Part shown: one piece after another, positions 1 to 40,466 of the stretch
How positions within the stretch are numbered: position 1 is the stretch's first letter
How the letters are laid out: each line of letters starts with the position of its first letter
From: a virus
Reading direction: 5' to 3' (one strand)
Virus record (IMG/VR): IMGVR_UViG_3300004807_000047
Span: 1 to 40,466 of that record
DNA length: 40,466 nucleotides
Notes under the pieces: model-generated
Databases searched by the model: none
Seen by the model: only the letters and a program-made list of their open reading frames with translations
Told to the model about the DNA's origin: nothing
Made by a program: the position numbers and the translations under genes

Positions 1-206
1 CTGCCTTAGCGGGCTCTCATTGCCCCCAGGAATAGTCGTCCAGTGTGTTTTAGAATACCCTGTATTGCTACAGGATATGCTAGAGCTATACCCTAGCCTG
101 TGTTTTTTCGCACTAGAAAAAGTGTTTCATCCCACAGTCCGCCCGTTTGTTGCATTATTTAAGTGTTGCATGCCGGCCCACGTTGCCTTTTAACACCTAT
201 TGCCGA
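1..206. other. Gene-free left edge with a small hairpin
   Basis: No convincing coding frame is seen on either strand. A short perfect hairpin lies at 59-74 (CCTGTA, loop TTGC, TACAGG). The stretch lies downstream of the minus-strand gene at 207-380. It could hold a 3' untranslated region or a small RNA, but nothing allows a specific call. Confidence 0.4.
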
Positions 207-380
207 TCAATCCAGGATGCCTTTACGCATCTTGTCCATTAAATCTGCAATACGTTGAACTTGAACTTCTGCTCGTCCAACTTTATCCTCTAGCAGTTTC
301 ATTACCTGATCCTGCGAGAGTGTAAATTGATCTGGCACAAACTCAAAATCAACTTCTTGATTTTCGATATTTTGTGTCAT
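207..380 (-). CDS. Small hypothetical protein, 57 aa
   Basis: A 57-residue minus-strand frame begins at ATG 380 and ends with TGA at 207. It begins MTQNIENQEVDFEF and ends DLMDKMRKGILD. A good ribosome site (AGGACGG) lies about 7 bases before the ATG, which supports a real gene. The N-terminal third is acidic. The rest, from about residue 20, is heptad-like and charged (QDQVMKLLEDKVGRAEVQVQ) and probably forms one long helix or short coiled coil. It lies just after an intrinsic terminator, so it may depend on read-through or on a promoter not seen here. The family is not recognised. Confidence 0.6.
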   Translation of the reverse strand: MTQNIENQEVDFEFVPDQFTLSQDQVMKLLEDKVGRAEVQVQRIADLMDKMRKGILD

Positions 381-388
381 TTTACCGT

Positions 389-425
389 CCTATAAAAAAG
401 AACCCCTGGGTGTTTAGTCCAGGGG
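389..425 (-). terminator. Intrinsic terminator after the 41-aa gene
   Basis: Read on the minus strand, a 7-bp stem CCCCTGG/CCAGGGG (arms 403-409 and 419-425, loop 410-418) is followed by TTCTTTTTT. It lies about 30 bases after the stop of the 41-aa gene and directly before the ribosome site of the 57-aa gene. Confidence 0.8.
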
Positions 426-454
426 CTCTAGTTAAGATACTTTTTTAGAATATG

Positions 455-580
455 TTAACTAGAACCCCCTGGTTCACGATCACTATTAATCATTGTAGAT
501 GAAAACAGTGACCAATAGGCTGCCGCACCTAAATTGGCTAGTTGTTTCGGTTGCAATGAATTAATAAATGTTTGCATCAT
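455..580 (-). CDS. Tiny hypothetical protein, 41 aa
   Basis: A 41-residue frame begins with tandem ATGs at 580 and 577 (MMQTFINSLQPKQ) and ends at TAA 455. The middle is hydrophobic and aromatic (LANLGAAAYWSLF) and the tail is polar. A longer in-frame extension to 694 would translate the tRNA, so it is rejected. A sigma70 promoter ends 8 bases before the ATG and a terminator follows the stop, making this a self-contained transcription unit. No ribosome site is visible and the predicted transcript start almost coincides with the ATG, so translation may be leaderless. Function is unknown; short phage early proteins often act on host enzymes, but nothing here shows that. Confidence 0.5.
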   Translation of the reverse strand: MMQTFINSLQPKQLANLGAAAYWSLFSSTMINSDREPGGSS

Positions 581-587
581 GTGTTGT

Positions 588-616
588 ATTGTACGTTTAT
601 TTATGATCGCTGTCAA
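588..616 (-). promoter_or_regulatory. Sigma70 promoter with embedded late-promoter box
   Basis: On the minus strand TTGACA (616-611) is followed after exactly 17 bases by TACAAT (593-588). The spacer contains CATAAATA (605-598), a near match to the T4 late promoter TATAAATA. The sigma70 start is predicted near 581, just before the ATG at 580. Confidence 0.7.
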
Positions 617-667
617 GTATTTTTTAATTATTTGGAAGAATTGTTGTTTTTTTACAACAAAGAAATT

Positions 668-742
668 TGGTGCGCTGACTTGGAATTGAACCAAGACTCG
701 ACCGATTATGAGTCGGTTGCTTTACCATTAAGCTATCAGCGC
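668..742 (-). tRNA. tRNA with anticodon CAT (Met or Ile2)
   Basis: The minus strand folds into a full cloverleaf. It has acceptor GCGCTGA/TCAGCGC, D stem GCTT/AAGC, anticodon stem ACCGA/TCGGT with loop CTCATAA, a 5-base variable loop, and T stem CTTGG/CCAAG with loop TTCAATT. The discriminator is A and CCA is encoded at 670-668. The anticodon is CAT. It may be elongator Met, or Ile2 if C34 is modified to lysidine; the stem bases next to the loop (CGA/TCG) match remembered bacterial Ile2 tRNA better than Met. A perfect sigma70 promoter lies just upstream. Confidence 0.93.
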
Positions 743-751
743 AAGTGTTGT

Positions 752-780
752 ATTATATAGCCAGCGCCATTTGTTGTCAA
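752..780 (-). promoter_or_regulatory. Perfect-consensus sigma70 promoter for the tRNA
   Basis: TTGACA (780-775), a 17-base spacer and TATAAT (757-752) all match consensus. The start is expected near 745, about 3 bases before the tRNA. Transcription would thus be early and by unmodified host polymerase. Confidence 0.88.
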
Positions 781-782
781 GT

Positions 783-1973
783 CTATCTTCGTTTGCGATT
801 GGCTATAGCAGTACTGGGCTTTATGCCACGTTGTTGACGTTTGGGATTGACCAAGCCAGCAGTGGATCGTCCGGCTCCGATGTCGGCTATTTTTTTATCA
901 ACTGCTTTTGCTGCCTTTTTGGGTTTGGCAGTTGATTTGACTGCGGCGCCCGGTGTGCCCGGTTCTATGCTGCCGCCACCTTCAGGCAACAGTATCACTT
1001 GTGGCATCATTTCGCTTTCAGGTGCGTAGATATAAGCAGTACTGGCCTTGATATGACCTTTCATGTCCTCGTAGGTTCTAAAATATTGACTGATTTGACT
1101 GGGCATGTCGACCAGCAACAATCCATCAAACCCGGAATATTCTTTATAGTTGGCATAACCAACATCTAGTATGGCTTCAATAATGGTTGCAGCATTGCCC
1201 TTGGCCAATGCATCTGCATACTTTTTATTGTTGGTTTGATTGAAAGTTGCTTCTGCAATTTTTTGTGTGAGTGCAGATAGACTTTTGGGTGACGTAGACA
1301 ATATGGGTCTAATAACATCTACCCAAAAATTTGGATTTAGTCTGTCAGGTAGTGCTATGGGTTCAAACTGTGATCCGGCTTCTCTTGCAACATCTAGAGC
1401 CGCTTGAATCAATTCTGGAATAACATTTACCTGCATTTTGGCTTTGCGGGCATTGATCCAGCGTCCGCCTTTGCTTAACCGTGTTTTTACTTCGATACCT
1501 TTACCACCAACTTCGATATCGCCACCGCCGGCTTTTCTACCGCTCCAACTGATGTCGGGACTGTAAACTGCCAGTGCAACTTCACCGGGACCGACTCCTT
1601 GCGAGGTCAATCTAGCACACAAATCAATGAACAATGCCAGGCTAAATCCCGGACCAGTCAACTGCGTGAGTGTGGATTGATTGCCGTTTAACAGTTTACC
1701 AGTTTTAATTATACCGCCTGGGTAACGTTTTAAAAAGTCGTCTTTTTCTTCTATGGGCGCATCAATTTCGATTATGGCTTTGCCAATTTCGTTGATAAAT
1801 CTCGACGCATCTGCATCTTGTCCAATGGTTTTTCTAATCCGATCTTCAATGTTTCCGGCTCGGAGTGTTTTTAATACTTTGGCCAATACTTCGCTGTCAT
1901 CAGTGGTTTTTACCGCCGAGATCACTTGCTTTTTAAGGGTTTCGTCTTCAAATAGGTCGATTAAGTTGCGCAT
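783..1973 (-). CDS. Possible PD-(D/E)XK nuclease-like protein, 396 aa
   Basis: The N-terminal part is helical and acidic. The middle contains GGGDIEVGGKGIEVKT, which has the spacing of a PD-(D/E)XK nuclease core (D, then E-x-K on the next strand). The C-terminal 50 residues are rich in Lys and Arg (KSTAKPKKAAKA, NPKRQQRGIKP, ending NRKRR) and may bind nucleic acid. The gene follows the methyltransferase by 7 bases. A weak late-type box (CTAAATA, 1984-1978) lies 4 bases before the ATG, suggesting late expression and possibly a virion or packaging-linked role. The nuclease call rests on one motif only. Homologous proteins may be annotated as structural. Confidence 0.4.
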   Translation of the reverse strand: MRNLIDLFEDETLKKQVISAVKTTDDSEVLAKVLKTLRAGNIEDRIRKTIGQDADASRFINEIGKAIIEIDAPIEEKDDFLKRYPGGIIKTGKLLNGNQSTLTQLTGPGFSLALFIDLCARLTSQGVGPGEVALAVYSPDISWSGRKAGGGDIEVGGKGIEVKTRLSKGGRWINARKAKMQVNVIPELIQAALDVAREAGSQFEPIALPDRLNPNFWVDVIRPILSTSPKSLSALTQKIAEATFNQTNNKKYADALAKGNAATIIEAILDVGYANYKEYSGFDGLLLVDMPSQISQYFRTYEDMKGHIKASTAYIYAPESEMMPQVILLPEGGGSIEPGTPGAAVKSTAKPKKAAKAVDKKIADIGAGRSTAGLVNPKRQQRGIKPSTAIANRKRR

Positions 1974-1980
1974 CTAGTAT

Positions 1981-2733
1981 TTAGTCAGTGATTGTGTAAA
2001 AATCTCGATCCAACCAGGCCACAACTATATCTTCTATTCGTGCATGCCCGTATTTGTTAACGCTGGCAACCACACTGTCATTGATTAAATTTCTTTCGGC
2101 TAAATCGTACCAGGTGGCCCCAGAATCCAAGGGTTCATGTTCCGTTGCGTACACTGCGGCATATAGCCAAGGTGTTTCTCGTTTTCTGTAAAAGTACGCA
2201 TCTCTGCAGTCAAATCCCGATAAGGCCAACATGTACATCAAGTTCAGTATGTTGTAACTGTAATACTGACCGCTGTGATTGGCTATTGTGAGTCTATTAT
2301 TTTTGTAATAGGTTGTTTGCGGTACAGATAAAATCAACATACCGTTTACATTCATGGAACTTTTCCAAGTCTGTAAGCATTTTAAAGGATTTAGACTGTA
2401 CTGAAAAACATCATGTGCCCATAATAGATCAATTTGTCTAGGCACCACACGATCTTCGAAATTGCCTTCTATTACTTTGACATTGGGCAGCAGTGGCACA
2501 TCTGTTTCAAGTTGTTTTGTGTTTTGATCTACTGCATACACAAGATAGTTGCGAGGATCATGTGGCTCGTCACGAGTGGTCACGGTCGCCCACCAATTGG
2601 CATCTAGCCCGGCACCGCAACCCATGTCGGCAATCACCTGCAGATTGTCCATAAAACTATCGTACGCATACAACAGATTTAGTACTTCTAGACTGTGTTC
2701 GTGACTTTCGTATGCGTTTCTAAACAGTGCCAT
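1981..2733 (-). CDS. Class I SAM-dependent methyltransferase
   Basis: This 250-residue protein shows class I methyltransferase motifs: the glycine-rich SAM loop VIADMGCGAGLDA (about residues 33-45), an acidic end of strand 2 in YAVDQN, and LLWAHDVFQYS as the strand-4 motif. LSVPQTTYYKNNR follows, as in enzymes that methylate small molecules, quinones or lipids. No DNA-methylase DPPY-type motif is seen. The start overlaps the 84-aa gene and has GGAGA before it, so translation is coupled. The substrate is unknown. With the radical SAM and oxygenase genes nearby it may belong to a modification pathway, but it is separated from the tight cassette by uvsX. Confidence 0.75.
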   Translation of the reverse strand: MALFRNAYESHEHSLEVLNLLYAYDSFMDNLQVIADMGCGAGLDANWWATVTTRDEPHDPRNYLVYAVDQNTKQLETDVPLLPNVKVIEGNFEDRVVPRQIDLLWAHDVFQYSLNPLKCLQTWKSSMNVNGMLILSVPQTTYYKNNRLTIANHSGQYYSYNILNLMYMLALSGFDCRDAYFYRKRETPWLYAAVYATEHEPLDSGATWYDLAERNLINDSVVASVNKYGHARIEDIVVAWLDRDFYTITD

Positions 2734-2974
2734 CGCTCAATATCTCCATTATTAATTTTTCTTTGAGCGTTTTCATTCTTGACTCAAGTTGGTGACAGGC
2801 TTCGGCTATTTCAAGATCTCCGCCCCAGGCACGTTGTGTTGCCAAATGGCTAGCAAATTTAGATACTCTGTCTTTTTCCAATTGAAAATTAACAGCATCG
2901 TGACGGGGCTTGGCTCGGCAACAATCATTGAATTCTTCAATCAATTCATCTGCACGTTGTCGCCAATCCGTCAT
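2720..2974 (-). CDS. Hypothetical protein, 84 aa
   Basis: This is a small charged, helix-rich protein (MTDWRQRADELIEEF and KTLKEKLIMEILSDG). Its ATG overlaps the stop of the UvsY-like gene as ATGA, and its 3' end overlaps the methyltransferase start by 14 bases, so the three genes are probably co-translated. No signal peptide or membrane segment is seen. The family is not recognised. Because of its place after the UvsY-like gene it may act in recombination or replication, but this is only context. Confidence 0.6.
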   Translation of the reverse strand: MTDWRQRADELIEEFNDCCRAKPRHDAVNFQLEKDRVSKFASHLATQRAWGGDLEIAEACHQLESRMKTLKEKLIMEILSDGTV

Positions 2975-3423
2975 ACCACAATATCCTCCATGCCTGCGGT
3001 TCTCAAACGCACCACATGCCCTAGCATAAAGTTTTTACTTTCTATACCTTTCATGACTCCTAGCCATTTGTTTCGAAGCAACGCAACTTCGTTTATGATG
3101 GTTTCCATGTCAATTACTTCGTCTTCAGCTTCGGCATATTTTTCAGCATCTCTACTGGTTAATGCACGATTGTATGCTTCAAGATATTTTTTATAGTGCT
3201 TTTGACGAATTTTACGCAGTTGTATGTTTAGAAACTCCAGCACTGCTTCTATTTCTTGCAGCTGATTAAATCTATGTTCTGTCTCGCCCGGAAGATTGCT
3301 TAATGCTGATTCCACTCGCCCGCGAATTTTTACATCTGCTTTGGCAGCGATTAATTCTTGTTCGTAATAATCTATAAAATTTGGAATTTCACCTAGATTA
3401 CTAACAATCTTGTTATAAAACAT
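2971..3423 (-). CDS. uvsY: UvsY-like recombination mediator
   Basis: This 150-residue all-helical, highly charged protein has a C-terminal half (RDAEKYAEAEDEVIDMETII, then RNKWLGVMKGIESKNF, then LGHVVRLRTAGMED) that resembles UvsY-type mediators of marine T4-like phages as I remember them. UvsY helps load UvsX recombinase on gp32-coated single-stranded DNA. T4 UvsY is about 137 aa, so the size fits. It lies in the same operon as uvsX and gp32. There is no catalytic motif to verify, so the call rests on tail similarity, size and context. Confidence 0.5.
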   Translation of the reverse strand: MFYNKIVSNLGEIPNFIDYYEQELIAAKADVKIRGRVESALSNLPGETEHRFNQLQEIEAVLEFLNIQLRKIRQKHYKKYLEAYNRALTSRDAEKYAEAEDEVIDMETIINEVALLRNKWLGVMKGIESKNFMLGHVVRLRTAGMEDIVV

Positions 3424-3426
3424 AGA

Positions 3427-3645
3427 TTACTCGTCTTCGTCTTTGAACTCGTCTTCGTCCTCTTGCACATATTCTTTCAATGCTTTTTTAGTAGAGCTAT
3501 CAGTGCTGCCAAATTCTACCAATTCTTCGTCGTTTAACATATCAACTAAAATACTCATTAGATTATCTGCAGCTTCTTGTCTATCCTTTACCGGGATATA
3601 TTGTTTTAAAATAGTATATGTTTCTATTAATACTTCAATGTCCAT
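3427..3645 (-). CDS. Conserved acidic phage protein, 72 aa
   Basis: The chosen start is ATG 3645 because AAAGGGAACC lies just before it; an upstream in-frame start at 3705 would lengthen overlap with the SPASM-domain frame. The protein begins MDIEVLIETYTILKQYIPVK and continues DRQEAADNLMSILVDMLND. The end is very acidic (EDEDEFKDEDE). Similar short proteins occur near recombination genes of cyanophage-type T4 relatives, from memory. Function is unknown. Its start overlaps the SPASM frame by 11 bases. Confidence 0.65.
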   Translation of the reverse strand: MDIEVLIETYTILKQYIPVKDRQEAADNLMSILVDMLNDEELVEFGSTDSSTKKALKEYVQEDEDEFKDEDE

Positions 3646-3949
3646 TTGGTTCCCTTTTAAATTGTAATATATCATCCGTACATCCCGTACATGTGGGTCG
3701 TTCACAGATAGTTAGATTATCTAGTACATGCCATTCTGTAAAAATATTACCAAGATGATCGTTTTTACATTGCCCACCAAAAACTTCAAAGTCTTTGTTT
3801 ACGTCAATGCGATTATGTCCTGCAGCACATTCCCAGCCTTGCCATTGATCTACGTTTTCGTTGTGCAACCAATTTGCACTCATCAAATATGACTCATTGT
3901 TATTTAATGTCACTTTGCAATTGTAGTATGTATGATTTTCAAACTTCAA
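3635..3949 (-). CDS. SPASM domain in a separate frame (radical SAM partner)
   Basis: The frame can begin at TTG 3949 with AAGGGA about 10 bases upstream. It encodes 104 residues with the SPASM cysteine pattern: C41-A-A-G, C61, then GN at 67-68, C82, C87 and C90. Such domains bind auxiliary iron-sulfur clusters behind a radical SAM core and normally form the C-terminal part of the same chain. Here the core ends 11 bases inside this frame, in the frame one base behind (+1 relation). It may be a split enzyme, a +1 frameshift product or a gene broken by mutation. All cluster cysteines are kept, which argues that it is still used. Confidence 0.65.
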   Translation of the reverse strand: MKFENHTYYNCKVTLNNNESYLMSANWLHNENVDQWQGWECAAGHNRIDVNKDFEVFGGQCKNDHLGNIFTEWHVLDNLTICERPTCTGCTDDILQFKREPNGH

Positions 3950-4562
3950 GATTTAATTTCCCTTGCATAATTGGATAACTTCTAGTTTGATGGCTGTAGT
4001 TGATCTTGTTTACTGTATAACTTATATCGTGCTGATTTAATAGTTCCACATATTTTGGGATTCGATCTTGATTCCAAAATTCGTCCATGATAGCAACTTG
4101 TAGAAATTTTGTTGAATCTATAGAGTTTTTTAATTTTATTATCATATCAAAAAATCTAGTCTCGTTGATAAATTCTGAATGAACACTAAATGCAATATTA
4201 TCCATCACTTTAAACAGTTTAAAATAATATTTGTACGTGGCACTACCATTTGTTGTCAACATCAATTTGAATAGATGTTGGTTGTAATGTTCGCGAAGCC
4301 AATCAACAAATGGTAAAAAGTTTTTGTTGGTTGTTAACTCTCCGCCGGTAAATGAAATTTTGTATGGCAAATTACGATGATGTGTTTTATCATATATACT
4401 TATCCATGCTTGTTGTAATTTTTCCAATGAATGATGTTTGCTAGAATTGTCGTGCGAATTTGGCGAGCAGTACATGCAATCGTAATTGCAACGTATACCA
4501 ATTTCCCAATTAAGAGAAAAATAATTTTCGGTGGGTTCTACTTGTACTACTCGTAAGTGCAT
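3939..4562 (-). CDS. Radical SAM enzyme core without its own SPASM domain
   Basis: This 207-residue protein holds the radical SAM signature C25-x3-C29-x2-C32 (RCNYDCMYC) that binds the 4Fe-4S cluster, the glycine motif SFTGGELTT, and a partial barrel to about residue 200. The start at ATG 4562 follows the uvsX stop by a few bases. The usual C-terminal SPASM domain is missing from this frame and present in the overlapping frame 3635-3949. The fused length would be about 310 aa, normal for a small radical SAM/SPASM maturase. Enzymes of this class modify peptides, proteins or small molecules; no candidate precursor peptide is adjacent. Confidence 0.8.
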   Translation of the reverse strand: MHLRVVQVEPTENYFSLNWEIGIRCNYDCMYCSPNSHDNSSKHHSLEKLQQAWISIYDKTHHRNLPYKISFTGGELTTNKNFLPFVDWLREHYNQHLFKLMLTTNGSATYKYYFKLFKVMDNIAFSVHSEFINETRFFDMIIKLKNSIDSTKFLQVAIMDEFWNQDRIPKYVELLNQHDISYTVNKINYSHQTRSYPIMQGKLNLEV

Positions 4563-4564
4563 GG

Positions 4565-5635
4565 TTATTCTTCAACAGTTTCTTCAACAGTTGAGGTTCC
4601 CACAACCATATGCGGATTTGCTGTAACATCTGCCATCACACGATCCAAACATCCATCATCATTGCGTTCCCATCCTTTGCGGAACTTTTTAATGATTTCG
4701 CCATCTGCAGTTGTATATACCAAACTGTTACCTTCTTTCTTTAGTAGATCTTTTCCTTCAATTAGGTCAGTCAGTCCAGAATACGGGTTCATACCTGTTT
4801 CATATGGAATCTTGACTTGTACACTTTCAAAGGGTTTAGCATAGCGTGTCTTCATAATCTTACACGCAGCTCTAATACCTTTTACTTCTGATATCTTGTT
4901 ACCGTCTTCGTCTTCTTTCAACTTTAACTTACGCATAGCAACCACAATTGAGCTTGCATAGATAAAGCCTTGTCCGCCTGAGATTTTATCATCAGGATCA
5001 AACATGTCTTGACTAGCGTATGTGTGATTGGTACACACCAAGCCCAAGTTCAAATCACCAAACATGTTTACACAGTTACGTACCAGGGCAGTGAGTGCTT
5101 TGGGCTTGCGTCCAAGGTCACCTTTCAAGTCACCGGCTGCAAACTGATTAACATCTGTGGGAGTCAACAACATGCCCAGGCTGTCAATCACAAACAGTAC
5201 CTTGGGACGCTGGTCTTCGGGAATGGTTTTGTACTCTTTCACAAAGTCATTGATCATTTTGGCAAGATCATCAATCATGGCCATGTTAAGTTTAAGTAAT
5301 TTGTCTTCGCTGGTGTCTACATCCAGTGCTTTTAACCACGCTTCATCTAGTGCATTTTCTGTATCAACTAGAATAACATAAATGCCCTGTGCCTGTGCGT
5401 TTTTAATCAAATTACCGCTACAGATAAAACTTTTACCTGCGCCTGACTCACCGGCAAACACGGTAACTTTGCCCATCGGGATTCCCTTGTTAAAGTCGCC
5501 CGAGATAAGATAGTTCAATGCATAGTTGTTGGTTGAAATCCAATCGGTGGGATCAGTAAATCCCACTGAAATTCCGTCAATGCTTTTTGTAATGCTTTTT
5601 CTAAATTTGCTTACGTCAAATGGTTTAGTTGCCAT
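4565..5635 (-). CDS. uvsX: UvsX RecA-like recombinase
   Basis: This 356-residue protein has the RecA/UvsX ATPase core. Walker A is GESGAGKS (62-69), Walker B is VLFVIDSLG, and the DNA-binding loop region contains DDKISGGQGFIYASS. The N-terminus and the acidic end (STVEETVEE) fit UvsX, which is about 390 aa in T4. UvsX carries out strand exchange on gp32-coated DNA and supports recombination-dependent replication. A ribosome site (AAAGGAAA) precedes ATG 5635. It lies directly downstream of the modification cassette (2-base gap), so those genes and uvsX share a transcript. Confidence 0.95.
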   Translation of the reverse strand: MATKPFDVSKFRKSITKSIDGISVGFTDPTDWISTNNYALNYLISGDFNKGIPMGKVTVFAGESGAGKSFICSGNLIKNAQAQGIYVILVDTENALDEAWLKALDVDTSEDKLLKLNMAMIDDLAKMINDFVKEYKTIPEDQRPKVLFVIDSLGMLLTPTDVNQFAAGDLKGDLGRKPKALTALVRNCVNMFGDLNLGLVCTNHTYASQDMFDPDDKISGGQGFIYASSIVVAMRKLKLKEDEDGNKISEVKGIRAACKIMKTRYAKPFESVQVKIPYETGMNPYSGLTDLIEGKDLLKKEGNSLVYTTADGEIIKKFRKGWERNDDGCLDRVMADVTANPHMVVGTSTVEETVEE

Positions 5636-5637
5636 GA

Positions 5638-6780
5638 TTAATTTCCTTTGAGTTTGTATAAGTCTTTGAATATTTTACTACCGTTGATGTTTCTACGTCG
5701 ATCCATTTCGGCTAATTTTTTAAATGCGTTATCCAAATCAGCACGGTACGGAGTCGCTATATAATTTAATAAATTAACATACCCGTCTTCGAGTAAGAAT
5801 CCCGGGTGTTGATTTATTCGATCAGCAAGAGTTTGTTTTAACGATTGTAACACATCGTTTGGTAAATTCCTAATATTTAGGTATTCAGGGTTTAGCAATG
5901 CTCCAAGAACAAAACTGTTGTTGTGAAATCCCATTGCTTTTAAAAAATCTATGCATTCAAATAAACTGTTGTAGTTTAATAAAAAATACAACATATTAAA
6001 TGATATTTTGTGTCCCAGTGTTTTTATATGCTTGAGATTTGATAAAAAATCTTTCCAGGAGCCGCCATACCGAATATATTCGTATTCTTCTTCGATAGTT
6101 TCCAAACTCACAATCCAATGTACATTCTGAAATTTGCATATGCGTTCAAATATTTGAGTATCGACTTTGCCAAGGTTGGTGTTTATTCGTAGGTTAACAT
6201 CGGGACCTATTAGGTCCAACAACTCTAGATTTTCCTTCATTAGCAGGGGCTCGCCCCCGGCCATGTATACATGTTTTAGTTGTTGGGAGTGTTGAAATAT
6301 GTATTCTTTGAATTTGGCACGTTGTTCATCGGTGGGGGTGCGAGGTCGTATGTTCAATTCACTGGCCCATTTGCTACTAAATTCAGGGCCACAATACACA
6401 CAGGCTTGATTACACAAGTTGGTCCAGCGCACATCAATTGTCTGCAGATCAAAATTGTGTGCACGATAAGTGTGCATTGGCACATCTTTTAATTCTCGTA
6501 TGTAAAATACCCTATCACTGATGATATCAAAACTCTTTTTACCAATTTCCAATTCGTGACAGGGACGACAATTTTCAGTTGAAACCTTGTCAAGAATCAT
6601 GGATTGTCTTGTGCTATTTTTTGGTCCAACCACTATTTCTTCTATTGGACTATCACAGATATTGCCAATGACTTCTGCGCTGCGAATACAGTTCTTTACA
6701 CGACCGTCAAAATTATACATCAAGCCGGTCCAGGGCATGGGGCAAAATACCGGATTGGTTAATGCGTCTTTTGGAGTCAT
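5638..6780 (-). CDS. Twitch-type radical SAM enzyme 1, 380 aa
   Basis: An N-terminal half-SPASM (twitch-like) domain holds C13-P-M-P-W, C31, the GN motif IGNICDSPIEEI and C71-x2-C74, enough for an auxiliary iron-sulfur cluster. The radical SAM core follows with C123-x3-C127-x2-C130 (CNQACVYC) and AGGEPLL. The order auxiliary domain then core is the reverse of classic SPASM enzymes. Its ATG overlaps the SDR stop as ATGA, giving translational coupling. Homologues in phages exist under the name twitch-domain radical SAM protein, from memory; substrates are not known to me. The product may act on a peptide, a sugar or another small molecule. Confidence 0.85.
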   Translation of the reverse strand: MTPKDALTNPVFCPMPWTGLMYNFDGRVKNCIRSAEVIGNICDSPIEEIVVGPKNSTRQSMILDKVSTENCRPCHELEIGKKSFDIISDRVFYIRELKDVPMHTYRAHNFDLQTIDVRWTNLCNQACVYCGPEFSSKWASELNIRPRTPTDEQRAKFKEYIFQHSQQLKHVYMAGGEPLLMKENLELLDLIGPDVNLRINTNLGKVDTQIFERICKFQNVHWIVSLETIEEEYEYIRYGGSWKDFLSNLKHIKTLGHKISFNMLYFLLNYNSLFECIDFLKAMGFHNNSFVLGALLNPEYLNIRNLPNDVLQSLKQTLADRINQHPGFLLEDGYVNLLNYIATPYRADLDNAFKKLAEMDRRRNINGSKIFKDLYKLKGN

Positions 6781-7280
6781 TGTAAAGATACGTCCAATAC
6801 GTCTAGGTCCAGCATATCCAATAATTTTTTAGCCCATAGTGCGGGGTCTGTGCCACCATCTCCCTGTGTATTGACCTTTCCAGGACGTACTATGCGAAAA
6901 CCTATTCCTAATTTTTGATGCCGCAATTGTTTTACTGATTCTTCTAATGCAACTTTTTGTATACGATATTCAGTCATGCCCAATCCTGGTAACACTGATA
7001 CCGGATCCTGCGTCATTATGGTGCTGATTACTATAATCTGTTTTTTACTTCCTTGCCAACGACGTGCCATTTCAAATAACAATTCAGTTTGTGCAAATCC
7101 TGATTGTGCATTGTTGACAAAAACATCACATGGCTCTATTAGACTGGCTATTTTTTGAACGTTACGAATATTGAATCCATCACGTTTGCTTAATCCAACT
7201 ATGCTGTGACCGCGTGCAACATATTCATTGGCCATTGCTTGGCCTATTCCGGCAGTGTGTCCTGTTATTGCTATTATCAT
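6777..7280 (-). CDS. Short-chain dehydrogenase/reductase (SDR)
   Basis: This 167-residue compact Rossmann enzyme has the cofactor motif ITGHTAGIG (5-13), NNAQSG in place of NNAG, a serine in VISTIMTQ and the catalytic pair YRIQK (Y-x3-K). IVRPGKVNT matches the conserved PG segment. At 167 aa it is much shorter than the usual 250, lacking parts of the substrate-binding end, as in some phage and surface-sugar SDRs. It overlaps the 2OG-like gene upstream and the radical SAM gene downstream by 4 bases each. It probably oxidises or reduces a sugar or alcohol made or modified by the other cassette enzymes; that is inference. Confidence 0.8.
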   Translation of the reverse strand: MIIAITGHTAGIGQAMANEYVARGHSIVGLSKRDGFNIRNVQKIASLIEPCDVFVNNAQSGFAQTELLFEMARRWQGSKKQIIVISTIMTQDPVSVLPGLGMTEYRIQKVALEESVKQLRHQKLGIGFRIVRPGKVNTQGDGGTDPALWAKKLLDMLDLDVLDVSLQ

Positions 7281-7741
7281 TTCAGTAACCTAACGGGATC
7301 ATTTTTAAAAGTAAAACTGGCCACAATTCTTGGCACTTCAGCTGCATAGGTTCGTTCTACACTGTGTGCAATTTGACTGTTAAATGCCAACGGAAGTGGC
7401 ATGTCTAGTACTTCACCTATCATGAGATCATTTTCATACCATCGATTGGCCCATCCCTGTGTGTTATGCACCGGAAAATTTACCTTGGCCACCACTGGTA
7501 ACTCATCTATGTGTTGCGGTAAATGTGTGTCATCTGCCACCAAAGTAATTGCAGCATGCAGCGGAACTAATTTATATTGTTTAAAAAAATCACGTAGTTC
7601 AGGAACATTATCAAGTATTGTATTAATATCAACAAAGTTCCAACCAAACTTGTAGGAATCAATTGGTGCTAAACAACGATATATTTTATCTGAGATTACT
7701 GCAACATTGTCGCAGGCTAATTCAACATAGGGTTTGATCAT
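7277..7741 (-). CDS. 2OG-Fe(II) oxygenase-like protein, 154 aa
   Basis: The protein has the facial-triad pattern of a double-stranded beta-helix oxygenase: H77-I-D79, a distal H126 in QIAHSVER, and R138 in PRIVASFTF as the likely 2-oxoglutarate ligand. VNFPVHNTQGWANRWY and FNSQIAHSVER resemble aspartyl or prolyl hydroxylase-type families. It overlaps the upstream radical SAM gene by 20 bases and the SDR by 4. It likely hydroxylates a peptide, nucleotide or small molecule. The family assignment is from motif spacing, not from a search. Confidence 0.65.
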   Translation of the reverse strand: MIKPYVELACDNVAVISDKIYRCLAPIDSYKFGWNFVDINTILDNVPELRDFFKQYKLVPLHAAITLVADDTHLPQHIDELPVVAKVNFPVHNTQGWANRWYENDLMIGEVLDMPLPLAFNSQIAHSVERTYAAEVPRIVASFTFKNDPVRLLK

Positions 7742-8621
7742 GTATTCCTCTCAATTGTTTTTGTTGTTGTATATATCTATCAACAAAGTCTTGATCAAGA
7801 TTATCAACACTGAGTGCCTCAGGTTGCTTCAAATATGCATACGAATGATCAATACCGTGGTGTTTTGCAAATTCGATTATTTCCGGCAGTTGATGTTGAT
7901 TTAATACGCTGACTGTGGTCCACAAGTTCAAATTGACCGGCATCGTTTTGTATATCATCAAATTTTCATAGAATTTGTCCCACTTGATGGGCCAGCGCAC
8001 AAAATCATGTACTGCACCGATACCATCAAAACTCACAGTAACTGTGACTTGTACTCCGCGATATATCAATGGCAACAGCTCTTGTAACACTGTGCTGCAG
8101 TTGGTGTTCAATCTCACACTGCGTATACTGGGCGGTAAGTTTGCCAGTATGTGCTTGTAGTTCTTGCTATAGCTAGGTTCGCCACCGTTGATGTCTAGAT
8201 GAACCACACGTTCTAACGGCAATGACCAAAAGCCTCTGGAATTGTCAACAATGGGAAATTGTCGACCATGTAAACTTCCTATTCGAGTACTGAGATTGGC
8301 ATTACAGGTCATGCAACCACTGTTGCACAAATTGTCTAGAACTCCACCAACTGTTAGATAGTCAGGAACTGTTTGCTCTTGATCAAATTTGATAGCGTTC
8401 AATCTAATACTGGTATCAGTTTCCAATTCAGTTTCTTGGCATCGCGTGCACTCACTAGGCCAGATATCGTTTTGCATAGATAATTCAACCTCGTGCAACC
8501 AAAAACTTAATTCCATAACAGTTAAATTATCGAACTCGGGGGCATTGACCATGTGACCGCAACGACTCACTGTACCGTTGGGGTTAAATCTCACAAAGTG
8601 TCTTAGCCTAGGACATTGCAT
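7722..8621 (-). CDS. Twitch-type radical SAM enzyme 2, 299 aa
   Basis: The N-terminal auxiliary domain has C3-P, C21, and C58-x2-C61, with NPNGTVSRCG as the typical strand-turn. The core follows with C99-x3-C103-x2-C106 (CNSGCMTC) and DINGGEPSYS. Later VSFDGIGAVHDFVR matches the SPASM-type core segment. At 299 aa it is shorter than the cassette's other radical SAM, mostly at the C-terminus. It overlaps the sulfotransferase gene by 19 bases and the oxygenase by 20, so all are probably made together. The core sequence differs clearly from the other three radical SAM proteins, which argues for a distinct reaction rather than a recent duplication. Confidence 0.85.
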   Translation of the reverse strand: MQCPRLRHFVRFNPNGTVSRCGHMVNAPEFDNLTVMELSFWLHEVELSMQNDIWPSECTRCQETELETDTSIRLNAIKFDQEQTVPDYLTVGGVLDNLCNSGCMTCNANLSTRIGSLHGRQFPIVDNSRGFWSLPLERVVHLDINGGEPSYSKNYKHILANLPPSIRSVRLNTNCSTVLQELLPLIYRGVQVTVTVSFDGIGAVHDFVRWPIKWDKFYENLMIYKTMPVNLNLWTTVSVLNQHQLPEIIEFAKHHGIDHSYAYLKQPEALSVDNLDQDFVDRYIQQQKQLRGIHDQTLC

Positions 8622-9214
8622 ATATCTTGACTTCGTTGAATTATTTCTTCGTGGATATAGGGATGTTCTTGTTCGATATACTCACATACCCGCCGAAAAC
8701 TCACTGTTCGCCCTATAAAATTTTCGTATATGATTTTGTCCAGCATTAGATAATAATGCAGTTTACGATTTTCACTGAAACGATCTAACAAGTTTTGGTC
8801 CCGGCTGAGTGTGTTCCAGACTTCACTTGTAGTATCTCGCAATTCATCAATGTGTCTAAAATACATCCAAGCATCACAATGTCGTGCCAGATTCACAATC
8901 CAATGAAACTGCAAACTAAAATGACTGTTCAAGAATAAAAATTCTTCTATCATTTTTAATGCAGTCTCGCGATCAAGATCGTCACGATGATTCAAGTATG
9001 TTTGTACCCCGCTGACATATCTATCAAAAGGTTCACGCAGATATACTTCTACAGTTTTAATATCCGCATGTTGGTAATATGGTACATGGCGCAGTGCAAT
9101 TTTGTTCATTGTGCTACTGGCGTTCTTGTATATAGGATATACAAATTGATTTGTGGTCAGTTCGTATATTTTATACTGATCAGGAAACAGTGTGGGATCT
9201 AGATAGGAGAGCAT
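8603..9214 (-). CDS. Sulfotransferase-like protein, 203 aa
   Basis: Two PAPS-binding motifs are visible: the P-loop-like YPIYKNASSTM (5'-PSB, residues about 26-36) and YLREPFDRYVSGV (3'-PB, about 58-70). These define Golgi- and phage-type sulfotransferases, which move sulfate from PAPS to a sugar or protein hydroxyl. ATG 9214 is preferred since it begins just before the conserved domain; a TTG at 9256 would add a low-complexity segment encoded by a hairpin. No clear ribosome site is seen; the hairpin at 9224-9247 lies directly upstream. It is the first gene of the cassette after gp32. Confidence 0.75.
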   Translation of the reverse strand: MLSYLDPTLFPDQYKIYELTTNQFVYPIYKNASSTMNKIALRHVPYYQHADIKTVEVYLREPFDRYVSGVQTYLNHRDDLDRETALKMIEEFLFLNSHFSLQFHWIVNLARHCDAWMYFRHIDELRDTTSEVWNTLSRDQNLLDRFSENRKLHYYLMLDKIIYENFIGRTVSFRRVCEYIEQEHPYIHEEIIQRSQDICNVLG

Positions 9215-9223
9215 AATGTGAGG

Positions 9224-9247
9224 AGGTGGGGAACCGTCACCCCACCT
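9224..9247 (-). other. Hairpin between gp32 and the cassette
   Basis: A GC-rich 8-bp perfect stem (9224-9231 with 9240-9247, 8-base loop) lies between the gp32 stop and the sulfotransferase ATG. It lacks a T-run, so it is more likely an attenuator, an RNA-stabilising end for gp32 mRNA or a processing site than a strong terminator. Confidence 0.6.
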
Positions 9248-9259
9248 GTGACACAAGCA

Positions 9260-10255
9260 TTATTGCTTTTGACGGTTTCTAATCATGGCCAGGATGTCTT
9301 CGGCCTTTTGACTGGATGCAGGTTTAGCTACTGGAGCACTTGCAACTGGTGCATCATCTTCATCTTCTTCGATTGCTGGGGTCGGAGCAGGTACTACTTT
9401 TGCCACTGGAGCTGGTGTATCATCTACAGCTGCCGCTGGTGCTGCCTTGCCTTCTACGTTCAAACCATAAGGCTTGTAGTAGTTGGCCCAACGATCTGCG
9501 TCATATGGCTCACCGTTGATGCTGGCTTCAAACATTTCTTTGATGACCTTGAGTTCAACTTCGCCTGGTTTCTTGGGCAAGAAGTCGCTGAGATTAAACA
9601 ACCCAAATTGATCAATCACGCCCTGTTCTTCTGCAGTCAATGCCGATTCCTTACGGCTCCACTTGCTGGTACTGTAGTCAGCATAACCACCTTTTGATGT
9701 TTTGACAATTTGGAAATCCAACCCACGCAAAAAGTCAGTTGGTAATTCTTCCATTTCGGGGTCCATTAGAGCCGCTTTAATGATATTAAAGATCTGTGGG
9801 CTAATGGTAAATCTACGAATAGAGTTTTCTGGACTTTTGTCATCTGCTAGTGGATTGTCACGCACAAATCCTTGAAATAGATAACTTTTCTTTTTCCAGT
9901 ACTTGCGACCCATTTCTTCCAAACCGGGATCTTTGAACCAAGGACGAACCTCGGCCAATATCGGACATACGCTGCCATCGTTGTACATTTCCACACAAGG
10001 AACTTGTACCACTAGTGGTTTGCTTTCTGCTTGTCCTTTTACACCCGCAAACGGCAATTTGATCATTGCACGCTCGGCCCAAAAGAAACTGTTCTTGGTA
10101 TTACCGTCTGGTAAAAAACGAACTCGGGATGTGGTGCCTTCGGGGATGTTCCAGTGTGGATAAATTTGATTGTCTCCACCGGATTGTGAGTTACCGCTGC
10201 CGCGGTTATCAGTTGCTTGAAGTTTTGCGCGAATTTCTGCTAAAGTTAGTGCCAT
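9260..10255 (-). CDS. 32: Single-stranded DNA-binding protein gp32
   Basis: This 331-residue protein has a basic N-terminus (MALTLAEIRAKLQ), a central OB-fold core rich in aromatics (PHWNIPEGTTSRVRFLPDG, GRKYWKKKSYLFQGFV), a possible metal site around C107-x8-C116 and an Ala/Pro-rich linker ending in the acidic segment EEDEDD and a short basic tail. This is the architecture of T4 gp32 and its aquatic relatives. It coats single-stranded DNA during replication, recombination and repair. It has its own promoter with a palindrome at the start site and a strong ribosome site (AGGAG). Confidence 0.9.
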   Translation of the reverse strand: MALTLAEIRAKLQATDNRGSGNSQSGGDNQIYPHWNIPEGTTSRVRFLPDGNTKNSFFWAERAMIKLPFAGVKGQAESKPLVVQVPCVEMYNDGSVCPILAEVRPWFKDPGLEEMGRKYWKKKSYLFQGFVRDNPLADDKSPENSIRRFTISPQIFNIIKAALMDPEMEELPTDFLRGLDFQIVKTSKGGYADYSTSKWSRKESALTAEEQGVIDQFGLFNLSDFLPKKPGEVELKVIKEMFEASINGEPYDADRWANYYKPYGLNVEGKAAPAAAVDDTPAPVAKVVPAPTPAIEEDEDDAPVASAPVAKPASSQKAEDILAMIRNRQKQ

Positions 10256-10306
10256 AATATTTCTCCTGTTGTTCTAAGATGGTCTTAATAAAGTGCCTAG
10301 ATATAA

Positions 10307-10323
10307 ACTAGCACTGTGCTAGT
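10307..10323 (-). promoter_or_regulatory. Palindrome overlapping the gp32 transcription start
   Basis: A perfect inverted repeat, ACTAGCAC and GTGCTAGT around one central base, overlaps the -10 box and the predicted start. It may be an operator or form a 5' hairpin on the gp32 mRNA. Confidence 0.6.
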
Positions 10324-10350
10324 ATATAACAATAGTATTTATGTTGTCAA
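10321..10350 (-). promoter_or_regulatory. gp32 promoter, sigma70 with late box in spacer
   Basis: TTGACA (10350-10345), an 18-base spacer and TATACT (10326-10321) form a sigma70 promoter. CATAAATA (10343-10336) in the spacer is a late-promoter-like box. gp32 is needed early and late, which fits a dual promoter. Confidence 0.7.
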
Positions 10351-10379
10351 GCAAAAAAAGATATATTTTATTCGAAATT

Positions 10380-11804
10380 CTAGTAGGTCATGTTCCAACT
10401 ATTATCGCCACCGCCACCTTTGGCATCACCGTATTCGTGTCCGAGTGCAGTACTTGGGCTGACCGGTTGCGCCCAATTGGTGTGTGCATCATCGATGTTC
10501 TTTTTACCGATATCGATTTGCTTTAGTAAATTTGGCATGTGTTGCAACAACCATTTTTTAATTAGGATACGTGCATCATAATCGGGCCCGGGACCATTTT
10601 CGCCGGCCATGTCTTCCAATTCATTTATTAAATCATCATCGCCAATTATGGGTTCTATTTTGGCTTTGGCATCTTCGCCACCGCGTCCCAAGTGCACTGG
10701 GGTTTTTAGCAGTTCGCGCAAGGCCATGATTTTGTCAGGGTTGTCGGGTTTGGCCCAAGTGCTTTCAGTTACTTCTTCGGCCCACTCATCCAGCGCAGTA
10801 CCGTATTCACCTAATTGGGTTTTGAATTTTTTATGTGCTCGAGCCACATACGGCAATGCTTCTTCAAATCTATCATTGTAGATTTTTTTGACAAAACGTT
10901 CACGTATTTCGTTCAAGTCAAAATCATCATTGGTATCATCTTCGGGAGTGTAAGTTTCAAAATAATTGTCAAATCCGCGGTCGCTACGCATCATTCTCAA
11001 TTTGCGCTTTACTTCATCATAGTGATTTACTGCGGCTCGAGTCATTTCGGCTGTTTCGTCATCTTCAAATTCTCGACGTCTAACACCGTTCACAAACTTT
11101 TTCATTGCAGACATTTCTCGTACCAATTCGCAAATGTGTTGTCCACGTTCGTCATTGATGTCACCGCCACGATTGACATGATGTGCCATGGCTTCGGCGG
11201 CGTGTACATTTTTAAATGGCAACAGTCTACGTTCGCCTTCGGCAGTTTCTAAAAATATTTTGCTAATGTGTCTCGAGCGTTCGCCACGAACACTGTCAGT
11301 TATAACACTGTCGTGCAGAATTCTAATGCGAGTTTCGCCAGCTTCGAGGAAACTATACTTTTTTGTTCCATATAGCCTGCTTTCCATCATTCGATTATCA
11401 ATTTCGTCAGATGTAAAAACATCCTTGTCACGTGTCATTTGTTTGAAATCACGTGGTTCTAAATTGCTCTTTTGTATGTCGCGAGTGTCAAAGGTCAAGA
11501 GATTTCGCATGGCAAAACTGCGCATGCCACGCAAGAATTCAAACCATTCTTTGCGTTGTTCGCGATCCATTTCATGCGTGATGTTGTGTCCGTAAAAAAG
11601 TTTTAGGCTTTTTTCATCAGCAATGTTGGCCGTAACTGCTCCAAAATTGTTTCTTGCCTTGTCCACATAATCAAATATGAATATTCTTGCATTTTCGATT
11701 TCGTCTGTGGATTTGTCTTTGCCGTCTTTTAATTGGATGGCGGGAAAGCGAGATCTCAATTTATTAAATAATTCAGACGCTTTGGATTCTATATTTTGGC
11801 TCAT
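10380..11804 (-). CDS. Conserved phage protein, 474 aa
   Basis: A long, charged, mostly helical protein that begins with SELFNKLRSRFPAIQL and ends in a Gly-rich tail (KGGGGDNSWNMTY). Similar proteins of this length are common in aquatic T4-like phages, from memory, without an assigned role. A late-type box (AATAAATA, 11817-11810) ends 6 bases before the ATG. Late timing and position next to the terminase favour a structural or packaging-linked role. No catalytic motif, signal peptide or membrane segment is seen. Confidence 0.75.
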   Translation of the reverse strand: MSQNIESKASELFNKLRSRFPAIQLKDGKDKSTDEIENARIFIFDYVDKARNNFGAVTANIADEKSLKLFYGHNITHEMDREQRKEWFEFLRGMRSFAMRNLLTFDTRDIQKSNLEPRDFKQMTRDKDVFTSDEIDNRMMESRLYGTKKYSFLEAGETRIRILHDSVITDSVRGERSRHISKIFLETAEGERRLLPFKNVHAAEAMAHHVNRGGDINDERGQHICELVREMSAMKKFVNGVRRREFEDDETAEMTRAAVNHYDEVKRKLRMMRSDRGFDNYFETYTPEDDTNDDFDLNEIRERFVKKIYNDRFEEALPYVARAHKKFKTQLGEYGTALDEWAEEVTESTWAKPDNPDKIMALRELLKTPVHLGRGGEDAKAKIEPIIGDDDLINELEDMAGENGPGPDYDARILIKKWLLQHMPNLLKQIDIGKKNIDDAHTNWAQPVSPSTALGHEYGDAKGGGGDNSWNMTY

Positions 11805-11808
11805 AATA

Positions 11809-12369
11809 CTATTTATTCTCGTATGTCACGAAACTAGTATAACTGGTGACTCGAATTGTGTCTGCAGGCACCGGATTCAGCATTCCGTGCCATTGTAGCG
11901 GTTGTATGCCGTCTTTGTCGGGTAAATTTAGCATTATGTATCCCGAATTCGGTACACTCTTGGGTTGAAATCGTATGTCTGCAGAATCTTTACTGTTATA
12001 AAAAGTTGTACCAAATTCTTCTGAGGGCATGACCCAAAACAGTTGTATAGCGGCAGCAAGCCCACCATCTGTGTGAATACTCACAGTAAAATCTGGCTCA
12101 TCCAACCACCATGTGGTACTTGCAAACATAAATTTGACGCCACACGCTCGATTCAGTTTAAAAATAGATTTTTCTATCAAGGGATTGAGTTTGGCCAGGC
12201 TGGGATGATCTTTATCTAGCATGCGTCTTTTCCAAGATTCTTGATAAGGTTGGCGTTGCCATGCAATTGCATTCCAATCTAGATGTGCTAATTCGGTCGC
12301 ATATTCTTCGGGCACCGCATTGCGGATATGAAACAGTCGATTGGTTTCGTCTACTGCAATTATATTCAT
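11809..12369 (-). CDS. 2OG-Fe(II) oxygenase, 186 aa
   Basis: The double-stranded beta-helix core is recognisable: H99-T-D101 (SIHTDGG), distal H161 (QWHGML) and R173 (TIRVTSYTSF), which bind iron and 2-oxoglutarate. Between them lies GYIMLNLPDKDG. Enzymes of this size in T4-like aquatic phages are common and probably hydroxylate a protein, nucleic acid or metabolite. The ATG overlaps the terminase stop (TAATG), so it is translationally coupled to gp17. It is not closely similar to the oxygenase at 7277-7741, so the two are likely to have different substrates. Confidence 0.8.
   Translation of the reverse strand: MNIIAVDETNRLFHIRNAVPEEYATELAHLDWNAIAWQRQPYQESWKRRMLDKDHPSLAKLNPLIEKSIFKLNRACGVKFMFASTTWWLDEPDFTVSIHTDGGLAAAIQLFWVMPSEEFGTTFYNSKDSADIRFQPKSVPNSGYIMLNLPDKDGIQPLQWHGMLNPVPADTIRVTSYTSFVTYENK
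11810..11817 (-). promoter_or_regulatory. Late-type promoter box before the 474-aa gene
   Basis: AATAAATA on the minus strand ends 6 bases before ATG 11804 and overlaps the stop of the oxygenase gene. The first base differs from the T4 consensus. Confidence 0.45.
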
Positions 12370-13943
12370 TAAAATCCGCCCACCATGATAAACGGCATTG
12401 GTTCCACAAACTCATCAATTCTATCGCGCAATTCTGAATCGGCCATGGAATCAAAGTCCTGTATTAACTGTATCATTCTAATGCACAACAACACTGCCAT
12501 GACCAAATCATCATGTTGTCCTAGTTTGGCTTCATAACTGTGCCCTTTGGCAACAAAAGTTTTGAGTTCACTTATCAACATTTTGCTGGCAATCTTCATG
12601 CGCTTGGTTTCTACCAAGGTCTTTAGTTTTGCACAGGCTGCAAGTTTGCTTTTGTTACTGGTATTAAAGCCGCGTCTAAATCTAGTGCCACCACCGCCTT
12701 GACTTTTGGGTTCACTTAAAAATGTTCCCGGTATGTTTTCTTCGCCCATTTGTGCAATCACTACCAAGGCTGCTTCGCCCAAGGTATTGTTTTCCACACT
12801 CCAATATATACTGGTCGAATCTACTGTTTCTACTAGGTATTTACAAATTTGTTGCATTATAACAACTTGTCGTTGAACGATAGTTTTGTTATGGCTCCAT
12901 TCGGCCACTTGTTTTAGACCCGGTAATTCAAATACTTGTATTGCGCTGGGGTCACCACCAGTACCCAAACTGGGATCCAGTGCCACAACATAGGTACATC
13001 CACGTTCGGGTTTTTTATACCAACGCACCTGTCCTTGCTTTTCAAACGGTTCAATACCGGCCATTTCCACCAAGTGCAAGGGATTGATTAGTGTCTCATC
13101 AAAAATAATGAATTCGCATTCCATTTCACGTCTAAAACGTTCTTCGCCCAACTGTGCTCGCATCTGCTTGGCCCAGGCGTCGTCTCTGCCGGGAGTTTCC
13201 TGCCATTTGCTGCTAAAGGCTTTAAATCCGTTTTTGCCCAAGGGCGTTGTATTACCGTACTCGTCAAAACAATCGTTGGCGGCACGCCATATCTGTGCAA
13301 ACTGGTCTTCGTCTGAGTTGGGAGTGCTAGTAATAATACACTTACCACCAGTACTCAATGTAGGTGTAATTGAAGTCCAAAACTCGCTGGCAATTGTTTC
13401 TCTTACGAACGCAAACTCGTCACAGTACAGGAGCGATATGGACATACCACGACCGGTGTTTTCTGTTGTTGTTTGACTTACTATACGACTGCCGTTTTCA
13501 AAATCCAAACTGCCTTTGTTGTAACTGGTAACACCGGCACGTATAAAGTCGGGACAGTTTTCATAACTGTAGCGTATACGTTGCATGATCTCCTGTGCAC
13601 CTAAATATTTGTGAGCGGCAACAAGAATAGTACTATCAGGAACAAACATCGCAAACCACAACAAGTAACCGGCTGCGCTAATTGTCTTACCAGTTTGGCG
13701 GGGCATTAGTGATATAGAGAATCTATTGGTATGGTATGTGTTGATCAAGCGTATTTGATACTCGTAGGGCTTGTACTGTATACTACCTCGTGTAGGATGT
13801 TGAATATAAAAGTAATTGGTCATAAAATACTCAGGACCAGTCACAGGATCAGCACACCGAGCAAACTCAAGGATCTGCTCCTCGGTCATGCTCATTGACT
13901 TGTACGGAGTACGTATAATTGCGGTTTCTAAATCTTTGGCCAT
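12369..13943 (-). CDS. 17: Terminase large subunit (gp17)
   Basis: This 524-residue protein has the packaging ATPase with a Walker A-like loop PRQTGKT (81-87), Walker B LLYCDEFAFV and a coupling region SALTSTP-like (IITSTPNSDED). The C-terminal RNase H-fold nuclease begins with VALDPSLGTGGDPSA, which supplies the first catalytic aspartate. It pumps DNA into proheads and cuts concatemers. It is slightly shorter than T4 gp17 (610 aa), as is common in aquatic relatives. A weak late-type box (AGTAAATA, 13955-13948) lies 4 bases before the ATG. Confidence 0.95.
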   Translation of the reverse strand: MAKDLETAIIRTPYKSMSMTEEQILEFARCADPVTGPEYFMTNYFYIQHPTRGSIQYKPYEYQIRLINTYHTNRFSISLMPRQTGKTISAAGYLLWFAMFVPDSTILVAAHKYLGAQEIMQRIRYSYENCPDFIRAGVTSYNKGSLDFENGSRIVSQTTTENTGRGMSISLLYCDEFAFVRETIASEFWTSITPTLSTGGKCIITSTPNSDEDQFAQIWRAANDCFDEYGNTTPLGKNGFKAFSSKWQETPGRDDAWAKQMRAQLGEERFRREMECEFIIFDETLINPLHLVEMAGIEPFEKQGQVRWYKKPERGCTYVVALDPSLGTGGDPSAIQVFELPGLKQVAEWSHNKTIVQRQVVIMQQICKYLVETVDSTSIYWSVENNTLGEAALVVIAQMGEENIPGTFLSEPKSQGGGGTRFRRGFNTSNKSKLAACAKLKTLVETKRMKIASKMLISELKTFVAKGHSYEAKLGQHDDLVMAVLLCIRMIQLIQDFDSMADSELRDRIDEFVEPMPFIMVGGF

Positions 13944-13950
13944 ATCGTAT

Positions 13951-14451
13951 TTACTGTAAATTGATATTATGAGTTATCATTTCCTGATACTCTGCAGGCA
14001 TGTCGACACCGTTATACTGTTTATAAAATTTTATTAAAAACTCAATATCAAATAAATTTGAAAATTCAACAAGGTATTTAAAATCTCGATTGTGCAATTG
14101 CATTTGTTTTTCTTGTTGTAACAAATTACCAATCAATACGTCTTGTGGTGTTGCATCCAAGATATGTTTGTTATCTCTCAATTGACAAAGTCGTTCTATG
14201 TCCGATTCATTCAATGATATTCTAATAGAATTATTTTGTTTTATATCCGTTAGATAGTATTTAAATCCGTTTTGCGGAGGCCATTTTTCGGATTCATCAT
14301 GCAAAGTATGCATCTTGAAGTATCCCGGATGCTTTATTGTTATTGTGCGATTTTGATAACTGTGTTGAATCATGTTTAATAAAACTGCGGCCAAAAAATC
14401 TCCCCTGGCACCTGGAGCATAAAAAATCAACAGTTTTGGTACAAAATACAT
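13951..14451 (-). CDS. P-loop or sulfotransferase-like hypothetical protein
   Basis: A 166-residue protein beginning with a hydrophobic strand and glycine turn (KLLIFYAPGARGDFLAAVLLN), which recalls the nucleotide-binding start of sulfotransferase-like or P-loop folds but lacks a standard GxxxxGK[ST]. The end (FKYLVEFSNLFDIEFLIKFY) resembles the C-terminal helix region of small sulfotransferases. No second PAPS motif is clear. It is transcribed away from the HNH gene on the plus strand, and ends 8 bases before the terminase ATG. Confidence 0.45.
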   Translation of the reverse strand: MYFVPKLLIFYAPGARGDFLAAVLLNMIQHSYQNRTITIKHPGYFKMHTLHDESEKWPPQNGFKYYLTDIKQNNSIRISLNESDIERLCQLRDNKHILDATPQDVLIGNLLQQEKQMQLHNRDFKYLVEFSNLFDIEFLIKFYKQYNGVDMPAEYQEMITHNINLQ

Positions 14452-14480
14452 TTGTTCAATAATGGAAAATCAATTATAAT
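14452..14480 (+). promoter_or_regulatory. Sigma70-like promoter for the HNH gene
   Basis: TTGTTC (14452-14457), a 17-base spacer and a perfect TATAAT (14475-14480). The -35 is poor. A start near 14487 leaves a leader of about 34 bases before ATG 14521. Confidence 0.55.
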
Positions 14481-14520
14481 ATAAGTATATTTAATGCCGT
14501 TTCTATTAAAGGCAATCAAA

Positions 14521-15063
14521 ATGAGCGACACTTTATTATTAAATTCAAATTACGAGCCAATCAGCATCCTGCCATTGAGTGTAATCAATTGGCAACATGC
14601 TATCAAACTCATGTTCTTGGGACGAGTACAGGTATTAGAAACTTATCCCGATTGGATTATCCGCAGTGAAAAATTGGCTATCAATGTTCCGTCGGTTTGT
14701 GTCACCAAGGATTACTTTCATTTCAAGAAAGGTGTTAGATTCTCACGTTACAACATGTACCTGCGTGATTTGTTTCAATGTCAATACTGCAATGATGTTT
14801 TTGATTTTGAAGACTTAACAATTGACCACGTTATACCACGTGTGAGTGGTGGTAAGACCACGTGGACCAACTGTGTAACTGCTTGTAAGACCTGTAACTT
14901 TCACAAGGGTAGTAAGACAAATATCCTACCCCGGATCAAGCCATATAAGCCTGACTACTATGCACTAGTTAAGAAGTGGAAGGAAATGCCTTTTACTGTT
15001 AGGCAAGAGTCTTGGAATCAGTACTTAGGTACTGATAAGAAAGTTTCTAATCAAACTCGATAG
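14521..15063 (+). CDS. HNH endonuclease
   Basis: This 180-residue protein has a zinc ribbon C-Q-Y-C, the HNH motif DHVIPRVSGGKTTWTNCV and a second zinc pair C-K-T-C-N-F-H-K-G. This is the HNH family with a conserved N-terminal domain (MSDTLLLNSNYEPISILPLS) found in many bacteria and phages; free-standing copies often act as homing endonucleases. ATG 14521 is preferred over 14494 since AAAGG lies about 10 bases before it. It stands alone on the plus strand between minus-strand genes and its 3' end overlaps the facing gene by 17 bases, as expected for an inserted gene. Confidence 0.88.
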   Translation: MSDTLLLNSNYEPISILPLSVINWQHAIKLMFLGRVQVLETYPDWIIRSEKLAINVPSVCVTKDYFHFKKGVRFSRYNMYLRDLFQCQYCNDVFDFEDLTIDHVIPRVSGGKTTWTNCVTACKTCNFHKGSKTNILPRIKPYKPDYYALVKKWKEMPFTVRQESWNQYLGTDKKVSNQTR

Positions 15064-15478
15064 ATCCGTCATCGCCGGCACGCGGTTGCGGACGATATTC
15101 GGGGTGTTGGTCTAAGTAGCGTTCAACATGATCTTTTAGACTGCCATTTAATAAAGGCAAAGTAAAGTTTATTATAAACCAAAGATCAGTTCCAGGTTGT
15201 ACACAGTATTCGCGTAATAGATCGTTACGTTCTCTTGCGGTAACACTTATGTTACTACCCACCGGACTTTGACTGTAACTGTCACCAGTTTGTGTTACAT
15301 TGTTTTGTGGATTATAGACTCCGCCTAGACCGTTTGGCCCTGCGCCTTCTCCCTCCAAAACTGGCATTCCGGCAAGTCGTCGTAGTTCGTTTAACTCGTT
15401 TAAATCCATGTATGCATCAGGATCACCAGTTTCTCCTTGTGGTACAAAGTTAGCACTGGTGATACGATACTGTTTCAT
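15047..15478 (-). CDS. Hypothetical protein with an LAGM motif, 143 aa
   Basis: The N-terminal third contains DLNELNELRRLAGMPVLEGE, a leucine-rich motif that recurs in the 757-aa neighbour upstream. A Gly/Asn-rich linker follows, then a compact C-terminal part (DLLREYCVQPGTDLWFIINF, ending EYRPQPRAGDDGSIEFD). The ATG overlaps the stop of the 757-aa gene, so the two are coupled and probably late virion or assembly proteins. Its 3' end overlaps the HNH gene by 17 bases. Function is unknown. Confidence 0.65.
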   Translation of the reverse strand: MKQYRITSANFVPQGETGDPDAYMDLNELNELRRLAGMPVLEGEGAGPNGLGGVYNPQNNVTQTGDSYSQSPVGSNISVTARERNDLLREYCVQPGTDLWFIINFTLPLLNGSLKDHVERYLDQHPEYRPQPRAGDDGSIEFD

Positions 15479-17751
15479 TATCTAGAAAGTTTCTTGATAC
15501 TTTCGTACTCGGCAGCCAAACGCCCTTTGAGTGGGTTTTCGTTTTCTTTTACATAACCGTCTAGTGGAATACCACGTGCTGGTTTGACCATTGGGTTGTC
15601 GCCCATGGCGGCTGGAGGATACATGCGCTTGCGTCCGAAGTCGCCCTCGCCATCGTTGTCGGTACTATTTTTAATACTGTAATACTTGTTTTTGGGACGA
15701 TTTACTGGTGGTTCCACTGGTTCTTCTACCGGAGCATCTGCTTCTGCAAATCCTTCAGTATCATCTTCACCGTCATCAAAGTCACCAAAATCTATATTTG
15801 GCAAATGCTCTCCGCCTTCACTGTGTCGTATATACAACTGGTGAACTTCGCGCGGATCCATGTCATACACATCGGCTACTGTTACGATAGCAGCTTGTAG
15901 ATCTCCACCATCTTCTAAAGCATCATCAACAGAGTTGACTATCATGTCAGTTTCGCTCATGGTAGATTCTTTGATTTCTAATCCAGCCAATTTGGCTAGT
16001 TCATTAAGTTCGTCACTTTCAAATGCCATCATGGGATCTTCTTTGACCGGATAAGTTTTTCCGTCTACACTAAATGAATCAGCATGTTTGGCACGTGCCT
16101 TGGCCAATTCACCACTAAACTCGTTGCCTTCGTCTGTGACATTGTATTCGTGTCCACCAAAATCAAATGTGTCTTGATGGTGTGCTTTGGCATTGGCCAC
16201 TGCACCAGTGAACGCATTACCTTCTTCCATTTCGGATTCGTTGTGTTTGTTTAATCCGGCCAAGGCTGCAATTTGATCTAATTCATCATATTTGTTGGGT
16301 TCAGGAGCATCCAACTTGGTCATGCCTGGATGCATGCTACGTCCAGCATCTTGTTTGTGTATTGTATCTATGGTCAATGGCGCTTCGCCAGCGGCTTTAC
16401 GATGCACTGCAGGTTTTTCGTATCCAATTGGTCCAGATTCTTCCGTGGCTTGACGATGCATGTGCATGGCGCCGTTTAATAAATCACTGCACTCACCGGT
16501 CTCTTGATAGTGTTTGAAATGATCGTTAAGAGTGTTCATGCATTCTTCCATGCTCATGCGATGACGATCGGCCAGGCCTTTGAAGTTGACACTTTCGTTC
16601 ATGCGAGATTCTTTTCGGCTTTTCTCAGGATGCATACCATAGTAAGCACCTAGTGCTTGTTTTGTACGTTGGGCCTTGCTTTTGCCTGCAAATTTTTTGT
16701 TTTTACTGTGTACAAAGTCATGTATGATATCACCAGACGAAGTTTTCTTTGTAATAACTTCATCCACAGTATCGATATTGCCTTTGCCTTTGATCACACG
16801 GCCTTTTTCACCTTTGGGCGCTGAGTCTGGTGTGCGACCAAATGGATCATTTGACTTGTTGCTGCTGAAACCTTTTTCTTTGTCTGTTTTGTTAGTACCC
16901 GGCTTGCGACCTTTTTTAACTGGTGTGCCAGAATCACTGGGTGCTTTTTTCTTTTTGCTAGGCTTTTTGACTGCTGGCCGGTTTTCTTTGTCACTGTCGG
17001 CACCTACATCATATTCGCCACCGTAGTTGCCTTTGTGTATAAAACCTTTTTTGGTTGCGTGCTTTTCACCTTCGCATACACATTTGTATGCAGGCTTTCC
17101 GCAGTCGTCGCAATTTGCGCTTTCACCAACTACACCGCCCATGGTTCCTTGCGCACCGCCCATGCTGGCAATGTCTTCGCATACGCATTCGTACATGGGC
17201 ATGCCGCATTCCATGCAATCGGTTTGTTCTACGCCTTCTTTTTTGATGTATTGATCTTTGATACGACCTTTTTCTTCTTCGCTGGCGCCATCGCGTCCGG
17301 CTTTTTGCAAGGCTTCAAAACCTTTTTTGCCATATTTTTTAATACCGGTATAGCGTTGAAGGCCATTTTCTTTTATAGCATGTTCTTCCATGCCACCAGT
17401 ACCGGCTCCCATGTTTTGTTCGCCCATCTTTTTGCCAGTAGCAGCGGCTTTCTGGAATTTTGCTTTGCCATATTTTTTACGACCAATTGCGGCGGCCACT
17501 GCTTCGGGATCTCGTACCTTGGGATTTTTTGCAACTGCGGCTGCAGTTTTTTCAAATCCTTGATATTTTTCGTTAAGACGCTGCTCGACTGTGCTTATAT
17601 CACGCAGTCCTTTAAGGATACTGCCCTGGCTTTCTACGCTTTCACGTATCTGTTGTGCTCGTTCTTTTACTACTTCTGCAGGTGTTGGCTCAAGAGCTTT
17701 TAACTTGCCTAAAATACTATAGATGTTGTCGTCTGGATGGTTTTTGCTCAT
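15478..17751 (-). CDS. Large multi-motif internal or scaffold-type protein
   Basis: A 757-residue low-complexity protein. It has two zinc-knuckle-like units with the pattern CxxCGxPxYxCxC (C179/182/189/191 and C214/217/224/226), Lys-rich segments (about 245-300), a QALGAYYGMHPEKSRK segment, two tandem EGNxFxGxxAxAxAxHxDxF repeats, and the leucine motifs LDQIAALAGLN and LNELAKLAGLE. The C-terminal end is acidic then basic. Proteins of this patchwork type are remembered from T4-like aquatic phages, probably as internal head or core proteins. A good ribosome site (AGAGGAC) precedes ATG 17751. No enzyme motif is seen. Confidence 0.65.
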   Translation of the reverse strand: MSKNHPDDNIYSILGKLKALEPTPAEVVKERAQQIRESVESQGSILKGLRDISTVEQRLNEKYQGFEKTAAAVAKNPKVRDPEAVAAAIGRKKYGKAKFQKAAATGKKMGEQNMGAGTGGMEEHAIKENGLQRYTGIKKYGKKGFEALQKAGRDGASEEEKGRIKDQYIKKEGVEQTDCMECGMPMYECVCEDIASMGGAQGTMGGVVGESANCDDCGKPAYKCVCEGEKHATKKGFIHKGNYGGEYDVGADSDKENRPAVKKPSKKKKAPSDSGTPVKKGRKPGTNKTDKEKGFSSNKSNDPFGRTPDSAPKGEKGRVIKGKGNIDTVDEVITKKTSSGDIIHDFVHSKNKKFAGKSKAQRTKQALGAYYGMHPEKSRKESRMNESVNFKGLADRHRMSMEECMNTLNDHFKHYQETGECSDLLNGAMHMHRQATEESGPIGYEKPAVHRKAAGEAPLTIDTIHKQDAGRSMHPGMTKLDAPEPNKYDELDQIAALAGLNKHNESEMEEGNAFTGAVANAKAHHQDTFDFGGHEYNVTDEGNEFSGELAKARAKHADSFSVDGKTYPVKEDPMMAFESDELNELAKLAGLEIKESTMSETDMIVNSVDDALEDGGDLQAAIVTVADVYDMDPREVHQLYIRHSEGGEHLPNIDFGDFDDGEDDTEGFAEADAPVEEPVEPPVNRPKNKYYSIKNSTDNDGEGDFGRKRMYPPAAMGDNPMVKPARGIPLDGYVKENENPLKGRLAAEYESIKKLSR

Positions 17752-18371
17752 TATTGTCCTCTTTTACCTTGCAGTTTGTTTTTATTTGTTCCAACCGGAG
17801 CAGTATCGCCTTGCGGAATACTGTTTGTGGTTTTACCATACGAAGGAACTTTGTCTCCGCCTACAGTTGTATCTTTGCCAGCGACATCATACTGTCGTGT
17901 GTGTTTTTCTAATTCTGAGATCAAACTCTTGATACGTCCGGGCCCAACTAATTCTTGTGCGCCAGCAACTGCTTCTAATTCAATGTCGTCTAGTATCGCA
18001 ACACCTTTATTGGGATTGGCGGCACCACGTTGTTCGGCTTCGTCGGTATATTCGGCTTCATTTAAATTGCGCACACACAACCAATCAGGATTGATACCAG
18101 CACGTTCTCTAATGGCCTGTTGAACGTTTATTGTTGTGCACGGATAGTTTACTTTGACATCAAATGTCCAGCACTCACAAGGTCCCCACTGTGGAAACTC
18201 TCGGTGTTCCTGTATTGGTAGACTTTTAATTGCACTAACACTTTCTAATTCCCATTTGTCAAGAGCACTTTTAATTTGCTCCATGACTGTTTTGGGATCA
18301 ACATTAGCCAGTTTAATTCTAAACTCGTGCGGCTTCTGAAGTTCAAATATGTATGTCTGAAAAGGCTTCAT
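17751..18371 (-). CDS. Conserved phage protein, 206 aa
   Basis: The N-terminal 100 residues form an alpha/beta domain (MKPFQTYIFELQKPHEFRIK, SIKSLPIQEHREFPQWGP-like segment, FDVKVNYPCTTINVQQAIRE, PDWLCVRNLNEAEY). The rest is polar linker with a Gly/Lys-rich tail ending NKNKLQGKRGQ. Similar domains are remembered from several marine phage groups without a known function. A late promoter box (CATAAATA, 18397-18390) and ribosome site AGGAAG precede ATG 18371. Its stop overlaps the start of the 757-aa gene, so both are expressed together late. Confidence 0.7.
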   Translation of the reverse strand: MKPFQTYIFELQKPHEFRIKLANVDPKTVMEQIKSALDKWELESVSAIKSLPIQEHREFPQWGPCECWTFDVKVNYPCTTINVQQAIRERAGINPDWLCVRNLNEAEYTDEAEQRGAANPNKGVAILDDIELEAVAGAQELVGPGRIKSLISELEKHTRQYDVAGKDTTVGGDKVPSYGKTTNSIPQGDTAPVGTNKNKLQGKRGQ

Positions 18372-18389
18372 AATTCTTCCTATATTGTA

Positions 18390-18397
18390 TATTTATG
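18390..18397 (-). promoter_or_regulatory. Late promoter box for 18371-17751
   Basis: CATAAATA, one base off the T4 late consensus, with a normal leader and AGGAAG ribosome site before ATG 18371. Confidence 0.7.
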
Positions 18398-18406
18398 CGA
18401 TGACGA

Positions 18407-18907
18407 TTATTTGTCCTTTTTGCCCAGAATCTGTTTAAGTAATTCGTTACGATCCAGCACAATTCCTTTGCCGTCAATGGGCTCTTCCTCGGTTGTCCCA
18501 GATTTAGCATCCTTTTTGATTGCATGATCCAGTCGTGCTTTTTGTAACTGTAAACTGATCATGCGTAATTTTTTGTCCATTTTGGCAGTTTTGGCTGTAA
18601 TAGCATGCCCCAGCATGACTCCAGCAGTTTGCAGTATAACCCCACTGAATCTAGGTTCCACGTTCATGCCTAAATCTATTAAATCTTCGGCACGTTGTTT
18701 GGCCATTGTGGCCAACTCATCAAGTTCTTGATCGCCGGCATCTAGATCTCGGACTAGCGGTAACGCAAGATCTATTTTACTGATAGCAGAATCAACTTCG
18801 GTAATTATGTCTCGGTTTTCCTCAATGAACTCGCGTGATTCTTCCATGGTTGGATCGTTGGCGTCTGTGGGCGGCAAATTGAATAATTCTTCTAATTTTT
18901 TAGTCAT
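18407..18907 (-). CDS. 16: Likely terminase small subunit (gp16-like)
   Basis: This 166-residue helical protein (start ATG 18907, MTKKLEELFNLPPTD) has the segments DLDAGDQELDELATMAKQRA, DLIDLGMNVEPRFSGV and a C-terminal AKTAKMDKKLRMISLQLQKA. These resemble gp16 small terminases of aquatic T4-like phages as I remember them. gp16 forms rings that regulate gp17 during packaging. It is separated from gp17 by several genes here, which is atypical compared with T4. A perfect late promoter box (TATAAATA, 18919-18912) ends 4 bases before the ATG and no ribosome site is seen. Confidence 0.55.
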   Translation of the reverse strand: MTKKLEELFNLPPTDANDPTMEESREFIEENRDIITEVDSAISKIDLALPLVRDLDAGDQELDELATMAKQRAEDLIDLGMNVEPRFSGVILQTAGVMLGHAITAKTAKMDKKLRMISLQLQKARLDHAIKKDAKSGTTEEEPIDGKGIVLDRNELLKQILGKKDK

Positions 18908-18911
18908 ATGG

Positions 18912-18919
18912 TATTTATA
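18912..18919 (-). promoter_or_regulatory. Perfect late promoter box for gp16-like gene
   Basis: TATAAATA matches the T4 late consensus exactly. It overlaps the stop of the upstream radical SAM gene and puts the expected start at the ATG 18907. Confidence 0.75.
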
Positions 18920-19976
18920 AGAGATGTTTTTGGATTCTACCAAATAGGTCTAGGCCGTGTTTGGCATCATCTCTTTTTATACGAAACATGCCGGTGCGAA
19001 ACAGATGAGCGGTATCTTCGGTTTCCATTCTACGTATTGAAGATTCCAATACTGCACGAAAATTTCCTGTGGTTTTGGGAATAATTTTTTGTAGTATGTC
19101 CCGTGCACGATGTCGGCGATCAGGTGGCATTGAACTCAATGATAGTGTATCGGGATGTTCTATATAAATTGCATTTATTTCAGGTATCTGCACACTGTTA
19201 AGATAATCTACTAGAGTTTCCAGTTCCCAAACATTCATCATGCTGATGCAAACAAATACTGCCAATCTAAAATTGCTGTGTGTTTTGCTATATTCAAGCA
19301 ACTGTTCAAGATTTTTTTGTATATTGTCCCAGCTGCTACCAATACGTATCATATCGTTTAATTCGCCATAGCCTTCTAAACTGACTTGAAAAAATATGTT
19401 TCGAAACGGTCGCCAATAGTCAAATATGTGCCGATCTTTATAGGTCAAGGTCGTCAGGTTACTGTTGTATCTCAATGTAACTTTTTCAGGATTTTTGATC
19501 AGTTCAAGTACTCGCCAGTGATCGGGATTTTGAAAAGGTTCTCCGCCGGTAAAGTATACATCGTTTAATTGATCAAAGTCAATATCTGACACGTAATCAT
19601 CCAATGGAGCACGTGTGATATAATGTTCTCGTCCTTCAGCTTTGGCAATGGTGCTACTAAAAAATGGGCCGCACATTCTACAGGCAAGATTACAGATATT
19701 GGTATTACGTAAATCTAAAAAGTTGATGCCGTTGGTGATGGGTTTGGTATTGTAGAAACTTTCCCTTAGGCTGGTCATGCCGTCGGCTTCCGACGTCCAA
19801 CAGGCCGAACAGGCTGTATGTTTTTCACCACGATCAAATGCGGATCGTATTTCTATAAATCTCTGCTGACCCGATTTAAAAGTTTCTGCGTAGTTATTAT
19901 CGAACAAGCAACAAGGAGCAACCTTGCCATTGGGTAATATAGTTAACCCGTTTGTTAGTGCATTACATTTGAGCAT
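18915..19976 (-). CDS. Twitch-type radical SAM enzyme 3, 353 aa
   Basis: The N-terminal auxiliary domain has C4, C22 or C23 in LPNGKVAPCCLFDN, and C56-x2-C59. The radical SAM core follows with C95-x3-C99-x2-C102 (CNLACRMC) and YFTGGEPFQN. LRYNSNLTTLT and SLEGYGELNDMIRIGS are the later barrel strands. The domain order matches the two cassette enzymes. It lies apart from them, among head-assembly genes between gp4 and the gp16-like gene. A late-type box (AATAAATA, 19989-19982) lies a few bases before ATG 19976. Late timing suggests it could act on a virion component, but this is inference. Confidence 0.85.
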   Translation of the reverse strand: MLKCNALTNGLTILPNGKVAPCCLFDNNYAETFKSGQQRFIEIRSAFDRGEKHTACSACWTSEADGMTSLRESFYNTKPITNGINFLDLRNTNICNLACRMCGPFFSSTIAKAEGREHYITRAPLDDYVSDIDFDQLNDVYFTGGEPFQNPDHWRVLELIKNPEKVTLRYNSNLTTLTYKDRHIFDYWRPFRNIFFQVSLEGYGELNDMIRIGSSWDNIQKNLEQLLEYSKTHSNFRLAVFVCISMMNVWELETLVDYLNSVQIPEINAIYIEHPDTLSLSSMPPDRRHRARDILQKIIPKTTGNFRAVLESSIRRMETEDTAHLFRTGMFRIKRDDAKHGLDLFGRIQKHLL

Positions 19977-19981
19977 GCATC

Positions 19982-19989
19982 TATTTATT
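19982..19989 (-). promoter_or_regulatory. Late-type promoter box before radical SAM 3
   Basis: AATAAATA overlapping the gp4 stop codon; the ATG lies about 5 bases further on. First base off consensus. Confidence 0.45.
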
Positions 19990-20425
19990 TGCGTTTTCCG
20001 CCCATATGGAAAATATCATTTTCGGTCACAACTCGAAATTGTAACCGGTTGGCTGCGCACCAGGCTCGTGCAGCTTGCCATTTGGCCATGTTTAGAATTG
20101 CAGCAGCTTGATTGCGTACATTCTTACCGGCACCTTCTAATGTGGTTTCTTTGGAGGGCTTGACTTCGATCACTTCGGCATGTGTTGTGCCGTTGGAATC
20201 ATTGTACACCATTAAAAAATCCGGAACATATATTGTGTTTTTTCCAGTCAAGGGATTTTTATAATTGATATGCACTGCTTCGCTAGCCCACTGCAGCACG
20301 CTGGGATTTTGATCTAGAAACTGCATGAATACGAATTCCCAACTACTTCGATATGTGGGAGTTTTGTTGCCCACATACTTGGCAGGATTTGTCATTTGAA
20401 ATTTACCTTGTGCATATTTACTCAT
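19985..20425 (-). CDS. 4: Head completion protein gp4
   Basis: This 146-residue protein matches the remembered T4 gp4 pattern: TYRSSWEFVFMQFLDQNPSV near the start, YVPDFLMVYNDSNGTTHAEV with an acidic and E-V-K-P nuclease-like core (VIEVKPSKET), and a final WQAARAWCAANRLQFRVVTE. The D...E-x-K arrangement is that of a restriction-endonuclease fold, which gp4 carries; in T4 it is needed to complete DNA-filled heads. Its ATG overlaps the previous stop (TAATG). Confidence 0.85.
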   Translation of the reverse strand: MSKYAQGKFQMTNPAKYVGNKTPTYRSSWEFVFMQFLDQNPSVLQWASEAVHINYKNPLTGKNTIYVPDFLMVYNDSNGTTHAEVIEVKPSKETTLEGAGKNVRNQAAAILNMAKWQAARAWCAANRLQFRVVTENDIFHMGGKRK

Positions 20426-20808
20426 TATGGTAACACTGCCCGAGTTACAAATGCACTGGTCATTGGCGTAGTTTTAATTCCGATTAGACTGGTAGGGATT
20501 CGATTGAAATTTAAAAAGGCCGCCAAATAAGTGTTTAATTCATTTGCGGTCATGTTTTTAAATTGTGTTAATACCTGCATGGGATCGACTGCTTGCAATC
20601 GTGCAGTGTATATAACCGCGGCTGCCAAGGCCTGGCCACTGGCAGCATTGCCAGTATATTCTTGAAAATATGCGACCAAGGCATCGTTGGCTCGACCGAT
20701 ACTAAAATTGATTGCAGAAAAATTATTAAAATATCGATCACCATTGGTTTGGTCAATTGACAAGTCAGGTGCAGACGTATTTGTTGCGGTAGTAACTGAT
20801 GTTGTCAT
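20425..20808 (-). CDS. Hypothetical protein, 127 aa
   Basis: A polar, Thr/Ala-rich N-terminus is followed by a helical middle (YTARLQAVDPMQVLTQFKNM and NELNTYLAAFLNFNRIPTSL). No motif is recognised. It lies between the tube-initiator-like gene (1-base gap) and gp4 (overlap), with ribosome site AAGGACC before ATG 20808, so it is probably a late structural or assembly protein. Confidence 0.65.
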   Translation of the reverse strand: MTTSVTTATNTSAPDLSIDQTNGDRYFNNFSAINFSIGRANDALVAYFQEYTGNAASGQALAAAVIYTARLQAVDPMQVLTQFKNMTANELNTYLAAFLNFNRIPTSLIGIKTTPMTSAFVTRAVLP

Positions 20809-20809
20809 A

Positions 20810-22261
20810 TTATGGTCCTTCTATATAACCTAGATTCTGAACAACAGCAGTAGTTGTAGGTAGTCCAGTTGTAGTTGCAATATCAAGTGATGCAGCAGTC
20901 GAAGTATACAAAGTATTGAGCGATCCAACTAGTCCGCCAGTAAAGGTACCTGATCCAAATAACAATGATCCTGCACTATTATTCAAGTCTCCAGCAGCTT
21001 GTGATACTGTGTTTGTTAATCCTGTGGCCAGTTGCGACGTTAGACGATTGACTCCAGAAGTAGCTGCTCCAACCAAAAATTTTGTGGCCATGTTTTCTGC
21101 GGTGGCAATTGCGGCACTGGGGTTGGCAATTGCGGCAGTGGCCATGCCCAATACTGCTGTGCCCTGAGCGCCTAAACCTTGTTGCAATCCGGTAACCACA
21201 CCTCCAGCCAAAGTACCAGCTGCAGTTCCTGCCAACTGTGTGGTTGCTTGATATAATTGCGCAGAAAGAATTGCGCTGTTATTAATGCCAGTGGTCAGTG
21301 TACCGAGACTGGGCAACAGATAACCTTGACTGGTAGTAACAGTCAAACTGGGAGTTCCTGCTGCTATTGCGGCAGTGGTTTGTGCACTGACTGCGGCTGC
21401 CAAGTTGGTACTGCCTGGAGCAGGTACAACTGCGCCACCCAAAGCAGTTGCATTTCGCATTGCAAAGTCTAAGATGTTGCCGTTTGCCGGTGCCTGTGTT
21501 GCAGCTGCTGGTAGGTTGTTTTCTTGTGCAGTAATTGGACTTGGTGTGGTATCATAATGCAGATCAATGTAGCCACCTGCGGTACCGGCAGTGGTGTAAC
21601 CATTATAGTATTTTACTGTTTCAAATTGAATACTCATTTGATGTTCTAGTAAATTGACATTATCACCATTGGCATGTTGACCATGTTTGAAACTGGTAAT
21701 TATGGGATTCACCAACTCGTATTCGTCAAACTGTTTTTGATACAGACTATAAATTCTAATGGCCTGTATGTATTGATAGGTTTGATAGGCATTTGCGGCA
21801 TTGTAACTGCCAACGGGTTTGGGAGTGTATCCCCATTCAAAACTGGGTCGTTCTTGATACTTGTTGATCAATTGATATGTACTGTCATTATAGTCACTGT
21901 CTCGATAATAGAAACTGTAGTAGTCATACCAAAAGTTTAAAACATTGTCGGCTTGATCGTCATGGAAGGTTATTGTTACTGGATCGTACTTGATTGAGTT
22001 TTGAACATAATTTTTACGGTTGTAAGCATTGTGTTCTTTCACTGCCATGGTAAAACTCGGTAGGTTCACTGACTTCACAATCATGCCCATTTCTTGTGCA
22101 CTGGTGTTACTGACGTTGGTAATTAAGGGATTAAAATCAAATTCCACATAGAATAGGAATCCATATTTGGGGCTTAGTCTATAATTACCATCAACAAAGA
22201 TTCTACTTGCATGTTGATAATTACGTTGTATTACTCGTCCGGGTTTATCTGTTGTAGCCAT
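20810..22261 (-). CDS. Baseplate tail-tube initiator-like protein
   Basis: The N-terminal 230 residues have a tail-tube-like fold pattern: YGFLFYVEFDFNP, GMIVKSVNLPSFTMAVKEHN, YVQNSIKYDPVTITFHDD and LLEHQMSIQFETVKYYNGY. These are the strands seen in T4 gp19, gp48 and gp54. The C-terminal 250 residues are Ala/Thr/Gly-rich. Since gp19 itself is the next gene upstream, this is probably the baseplate tube initiator or cap (gp48/gp54-like). A late box (GATAAATA, 22274-22267) lies 5 bases before ATG 22261, and the gp19 terminator is just upstream. Confidence 0.65.
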   Translation of the reverse strand: MATTDKPGRVIQRNYQHASRIFVDGNYRLSPKYGFLFYVEFDFNPLITNVSNTSAQEMGMIVKSVNLPSFTMAVKEHNAYNRKNYVQNSIKYDPVTITFHDDQADNVLNFWYDYYSFYYRDSDYNDSTYQLINKYQERPSFEWGYTPKPVGSYNAANAYQTYQYIQAIRIYSLYQKQFDEYELVNPIITSFKHGQHANGDNVNLLEHQMSIQFETVKYYNGYTTAGTAGGYIDLHYDTTPSPITAQENNLPAAATQAPANGNILDFAMRNATALGGAVVPAPGSTNLAAAVSAQTTAAIAAGTPSLTVTTSQGYLLPSLGTLTTGINNSAILSAQLYQATTQLAGTAAGTLAGGVVTGLQQGLGAQGTAVLGMATAAIANPSAAIATAENMATKFLVGAATSGVNRLTSQLATGLTNTVSQAAGDLNNSAGSLLFGSGTFTGGLVGSLNTLYTSTAASLDIATTTGLPTTTAVVQNLGYIEGP

Positions 22262-22266
22262 ACTAA

Positions 22267-22274
22267 TATTTATC
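22267..22274 (-). promoter_or_regulatory. Late promoter box for tube-initiator-like gene
   Basis: GATAAATA, one base from the late consensus, directly after the gp19 terminator and 5 bases before ATG 22261. Confidence 0.65.
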
Positions 22275-22279
22275 TAAAG

Positions 22280-22304
22280 AAAAACCCGGATTTTTAAGTC
22301 CGGG
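22280..22304 (-). terminator. Intrinsic terminator after gp19
   Basis: The minus strand has a 6-bp stem CCCGGA/TCCGGG (arms 22304-22299 and 22290-22285) followed by five T. Confidence 0.75.
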
Positions 22305-22331
22305 CAAATTTAAAAAGTTATCAACTTGTTA

Positions 22332-22958
22332 TTAGCCGGAGTTGACTCCAGAACCAGTTGTGTTGGTTGATGCGGTACTGTACTGAGCTGAACCAACTGC
22401 TCCGCCAACTGTTTGAATTGCATTATCAAATTTGATAGTTAACGCAATACGAACATCGTCGTTGGTTCCATAATTCATTTCTCCGTAGTCGGCAGTGGTA
22501 ATAAAACATCCGTCCAATTCCCATGCTTCAAGGGTGTTGGCAGTTGTAGAGCCATTTCCGCCGTCTAACATTTCGTACAACAAAGAAAACTTATAGTCAA
22601 CACCGGTTGGGCTACTGGCTTGATTCAAGAAATCAAACTGTTTCTGAATCTGTTGACCGACCAATGTACTTACTGCGCCAGTTGCATCGTCACGTAAATT
22701 AATTGTTGTGTCTTGCCATTCGGGTTTACCTTGTAAATAAACTTTGCTGTTGTATACATCCAGTGTTATTGGGTTAAACTGCACACTTGGTCGTTTGATG
22801 TCAACCACTTGTTTTGTTAGTTCTGTGGTTGTAGCACTGACACCAAAGTTAATAAAAGTAACGCGAAAGCGATACTTTAACTTTGGCATTAACAGTGTAC
22901 CACCCACTTGCCCAGCTGCTGGTGCTACTGTAAAATTGCTTAGACTTCCGGTTGCCAT
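22332..22958 (-). CDS. 19: Tail tube protein gp19
   Basis: A 208-residue protein with gp19 features: KYRFRVTFINFGVSATTTEL, VDIKRPSVQFNPITLDVYNS, a WQDTTINLRDDATGAVSTLV segment, and a NTLEAWELDGCFITTADYGE segment. gp19 stacks as hexamer rings to form the inner tail tube. It lies just after the sheath gene as in T4. A late box (GATAAATA, 22985-22978) and a ribosome site AGGAG precede ATG 22958, and a terminator follows, so it can be made in large amounts from its own transcript. Confidence 0.9.
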   Translation of the reverse strand: MATGSLSNFTVAPAAGQVGGTLLMPKLKYRFRVTFINFGVSATTTELTKQVVDIKRPSVQFNPITLDVYNSKVYLQGKPEWQDTTINLRDDATGAVSTLVGQQIQKQFDFLNQASSPTGVDYKFSLLYEMLDGGNGSTTANTLEAWELDGCFITTADYGEMNYGTNDDVRIALTIKFDNAIQTVGGAVGSAQYSTASTNTTGSGVNSG

Positions 22959-22977
22959 ATTATTCTCCTATTACTAT

Positions 22978-22985
22978 TATTTATC
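22978..22985 (-). promoter_or_regulatory. Late promoter box for gp19
   Basis: GATAAATA followed by a short leader with AGGAG. It overlaps the end of the sheath gene. Confidence 0.7.
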
Positions 22986-22988
22986 AAA

Positions 22989-25900
22989 TTAACTTGACTG
23001 CACATTCAGGGCTGCGATTTCGCCTGGATTGTAAATAGCAATCGGAATGTAAATAAACTCAACATCTTTAATTGGTTCAATTGCAACATCCACATACAGT
23101 TGATTGTTTGCAATAGTGGCTGAAGTGTTGTTGCTTGTGTCACAGATTACCAAGAAATCGTATAATCCACGCAATGCCAATACGTTACCCAATGCACTTT
23201 CAATTTGATGTGCAATAGATTTACGTGTTGTAGCATCATTTGGCTCAAACAAATATCCATTACTGATCGTAGTAAATGTTCTTCTTAGATAATTCTCTAG
23301 TCGAACAACGTTGACACGATTTTGTGCGCTACTGCTAGCAGCACGAGTCAATTGTCCAAATATCACAAGACCCGAATTTGGCAATTGTGTAATTGGATTG
23401 ATCTGTAATGTAAACAATGAGTCACGTAGACCTTGACTTACCGAGTTTTGTACAAAAAGTCCAGTTGCGCTATCAATATAACCAATGTTGTTTAAATTGC
23501 TTACTAGACCACGATTAACACCAGCTGGTGCAAACCAAGGATAAGCCACTTGATCATTGTACAAATATGTACGCAACACTGCATGACTTGCAGGAACAAC
23601 AATTTGATTGCCACTTAGGTCATTTGTTTGTCCTGCTGGATAGTACAATGCCAGATACGGGCTTGATGCAGCATCGCTTGGTAATCCTGAACCGGTTTCG
23701 TTGTTAACCCAGTTTGTGATATCAACAGTGTTTGGTGCTAGATCCATTGGTGTGTCACCAATGACAAAAGCAGTATCACCACGGTTGTCGTTTAAGGTCA
23801 ACATGTTGGGGATCAACTCTGGATAGTTGGGAGCGCAAATCAAATTGAAGTTGTAAATTGGTGACAGTACATCTAGATTACTGTCAATTGCACTTTGCAT
23901 TGCTCCAACAATGATAGCACGTTGTGCTTTTGATCCTGCATACATGACTCCATTAGAATCAAGTCCGGCAGCACTGACCCATGCAGCACCACCATCAGCA
24001 GTGTTCAATGAGCCACTTGTTCCAGGAACTGATCCAGGATTTGGAAAACTGGTACTGTTAAAATAATCAGCAACATATTTCTTGACATTGTATCCGCTAC
24101 GACGTGTGTTAAACAACAGTGTTCCACGTGCGTACAATCTTGGATCTGGTACGTCTTGATCAACCCAGTCACTCAATAACAAAGCAGGGATGCTTGGCAA
24201 ACTGCCGGTAATTAAATCGGTTGTGCCACTGGTATCCCAACGTGCATCGGCAAATATGATACCGTTGAGACTGGTGTGATCTTGATTGTTGATTGCTACC
24301 CATGTTGTGCCATTGTAGCGATACAAACTTGGGAAATTTTCTAAATCACCGCTATCTAACCATAAATCACCAGCAGTTAATGCCGAACCGGTGCTCTTGG
24401 TTGTTGGAGCAGTAGTAGGAGTAATAATAACTCCGTTTGGATCTGTTGCCTGCAGATTGTATCCGCGTGCATCAAGTGCTAGGCTTGTAGATCTGTAGCC
24501 TCTCCAGTGGCCGCCATCATTGATCATGATGTCAATATCAGCAGGATTACTGTAATACCAGTAGGTTCCTGATGTTGGAGCAGTGTAAGGTTGTGTTAGA
24601 CTATCATCAATACTTGATGTAATATCGCTGAAATCAGTAATGTAAACAACTCCGGTACCAGCAACATAATAGTTGCTTCCGCCGCCTGAGTAAAAACCCA
24701 ATCCAGGACTGCCTGAATTACTTCCCAGTGGAGTACTTGATGTGTTTGTAAGAATAATTACACCACCTGCAGTATGAGTCAAATTGACTGTTCCGCTAGA
24801 AGTGATGCTTGCAGTAACATATGGAATGTTAAGTGCTTGAATTGCTTGTACCACCTGTGTTGCAGTGCTGGTACTTGCAGTCACTGTTTGAATTGTGGTA
24901 AGTGTTGTGGTGCCTGGTTGTGTGGCCTGTATTGTAAACGAACCACTAATGCTTGTTGCCGGTGTTGCACCAGTTGCACTTGTGACTCCAGATGCGGTGT
25001 TGACAAAGAATTTCAAACTGTTGCTGCTTGAACTGTCGTACAAGCTGTAATCGGCATACACTTGACCCACTGCAATATTTGTTCCGCCACCCAATGGATC
25101 TAGTCCATAAGTTGCTGACATTAGTCCGCCAGTGCTGCCACTTAGTGGGCCATATGCAGGAACTGTCAAAGGCACAAATGTGCTGGTTGCAGAACTGTAT
25201 TGTTTTAATACCAGATTCATACCACCGCCAATTGCGCCAGTCTGCCACCAAATTGACCCGCTTGGATATCCAGTAAATGTGCCACCGCTGGGTACTGTGC
25301 TGAACCAACCGTTTGTGGGGCTGACTGCATAATTTCCGTATAATAAAATCGGGCAGTTGTAAGTTTGTGCAGTGATACCGCATTTGTTCAATGGGGTATT
25401 TGTACCATCAACCACTACCGCAGTTCCTACACCAGAACCACTATAGCCTGTGGCTGCACTGGTTACAAACAATTGCAAGTAACCTGCGCTGGTTGCGTTT
25501 GCATAAATTCCAGCAATAGCTGCCGAATTAATTGCGGCTGCAAGTCCAGCAACTGTACCCGGGCTACCGCTTGGTGTATAAGTTACTGTTGTATTATTGA
25601 TACTTAAAGTATATGTGGTTGATACTGTAAATGTGGGTGTTGCATTTCCAGTAGCAACTGGCAAACTGGCTTGCCAGTTTGCAGAACCCACTTGCACCCA
25701 TGTGTTGTTGTAGCTGGTGTATCCACTACCCGAAGTAGTTGTAGCACCAACTTTGTAGAATAAACGAATCGGATCTGCAACTCCGGCAGTTCCTGTACCC
25801 GAACTGTTGACAAATACCAATGCGTATTGGCCAATTTGTCCTATAGATGCTAACGGCACTGCCGGTGTTCCACTGACTTGGCTTTCGCTAGTGATCAATA

Positions 25901-26378
25901 ACGGTGTTTGATTTGTAAAAGCATTGGTTGCAGAATTCAACTGTTGGATACCCCATGTGGTATTCACTAGGTCTAACCAATAGGTATTGTTTGCTGGTGC
26001 ACCAAATGGACGCACACTGGTACCGGTCAATTGATTTAAATCAACGTCGGCACGAATTGCATACAATTGATTGCTCAATCCCAATGCCGAATAGGCTGCC
26101 ATCAATCCGTATTCGTTAATTTCGCTGCCGTTAACTGGTGTACCGGCTGCACTCAACTGGAATGTTGGTGTTCCCATCTGTGTTATTAAGTCGCGTTGGC
26201 TACTGAATGATAGTAGTTGTCCGGCGTTGGCTGCGGTGGTTCCTGTGGCAGTTGCGCCATTATAAGTTTTATTTTCAGCAGTTGCTAATAAAACTAGTGG
26301 AACTGAGCCCACATTACTGTTTACGTATTGACTTTGATCGCTAACAGTAATTGATATTCCTGGTGATACTAGTGCCAT
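22989..26378 (-). CDS. 18: Tail sheath protein gp18, enlarged
   Basis: The N-terminus (MALVSPGISITVSDQSQYV) and the C-terminal region (QNRVNVVRLENYLRRTFTTI, then SIAHQIESALGNVLALRGLY and KDVEFIYIPIAIYNPGEIAA) are typical of T4-like sheath proteins, which form the contractile outer tail. At 1129 aa it is far longer than T4 gp18 (659 aa). The extra is in the middle, about residues 130-660, a Thr/Ser/Gly-rich stretch with repeated beta-type segments (ATTSGSGYTSYNNTWVQVGS, SGTYWYYSNPAD, GTTWVAINNQ). The inserted domains probably decorate the tail surface. A late box and AAGGAA precede ATG 26378. Confidence 0.92.
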   Translation of the reverse strand: MALVSPGISITVSDQSQYVNSNVGSVPLVLLATAENKTYNGATATGTTAANAGQLLSFSSQRDLITQMGTPTFQLSAAGTPVNGSEINEYGLMAAYSALGLSNQLYAIRADVDLNQLTGTSVRPFGAPANNTYWLDLVNTTWGIQQLNSATNAFTNQTPLLITSESQVSGTPAVPLASIGQIGQYALVFVNSSGTGTAGVADPIRLFYKVGATTTSGSGYTSYNNTWVQVGSANWQASLPVATGNATPTFTVSTTYTLSINNTTVTYTPSGSPGTVAGLAAAINSAAIAGIYANATSAGYLQLFVTSAATGYSGSGVGTAVVVDGTNTPLNKCGITAQTYNCPILLYGNYAVSPTNGWFSTVPSGGTFTGYPSGSIWWQTGAIGGGMNLVLKQYSSATSTFVPLTVPAYGPLSGSTGGLMSATYGLDPLGGGTNIAVGQVYADYSLYDSSSSNSLKFFVNTASGVTSATGATPATSISGSFTIQATQPGTTTLTTIQTVTASTSTATQVVQAIQALNIPYVTASITSSGTVNLTHTAGGVIILTNTSSTPLGSNSGSPGLGFYSGGGSNYYVAGTGVVYITDFSDITSSIDDSLTQPYTAPTSGTYWYYSNPADIDIMINDGGHWRGYRSTSLALDARGYNLQATDPNGVIITPTTAPTTKSTGSALTAGDLWLDSGDLENFPSLYRYNGTTWVAINNQDHTSLNGIIFADARWDTSGTTDLITGSLPSIPALLLSDWVDQDVPDPRLYARGTLLFNTRRSGYNVKKYVADYFNSTSFPNPGSVPGTSGSLNTADGGAAWVSAAGLDSNGVMYAGSKAQRAIIVGAMQSAIDSNLDVLSPIYNFNLICAPNYPELIPNMLTLNDNRGDTAFVIGDTPMDLAPNTVDITNWVNNETGSGLPSDAASSPYLALYYPAGQTNDLSGNQIVVPASHAVLRTYLYNDQVAYPWFAPAGVNRGLVSNLNNIGYIDSATGLFVQNSVSQGLRDSLFTLQINPITQLPNSGLVIFGQLTRAASSSAQNRVNVVRLENYLRRTFTTISNGYLFEPNDATTRKSIAHQIESALGNVLALRGLYDFLVICDTSNNTSATIANNQLYVDVAIEPIKDVEFIYIPIAIYNPGEIAALNVQSS

Positions 26379-26409
26379 GTTAAATTCCTTTATAATGCAT
26401 AGTTAAAGT

Positions 26410-26417
26410 TATTTATC
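26410..26417 (-). promoter_or_regulatory. Late promoter box for gp18
   Basis: GATAAATA, with a leader of about 25 bases that contains AAGGAA before ATG 26378. Confidence 0.7.
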
Positions 26418-26468
26418 GGAATGGTGGTATTTTTGGTTAGTTAGCAGGTGCCTTTTAAAGGTTTAGCT

Positions 26469-26476
26469 TATAAATA
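26469..26476 (+). promoter_or_regulatory. Perfect late promoter box for the zinc-finger gene
   Basis: TATAAATA on the plus strand, 4 bases before ATG 26481, so the mRNA would have almost no leader. Confidence 0.75.
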
Positions 26477-26480
26477 CACT

Positions 26481-26831
26481 ATGAAACAACGAAAACTCTG
26501 CCCAGAATGTAGAACCAATCCGGTGGCTGTAAATTACATCCGTGACCAAGTAACCCACTATAGAAGTCTGTGTGCTGCCTGTATTAGAAAACGAGCAAAA
26601 TTAAAACCCGAGGCTCCGGCATGGAGGCGATCGGGCTATACGAAAAAACCACAGTGCGAAGTCTGTGGTTTTAAATTAAAGTTGTCAAATCAAAGTGTGG
26701 TATATCACGTTGATGGCAATTTAAAAAACAACAACTGGCACAATTTAAAAACTGTGTGCCTTAATTGTCAGCAGGAATTGTTTACTAGTCGTTTGGGTTG
26801 GCGGCCGGCTAAGATTGTACCAGATTTTTAA
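26481..26831 (+). CDS. Zinc-binding HNH-like small protein
   Basis: A 116-residue plus-strand protein with two zinc pairs in the N-terminal half (C-P-E-C and C-A-A-C) and a second unit C-E-V-C ... YHVDGNLKNNNWHNLKTVC-x2-C, which is an HNH-like treble clef with H, N and N. The start ATG 26481 is chosen because a perfect late promoter lies 4 bases upstream; an ATG at 26448 is before that promoter. Close relatives are remembered near sheath genes of aquatic T4-like phages. It could be a nuclease or a DNA/RNA-binding regulator. Its end overlaps the gp1 gene by 23 bases. Confidence 0.8.
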   Translation: MKQRKLCPECRTNPVAVNYIRDQVTHYRSLCAACIRKRAKLKPEAPAWRRSGYTKKPQCEVCGFKLKLSNQSVVYHVDGNLKNNNWHNLKTVCLNCQQELFTSRLGWRPAKIVPDF

Positions 26832-27453
26832 TTTGTCGATATAAATCGTCAACACTGCCATTGTTGTCAATTTCGGCATCAAATTCGGTTCCAATCCACG
26901 AATACTCGCTGGCGTGAACGTTGGGGTATTGATAGCGCATACCAATTTGCTTTTTTTCTTTATTGGGCTGACTGTGTCGTCCGTTTGATTTGTTATCAAG
27001 TAGGGCACAACTGTACCATTCAGGTAACTCGCCACGTTGAACCCAAATCACCTTGCCACCAGTGGATTTGATACTTTTGATTTCGTTGGGAAATCTACAA
27101 TCACTGACGACAATGTTGTCCTTGGAATTACGCAATTTGTTTTCCAAACTGGCTATCCAAATATCATCATGGAATCCGATTCTACAGACTTCAGTGCCCC
27201 AGTATTGCAGTACCCATCTAGGGGTAATGTCTCGACCTAGTCGCTGACTCCACCAAGGATCTGGTTGTTCGCGCCATTCGCGACTTTCCTTGGTTCTGCC
27301 TTCCAGCAGTTCTCGATCCCAACCAAATATGTTCGAAACAGCATCTTTTAACGTGCTGGCAAAACTGTCTCGTTTGAATCCGTGAAAGTTAACCAAATAA
27401 TCTGCCACAGTGTCCTTGCCGGACCCGATAAAACCACATACACCTATAATCAT
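26809..27453 (-). CDS. 1: Deoxynucleoside monophosphate kinase (gp1-like)
   Basis: A 214-residue P-loop kinase. It starts MIIGVCGFIGSGKDTVADYL with Walker A GFIGSGKDT, has DSFASTLKDAVSNIFGWDRE, GRDITPRWVLQYWGTEVCR (lid or substrate region) and DNIVVSDCRFPNEI. T4 gp1 phosphorylates dGMP, dTMP and modified dCMP to diphosphates. The start ATG 27453 is used because the P-loop follows directly; an upstream alternative adds an unrelated segment. A ribosome site (GGAG) lies within a perfect hairpin, and a sigma70 promoter starts inside it. Confidence 0.88.
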   Translation of the reverse strand: MIIGVCGFIGSGKDTVADYLVNFHGFKRDSFASTLKDAVSNIFGWDRELLEGRTKESREWREQPDPWWSQRLGRDITPRWVLQYWGTEVCRIGFHDDIWIASLENKLRNSKDNIVVSDCRFPNEIKSIKSTGGKVIWVQRGELPEWYSCALLDNKSNGRHSQPNKEKKQIGMRYQYPNVHASEYSWIGTEFDAEIDNNGSVDDLYRQIKNLVQS

Positions 27454-27456
27454 GAA

Positions 27457-27477
27457 AATGCTCCGTATAGGAGCATT
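27457..27477 (-). promoter_or_regulatory. Hairpin sequestering the gp1 ribosome site
   Basis: A perfect 8-bp stem AATGCTCC/GGAGCATT (arms 27477-27470 and 27464-27457, 5-base loop) contains the GGAG ribosome site 6 bases before ATG 27453. Transcripts entering from gp13 would fold it closed. Confidence 0.75.
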
Positions 27478-27503
27478 ATTACATAAATCAACAGTGTTGT
27501 CAA
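27475..27503 (-). promoter_or_regulatory. Sigma70 promoter for gp1
   Basis: TTGACA (27503-27498), a 17-base spacer and AATAAT (27480-27475). The start is expected near 27468, within the loop of the ribosome-site hairpin. Confidence 0.65.
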
Positions 27504-28466
27504 CTAGCCTTGTACCCAAGTTAATGGTTGGCTTCCGTCCACAAACATCTTTAGATCTTCTTCCAATTTATCCATTTCTTCTTTGGCTTCGGATTTTAAC
27601 GATGCACCGTTTAAGGTAGTTCCTCCACCGGGGCCAACAATTTGGCTGAACTTTTCGCGTGCTTCGCCTAGGATACGTTTAGAGAAACTGTAGGCATATT
27701 CCTGTATCCAGGGAAATGCCTGTGCATCATTGAATATCATTTGATCAGGCTTTTGATTAAAGATCCAGAGCAGAACCGATTCTTGTTGTGTTAGATCGGG
27801 ATTGGCGCCTTGCCACGGCATCTTGCGTACCACAGTTAATTTCTTGGTAACCGGATTGAATGTGAAATTCATATAGCCACCAAACATCATCATGGCCAAC
27901 TTTTGATAGTCCACAAACAATTCATAGTTGGTCAATCCACCTACACGTCCTGCAACCAACATATAAGTGTTTAGATAACCAGATGAGAACGGTTCAAATT
28001 GACTGGCGGTGGTTCCTGTTACTGATCCAATACCACGTCTAAATATCTGACGAACTCCCATAATTTCTTTGGGCAGTATGTATTCTTGTGTTTCAGGTAG
28101 TAGCACCAGGTGTGCATAGCTTTCTTCTGTTGAATTTTGTGCTCGTTGTCTATACTTGATCAAGGCCTGATTGATGGCCATTTCGTAGTGTTCATTTTCC
28201 AGTTCCACGTCCACAATGCCATCTGCTAATCTTAGACGAATATAGTCTTTGATGGCAGCACGCATGCTGTCAGTGGTATTACCAATATCCCAATTGGGAT
28301 CAGTGACTCCGGGAAAACTTACATCAGGATTGCCAGGGAAAGCAATTGTGCCGGCACCAGAACCTGTGTTTGCACTGAACAGGCTGGAAGAAATTACGTT
28401 GTTGTTGGCATCAAATCCAGTTTCTTGTACTACTGGGTTGTCATTTGGGTGTAGACCATTGGTCAT
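27504..28466 (-). CDS. 13: Neck protein gp13
   Basis: This 320-residue protein carries the gp13 pattern of aquatic T4-like phages: AIKDYIRLRLADGIVDVELE, ALIKYRQRAQNSTEESYAHL, YILPKEIMGVRQIFRRGIGS, GYMNFTFNPVTKKLTVVRKM, QESVLLWIFNQKPDQMIFND, and a final LGEAREKFSQIVGPGGGTTL. gp13 seals the packaged head and forms the tail-docking ring with gp14. It lies on the opposite strand from gp14, unlike T4 where 13, 14 and 15 are together. A late promoter and a ribosome-site hairpin control its start. Confidence 0.9.
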   Translation of the reverse strand: MTNGLHPNDNPVVQETGFDANNNVISSSLFSANTGSGAGTIAFPGNPDVSFPGVTDPNWDIGNTTDSMRAAIKDYIRLRLADGIVDVELENEHYEMAINQALIKYRQRAQNSTEESYAHLVLLPETQEYILPKEIMGVRQIFRRGIGSVTGTTASQFEPFSSGYLNTYMLVAGRVGGLTNYELFVDYQKLAMMMFGGYMNFTFNPVTKKLTVVRKMPWQGANPDLTQQESVLLWIFNQKPDQMIFNDAQAFPWIQEYAYSFSKRILGEAREKFSQIVGPGGGTTLNGASLKSEAKEEMDKLEEDLKMFVDGSQPLTWVQG

Positions 28467-28468
28467 AA

Positions 28469-28491
28469 AAATACTCCGTTATAGAGTATTT
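28469..28491 (-). promoter_or_regulatory. Hairpin sequestering the gp13 ribosome site
   Basis: An 8-bp stem (28491-28484 with 28476-28469, 7-base loop) contains the GGAG ribosome site, 7 bases before ATG 28466. The late promoter's start is expected in the loop. Confidence 0.75.
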
Positions 28492-28494
28492 ATA
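28487..28494 (-). promoter_or_regulatory. Perfect late promoter box for gp13
   Basis: TATAAATA overlapping the 5' arm of the ribosome-site hairpin and the stop of the 391-aa gene. The expected start is near 28481. Confidence 0.78.
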
Positions 28495-29665
28495 CTGCCT
28501 TTAGTAGCACCACATCAGGATTTATGCGTCCGTTCATTTTGGTTTCTGTGGCCTTGATATCATCCAAGAACTTACGCAACTGCACTTTGCCGGCCTTGGC
28601 AAACTCTTTGAGAGCGACTTCGGGTTTTCTTAGTGTTTTGCTGACCGACTTTTGTTCGTCAAAGTTGACAATGCTGGTACCTTTGACGCTTAGGGTTTGA
28701 TAACTGCCAGCAACGTATCGGCCCAGTTTTCGAGTTTTAATGTTAAACACCCAAACTTCGCTGGCCCCAACAATTTCTGCGGGATTGATTGACACAATTT
28801 TAAGAACGGGATCGGTCTTGGCGTATTTGAGTTTGGCAATGAGTTTTTCTTTACTGGGCGCTTTTTTAACTCGGGCTTTTTTACTGGCCTTTTTCACAGA
28901 TTTGTACTGTTCCAGTGCCGCTAGTAAATCATCAATCCAACCAATTATTCTTTTAAAGTCTGCGGCCTTGTAGTGTTTATATCCTTCTACCAGTTGTTCT
29001 TCGGTTCGTCCACGTGCAAGTTCTAGTTCGCTGGCACGATTGGCATAAAGTTCTTCGTACTTGGCAATTTGACTTTGTACCACATTGTTGGCAACTAAAA
29101 AATCATATGGCTTAAAATTAGTTTTGACATTTCGAACCGCATCATCGTAGTGCCCTTCTAGTTCGCCAATGATTTCGCTGGTCTTTTCGTTCAGTCGATC
29201 TTGTATGGTTGGTGCCTTGTACACTGGTTTATCTTCTACTGTGGCGACTTCAACAGGTTCGGGATCGGCTTTGGATATGGCATCTAGGATACATTCGCTT
29301 AAAAACTCAAGGTGTCGCGATTTGAGCGGCATATTGGCACGAACGTTGGCCATGATCAAACTGCAGGCAGTCATTGGAATACTTTTATCCGAAGTACGCT
29401 CAAATGCTCTAACTTGTTCTTTGGTGTATTCTTTGGGTCTCAGTTTCAACCACTCGATCACGTTCTTGCGTGCATCTTTTTGACTGTAGTAGTAATTGTA
29501 GTAATAGAAACTTTGACGAAGTTTATGGTCAAAATCAGCATCGCTCAAATTGACGTCGTCCTCGCTCCAATCAGGTTCGCCCCCGGTGTATTTTTCGTCG
29601 TGAAAAGCGGGATTACGGACTTTGGTTTGTTTGGTTTTGATTTTAATGCCTGCAACCGTGGCCAT
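28490..29665 (-). CDS. Hypothetical protein, 391 aa
   Basis: The N-terminal part has an aromatic-rich helix (FDHKLRQSFYYYNYYYSQKD) and later KDARKNVIEWLKLRPKEY. The middle is charged and helical with a Lys-rich stretch (KSVKKASKKARVKKAPSKEK). The C-terminal part is beta-type (VLKIVSINPAEIVGASEVWV, RKLGRYVAGSYQTLSVKGTS). This is a conserved type in aquatic T4-like phages, from memory, without a known role. It might bind DNA or be an internal protein. The ribosome site AAGGAG precedes ATG 29665. Confidence 0.7.
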   Translation of the reverse strand: MATVAGIKIKTKQTKVRNPAFHDEKYTGGEPDWSEDDVNLSDADFDHKLRQSFYYYNYYYSQKDARKNVIEWLKLRPKEYTKEQVRAFERTSDKSIPMTACSLIMANVRANMPLKSRHLEFLSECILDAISKADPEPVEVATVEDKPVYKAPTIQDRLNEKTSEIIGELEGHYDDAVRNVKTNFKPYDFLVANNVVQSQIAKYEELYANRASELELARGRTEEQLVEGYKHYKAADFKRIIGWIDDLLAALEQYKSVKKASKKARVKKAPSKEKLIAKLKYAKTDPVLKIVSINPAEIVGASEVWVFNIKTRKLGRYVAGSYQTLSVKGTSIVNFDEQKSVSKTLRKPEVALKEFAKAGKVQLRKFLDDIKATETKMNGRINPDVVLLKAV

Positions 29666-29690
29666 AACAACTCCTTAAAATTCTATTATA

Positions 29691-29942
29691 CTATATTTTC
29701 AGCAAACTGCCTAAGATCAACTGTTGCTCTAATACAACAAGTGCTTCTTCCAATTTTTTGGCAAGTTCTTCGTATTTTGCTGTAAACTTTCGTTTACGTC
29801 TACATTCCACAAATTCACTGTCCAATCGGGCCCACAGACCCACACAATTTTGGTACATCAAATGTAACTGTGTATTGCCCAGTCGTTGAACTACCGGATT
29901 TGCATCAGTCAATCTTTGGTGTAATTCTGGGCTGTGACTCAT
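29691..29942 (-). CDS. Small hypothetical protein, 83 aa
   Basis: Begins at ATG 29942 (MSHSPELHQRLTDANPVVQR); a longer frame to 29981 is rejected because it would include the promoter. The protein is charged and helical, with a basic centre (CRRKRKFTAKYEELAKKLEE) and a hydrophobic tail. A sigma70 promoter ends 10 bases before the ATG, so it is probably an early gene leading a transcript into the 391-aa gene. No ribosome site is seen. Family unknown. Confidence 0.6.
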   Translation of the reverse strand: MSHSPELHQRLTDANPVVQRLGNTQLHLMYQNCVGLWARLDSEFVECRRKRKFTAKYEELAKKLEEALVVLEQQLILGSLLKI

Positions 29943-29952
29943 AATATTACTT

Positions 29953-29981
29953 ATTATAACACCTTTCCCATTCCCAGTCAA
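29953..29981 (-). promoter_or_regulatory. Sigma70 promoter for the 83-aa gene
   Basis: TTGACT (29981-29976), 17-base spacer and TATAAT (29958-29953). The start near 29946 leaves a leader of about 4 bases before ATG 29942. Confidence 0.75.
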
Positions 29982-29985
29982 ATGC

Positions 29986-29993
29986 GATAAATA
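29986..29993 (+). promoter_or_regulatory. Late promoter box for gp14, gp15 and Nudix
   Basis: GATAAATA on the plus strand, 18 bases before ATG 30012, with TAAGGA as ribosome site. It lies back-to-back with the sigma70 promoter of the 83-aa gene. Confidence 0.7.
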
Positions 29994-30011
29994 TGCTAAT
30001 AAGGACTCAAA

Positions 30012-31394
30012 ATGGCCCGTTTAAGTTTATGGCAAGATGGCAAGCACTCGAATGATTACAAGTTCTTTGACCGTCGCATTTCCGAAATGTTCACTATTGG
30101 TGGTACTGGAGTACTGCTGAACAAATATCTAGGCACAAATCCACAAGGCATGTATTTAAACACCTCGTCCGCTCAGACCGGGCCTGATATTCAATTGAAT
30201 TTTGCCACCGTGGGCAATGTGCAAGTGGGCAATTTTGTTTACGGCACCGGAATTCCCACCAACGCCACAGTCAGCACCGTTTCATCAAACAGCATAACTT
30301 TGAATTTACCGACCACTGTTGCGATACCGAGCGGAACGCAGATAGGATTTAGTGCGGATGCTACTCAGCCGGCTTACACAAATCAAAGTGTCTCAAACAT
30401 ACAAGATTTATTATGGACCGAGAATCGAGATAGAAAATACGAAACCACTGTGTATAAAATGCGCGGTCACTATCAACGTGCCGATCAAGATTTTGATCTA
30501 AGCCAATTTGGTTTGTTTTTACAAACCGGCACGATCTTCATGACCTTTCATTTGCGTGACATGGTAGATCTAATCGGACGTAAACTGATCGCAGGGGATG
30601 TGTTGGAACTAGAACACTTGAAAGATTATGACGCATTAAACACCGATTTGCCGGCAGCGTTAAAAAGATATTATGTGGTCAGTGACGCCAGTTTTGGTGG
30701 TGAAGGATTTTCACCAACTTGGTGGCCGCACTTGTGGCGAGTCAAACTCAATCCCATGGTGGACAGTCAAGAATACAAAGATATTCTTAATAATGTTGTG
30801 GCCGGCCCCAACACAACAACTCCAGTGGGCAACATTTTGAGTACCTATCAAACTTACTTGAATCTCAACGAAACCATTGTTGCACAAAGTGAGTTTGATG
30901 TACCACTTAGTGGGTACAATACCAGCACCGTGTACACAGTTGCTACCGACCCCGCAGGCAACCCGGTAGGCAACCCCATAACCAGCGACAACAACTCAAT
31001 CACTGCCGATCAACTTGATCCCACTGCCGATAGTGGAGTTACCAGTCCTGATTATAAAATACAAGGCTATTTAACCGGGGATGGTCGTGCTCCAAATCAG
31101 CTGACCACCAGTGCTGGTATTGCGTTCCCAACCAATCCCAACGAAGGCGACTACTTTCTTAGACTGGACTATTTGCCCAATAGGCTATTTAGATTTGATG
31201 GAAGATTTTGGCGCAAAATTGAAGATGCAGTACGTACCAATATTACCCCGGGTGCTGCAAATAATCAAACTGTACGCAATAGTTATGTAAATAACACTAA
31301 CACATACACTGACAGTCAAGGCACAGTTTGGAACGAAAGACAAAATCTCAGCATTGCTCTAACTCCGCGGGCCGACAACAGTGACAACAAATAA
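30012..31394 (+). CDS. 14: Neck protein gp14
   Basis: This 460-residue protein has the gp14 signature of T4-like phages: HSNDYKFFDRRISEMFTIGG, a NIQDLLWTENRDRKYETTVY segment, YQRADQDFDLSQFGLFLQTG, RKLIAGDVLELEHLKDYDAL and a SPTWWPHLWRVKLNPMVDSQ segment. It is much longer than T4 gp14 (256 aa): an insert near residues 45-115 and a C-terminal extension of about 190 residues, Thr/Asn-rich, probably surface-exposed neck decorations. With gp13 and gp15 it joins head and tail. Confidence 0.88.
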   Translation: MARLSLWQDGKHSNDYKFFDRRISEMFTIGGTGVLLNKYLGTNPQGMYLNTSSAQTGPDIQLNFATVGNVQVGNFVYGTGIPTNATVSTVSSNSITLNLPTTVAIPSGTQIGFSADATQPAYTNQSVSNIQDLLWTENRDRKYETTVYKMRGHYQRADQDFDLSQFGLFLQTGTIFMTFHLRDMVDLIGRKLIAGDVLELEHLKDYDALNTDLPAALKRYYVVSDASFGGEGFSPTWWPHLWRVKLNPMVDSQEYKDILNNVVAGPNTTTPVGNILSTYQTYLNLNETIVAQSEFDVPLSGYNTSTVYTVATDPAGNPVGNPITSDNNSITADQLDPTADSGVTSPDYKIQGYLTGDGRAPNQLTTSAGIAFPTNPNEGDYFLRLDYLPNRLFRFDGRFWRKIEDAVRTNITPGAANNQTVRNSYVNNTNTYTDSQGTVWNERQNLSIALTPRADNSDNK

Positions 31395-31399
31395 TCAAT

Positions 31400-32782
31400 A
31401 TGCCAGTACAATTTTCATATGACGCACAGATCCGTAGATTTGTAATACAGTTTATAAGACTGTTATCCAACTTTCAAGTCGAATTTGGTCAAGATTCGGG
31501 TGGCAATGTCACACTACAAACTGTTCCTATTTACTACGGTGATCAGAGTCGACAGGCCGCAATGATACTGCGTAACAACAGTGAAAACTCTTTAAATGCT
31601 GTACCTGCAATGGCCACTTATATAACTGGATTAGAGTACGATCGAGATCGAGTATTAAATCCCTATTTTGAAGGTAAAATTTCAGTGCGTGAACAGGTGT
31701 ACAACACTGCCACACAAACCTATACTGGTACACAAGATGGAATTTATACTGTAGAACGTTTGATGCCAGCGCCGTATAAATTGCAAATGAAAGTGGATAT
31801 CTGGACCAGCAATACTGATCAAAAGCATCAATTGATTGAACAGTTGTTGCCGTTGTTCAATCCGGCAATAGAAATACAGAACTCAGATAACTTCATTGAT
31901 TGGAGCAGTTTAAGCGCAGTATTTTTAACCGGAGTAGCATATAGCAGTCGCAGTGTACCAGCCACCACAGATGATGCAGCAATAGATATTGCCACATTGG
32001 ATTTTGAAATGCCAATTTGGCTCAACTTGCCCAGTAAAGTTAAAAAGATGGGAGTTGTTGCCAGCATTATTGCCAGCATATACAGCGAGACCGGAGATTT
32101 AAATTCAGACTTTGTGACCACACTGGAGGGGCTTGTAAGCCAACAGAGATTCACTCCGCTTGGATATGAAGTTGTGTACATGGGCAATTCGTTAAAACTG
32201 TATGCTGCCGGAGTCAATGACACAAATGGTCAGGTCACTGGTACTCCAGTCAAGTGGAGCGGACTGGTAAACTTGTACGGCGAATTGCAAAACGGTATCA
32301 GTCAAGTTAGATTGAATTTTGAATTAAGTGATGGTGCGCACGAAATTGTGGGTACTGTTGCGTACGATCCCACCGATTCTACCAGTTTGCTGTTTACTCC
32401 TATATCAAGTACATTGCCAGTCAATACATTGCCAGCAGTTACTGCCATAATTGATCCACAAAATGTCAATCTTGTCAACGTCAATATATTTACACCATCA
32501 GTGGGCACAAGATATCTGATATTAAATCCCATTGGTGATGCTAATACTCCAAGTGCGGTGGCCTGGGCCGGTGCAGTGGGTTCCAATTTGATCGCGGCAG
32601 CAAACGATATCATTGAATGGAATGGCAGTTACTGGACTGTGAGTTTTGACAGTAACCAAAATCCCGCTCCTGAATATGTTACCAATCTCAACACAACTGT
32701 GCAATATCAATGGAATGGCACCAGCTGGGTCAAAGCCTATGAGGGTTTATACGCTGCTGGAGAATGGAGTCTGGTTCTATAA
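31400..32782 (+). CDS. 15: Tail sheath stabiliser and completion protein gp15
   Basis: This 460-residue protein begins like gp15: YDAQIRRFVIQFIRLLSNFQ, TLQTVPIYYGDQSRQAAMIL, ENSLNAVPAMATYITGLEYD. It continues PYKLQMKVDIWTSNTDQKHQ and LIEQLLPLFNPAIEIQNSDN. gp15 caps the tail tip that joins the head. The C-terminal 200 residues beyond the T4 length (272 aa) are beta-rich and end in WYNG-like repeats (WNGSYWTVSF, WNGTSWVKAYEG) as in appendage domains. It overlaps the Nudix gene by TAATG. Confidence 0.9.
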   Translation: MPVQFSYDAQIRRFVIQFIRLLSNFQVEFGQDSGGNVTLQTVPIYYGDQSRQAAMILRNNSENSLNAVPAMATYITGLEYDRDRVLNPYFEGKISVREQVYNTATQTYTGTQDGIYTVERLMPAPYKLQMKVDIWTSNTDQKHQLIEQLLPLFNPAIEIQNSDNFIDWSSLSAVFLTGVAYSSRSVPATTDDAAIDIATLDFEMPIWLNLPSKVKKMGVVASIIASIYSETGDLNSDFVTTLEGLVSQQRFTPLGYEVVYMGNSLKLYAAGVNDTNGQVTGTPVKWSGLVNLYGELQNGISQVRLNFELSDGAHEIVGTVAYDPTDSTSLLFTPISSTLPVNTLPAVTAIIDPQNVNLVNVNIFTPSVGTRYLILNPIGDANTPSAVAWAGAVGSNLIAAANDIIEWNGSYWTVSFDSNQNPAPEYVTNLNTTVQYQWNGTSWVKAYEGLYAAGEWSLVL

Positions 32783-33213
32783 TGACTGATCGGCACACCG
32801 AAGGGGTAGGTGCGCTAATTTACTCCAAAAAAACCAATCGATATCTTTTTTTACTTCGCGATAAATCACGTCAACAGGGTGTGTGGGGCATTGCTGGTGG
32901 AAAAATTGATGCGGGCGAAACAGTGATACAGGCTTTGGTTAGAGAAATTGCCGAAGAAATAGGGCAAGACTTTGCCGCTAAAAAATTTATACCACTAGAA
33001 ACATTCACTGCCGACAACGAAAAATTTGTTTACTATACTTTTTTGGTCACAGTTGATGAAGAGTTTGTTCCGGTATTGAACGACGAGCATCGCGGCTATT
33101 GTTGGGTCGAATTGCGAGATACGCCAAAACCCTTGCATCCTGGATTGTGGCGCAGTTTTAATTTTGAAATAGTTAAAAAGAAAATTAAGACTCTAGAAAG
33201 TATACTCAATTAA
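32782..33213 (+). CDS. Nudix hydrolase
   Basis: A 143-residue protein with a full Nudix box (GGKIDAGETVIQALVREIAE-EIGQ; G-x5-E-x7-RE-x2-EE-x-G). The N-terminal strand VGALIYSKKTNRYLFLLRD is the usual start. Nudix enzymes cleave nucleoside diphosphates linked to another group, such as sugar nucleotides, ADP-ribose or mRNA caps. ATG 32782 overlaps the gp15 stop (TAATG), so it is translated with the tail-completion gene and probably late. Substrate cannot be read from the sequence. Confidence 0.88.
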   Translation: MTDRHTEGVGALIYSKKTNRYLFLLRDKSRQQGVWGIAGGKIDAGETVIQALVREIAEEIGQDFAAKKFIPLETFTADNEKFVYYTFLVTVDEEFVPVLNDEHRGYCWVELRDTPKPLHPGLWRSFNFEIVKKKIKTLESILN

Positions 33214-33965
33214 GCAACAGATATAACACCCAAATCTGCTTCAATCGCAAAATCATTATAACTGATTTGTCTTAGATTAAGTAATGGTTCTAGGCGTGAG
33301 TGTAGCCAATAGCTGTTGGTGGGTGTTACCCGAACAAAGTCAACATCAGAATAAGTTTCTATTACTTGTCTTAGACATTTAACAAAATATTCACCATTGT
33401 CAGTATCAGTATCTGTTAAATACCCGTTGGTGTTTTTATAAACGTTGTTGTACGGCCCTGTCATGTCATAATGATCGTAGCCAAGTAAAAATACTTTTTT
33501 GTGTCCATCAAAGCAGGCCATATAGGTCGCAATTGATCCAGCGTCATTTTGTATGTTTTGCGGAATCAAATAAAACTTGTTGGGATATTTTAATAATTTA
33601 TCCGCAGAAGTGTACACAATATTGTTTTCGCAATAGCCTGAATTGGCAATTTCTTCCACAATGTCATCACCAGTGGCAATTAAAAAATCTGGAGTAAAGT
33701 CTCTATAGGCTGCATTGCAGGCATAACTTTGCAATGAGTCAGCCCCATACATACCAGCGTGATGATGTTGAATAAGTGCTAGATTGAATCCCAATCTGCT
33801 TTCGCCGTTACCAACTGCAACTGCTTGACTGGTTGTGTGTGTATTGGTTACACTGTTTGGTACATATTCTGTTGTGGGATTCCATTCTCCGCCCGACAAA
33901 GTGAGTTGGCTAATAATATTTTCACCAGCGTAGTTGTTGCGGTAAAGTCGTTTAAGTTGTTGCAT
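33210..33965 (-). CDS. DUF115 or sialyltransferase-like protein
   Basis: A 251-residue alpha/beta protein. AVAVGNGESRLGFNLALIQH is a Rossmann-like glycine segment as in DUF115 and 6-hydroxymethylpterin kinase-like or sialyltransferase-like proteins. SLQSYACNAAYRDFTPDFLI ATGDD follows the known pattern Asn-Ala ... D-x-x-x-x-x-D. KVFLLGYDHYDM is the next strand. Proteins of this type in phages lie at tail-fibre gene ends and might glycosylate or process fibres; that is inference. A perfect late box and AGGAA precede ATG 33965. It ends on the facing Nudix gene with a 4-base overlap. Confidence 0.5.
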   Translation of the reverse strand: MQQLKRLYRNNYAGENIISQLTLSGGEWNPTTEYVPNSVTNTHTTSQAVAVGNGESRLGFNLALIQHHHAGMYGADSLQSYACNAAYRDFTPDFLIATGDDIVEEIANSGYCENNIVYTSADKLLKYPNKFYLIPQNIQNDAGSIATYMACFDGHKKVFLLGYDHYDMTGPYNNVYKNTNGYLTDTDTDNGEYFVKCLRQVIETYSDVDFVRVTPTNSYWLHSRLEPLLNLRQISYNDFAIEADLGVISVA

Positions 33966-33984
33966 AGTTGTTCCTGTTATTTAA

Positions 33985-33992
33985 TATTTATA
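33985..33992 (-). promoter_or_regulatory. Perfect late promoter box for the DUF115-like gene
   Basis: TATAAATA, 19 bases before ATG 33965, overlapping the stop of the lectin-like gene. Confidence 0.75.
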
Positions 33993-34683
33993 CACCAAAC
34001 CTGGTTCTAAGCGCGGTATAGTTTTGTAAACTTTCTGCGGCGGTAAGTTGTCGATTGTATCCCAATACCAAGGCAATTCTTCCTTGAAAATCTCTAACTG
34101 TACTGTATCCTTCTGTGCCCAAATAATAAGCAAATCCCGATCCCGAATCGCCCCAGGCGAATTTGGTTTGATTGCTTCGATATGCCGACAGTATGTTCCA
34201 TCCTGACAATATGTTACCCGATCCGGTATAGACTTGATTGTTTACATAATATGAAATTGCCGTGCTTGCATATCCATCGGTATTGTCGGGATTGTTTACG
34301 GTCCATGGCCCTGTACCATTTGCACCACCAAATCTTAAACTAGTATCTGCGCTAGTTGAATCATTGCTGACGCCCAACAAACCCACCAAATTGGCACTAT
34401 TGTTTAATGTAAAGTCTGGATAAAATACTATAGTAAAGTGTAGATACTTTTGCGTAACTGAACTACTGACGTAATTTCCTGATCCTACAGTAGTCCATTT
34501 AAAGTAACTTTGATTTCCGTTGCCGACCCAGGTCACTGCGCCTACAATAGTACCGTTGGCACGACCAGTCAAATCAGTCCAGGTTGTGCCAGTTCCGGAA
34601 TAACTTGAACTGTTGCTGGCATCTAGATTTAATATCAATCCGTTCTTTACAATGCCAGTGGGTCGCGATACACTGGCAACCAT
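33988..34683 (-). CDS. LamG/concanavalin-like tail tip protein
   Basis: A 231-residue protein with a typical phage LamG-type start (GIVKNGLILNLDASNSSSYS, TTWTDLTGRANGTIVGAVTW) and end (DFQGRIALVLGYNRQLTAAE, SLQNYTALRTRFGV). Such lectin-like beta-sandwich domains bind sugars at fibre tips. The start is ATG 34683, overlapping the stop of the fibre gene upstream (TAATG). It is likely a receptor-binding or fibre-associated protein. Confidence 0.8.
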   Translation of the reverse strand: MVASVSRPTGIVKNGLILNLDASNSSSYSGTGTTWTDLTGRANGTIVGAVTWVGNGNQSYFKWTTVGSGNYVSSSVTQKYLHFTIVFYPDFTLNNSANLVGLLGVSNDSTSADTSLRFGGANGTGPWTVNNPDNTDGYASTAISYYVNNQVYTGSGNILSGWNILSAYRSNQTKFAWGDSGSGFAYYLGTEGYSTVRDFQGRIALVLGYNRQLTAAESLQNYTALRTRFGV

Positions 34684-35915
34684 TAACTGACTCCGGTTCC
34701 GCCAATGTACCAAGAAGTAGTACCAACCTTGACCAATGTGGCCATTGCATAAGTTGATAGGGTTCTGGTGCCAGTGGTACCAATACCGGCTAGATACAAG
34801 TTGTCAGATGTTAATATGTTGGCAGTTGCAGTTCCGCTGGTGATTATGTTGATTGTTGCTCCAACCGGGAACGGTACTGAAGTATTGGCTGGTATGGTTA
34901 CGTTGGCAGTGGAACTTAGATAAATTTGTTCGCCTTGATCAGTCAATGCCAGTGTGTAGTTACTGGACTGCGCATTTTGAGGTAGTCCAATATAACCCAC
35001 TGCATTTGAATAGGCGGCGCCGACTGCAGCATTACCGTTTATGGTGCCACCAACCCAAACATTTCCACCAATACCAGCGCCGCCTGCAACCTGCAACGCT
35101 CCGGTTACAGTGCTGGTTGCGGCAGTCAAGTTTGTGGTCACTATCCAACTTGTGGTATTTGCTACAGTTCCTGCAGGTCCGGTAGCACCAGTTGCGCCCA
35201 CTGGTCCCACACTGTTTAAGAATCCAGTGGTCATACCATACCCAATCGATTCTCGTTCCACTGATACGTATACGTTTGCACTACCACCCACTGCCCACAA
35301 ACTCATAAATCCATTGTAAACGTTGCTGGTAAATGTAGCAACTGTTGCATTGGTGTTGTTTTGCAACACTGCATATTCGGTGTAGTACGCTGTAGATCCT
35401 ATTGCAGTTGCATCTATTGTGCTCATTTTAAAATTTGAGTACACATTATCAACTGCACTCAAAGTCCAACGCACTGCACTGTTACCGCTTGTGGACACTG
35501 TGTCAATCAAGGTATTGCCCACGTTGGTTGCAGTAGTTTTATTTAGGTAGATATTTAAATTTAGTGCGCTGCCTGATCCCACAGTTTGCCCGTTTGGATA
35601 TTGAAAACTGGTTCCCACAATTGTGGTTGCAGTCACCGAGGCTGCAGAAAGTTGCGAAGCAGTTAGATTGGCATAACTTGTAGGGCTGATATTGCTGGCA
35701 GTTACTCCGGCATTTGCAGTCAATGCAACCACAAAACTTTGTAGACTTTCGCTCCAGTAAAAGGCTGCATTGTTAACTAATCCGTTTGCACGATTCATCA
35801 CGAATCCAACATCAACGTTGGCTTGAGTTGCGCCCCCGTGCAAAACGGTCATGGAATCCGTAAAAATTGCTACATTTGTTAATATGTTTTCTAAATTGGG
35901 GCGAGTCAGTGCCAT
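34683..35915 (-). CDS. Tail fibre protein with collagen-like segment
   Basis: A 410-residue fibre protein. The N-terminus (MALTRPNLENILTNVAIFTD) probably attaches to the baseplate. A short collagen-like triplet run (GPVGATGATGPAGT) lies near residue 245. A repeat module (TSTVTGALQVAGGAGIGGNV, then WVGGTINGNAAVG) is shared with the large fibre gene upstream. The C-terminal part (YTLALTDQGEQIYLSSTANV) is beta-rich. Late box GATAAATA (35946-35939) precedes, with a leader of about 23 bases to ATG 35915. Confidence 0.8.
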   Translation of the reverse strand: MALTRPNLENILTNVAIFTDSMTVLHGGATQANVDVGFVMNRANGLVNNAAFYWSESLQSFVVALTANAGVTASNISPTSYANLTASQLSAASVTATTIVGTSFQYPNGQTVGSGSALNLNIYLNKTTATNVGNTLIDTVSTSGNSAVRWTLSAVDNVYSNFKMSTIDATAIGSTAYYTEYAVLQNNTNATVATFTSNVYNGFMSLWAVGGSANVYVSVERESIGYGMTTGFLNSVGPVGATGATGPAGTVANTTSWIVTTNLTAATSTVTGALQVAGGAGIGGNVWVGGTINGNAAVGAAYSNAVGYIGLPQNAQSSNYTLALTDQGEQIYLSSTANVTIPANTSVPFPVGATINIITSGTATANILTSDNLYLAGIGTTGTRTLSTYAMATLVKVGTTSWYIGGTGVS

Positions 35916-35938
35916 CAGTTACATCCGTTTTATTGTTA

Positions 35939-35946
35939 TATTTATC
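35939..35946 (-). promoter_or_regulatory. Late promoter box for 35915-34683
   Basis: GATAAATA immediately after the terminator of the fibre gene 37274-35997. Confidence 0.7.
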
Positions 35947-35949
35947 GCA

Positions 35950-35976
35950 AAAAGGCGAAAGGGCCCAAGCCCTTTC
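35950..35976 (-). terminator. Intrinsic terminator after the 425-aa fibre gene
   Basis: An 8-bp stem GAAAGGGC/GCCCTTTC (arms 35976-35969 and 35964-35957, 4-base loop) followed by GCCTTTTT on the minus strand. Confidence 0.82.
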
Positions 35977-35996
35977 CAGATCGTCGGACCATTTTA

Positions 35997-37274
35997 TTAG
36001 AATCTGCCCACAACCACTTCAATAACACCTTTGGCCAGGATTGGGAAATCTTCCAATGCTTTACCAATCACTTGCCCACATTGTGGAGCATTGTTTACTT
36101 TGGCATACCCGAATCCGGCAGATACCATCATGTCTCCTTTGGCAACTGGTCCGATTACCATACAAGGAACACGCCCAGTTAGTGCCAGAGCAACCACGTT
36201 GGGTCCGGATAGGGCTCCATTCATCAAGTGTGCAGGGTTTGTAGACACTACCCCAGCCACTCGTGTTGTATCAGCATCGGCTACTGTGACTTCATTTGCA
36301 CCACCAAACATCAGCACAGTTCCTGGATTGTACTGACGGTCGCCTTGATAATTTTCTGCCAAGTCAGCGTATTGCGCATGTATTGCAGTACCGTATATGG
36401 TGTTCCACCAAGCCGAGGTCGATCCAAGATTAACGGTTACGTTACTATTTGGTACTATCGCTCCTGATACTGTCAATCCAGTTAATGTTCCAACTGATGT
36501 TATATTTGTTTGTGCAGCTGTTTGTAGTATACCTGTTAATGTTGTACTACCGCTTGCACCAATACTTGTAACACCACCTAACGTTGTAATATTTGGTTGA
36601 CTTGCAGTTTGTAGTGTACCCGTTAATGTTGTACTACCGCTTGCACCAATACTTGTAACACCACCTAACGTTGTAATATTTGGTTGACTTGCACTAGAAC
36701 TGTTTAGTGTACCGTATAGTACCGCACCACTGTTACCAATTGTGCCAGCATACACGTTGGTGGCGTTGATAGTGGTAACGTACTCTGTTGTCTCAATCGT
36801 GGTATTATTAATTGTAGTAGTAGTGCCATTAACTGTTAAACAACCTGTAATTGTAAAGTTGCCGGCAGCAGTTGTAGTAACACCGCTGGTACCAATACTG
36901 GTTAAACCGGCTAGTGTTGTCACATTTGGTTGGCCTGCAGTGGTTAGAGTCCCACCCAACGAAGTTGCAGTTACTGTATTTGCTGTGTGTTGTCCGGCAT
37001 AGATAGTTCCAAAATATGCCGTCGGAGATCCCAAATTCACTGCCAAATTGGCGCTGGGTACGATTGATCCAGCCGATGACATTGTGACTGTGGTAAATGC
37101 CGCGGTGCTGGGGGTTACGTTGCCAATTGGTGTGTTATTAATACTGGTAAATGATGCTGGCGCAGAGCCAGTTGATGTGATATTACCTGTGGCCACTATA
37201 TCGCCATTACCAGCGAATATTGTTGTTGTTCCTACTGTGAGTCCGTTTTGGACTACGAAATTGTTATTTGCCAT
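35997..37274 (-). CDS. Tail fibre protein with conserved C-terminal domain
   Basis: A 425-residue protein. The N-terminal part has phage-fibre repeat units (SINNTPIGNVTPSTAAFTTV, NITTLGGVTSIGASGSTTLT occurring twice). The C-terminal 125 residues hold HAQYADLAENYQGDRQYNPG, VAGVVSTNPAHLMNG and VALALTGRVPCMVIGPVAKG, a domain common at fibre ends, similar to self-cleaving or chaperone-type fibre tips. A long 87-bp repeat is present in the DNA. No late box is obvious before ATG 37274; GAGGAAAAAG is the ribosome site. Confidence 0.85.
   Translation of the reverse strand: MANNNFVVQNGLTVGTTTIFAGNGDIVATGNITSTGSAPASFTSINNTPIGNVTPSTAAFTTVTMSSAGSIVPSANLAVNLGSPTAYFGTIYAGQHTANTVTATSLGGTLTTAGQPNVTTLAGLTSIGTSGVTTTAAGNFTITGCLTVNGTTTTINNTTIETTEYVTTINATNVYAGTIGNSGAVLYGTLNSSSASQPNITTLGGVTSIGASGSTTLTGTLQTASQPNITTLGGVTSIGASGSTTLTGILQTAAQTNITSVGTLTGLTVSGAIVPNSNVTVNLGSTSAWWNTIYGTAIHAQYADLAENYQGDRQYNPGTVLMFGGANEVTVADADTTRVAGVVSTNPAHLMNGALSGPNVVALALTGRVPCMVIGPVAKGDMMVSAGFGYAKVNNAPQCGQVIGKALEDFPILAKGVIEVVVGRF
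36521..36694 (-). repeat. Tandem 87-bp repeat (two copies)
   Basis: Copies at 36521-36607 and 36608-36694 differ at only two positions seen. Each codes for 29 residues (NITTLGGVTSIGASGSTTLT plus linker). A weaker third copy lies near 36870-36950. Confidence 0.85.
37093..37140 (-). repeat. 48-bp segment shared with the large fibre gene
   Basis: Nearly identical to 40273-40320 in the next fibre gene, 3.18 kb away, same orientation. It codes for NTPIGNVTPSTAAFTT and could support recombination. Confidence 0.8.
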
Positions 37275-37319
37275 TTTTTCTCTTTTTCCTCGGTTCCATG
37301 TTCCCCGATAAGGATTATG

Positions 37320-37348
37320 TAATTAGGGTAGCCCATCTACCCTAATTA
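37320..37348 (-). terminator. Long hairpin after the large fibre gene
   Basis: A perfect 12-bp stem (37320-37331 with 37337-37348, 5-base loop) lies just after stop 37353. No T-run follows, so it is a weaker or RNA-stabilising terminator. Confidence 0.65.
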
Positions 37349-37352
37349 CCAA

Positions 37353-40300
37353 TTAGACTGCGTTATAAATTTTAGTCATTCTAATTATTGTACTTGCATT
37401 TGTTGTAGTACCTTGCAATTGTACCACATTTCCGCTCATTACCGCATTCCAAGTTGTTAGAGTATTGCCAGAAGTGTTTAGTGTACCGTATACTGCAATA
37501 TTTGCAACTGATCCGTTTGATACCACCAATGCTTTGGTAACTTCTTTTGTGTATCCCAGTGTGCTGGTTAACAAATACTCGGCACTGCTGTAAGTGTTGG
37601 CGTAGAAACTGTCAACTGTGGTTGGTGTACTTGCGCTTGCAATGGTTACATTTGATAAACTGCTTGCAATTGCACCTGTTGTGGTAATAGTGTATTGAGT
37701 AGTTAAACTGCTAGTACCAGTTGTAAATGTAATACCAGTTCCAGTAATTGCGTTAACGGTGTTGTATCCACTGGTGTCGTACAGTTGAGTAACTGTTTGT
37801 GTTGTGGTCAACATACGTACATCAATTACGTCTGTGGTCAACGGTGCTTCATTAAATGTTAGAGTTGTTCCCGAAACTGTGTATGATGTTGTTGGTATTT
37901 GAACAATACCGTTAACGCTGACAATACAACTTGCAGTGGTCTGACTGCTGTTCAATGTAAATATTGTTTGGCTTCCAGTTCCAACAAACTGTTGATCTTG
38001 AATTACAGTAAAACTGGTACTTGCACTAGCCCATGCTGTACCATTGTACCATTCAAGTGCAGAACTTGTGGTATTGAAACGCAACATACCGGTGACTGCT
38101 GTTGGACGCTGACTTGCTGTACCAACCGGTAACAAAATACTGTCTGTGGTGTTAACAATCAATTTGGCTCCAGTTACCGCAGTAGTTGCAGTTGCCGAGT
38201 TACCAATAATTACACTGTCATAAGTTGAGTTTGGACGTGCCCACAATAATGTGTTATCGTTAGCACCCTTAAGAATCATGTCGTTGCCAGCAGTTTGACT
38301 ACCATTGAATACAGTAGCACCACCATGGTATGTGTTGCCGGTTATGCTTGCACCGCCCCAAACGTTAAATGCACCAATATTGGCCGCAGGACTTGCATTG
38401 TTTGTGCTCTTGACAACTAATACGTTGCCGTGTGTTATTCTAGCAACTTCAAATTTGGTAGTTGTGCCGCCTGTGGCAAATATGATATCGTTGGCTTGAT
38501 ATGTGTTCAATATCAAGTTACCGCCACCAGTTGTGGTGTTACCAGCAACAATTATGTAACCGTCGTTGGGGTTGTATAGGTTGTATGCGGCTTGGCTATA
38601 ACCTGAACTCACAATACCCATGTCAACGTAAGTATCGTTGTCGCTACCATTGTTGGCCACTGCGGCAATATCTGTACTGGCGTTGTTTCCTGAGTTGGCG
38701 TTTTGTATGGTAAACTGTGAGTAGTTGTTTATGCTGTAGCCCACTTGAATTGGTGCGTTAGCTGGGGTATAGTTAATGCTTGATCCAAATATTCCAGTTC
38801 CGCCCACATACAAATTGCCACCAATACCAACACCGCCTGCGCCGGACACCACTATGGCCCCAGTTGAAGTGCTTGTGCTTGTGGTTGCTGAATTTGCTAC
38901 AATATTACCAGAACTTGTTACACCACTGAATATTGGTGCAGCAGTTGTGCGTAAGTCTTGTGGGGTTGCAATGTTGGCATATTCGGTTCCAACTGCAACA
39001 GTAACACCATAAGTGCCGGCTAGATTTAACGTACTACCAGCACCAACGCTGGTAGTACCGCTAGTACCACTCACAGTAAACGATGTGCTAATTGAACTAG
39101 ATGTTAGTCCAGAAACACGTCCGTATGCGTCAATACTGATAACTGGTATAGAAGTGCTACTACCCGCTGTTGTTGCACCAGGACCGTATGTGGTCAATGA
39201 GACTGAATTACCGCTAATTGTTAGGTTACCGGTGCCACTTGAAGTTGACAAGACTTGATTTACACCTTGATACATTGAAGTAGCATATATGCTTTGTTGT
39301 ACGCTTACGGCACCATTAACAATCAATGCACCTTGGCCAATTCCCGAACTTCCCGCAGTTGATGTTATTATCACATTTCCAAGATTGGAAATGGTCATTG
39401 CAAGAACTGCGTTATTGCTGTTATTGGGAACAGTGTAAAATCCTAGTTGTGTACCTTGCGCAGTGTCTGTAAAGTTTTGTGCGGCGCTGGCCAACATGCC
39501 AGTACCAAAAGTACCAATATAGTATCCGGTTGCACCGTATCCGCGTGCAGCAAATCCTCCTAAAGATTCACCGGCTTGTACTGCACTTGGTGCAGCAGCT
39601 GTGCCGTCAGCACGTCGAGCAAGAAAATACGATTGAGATCCAAACGAATCTAGCGTGACCTTGCCAAGAGATCCGGTTGCAGCACTCACGTGTACTACCG
39701 AAGTTGAATATACTGGTGTTGCACTATTCTGATTGACTTCCAGTGTGGTCACATCTGAACTAGGCACCGATCCGTAACCCAGCAACAAATTACCTGTGAT
39801 GTTGTGATATGCAGTTGGTCCACCAACGTTGATGTTTCCGCTAACACCCAGACCACCAGTGACCACCATGGCACCGGTTACATTGCTAGTGCTGGTAGTG
39901 CCACTGGCAGCCACTATGTTACCATAATGTATAGAAGTACCCGAACTTGTCAAGGTAGTAAATGCACCGGTTGAAGCAGTTGTGGCACCAATTGGAGTAT
40001 TTTGTATACCGCCAGCATAAATTTGTCCGCCTACTCCTAGTCCACCAGTACCACCGACCACCAATGCACCAGAAGTTGTGTTTGTGCTAGCAGTACCACT
40101 GGCAGCCACTATGTTGCCACCTGCGGTAATTGTGGATCCGGTATTAACTGCACCACTAACGCCCAATCCGCCACCGACAACCAAGGCACCAGAGGTTGTG
40201 TTTGTACTGGCAGTGCTGCTGGCAGCCACTATGTTGCCACTTGCAGTAAAAGTACCAGAAGTGGTTGCAGTAGTAAATGCCGCGGTGCTGGGAGTTAGTG

Positions 40301-40466
40301 TTCCAATTGGGGTATTATTAACACTTGAGAAGAATCCAATTGCGGAGTTGGCAGCAAATACTGTTCCACCAACGTAGGCACTGCCACCTACACCTAGCCC
40401 ACCAGTACCACCAACAACCAAGGCACCAGTTGTGGTACTGCTGCTGGCAGTGCCACTGGCAGCCAC
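37353..40466 (-). CDS. Large modular tail fibre, N-terminus outside window
   Basis: At least 1037 residues; the frame is open to the right edge, so the start is not in the window. It consists of repeated modules (NTTSGALVVGGTGGLGVGG and VAASGTASTN), beta-rich spacers and a C-terminal end that contains WYNGTAWASAS and a QQFVGTGSQTIFTLNSSQTT domain, typical of aquatic phage fibres. Five copies of the GALVVGG module lie in the right third. It ends at TAA 37353. This is the largest fibre here and probably the main long fibre or baseplate appendage. Confidence 0.85.
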   Translation of the reverse strand: MAASGTASSSTTTGALVVGGTGGLGVGGSAYVGGTVFAANSAIGFFSSVNNTPIGTLTPSTAAFTTATTSGTFTASGNIVAASSTASTNTTSGALVVGGGLGVSGAVNTGSTITAGGNIVAASGTASTNTTSGALVVGGTGGLGVGGQIYAGGIQNTPIGATTASTGAFTTLTSSGTSIHYGNIVAASGTTSTSNVTGAMVVTGGLGVSGNINVGGPTAYHNITGNLLLGYGSVPSSDVTTLEVNQNSATPVYSTSVVHVSAATGSLGKVTLDSFGSQSYFLARRADGTAAAPSAVQAGESLGGFAARGYGATGYYIGTFGTGMLASAAQNFTDTAQGTQLGFYTVPNNSNNAVLAMTISNLGNVIITSTAGSSGIGQGALIVNGAVSVQQSIYATSMYQGVNQVLSTSSGTGNLTISGNSVSLTTYGPGATTAGSSTSIPVISIDAYGRVSGLTSSSISTSFTVSGTSGTTSVGAGSTLNLAGTYGVTVAVGTEYANIATPQDLRTTAAPIFSGVTSSGNIVANSATTSTSTSTGAIVVSGAGGVGIGGNLYVGGTGIFGSSINYTPANAPIQVGYSINNYSQFTIQNANSGNNASTDIAAVANNGSDNDTYVDMGIVSSGYSQAAYNLYNPNDGYIIVAGNTTTGGGNLILNTYQANDIIFATGGTTTKFEVARITHGNVLVVKSTNNASPAANIGAFNVWGGASITGNTYHGGATVFNGSQTAGNDMILKGANDNTLLWARPNSTYDSVIIGNSATATTAVTGAKLIVNTTDSILLPVGTASQRPTAVTGMLRFNTTSSALEWYNGTAWASASTSFTVIQDQQFVGTGSQTIFTLNSSQTTASCIVSVNGIVQIPTTSYTVSGTTLTFNEAPLTTDVIDVRMLTTTQTVTQLYDTSGYNTVNAITGTGITFTTGTSSLTTQYTITTTGAIASSLSNVTIASASTPTTVDSFYANTYSSAEYLLTSTLGYTKEVTKALVVSNGSVANIAVYGTLNTSGNTLTTWNAVMSGNVVQLQGTTTNASTIIRMTKIYNAV
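38780..40466 (-). repeat. GALVVGG fibre module, about five copies
   Basis: Modules near 38790-38911, 39810-39930, 40020-40120, 40140-40240 and 40370-40466 each code for NTTSGALVVGG-type units followed by a YVGGT or similar end. The right three copies are very similar at DNA level. Confidence 0.8.

Follow-up and report, generated by a model that had tools for sequence, protein, structure and literature searches.

Introduction

The described systems closest to the locus reported here are biosynthetic clusters and radical SAM cassettes of phages. For jumbo cyanophage clusters (S-SSM6a) with carbamoyltransferases and 2OG oxygenases, capsular polysaccharide decoration or production of a secondary metabolite has been proposed (PMC7824862; the words "radical" and "sulfotransferase" are absent from its text). 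Excerpts of two further reports describe 12 radical SAM genes in the environmental T4-like genome TARA_ERS488813_N000010 (PMC5332604) and radical-SAM gene cassettes in pelagimyophage islands (PMC7029224). Among individual enzymes, BtrN is a twitch enzyme that performs the two-electron oxidation of an aminocyclitol (PMC9012708), and the twitch sequence is no predictor of the reaction (PMC6231123).

Here, a cassette of overlapping enzyme genes is analysed that lies between gp32 and uvsX in a stretch of viral DNA of 40,466 nucleotides (IMG/VR record IMGVR_UViG_3300004807_000047; the whole stretch is called the window below). A preliminary description of the window knew of no described phage pathway with this set of genes, and our literature search likewise found no description of it.

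Results

Layout of the locus

In the ORF list, the five genes lie head to tail, all on the minus strand, with gp32 on one side and uvsX on the other. The features of the locus are as follows:

10321..10350, minus strand: sigma-70-like promoter match upstream of gp32 (TTGACA-18-TATACT; 11/12 consensus match, weak)
9260..10255, minus strand: gp32-like ssDNA-binding protein, upstream boundary of the insertion site (ORF; relatives; phage CBB homologue)
9224..9247, minus strand: hairpin between gp32 and ST (AGGTGGGG-loop-CCCCACCT; from the sequence)
8603..9214, minus strand: ST, sulfotransferase-like protein, 203 aa (ORF; K30 and RxPxxRxxSG motifs; AF2; BFVD homologue)
7722..8621, minus strand: rSAM2, N-terminal-twitch radical SAM enzyme, 299 aa (NF033640 below cut-off; 4+3 invariant Cys)
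7277..7741, minus strand: ox, Fe(II)/2OG oxygenase-like protein, 154 aa, facultative (invariant HxD, H, R; AF2; Foldseek)
6777..7280, minus strand: SDR, short compact short-chain dehydrogenase/reductase, 167 aa (adh_short; invariant TGxxxGIG, YxxxK)
5638..6780, minus strand: rSAM1, N-terminal-twitch radical SAM enzyme, 380 aa (NF033640 above cut-off; 4+3 invariant Cys)
4565..5635, minus strand: uvsX recombinase, downstream boundary of the insertion site (PHROG UvsX-like, 6.7e-64)

Neighbouring genes overlap by 19 nt (ST/rSAM2), 20 nt (rSAM2/ox) and 4 nt (ox/SDR and SDR/rSAM1, ATGA in both), and gaps of 45 nt and 2 nt separate gp32 from ST and rSAM1 from uvsX, respectively; the gene order, coordinates, overlaps and distance to uvsX in the preliminary description were exact to the base. 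The gp32 homologue of phage CBB is annotated as ssDNA binding protein and adjoins the CBB RecA-like gene. The hairpin 3' of gp32 is present throughout the clade; covariation was seen in a version embedded in ST. The promoter match is regarded as weak because the sites found by the scan are no more frequent than in shuffled sequences.

Linkage and constraint in relatives

IMG/VR loci were collected with each of the five proteins as seed in turn, and across them the arrangement ST-rSAM2-(oxygenase)-SDR-rSAM1 is found again, in unchanged order, at the gp32-uvsX junction, the co-occurrence that the preliminary description had proposed to look for. Of 202 distinct rSAM1 sequences, 196 are accompanied by SDR (3 cut by contig ends), 195 by rSAM2 or a variant (6 cut), 186 by ST or a substitute (16 cut), 182 by uvsX (19 cut) and 171 by gp32 (31 cut), so that only 5 missing-neighbour calls lack a contig end as explanation; the SDR, rSAM2, ST and ox seeds lead to the same gene set. 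The overlaps are kept in 96/96 relatives for ST/rSAM2, 27/27 for ox/SDR and 97/104 for SDR/rSAM1. Median dN/dS values of the cassette genes are 0.066-0.144, compared with 0.068 for uvsX, and the constraint on rSAM1, rSAM2 and SDR equals that on uvsX. Judged by the overlap counts and dN/dS, the overlapping layout is not due to chance.

Pairwise distances of SDR and rSAM1 correlate at 0.80, and those of ST at 0.49-0.62 with all, so that ST is not separable from the backbone. The oxygenase slot may hold ox, another 2OG-like protein or nothing, ST and rSAM2 are replaceable together by a different pair, and ST-rSAM2 is at times found without SDR-rSAM1. The core of the cassette is four genes (ST, rSAM2, SDR and rSAM1), with the oxygenase as an optional fifth; the set first proposed for the window keeps its order and overlaps and loses its fixed fifth member.

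An insertion site of uncultured jumbo phages

With unbiased gp32 and uvsX seeds, the junction was empty in 60 loci, held the whole cassette in 21 and other cargo in 42. On the uvsX tree (branches with support <95 collapsed), the cassette switches between present and absent at least 16 times; this tree pools loci from several seeds, and recombination beside the insertion may blur it. These three states of the junction and the repeated changes on the tree indicate that the cassette is gained and lost mostly as a block, which makes the gp32-uvsX junction an insertion site for whole pathways.

The same observations bear on two other explanations. If the genes were unrelated cargo working separately at a permissive site, the many other genes taken up by the junction and the occasional occurrence of ST-rSAM2 without SDR-rSAM1 would be expected; near-complete linkage from every seed, the conserved overlaps and the repeated gain and loss as a block speak against this reading, which is largely refuted and the least probable of those considered. 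It is also highly improbable that the cassette acts on phage DNA or on nucleotide precursors, a role that would account for the location next to replication genes. The one argument for it is the location in a replication/recombination block, but unrelated cargo at the same junction means that location says little about function; the cassette contains no base-modification enzyme, and we know of no sulfotransferase that acts on phage DNA.

Many uncultured jumbo phages share the cassette, nearly always as a set and at one site. A tblastn search with rSAM1, ox, ST and SDR yielded no match in 50,697 cultured-phage records; two rSAM1 hits with E about 5 are meaningless. The nearest isolates are jumbo myoviruses, and the junction is empty in the three inspected. 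Among isolates, jumbo phages have the closest uvsX and TerL, and an affiliation with pelagimyophages was rejected on this ground. Most of the large relatives have 9-15 twitch radical-SAM genes. No bacterial cassette was found in a GTDB scan with an rSAM1 profile and two short peptide patterns, which divergent copies could escape, and the rSAM1 relatives that the peptide patterns retrieved from GTDB genomes show only 24-30% identity.

Radical SAM enzymes

rSAM1 scores 228.1 bits against N_Twi_rSAM (NF033640), above the cut-off of 170, as does another gene of the window (18915-19976), while rSAM2 (127 bits) falls below it and is related without being a formal member. We know of no reaction assigned to this family. 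The CxxxCxxC motif of the radical SAM superfamily is invariant among homologues of both enzymes (C123, C127 and C130 in rSAM1; C99, C103 and C106 in rSAM2), and so are four additional N-terminal cysteines (C13, C31, C71 and C74; C3, C21, C58 and C61), from which a twitch auxiliary cluster is predicted. BtrN, from butirosin biosynthesis, has a four-Cys, fully ligated auxiliary cluster, matching these four cysteines, whereas its twitch domain is C-terminal and those of rSAM1 and rSAM2 are N-terminal. By analogy, the two enzymes may catalyse a two-electron alcohol oxidation like that of BtrN. A PDB sequence search with the rSAM1 profile gave no match. A role in anti-phage defence was rejected: similarity of rSAM1 to viperin is weak and below the model cut-off (NCBIfam viperin, 30.7 bits, cut-off 180), and PADLOC pVip matches are weak and partial.

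Many SPASM/twitch enzymes have peptide substrates, and the only significant sequence match of rSAM2 to a radical SAM structure is SkfB (E 3e-05), a twitch enzyme that modifies a peptide. The cassette might accordingly act on a small peptide, on a host protein or on a structural protein of the phage: rSAM1 and rSAM2 would alter side chains, and SDR, the 2OG enzyme and ST would complete the modification, for example by tyrosine or hydroxyl sulfation. The SkfB match is, however, limited to the general radical SAM domain, the overlapping genes leave no space for a precursor gene, and no RRE domain was matched in profile searches. The cassette therefore lacks both features of a RiPP locus, precursor gene and RRE (a distant precursor is conceivable), and we consider peptide modification unlikely.

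Oxygenase, SDR and sulfotransferase-like protein

In ox, H77xD79, H126 and R138 are invariant in homologues; a PDB sequence search gave nothing useful, and the AF2 model (pLDDT 96.4) matches 2OG oxygenases with a Foldseek probability of 1.0, which places the HxD...H iron site and the 2OG-binding arginine of Fe(II)/2OG enzymes on a predicted double-stranded beta-helix. SDR scores 27.7 bits against adh_short (cut-off 26.6) and has the invariant TGxxxGIG and Y105xxxK109 of classical SDRs. At 167 aa it is unusually short.

Among 54 ST homologues, K30, R60, P62, R65 and G69 are present in 54/54 and S68 in 52/54. K30 and the RxPxxRxxSG motif (residues 60-69) correspond to the 5'-PSB lysine and the 3'-PB arginine/serine of P-loop sulfotransferases. 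Sulfotransferases rank first when the AF2 model (pLDDT 88.8) is compared with the PDB by Foldseek, at a non-significant E of 0.075 and TM 0.27; in BFVD, the model reaches TM 0.93 to a homologue named Sulfotransferase family by annotation. Pfam Sulfotransfer_2 (PF03567) does not match the ST of the window and matches 1/54 members (E 0.009), and a PDB sequence search with ST gave nothing useful. From its motifs and these weak structural matches, ST is predicted to transfer sulfate. An APS kinase match occurs in 1/8 large related records, and host PAPS is for this reason assumed as the sulfate source.

The catalytic motifs to which the preliminary description referred are present and, apart from S68 of ST, invariant in the aligned homologues. 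We looked both for separate occurrence of the genes without conserved pairing and for missing cofactor sites, and found neither.

Discussion

Linkage, strong purifying selection, catalytic residues and folds make it very likely that the cassette genes form one shared pathway, as originally suggested, with the qualification that the oxygenase is not a constant part of it and that ST and rSAM2 can be exchanged as a pair. That a four-gene core is kept whole, in one order and at one site, with recombinase-level selection on three of its genes, clearly points to a real pathway; the core occurs in a large group of phages in which no carrier isolate was found.

Gene context in a relative and in bacterial neighbourhoods leads us to favour, tentatively, a saccharide as substrate. 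In a 182-kb cassette-bearing relative, a carbamoyltransferase adjoins tandem twitch radical-SAM genes, and other parts of the genome encode a DegT/StrS aminotransferase, a GT8 and a cytidylyltransferase/mannose-6-phosphate isomerase. Bacterial twitch radical-SAM relatives have in their vicinity either a Wzt-like exporter with PhyH/2OG oxygenases or a carbamoyltransferase. This context comes from other genome regions or other genomes, and the few neighbourhoods were picked by inspection. The cassette itself contains no glycosyltransferase or nucleotide-sugar genes, as a polysaccharide-modification cluster would.

Some of this context would also suit a diffusible small molecule, aminocyclitol-like or a sulfated secondary metabolite, that serves the infection as a signal, as an antibiotic or by inhibiting a defence. 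Such a mix of enzymes is typical of natural-product tailoring clusters, carbamoyltransferases occur in the same genomes and a StrS-type aminotransferase in one, and a secondary-metabolite product has been proposed for the jumbo cyanophage clusters (PMC7824862). However, the cassette has neither a scaffold-building enzyme nor an exporter and would depend on host metabolites, and we hold this product to be improbable.

For the favoured saccharide, rSAM1 and rSAM2 would generate 5'-deoxyadenosyl radicals and, with a BtrN-like four-Cys auxiliary cluster, oxidise positions of a sugar-like substrate that are not activated, for example an alcohol to a ketone. SDR would then re-reduce this position or oxidise it further, which would yield an epimerised or oxo sugar; the 2OG enzyme, where present, would hydroxylate the substrate and ST would add sulfate from host PAPS, in a reaction order that we propose. 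The pathway would thus end in a sulfated saccharide with edited stereochemistry, placed on the envelope of the infected cell or on the virion, with a presumed use against superinfection or host defences. The mechanism as a whole, a block-transferred biosynthetic operon with which jumbo myoviruses edit and sulfate a saccharide, has in our estimate an even chance of being correct. Rather doubtful is a virus-only pathway in which an N-terminal-twitch radical SAM oxidase and SDR invert stereocentres, ST sulfates and the junction trades pathways whole; if true, it would yield a type of sulfated sugar or metabolite without a described bacterial counterpart.

A small, ordered enzyme set is now at hand for reconstitution, and it has become testable for what reason 9-15 twitch radical SAM genes are present in some jumbo phages. 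Compared with known systems, the carbamoyltransferase/2OG/halogenase clusters of S-SSM6a are likewise auxiliary biosynthetic clusters of jumbo phages with several tailoring enzymes, including 2OG oxygenases, but differ in their other enzymes and hosts, and no gp32-uvsX location is described for them. TARA_ERS488813_N000010 and the pelagimyophages resemble the present phages in having many radical SAM genes per genome and cassettes that differ between close relatives; the excerpts of those reports mention neither a sulfotransferase/SDR set nor a fixed gp32-uvsX location. As far as these excerpts go, the radical-SAM cassettes of pelagimyophages sit in a host-recognition island, whereas the cassette described here occupies the gp32-uvsX junction.

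Organization of the cassette and identity of its products

The 40,466-base virus record belongs to a large myovirus and carries on the minus strand, in this order, gp32, a sulfotransferase-like gene (ST), an N-terminal-twitch radical SAM gene (rSAM2), a 2OG oxygenase-like gene (ox), a short-chain dehydrogenase/reductase gene (SDR), another twitch radical SAM gene (rSAM1) and uvsX. The coordinates, the successive overlaps of 19, 20, 4 and 4 nt and the 2-nt gap before uvsX match the preliminary description exactly. In a promoter scan, where sites were no more numerous than in shuffled sequence, a good sigma-70-like sequence was found upstream of gp32 and the second best within the SDR gene; a single transcript for the cassette is plausible. 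The window also contains one tRNA-Met gene (668-742).

rSAM1 is a member of the twitch-domain radical SAM subfamily NF033640 (228 bits, cut-off 170); rSAM2 is a relative that, at 127 bits, falls short of this cut-off. Both possess CxxxCxxC and four more N-terminal cysteines, invariant across the aligned homologues. The ox protein has no significant Pfam match; its HxD, H and R residues are invariant among homologues, AF2 models it with very high confidence (pLDDT 96.4), and Foldseek assigns it to the 2OG oxygenases with probability 1.0. SDR is barely above the Pfam cut-off, with both SDR motifs invariant. Two sulfotransferase motifs are present in all or nearly all of the 54 ST homologues. Structural evidence for the identity of ST is mixed: sulfotransferases rank first among PDB matches without reaching significance, and the nearest viral structure is that of a homologue (48% identity) annotated as a sulfotransferase.

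Co-occurrence and conservation of the cassette genes

Relatives were gathered from IMG/VR using seven seeds (rSAM1, gp32, uvsX, SDR, rSAM2, ST and ox). All four core genes (ST, rSAM2, SDR and rSAM1) were present in 56 of 64 new loci from the SDR seed and 64 of 73 from rSAM2, the remainder in both cases being nearly all cut by contig ends, in 54 of 67 from ST (12 others cut, one partial) and in 49 of 63 from ox (the remaining 14 all cut). When each distinct rSAM1 sequence was counted once (n = 202), absences not caused by a contig end numbered three for SDR, one each for rSAM2 and uvsX, and none for gp32 or for ST or its substitute; starting from rSAM1, this count is blind to the few loci with ST-rSAM2 and no SDR-rSAM1 (L125 and two patterns among SDR- or rSAM2-seeded loci). 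ST-rSAM2 gives way to a different small protein together with a divergent radical SAM gene in five or six loci that retain SDR-rSAM1; this suggests that the cassette is made of two sub-pairs.

The overlaps are kept in 96/96 (ST/rSAM2), 27/27 (ox/SDR) and 97/104 (SDR/rSAM1) relatives, and 60 of 65 loci lacking ox show a 4-nt rSAM2/SDR overlap. Median dN/dS values, calculated with dS near saturation for several genes, are 0.066 for rSAM1 and SDR, 0.071 for rSAM2 and 0.144 for ST, compared with 0.068 for uvsX and 0.095 for gp32; the value for ox (0.123) derives from two pairs only.

Insertion site and inheritance

Loci gathered with gp32 or uvsX provide a fair test of cassette distribution because these queries are independent of the cassette. 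Among 123 junctions with both genes, 60 are empty, 21 contain the whole cassette and 42 contain other cargo. In a phylogeny of uvsX from 172 loci, cassette presence switches about 30 times; collapsing the branches with support below 95 leaves at least 16 switches. These numbers are rough, since the loci mix several seeds and the tree represents one gene adjoining the site. The closest isolates by uvsX and TerL are the jumbo phages CBB, GAP32, Phosso, Atu_ph07 and PA5oct, and a 340-kb record (L507) bears the cassette. In the three isolates inspected (Phosso, Atu_ph07 and CBB), the preceding gene directly abuts uvsX; in CBB it is named ssDNA-binding protein. The cassette is therefore cargo that a jumbo-phage lineage carries, as opposed to a core gene set.

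Some of the other cargo at the junction (L084-L218) consists of large radical SAM genes; SDR-containing sets also occur there, as do SGNH-like proteins and proteins carrying a [YF]xxGxxGxxL-like motif. Several of these end in a short HGQTI-like tail, probably reflecting overlap with the uvsX start codon.

By eye, a strong hairpin can be seen after gp32 whether the locus is empty, has the cassette or has other cargo (9224-9247 in the window); in most cassette loci, such as L015, L017 and L095, it sits inside the 5' end of the ST coding sequence. There it covaries, with 85.7% of cells paired and 24 double-sided changes versus 7.5 in shuffles. The hairpin may be a terminator or processing site of the gp32 transcript, behind which the cassette would have been inserted.

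Additional twitch radical SAM genes and possible carbohydrate context

Among related records, those of about 140 kb and longer have 9-15 twitch radical SAM matches in most cases, with exceptions of one (a 139-kb record), six (137 kb) and zero (116 kb); none above cut-off was found in 14 reference prokaryotes. In a 182-kb relative with the cassette, six twitch genes form a run adjoining a carbamoyltransferase gene, a DegT/StrS aminotransferase is encoded some kilobases beyond, and a GT8 protein and a cytidylyltransferase-type enzyme are encoded elsewhere in this record. Carbamoyltransferases occur in six of nine large records, one of the six being devoid of twitch genes. For distant bacterial relatives of rSAM1, one genome has a Wzt-like exporter and PhyH/2OG oxygenases encoded nearby, and another a carbamoyltransferase. 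This handful of phage and bacterial neighborhoods, picked by inspection, points to carbohydrate tailoring.

Runs of five or six twitch genes near a carbamoyltransferase were observed in the 182-kb record of L015 (L275) and in the records of L507, L302, L380 and L435; they are apparently conserved between relatives and represent a candidate second, larger pathway. The terL gene of the 182-kb relative (L272:15373-17912) is split, its halves separated by an HNH-like ORF, possibly an intein or intron.

The window itself encodes an extra twitch radical SAM protein amid structural genes (18915-19976; NF033640, 222.9 bits, above cut-off). At 3635-4562, two separate but overlapping ORFs each encode one half, radical SAM (3939-4562) or cysteine-rich and SPASM-like (3635-3949); this split is also seen in L013, L057 and L075, with larger single-ORF forms at other loci. 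Between terL and a 474-aa protein, a 186-aa protein with an HTDGG motif (11809-12369) had no convincing family match in profile searches and might be another 2OG-type oxygenase.

Proposed mechanism

BtrN and other twitch enzymes whose auxiliary cluster is fully ligated perform two-electron oxidations, in the case of BtrN on an aminocyclitol alcohol (PMC9012708). Oxidation by a twitch radical SAM enzyme together with SDR could invert or reset an alcohol center, ox would hydroxylate, and ST would sulfate using PAPS, presumably from the host because APS kinase is rare in phage records. The analysis shows the ox fold and the catalytic residues of the cassette enzymes; we infer the substrate, the sequence of reactions and the advantage to the phage. 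The reaction is not predictable from twitch sequence (PMC6231123), and hence the product could also be a peptide or a small molecule.

Comparison with known systems

In a literature search covering few subscription papers and no preprints, which leaves novelty unproven, no published description of the set, its fixed site or its block-wise inheritance was found. Related arrangements are already known: two reports describe phage genomes with many radical SAM genes (PMC5332604) and radical SAM cassettes in pelagimyophage islands (PMC7029224), and tailoring clusters have been described in jumbo cyanophages (PMC7824862).

Follow-up and report, generated by a model that had tools for sequence, protein, structure and literature searches.

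A putative early-off, late-on switch in the gp13 leader of jumbo T4-like phages

How can a virion gene stay silent early in infection when it lies directly behind genes that are probably read early? The question is raised by gp13 in the IMG/VR record IMGVR_UViG_3300004807_000047, a virus DNA of 40,466 nt, which was analysed over its full length and is called the window here. The gp13 protein matched phrog_211 "head-tail adaptor Ad2" (PHROG match, E 1.6e-30), and its neighbours in the window include a dNMP kinase gene and a gene for a 1129-aa tail sheath. Judged by gp13 identity, by these neighbours and by the named relatives, the window phage is of the large jumbo T4-like kind: most of the best named gp13 relatives have genomes of 280-490 kb, and the identity was below 60% in all of these relatives. 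To the upstream gene, Pfam gave no usable name (GrpE, E 0.034, below the cut-off). The sole Rfam match in the window was a tRNA gene (671-742, minus strand). Between the sheath and kinase genes, a small HNH-like ORF with weak matches lies on the opposite strand (26448-26831, plus), and its longest frame holds a perfect TATAAATA at 26469-26476. We computed the elements of the gp13 leader, its predicted fold and the loss of this fold on truncation, its conservation among relatives, including compensating changes, and the promoter types.

The hairpin and the late promoter ahead of gp13

The features of the locus are listed in Table 1. The initial annotation placed the GGAG of gp13 in the 3′ arm of an 8-bp hairpin, with a perfect late motif over the 5′ arm and a late transcript start in the loop. 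The GGAG is indeed in the 3′ arm, where all 4 of its bases are paired in the predicted fold; the stem is 9 bp, because a closing U.G pair is added to eight Watson-Crick pairs (28491-28483 with 28477-28469). The overlap of TATAAATA (28494-28487) with the 5′ arm (28491-28483) was found as described. In T4 late promoters, the last A of TATAAATA is at -6. Therefore, the late start is predicted at 28481, in agreement with the loop position proposed earlier. The pair probabilities were 0.73-1.00 for every stem pair in three sequence contexts. Perfect copies of TATAAATA occur four times in the window, the gp13 copy included.

Table 1. Features of the gp13 locus in the window.
Feature	Position	Strand	Basis
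gp13, head-tail adaptor Ad2 (phrog_211), 320 aa	27504..28466	-	ORF and PHROG
gp13 ATG	28466	-	ORF
Hairpin 3′ arm, including Shine-Dalgarno (SD) GGAG 28477-28474	28469..28477	-	predicted fold
Hairpin loop ATAAC	28478..28482	-	predicted fold
Predicted late transcript start, in loop	28481	-	T4 spacing
Hairpin 5′ arm, on read-through RNA only	28483..28491	-	predicted fold
Late promoter motif TATAAATA, perfect	28487..28494	-	motif scan
Stop codon of upstream gene, overlapped by TATAAATA	28492-28490	-	ORF
Upstream gene, 391 aa, phrog_11903, no assigned function, probably early	28490..29665	-	ORF, PHROG, promoter type
Sigma-70-like promoter TAGGCA-17-TATAAT, ahead of upstream gene	29685..29713	-	promoter scan
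Small ORF, 83 aa, heading the operon that runs into gp13, without PHROG match	29691..29942	-	ORF
Sigma-70-like promoter TTGACT-17-TATAAT, 11/12, TG before -10, towards gp13	29953..29981	-	promoter scan
Late motif GATAAATA of divergent virion gene, back to back with sigma-70 promoter	29986..29993	+	motif scan
Divergent virion structural gene (phrog_11591)	30012..31394	+	ORF, PHROG

The initial annotation further held that the ribosome site is hidden on read-through RNA and that late RNA lacks the 5′ arm. The predicted costs of opening the GGAG support this: 9.6 kcal/mol on the read-through RNA of the window versus 1.5 kcal/mol on the late RNA. When the context was varied from 62 to 400 nt upstream and from 12 to 150 nt downstream, the cost was 7.7-10.0 kcal/mol, and for RNA begun at 28484 to 28478 it was 1.2-2.4 kcal/mol. 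The 91-nt fold had a z of -2.71 and was matched by 2/200 shuffles. In dinucleotide shuffles of the upstream part, which were run on leader row L003 (identical to the window in this region), 1/300 attained the opening cost of 9.6 kcal/mol.

From the sequence, we consider it quite probable that the gp13 leader is an early-off, late-on switch of the T4 gene e type, as was first suggested for this locus. The late virion gene gp13 is immediately preceded by a short operon with host-type (early) promoters, and read-through RNA from this operon would hold both arms of the hairpin; the gp13 ribosome site would be buried, and no gp13 would be made early. Later, a phage sigma factor of the gp55 type would start RNA at TATAAATA inside the hairpin. 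This late RNA would begin in the loop without the 5′ arm, would not form the fold, and would be translated. The actual start sites, the early repression and its strength are what we infer from the computed features. Termination and translational coupling may add to the switch.

The hairpin effect is specific to few genes. Nine window starts combine a late motif with an SD, and the effect was seen at gp13 alone (gain in opening cost 8.1; next best 2.4). By this gain, gp13 ranked 1/9 in the window, 2/42 in G001, 2/50 in G003, 1/25 in G004 and 2/50 in phage GAP32, and a gain of 7 was reached by 10/171 other late-motif starts in these five. With the same metric, the T4 controls scored 10.7 (e), 11.1 (I-TevII) and 8.1 (49); the T4 starts listed in this scoring do not include gene 13. 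T4 soc scored 0.1. Thus, the metric misses some known cases. The divergent T4 late pairs 26/51 and 4/53 have similar hairpins and scored high, we think because their opposed late promoters overlap.

Hairpins and compensating changes in relatives

Searches of IMG/VR with gp13 gave 229 rows (225 distinct loci), to which nine phage records were added at first; fragments whose match fell short of the start were left out, as were duplicate contigs and a small number of distant rows. After identical leaders were merged, 115 were distinct, 113 were scored and 108 had a late motif. A leader was counted as a hairpin when its opening cost was at least 5 kcal/mol and at most 7/300 shuffles were as high. 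By this rule, the hairpin is present in 92 of the 108 distinct late-motif leaders (86, 84 and 74 of 108 with stricter cuts). The median opening cost was 12.5 on read-through RNA versus 1.3 on late RNA. All SD partners are upstream of the predicted late start in 92/92 hairpins, although the short late leader largely forces this.

The geometry varies. Most relatives depart from the arrangement of the window: their SD-pairing arm is placed ahead of TATAAATA or at the beginning of the motif, which itself occupies the loop or is close to it. The named RaK2-like phages are built like the window, with a 5′ arm that contains the late motif or directly adjoins it. Among 18 named cultured jumbo-phage records, 13 have the hairpin, and these include the E. 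coli K-12 phage Sharanji, whose recorded host is MG1655. The annotated gp13 starts look 12-18 nt off in PBECO4 (L231), RaK2 (L232), 121Q (L303) and Kaldavass (L307); in these four phages, translation more likely begins at the ATG that directly follows the hairpin and SD.

Covariation among relatives had been set beforehand as a test of the stem. In a group of 17 sequences that share one hairpin span, 97.3% of 187 cells were paired, and 6/11 pairs were changed on both sides. The both-side changes amounted to 28 cells, a number reached by 0/500 shuffles, and slid controls were 33-47% paired. The covariation score was 0.388 versus a shuffled mean of 0.170, and RNAalifold recovered the same stem. 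A group of 16 sequences with a second span was 94.5% paired with 20 both-side cells (0/500 shuffles). Covariation was weak in a group of 13 sequences with a third span (89.9% paired, 3 cells). Because the leaders were sorted by hairpin span before counting, all these groups are selected for pairing. The same bias applies to the set of 62 distinct arm pairs, which was picked for having hairpins; here the own arms gave 531/620 standard pairs, and the best of 1000 re-pairings gave 409. Thus, stems of this family covary in two groups and more weakly in the third, but the register of the window stem itself was found only in near-identical contigs, with 0-1 mismatches.

These data bear on two simpler accounts of the hairpin. 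The first is a chance palindrome, in which promoter and SD happen to be partly complementary. For the window taken alone, 1/300 shuffles attained the opening cost, and its register is not found in distinct relatives; for the family, however, chance is refuted by the 92/108 leaders together with the covariation, and we regard it as hardly credible. The second account places the inverted repeat at the DNA level, as an operator or as two opposed late promoters. The divergent T4 late pairs described above form similar hairpins, and the other strand of the window carries TAAAAATA at 28466-28473. On the other hand, the stem drifts widely with compensating changes and includes some G.U pairs (29 cells). 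Therefore, pairing at the RNA level suits these stems better. An opposed TAAATA between the late motif and the ATG was found in only 1/92 hairpin leaders (L028), and the idea of opposed promoters was set aside for this reason. We judge a DNA-level repeat to be very improbable.

It is also conceivable that the hairpin is mainly an intrinsic terminator. It would then end the RNA of the upstream operon just ahead of gp13 and house the late promoter, and the pairing of the SD would be secondary. A run of at least four T between SD and ATG was found in 38/92 hairpin leaders versus 17/176 late-motif starts of the window, G001, G003, G004 and GAP32, and the window itself has five T at this place. However, 54/92 hairpins are without a T run, whereas the SD is fully paired in 88/92. 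A terminator scan called none at gp13 in the window, L038 or GAP32, although its rules suit these stems poorly, and the ARNold terminators marked by the depositors of GAP32 are elsewhere, with none at gp13. Thus, we consider termination unlikely as the main function. In the clades with T runs, the two functions might be combined as a self-erasing double lock: the hairpin would terminate early RNA and also hide the ribosome site, and a start inside the hairpin would remove both blocks. Such a lock could be a general guard for virion genes behind early genes in jumbo T4-like phages, gained and lost with gene order. We put this forward only as a tentative idea.

Translational coupling was weighed in the same way. 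Ribosomes that end the upstream gene would melt the hairpin, and gp13 made from read-through RNA would then track the upstream protein. In the window, the promoter and the upstream stop codon overlap, and the first SD partner follows this stop by 6 nt; among 76 leaders with the upstream gene adjoining, the SD partner is inside the upstream coding region in 15. Nevertheless, the position of the SD partner relative to the stop is not conserved: it ranges from -15 to +39 nt (commonest 11) and is at least 16 in 11/76. Moreover, hairpins are kept where an extra gene intervenes (L098, L117 and L154) and behind other upstream genes in the named phages. Coupling as the principal explanation has, in our estimate, a low probability, and we retain the hiding of the SD on read-through RNA as the preferred reading.

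The upstream operon and the strand of the neighbouring gene

The proposed switch supposes that the RNA running into gp13 is early. A promoter scan of the window region gave 12 promoter-like sites versus 11.0 in shuffles. Because this count barely differs from that of shuffles, the promoters of the window itself are only suggestive, and the weight comes from relatives. In the region between gp13 and the divergent virion gene, a sigma-70 promoter oriented towards gp13 scored at least 10.5 in 43/43 testable relatives and at least 11.5 in 39/43 (shuffled mean 0.2 at 11.5). The upstream gene has a TATAAT within 60 nt in 26/81 relatives and a late motif in 6/81; gp13 has a late motif within 60 nt in 81/81 and a TATAAT in 1/81. 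A late motif was also found at the divergent virion gene in 39/43 relatives. Because sigma-70-type promoters precede the upstream operon, the read-through RNA into gp13 is probably early. A forward late motif is present somewhere in the longer upstream region in 15/43 relatives, and therefore some of the read-through RNA may be late.

Same-strand genes of the nudix hydrolase, glutaredoxin or macro-domain/ADP-ribose binding type are among those ahead of gp13 in GAP32, PBECO4, RaK2, CBB, Munch and K64-1 (those of CBB were named through its similarity notes to GAP32). From their type, we take these genes to be early. Two further observations were made at the head of the operon in the window. The early-type promoter (minus) and the late motif (plus) within 29953-29993 are about 4 bp apart, and a similar pairing is seen in relatives. 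On the minus strand at 29940-29958, the small ORF of the operon has its first ATG about 4 nt past the predicted early start; therefore, the RNA of this ORF may be nearly leaderless.

The hairpin was missing in 8/10 leaders with an opposite-strand neighbour versus 14/104 with a same-strand neighbour (Fisher p 2e-5), where L137, L139, L143, L144 and L147 (about 25% identity, no late motif) are counted as having no hairpin. RaK2 was counted as a hairpin once its start had been shifted by 12 nt. The ORF rule classed L057 as opposite, yet its insert has the longest ORF on plus, and it classed L233 as same, yet the annotated neighbour of L233 is on minus; swapping these two classes left the table unchanged. 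On independent pairs from a quick tree, the association was not significant (median 3/5 pairs in the expected way, 0 in the other and 2 undecided), these pairs being too few for significance.

Individual cases go both ways. In L045 (2223-2870) and L015 (462-1235, minus), an HNH-type gene, inserted in reverse orientation, separates gp13 from the upstream gene; the Pfam HNH match was above the cut-off in L045 and just below it in L015. Both leaders are without the 5′ arm of the hairpin, and L049, the tree neighbour of L045, keeps the hairpin. Such reverse insertions may unhook the switch. In L196, the divergent virion gene is directly upstream and there is no hairpin. The hairpin is also lacking in Atu_ph07, Phosso and SCTP-2, whose neighbour is on the opposite strand, and it is weak in a Vibrio phage. 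L022 is a counter-case, with an opposite-strand insert yet a strong hairpin. Same-strand relatives without the hairpin are L113, L209, L166, L170, L183, PA5oct and others, and L113 and L209 have consensus sigma-70 promoters. These hairpin-less same-strand leaders count against a strict rule.

Known systems and other hairpin leaders

In T4 gene e, as described in a review, the late promoter is within a hairpin, early read-through RNA folds over the SD and late RNA is without the 5′ part (PMC3014915). The gp13 leader shares the late promoter in the hairpin region and the predicted covering of the SD on read-through RNA; gene e is a lysis gene, whereas gp13 is a head-tail connector gene in phages distantly related to T4. 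T4 reviews describe the same control at e, soc, 49 and I-TevI, and the repression of e is given as 100-fold (PMC3014915; PMC2988022). The genes soc and 49, and also 39, 25 and 26, are late genes carried on long early or middle RNAs in which their ribosome sites are hidden (PMC2988022); gp13 would resemble soc and 49 in being carried on such RNA, although soc is missed by our metric. The same review, where it treats the hairpins of I-TevI, I-TevII, I-TevIII, segB and Aeh1 mobE, gives the combination of promoter and hairpin proposed here (PMC2988022). These are homing endonuclease genes, intronic or free-standing, whereas gp13 encodes a head-tail adaptor. The geometry of the I-TevII hairpin is nearly that of many gp13 relatives.

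A relative of the window codes for a late sigma factor (phrog_12791, E 1.5e-79). T4 gp55 as a query gave weak matches in 4/8 records and none in G003, GAP32 and PBECO4, and a gp55-type late sigma factor was not found in the 40-kb window. For CBB, the published description reports that structural genes are preceded by a T4-like late motif and that the phage has a sigma factor resembling gp55 (PMC5259590). The motif given there for CBB and GAP32, ATAAATA, is T4-like and upstream of structural genes, as here (PMC5259590). The word "hairpin" is absent from the consulted text of this paper (PMC5259590). Among the papers listed by searches of an open-access library, none describes this switch for gp13 in its title or abstract.

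The logic of the switch is already known in T4, and the points of interest here are the conservation, the gene and the testability. If the proposed reading is right, the timing switch known from T4 would also act on a gene of the head-tail connector and would be spread across a large group of phages, most of them uncultured, with comparative evidence across relatives that goes beyond what one leader could offer. It predicts that such a guard is needed for late genes behind same-strand early genes. The switch can be tested in the cultured phages named above, one of which is recorded on E. coli K-12, and corrected gp13 start sites are suggested.

Strong hairpin leaders were also seen at other genes. 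The three strongest hairpins of GAP32 are those of gp13, of a "virion structural protein" gene and of a gene adjoining another such gene, all behind early-type genes. The latter two leaders (L309 and L310; NC_019401, 16348-16869 and 235913-236446) follow, on the same strand, small hypothetical genes and Dda helicase, IF3-like and ClpS-like genes. In G001 (189429-189923, L245) and G003 (101932-102417, L259), the strongest hairpin leaders of the genomes, with gains of 14.6 and 13.6, precede genes for proteins of about 160 aa without an assigned function.
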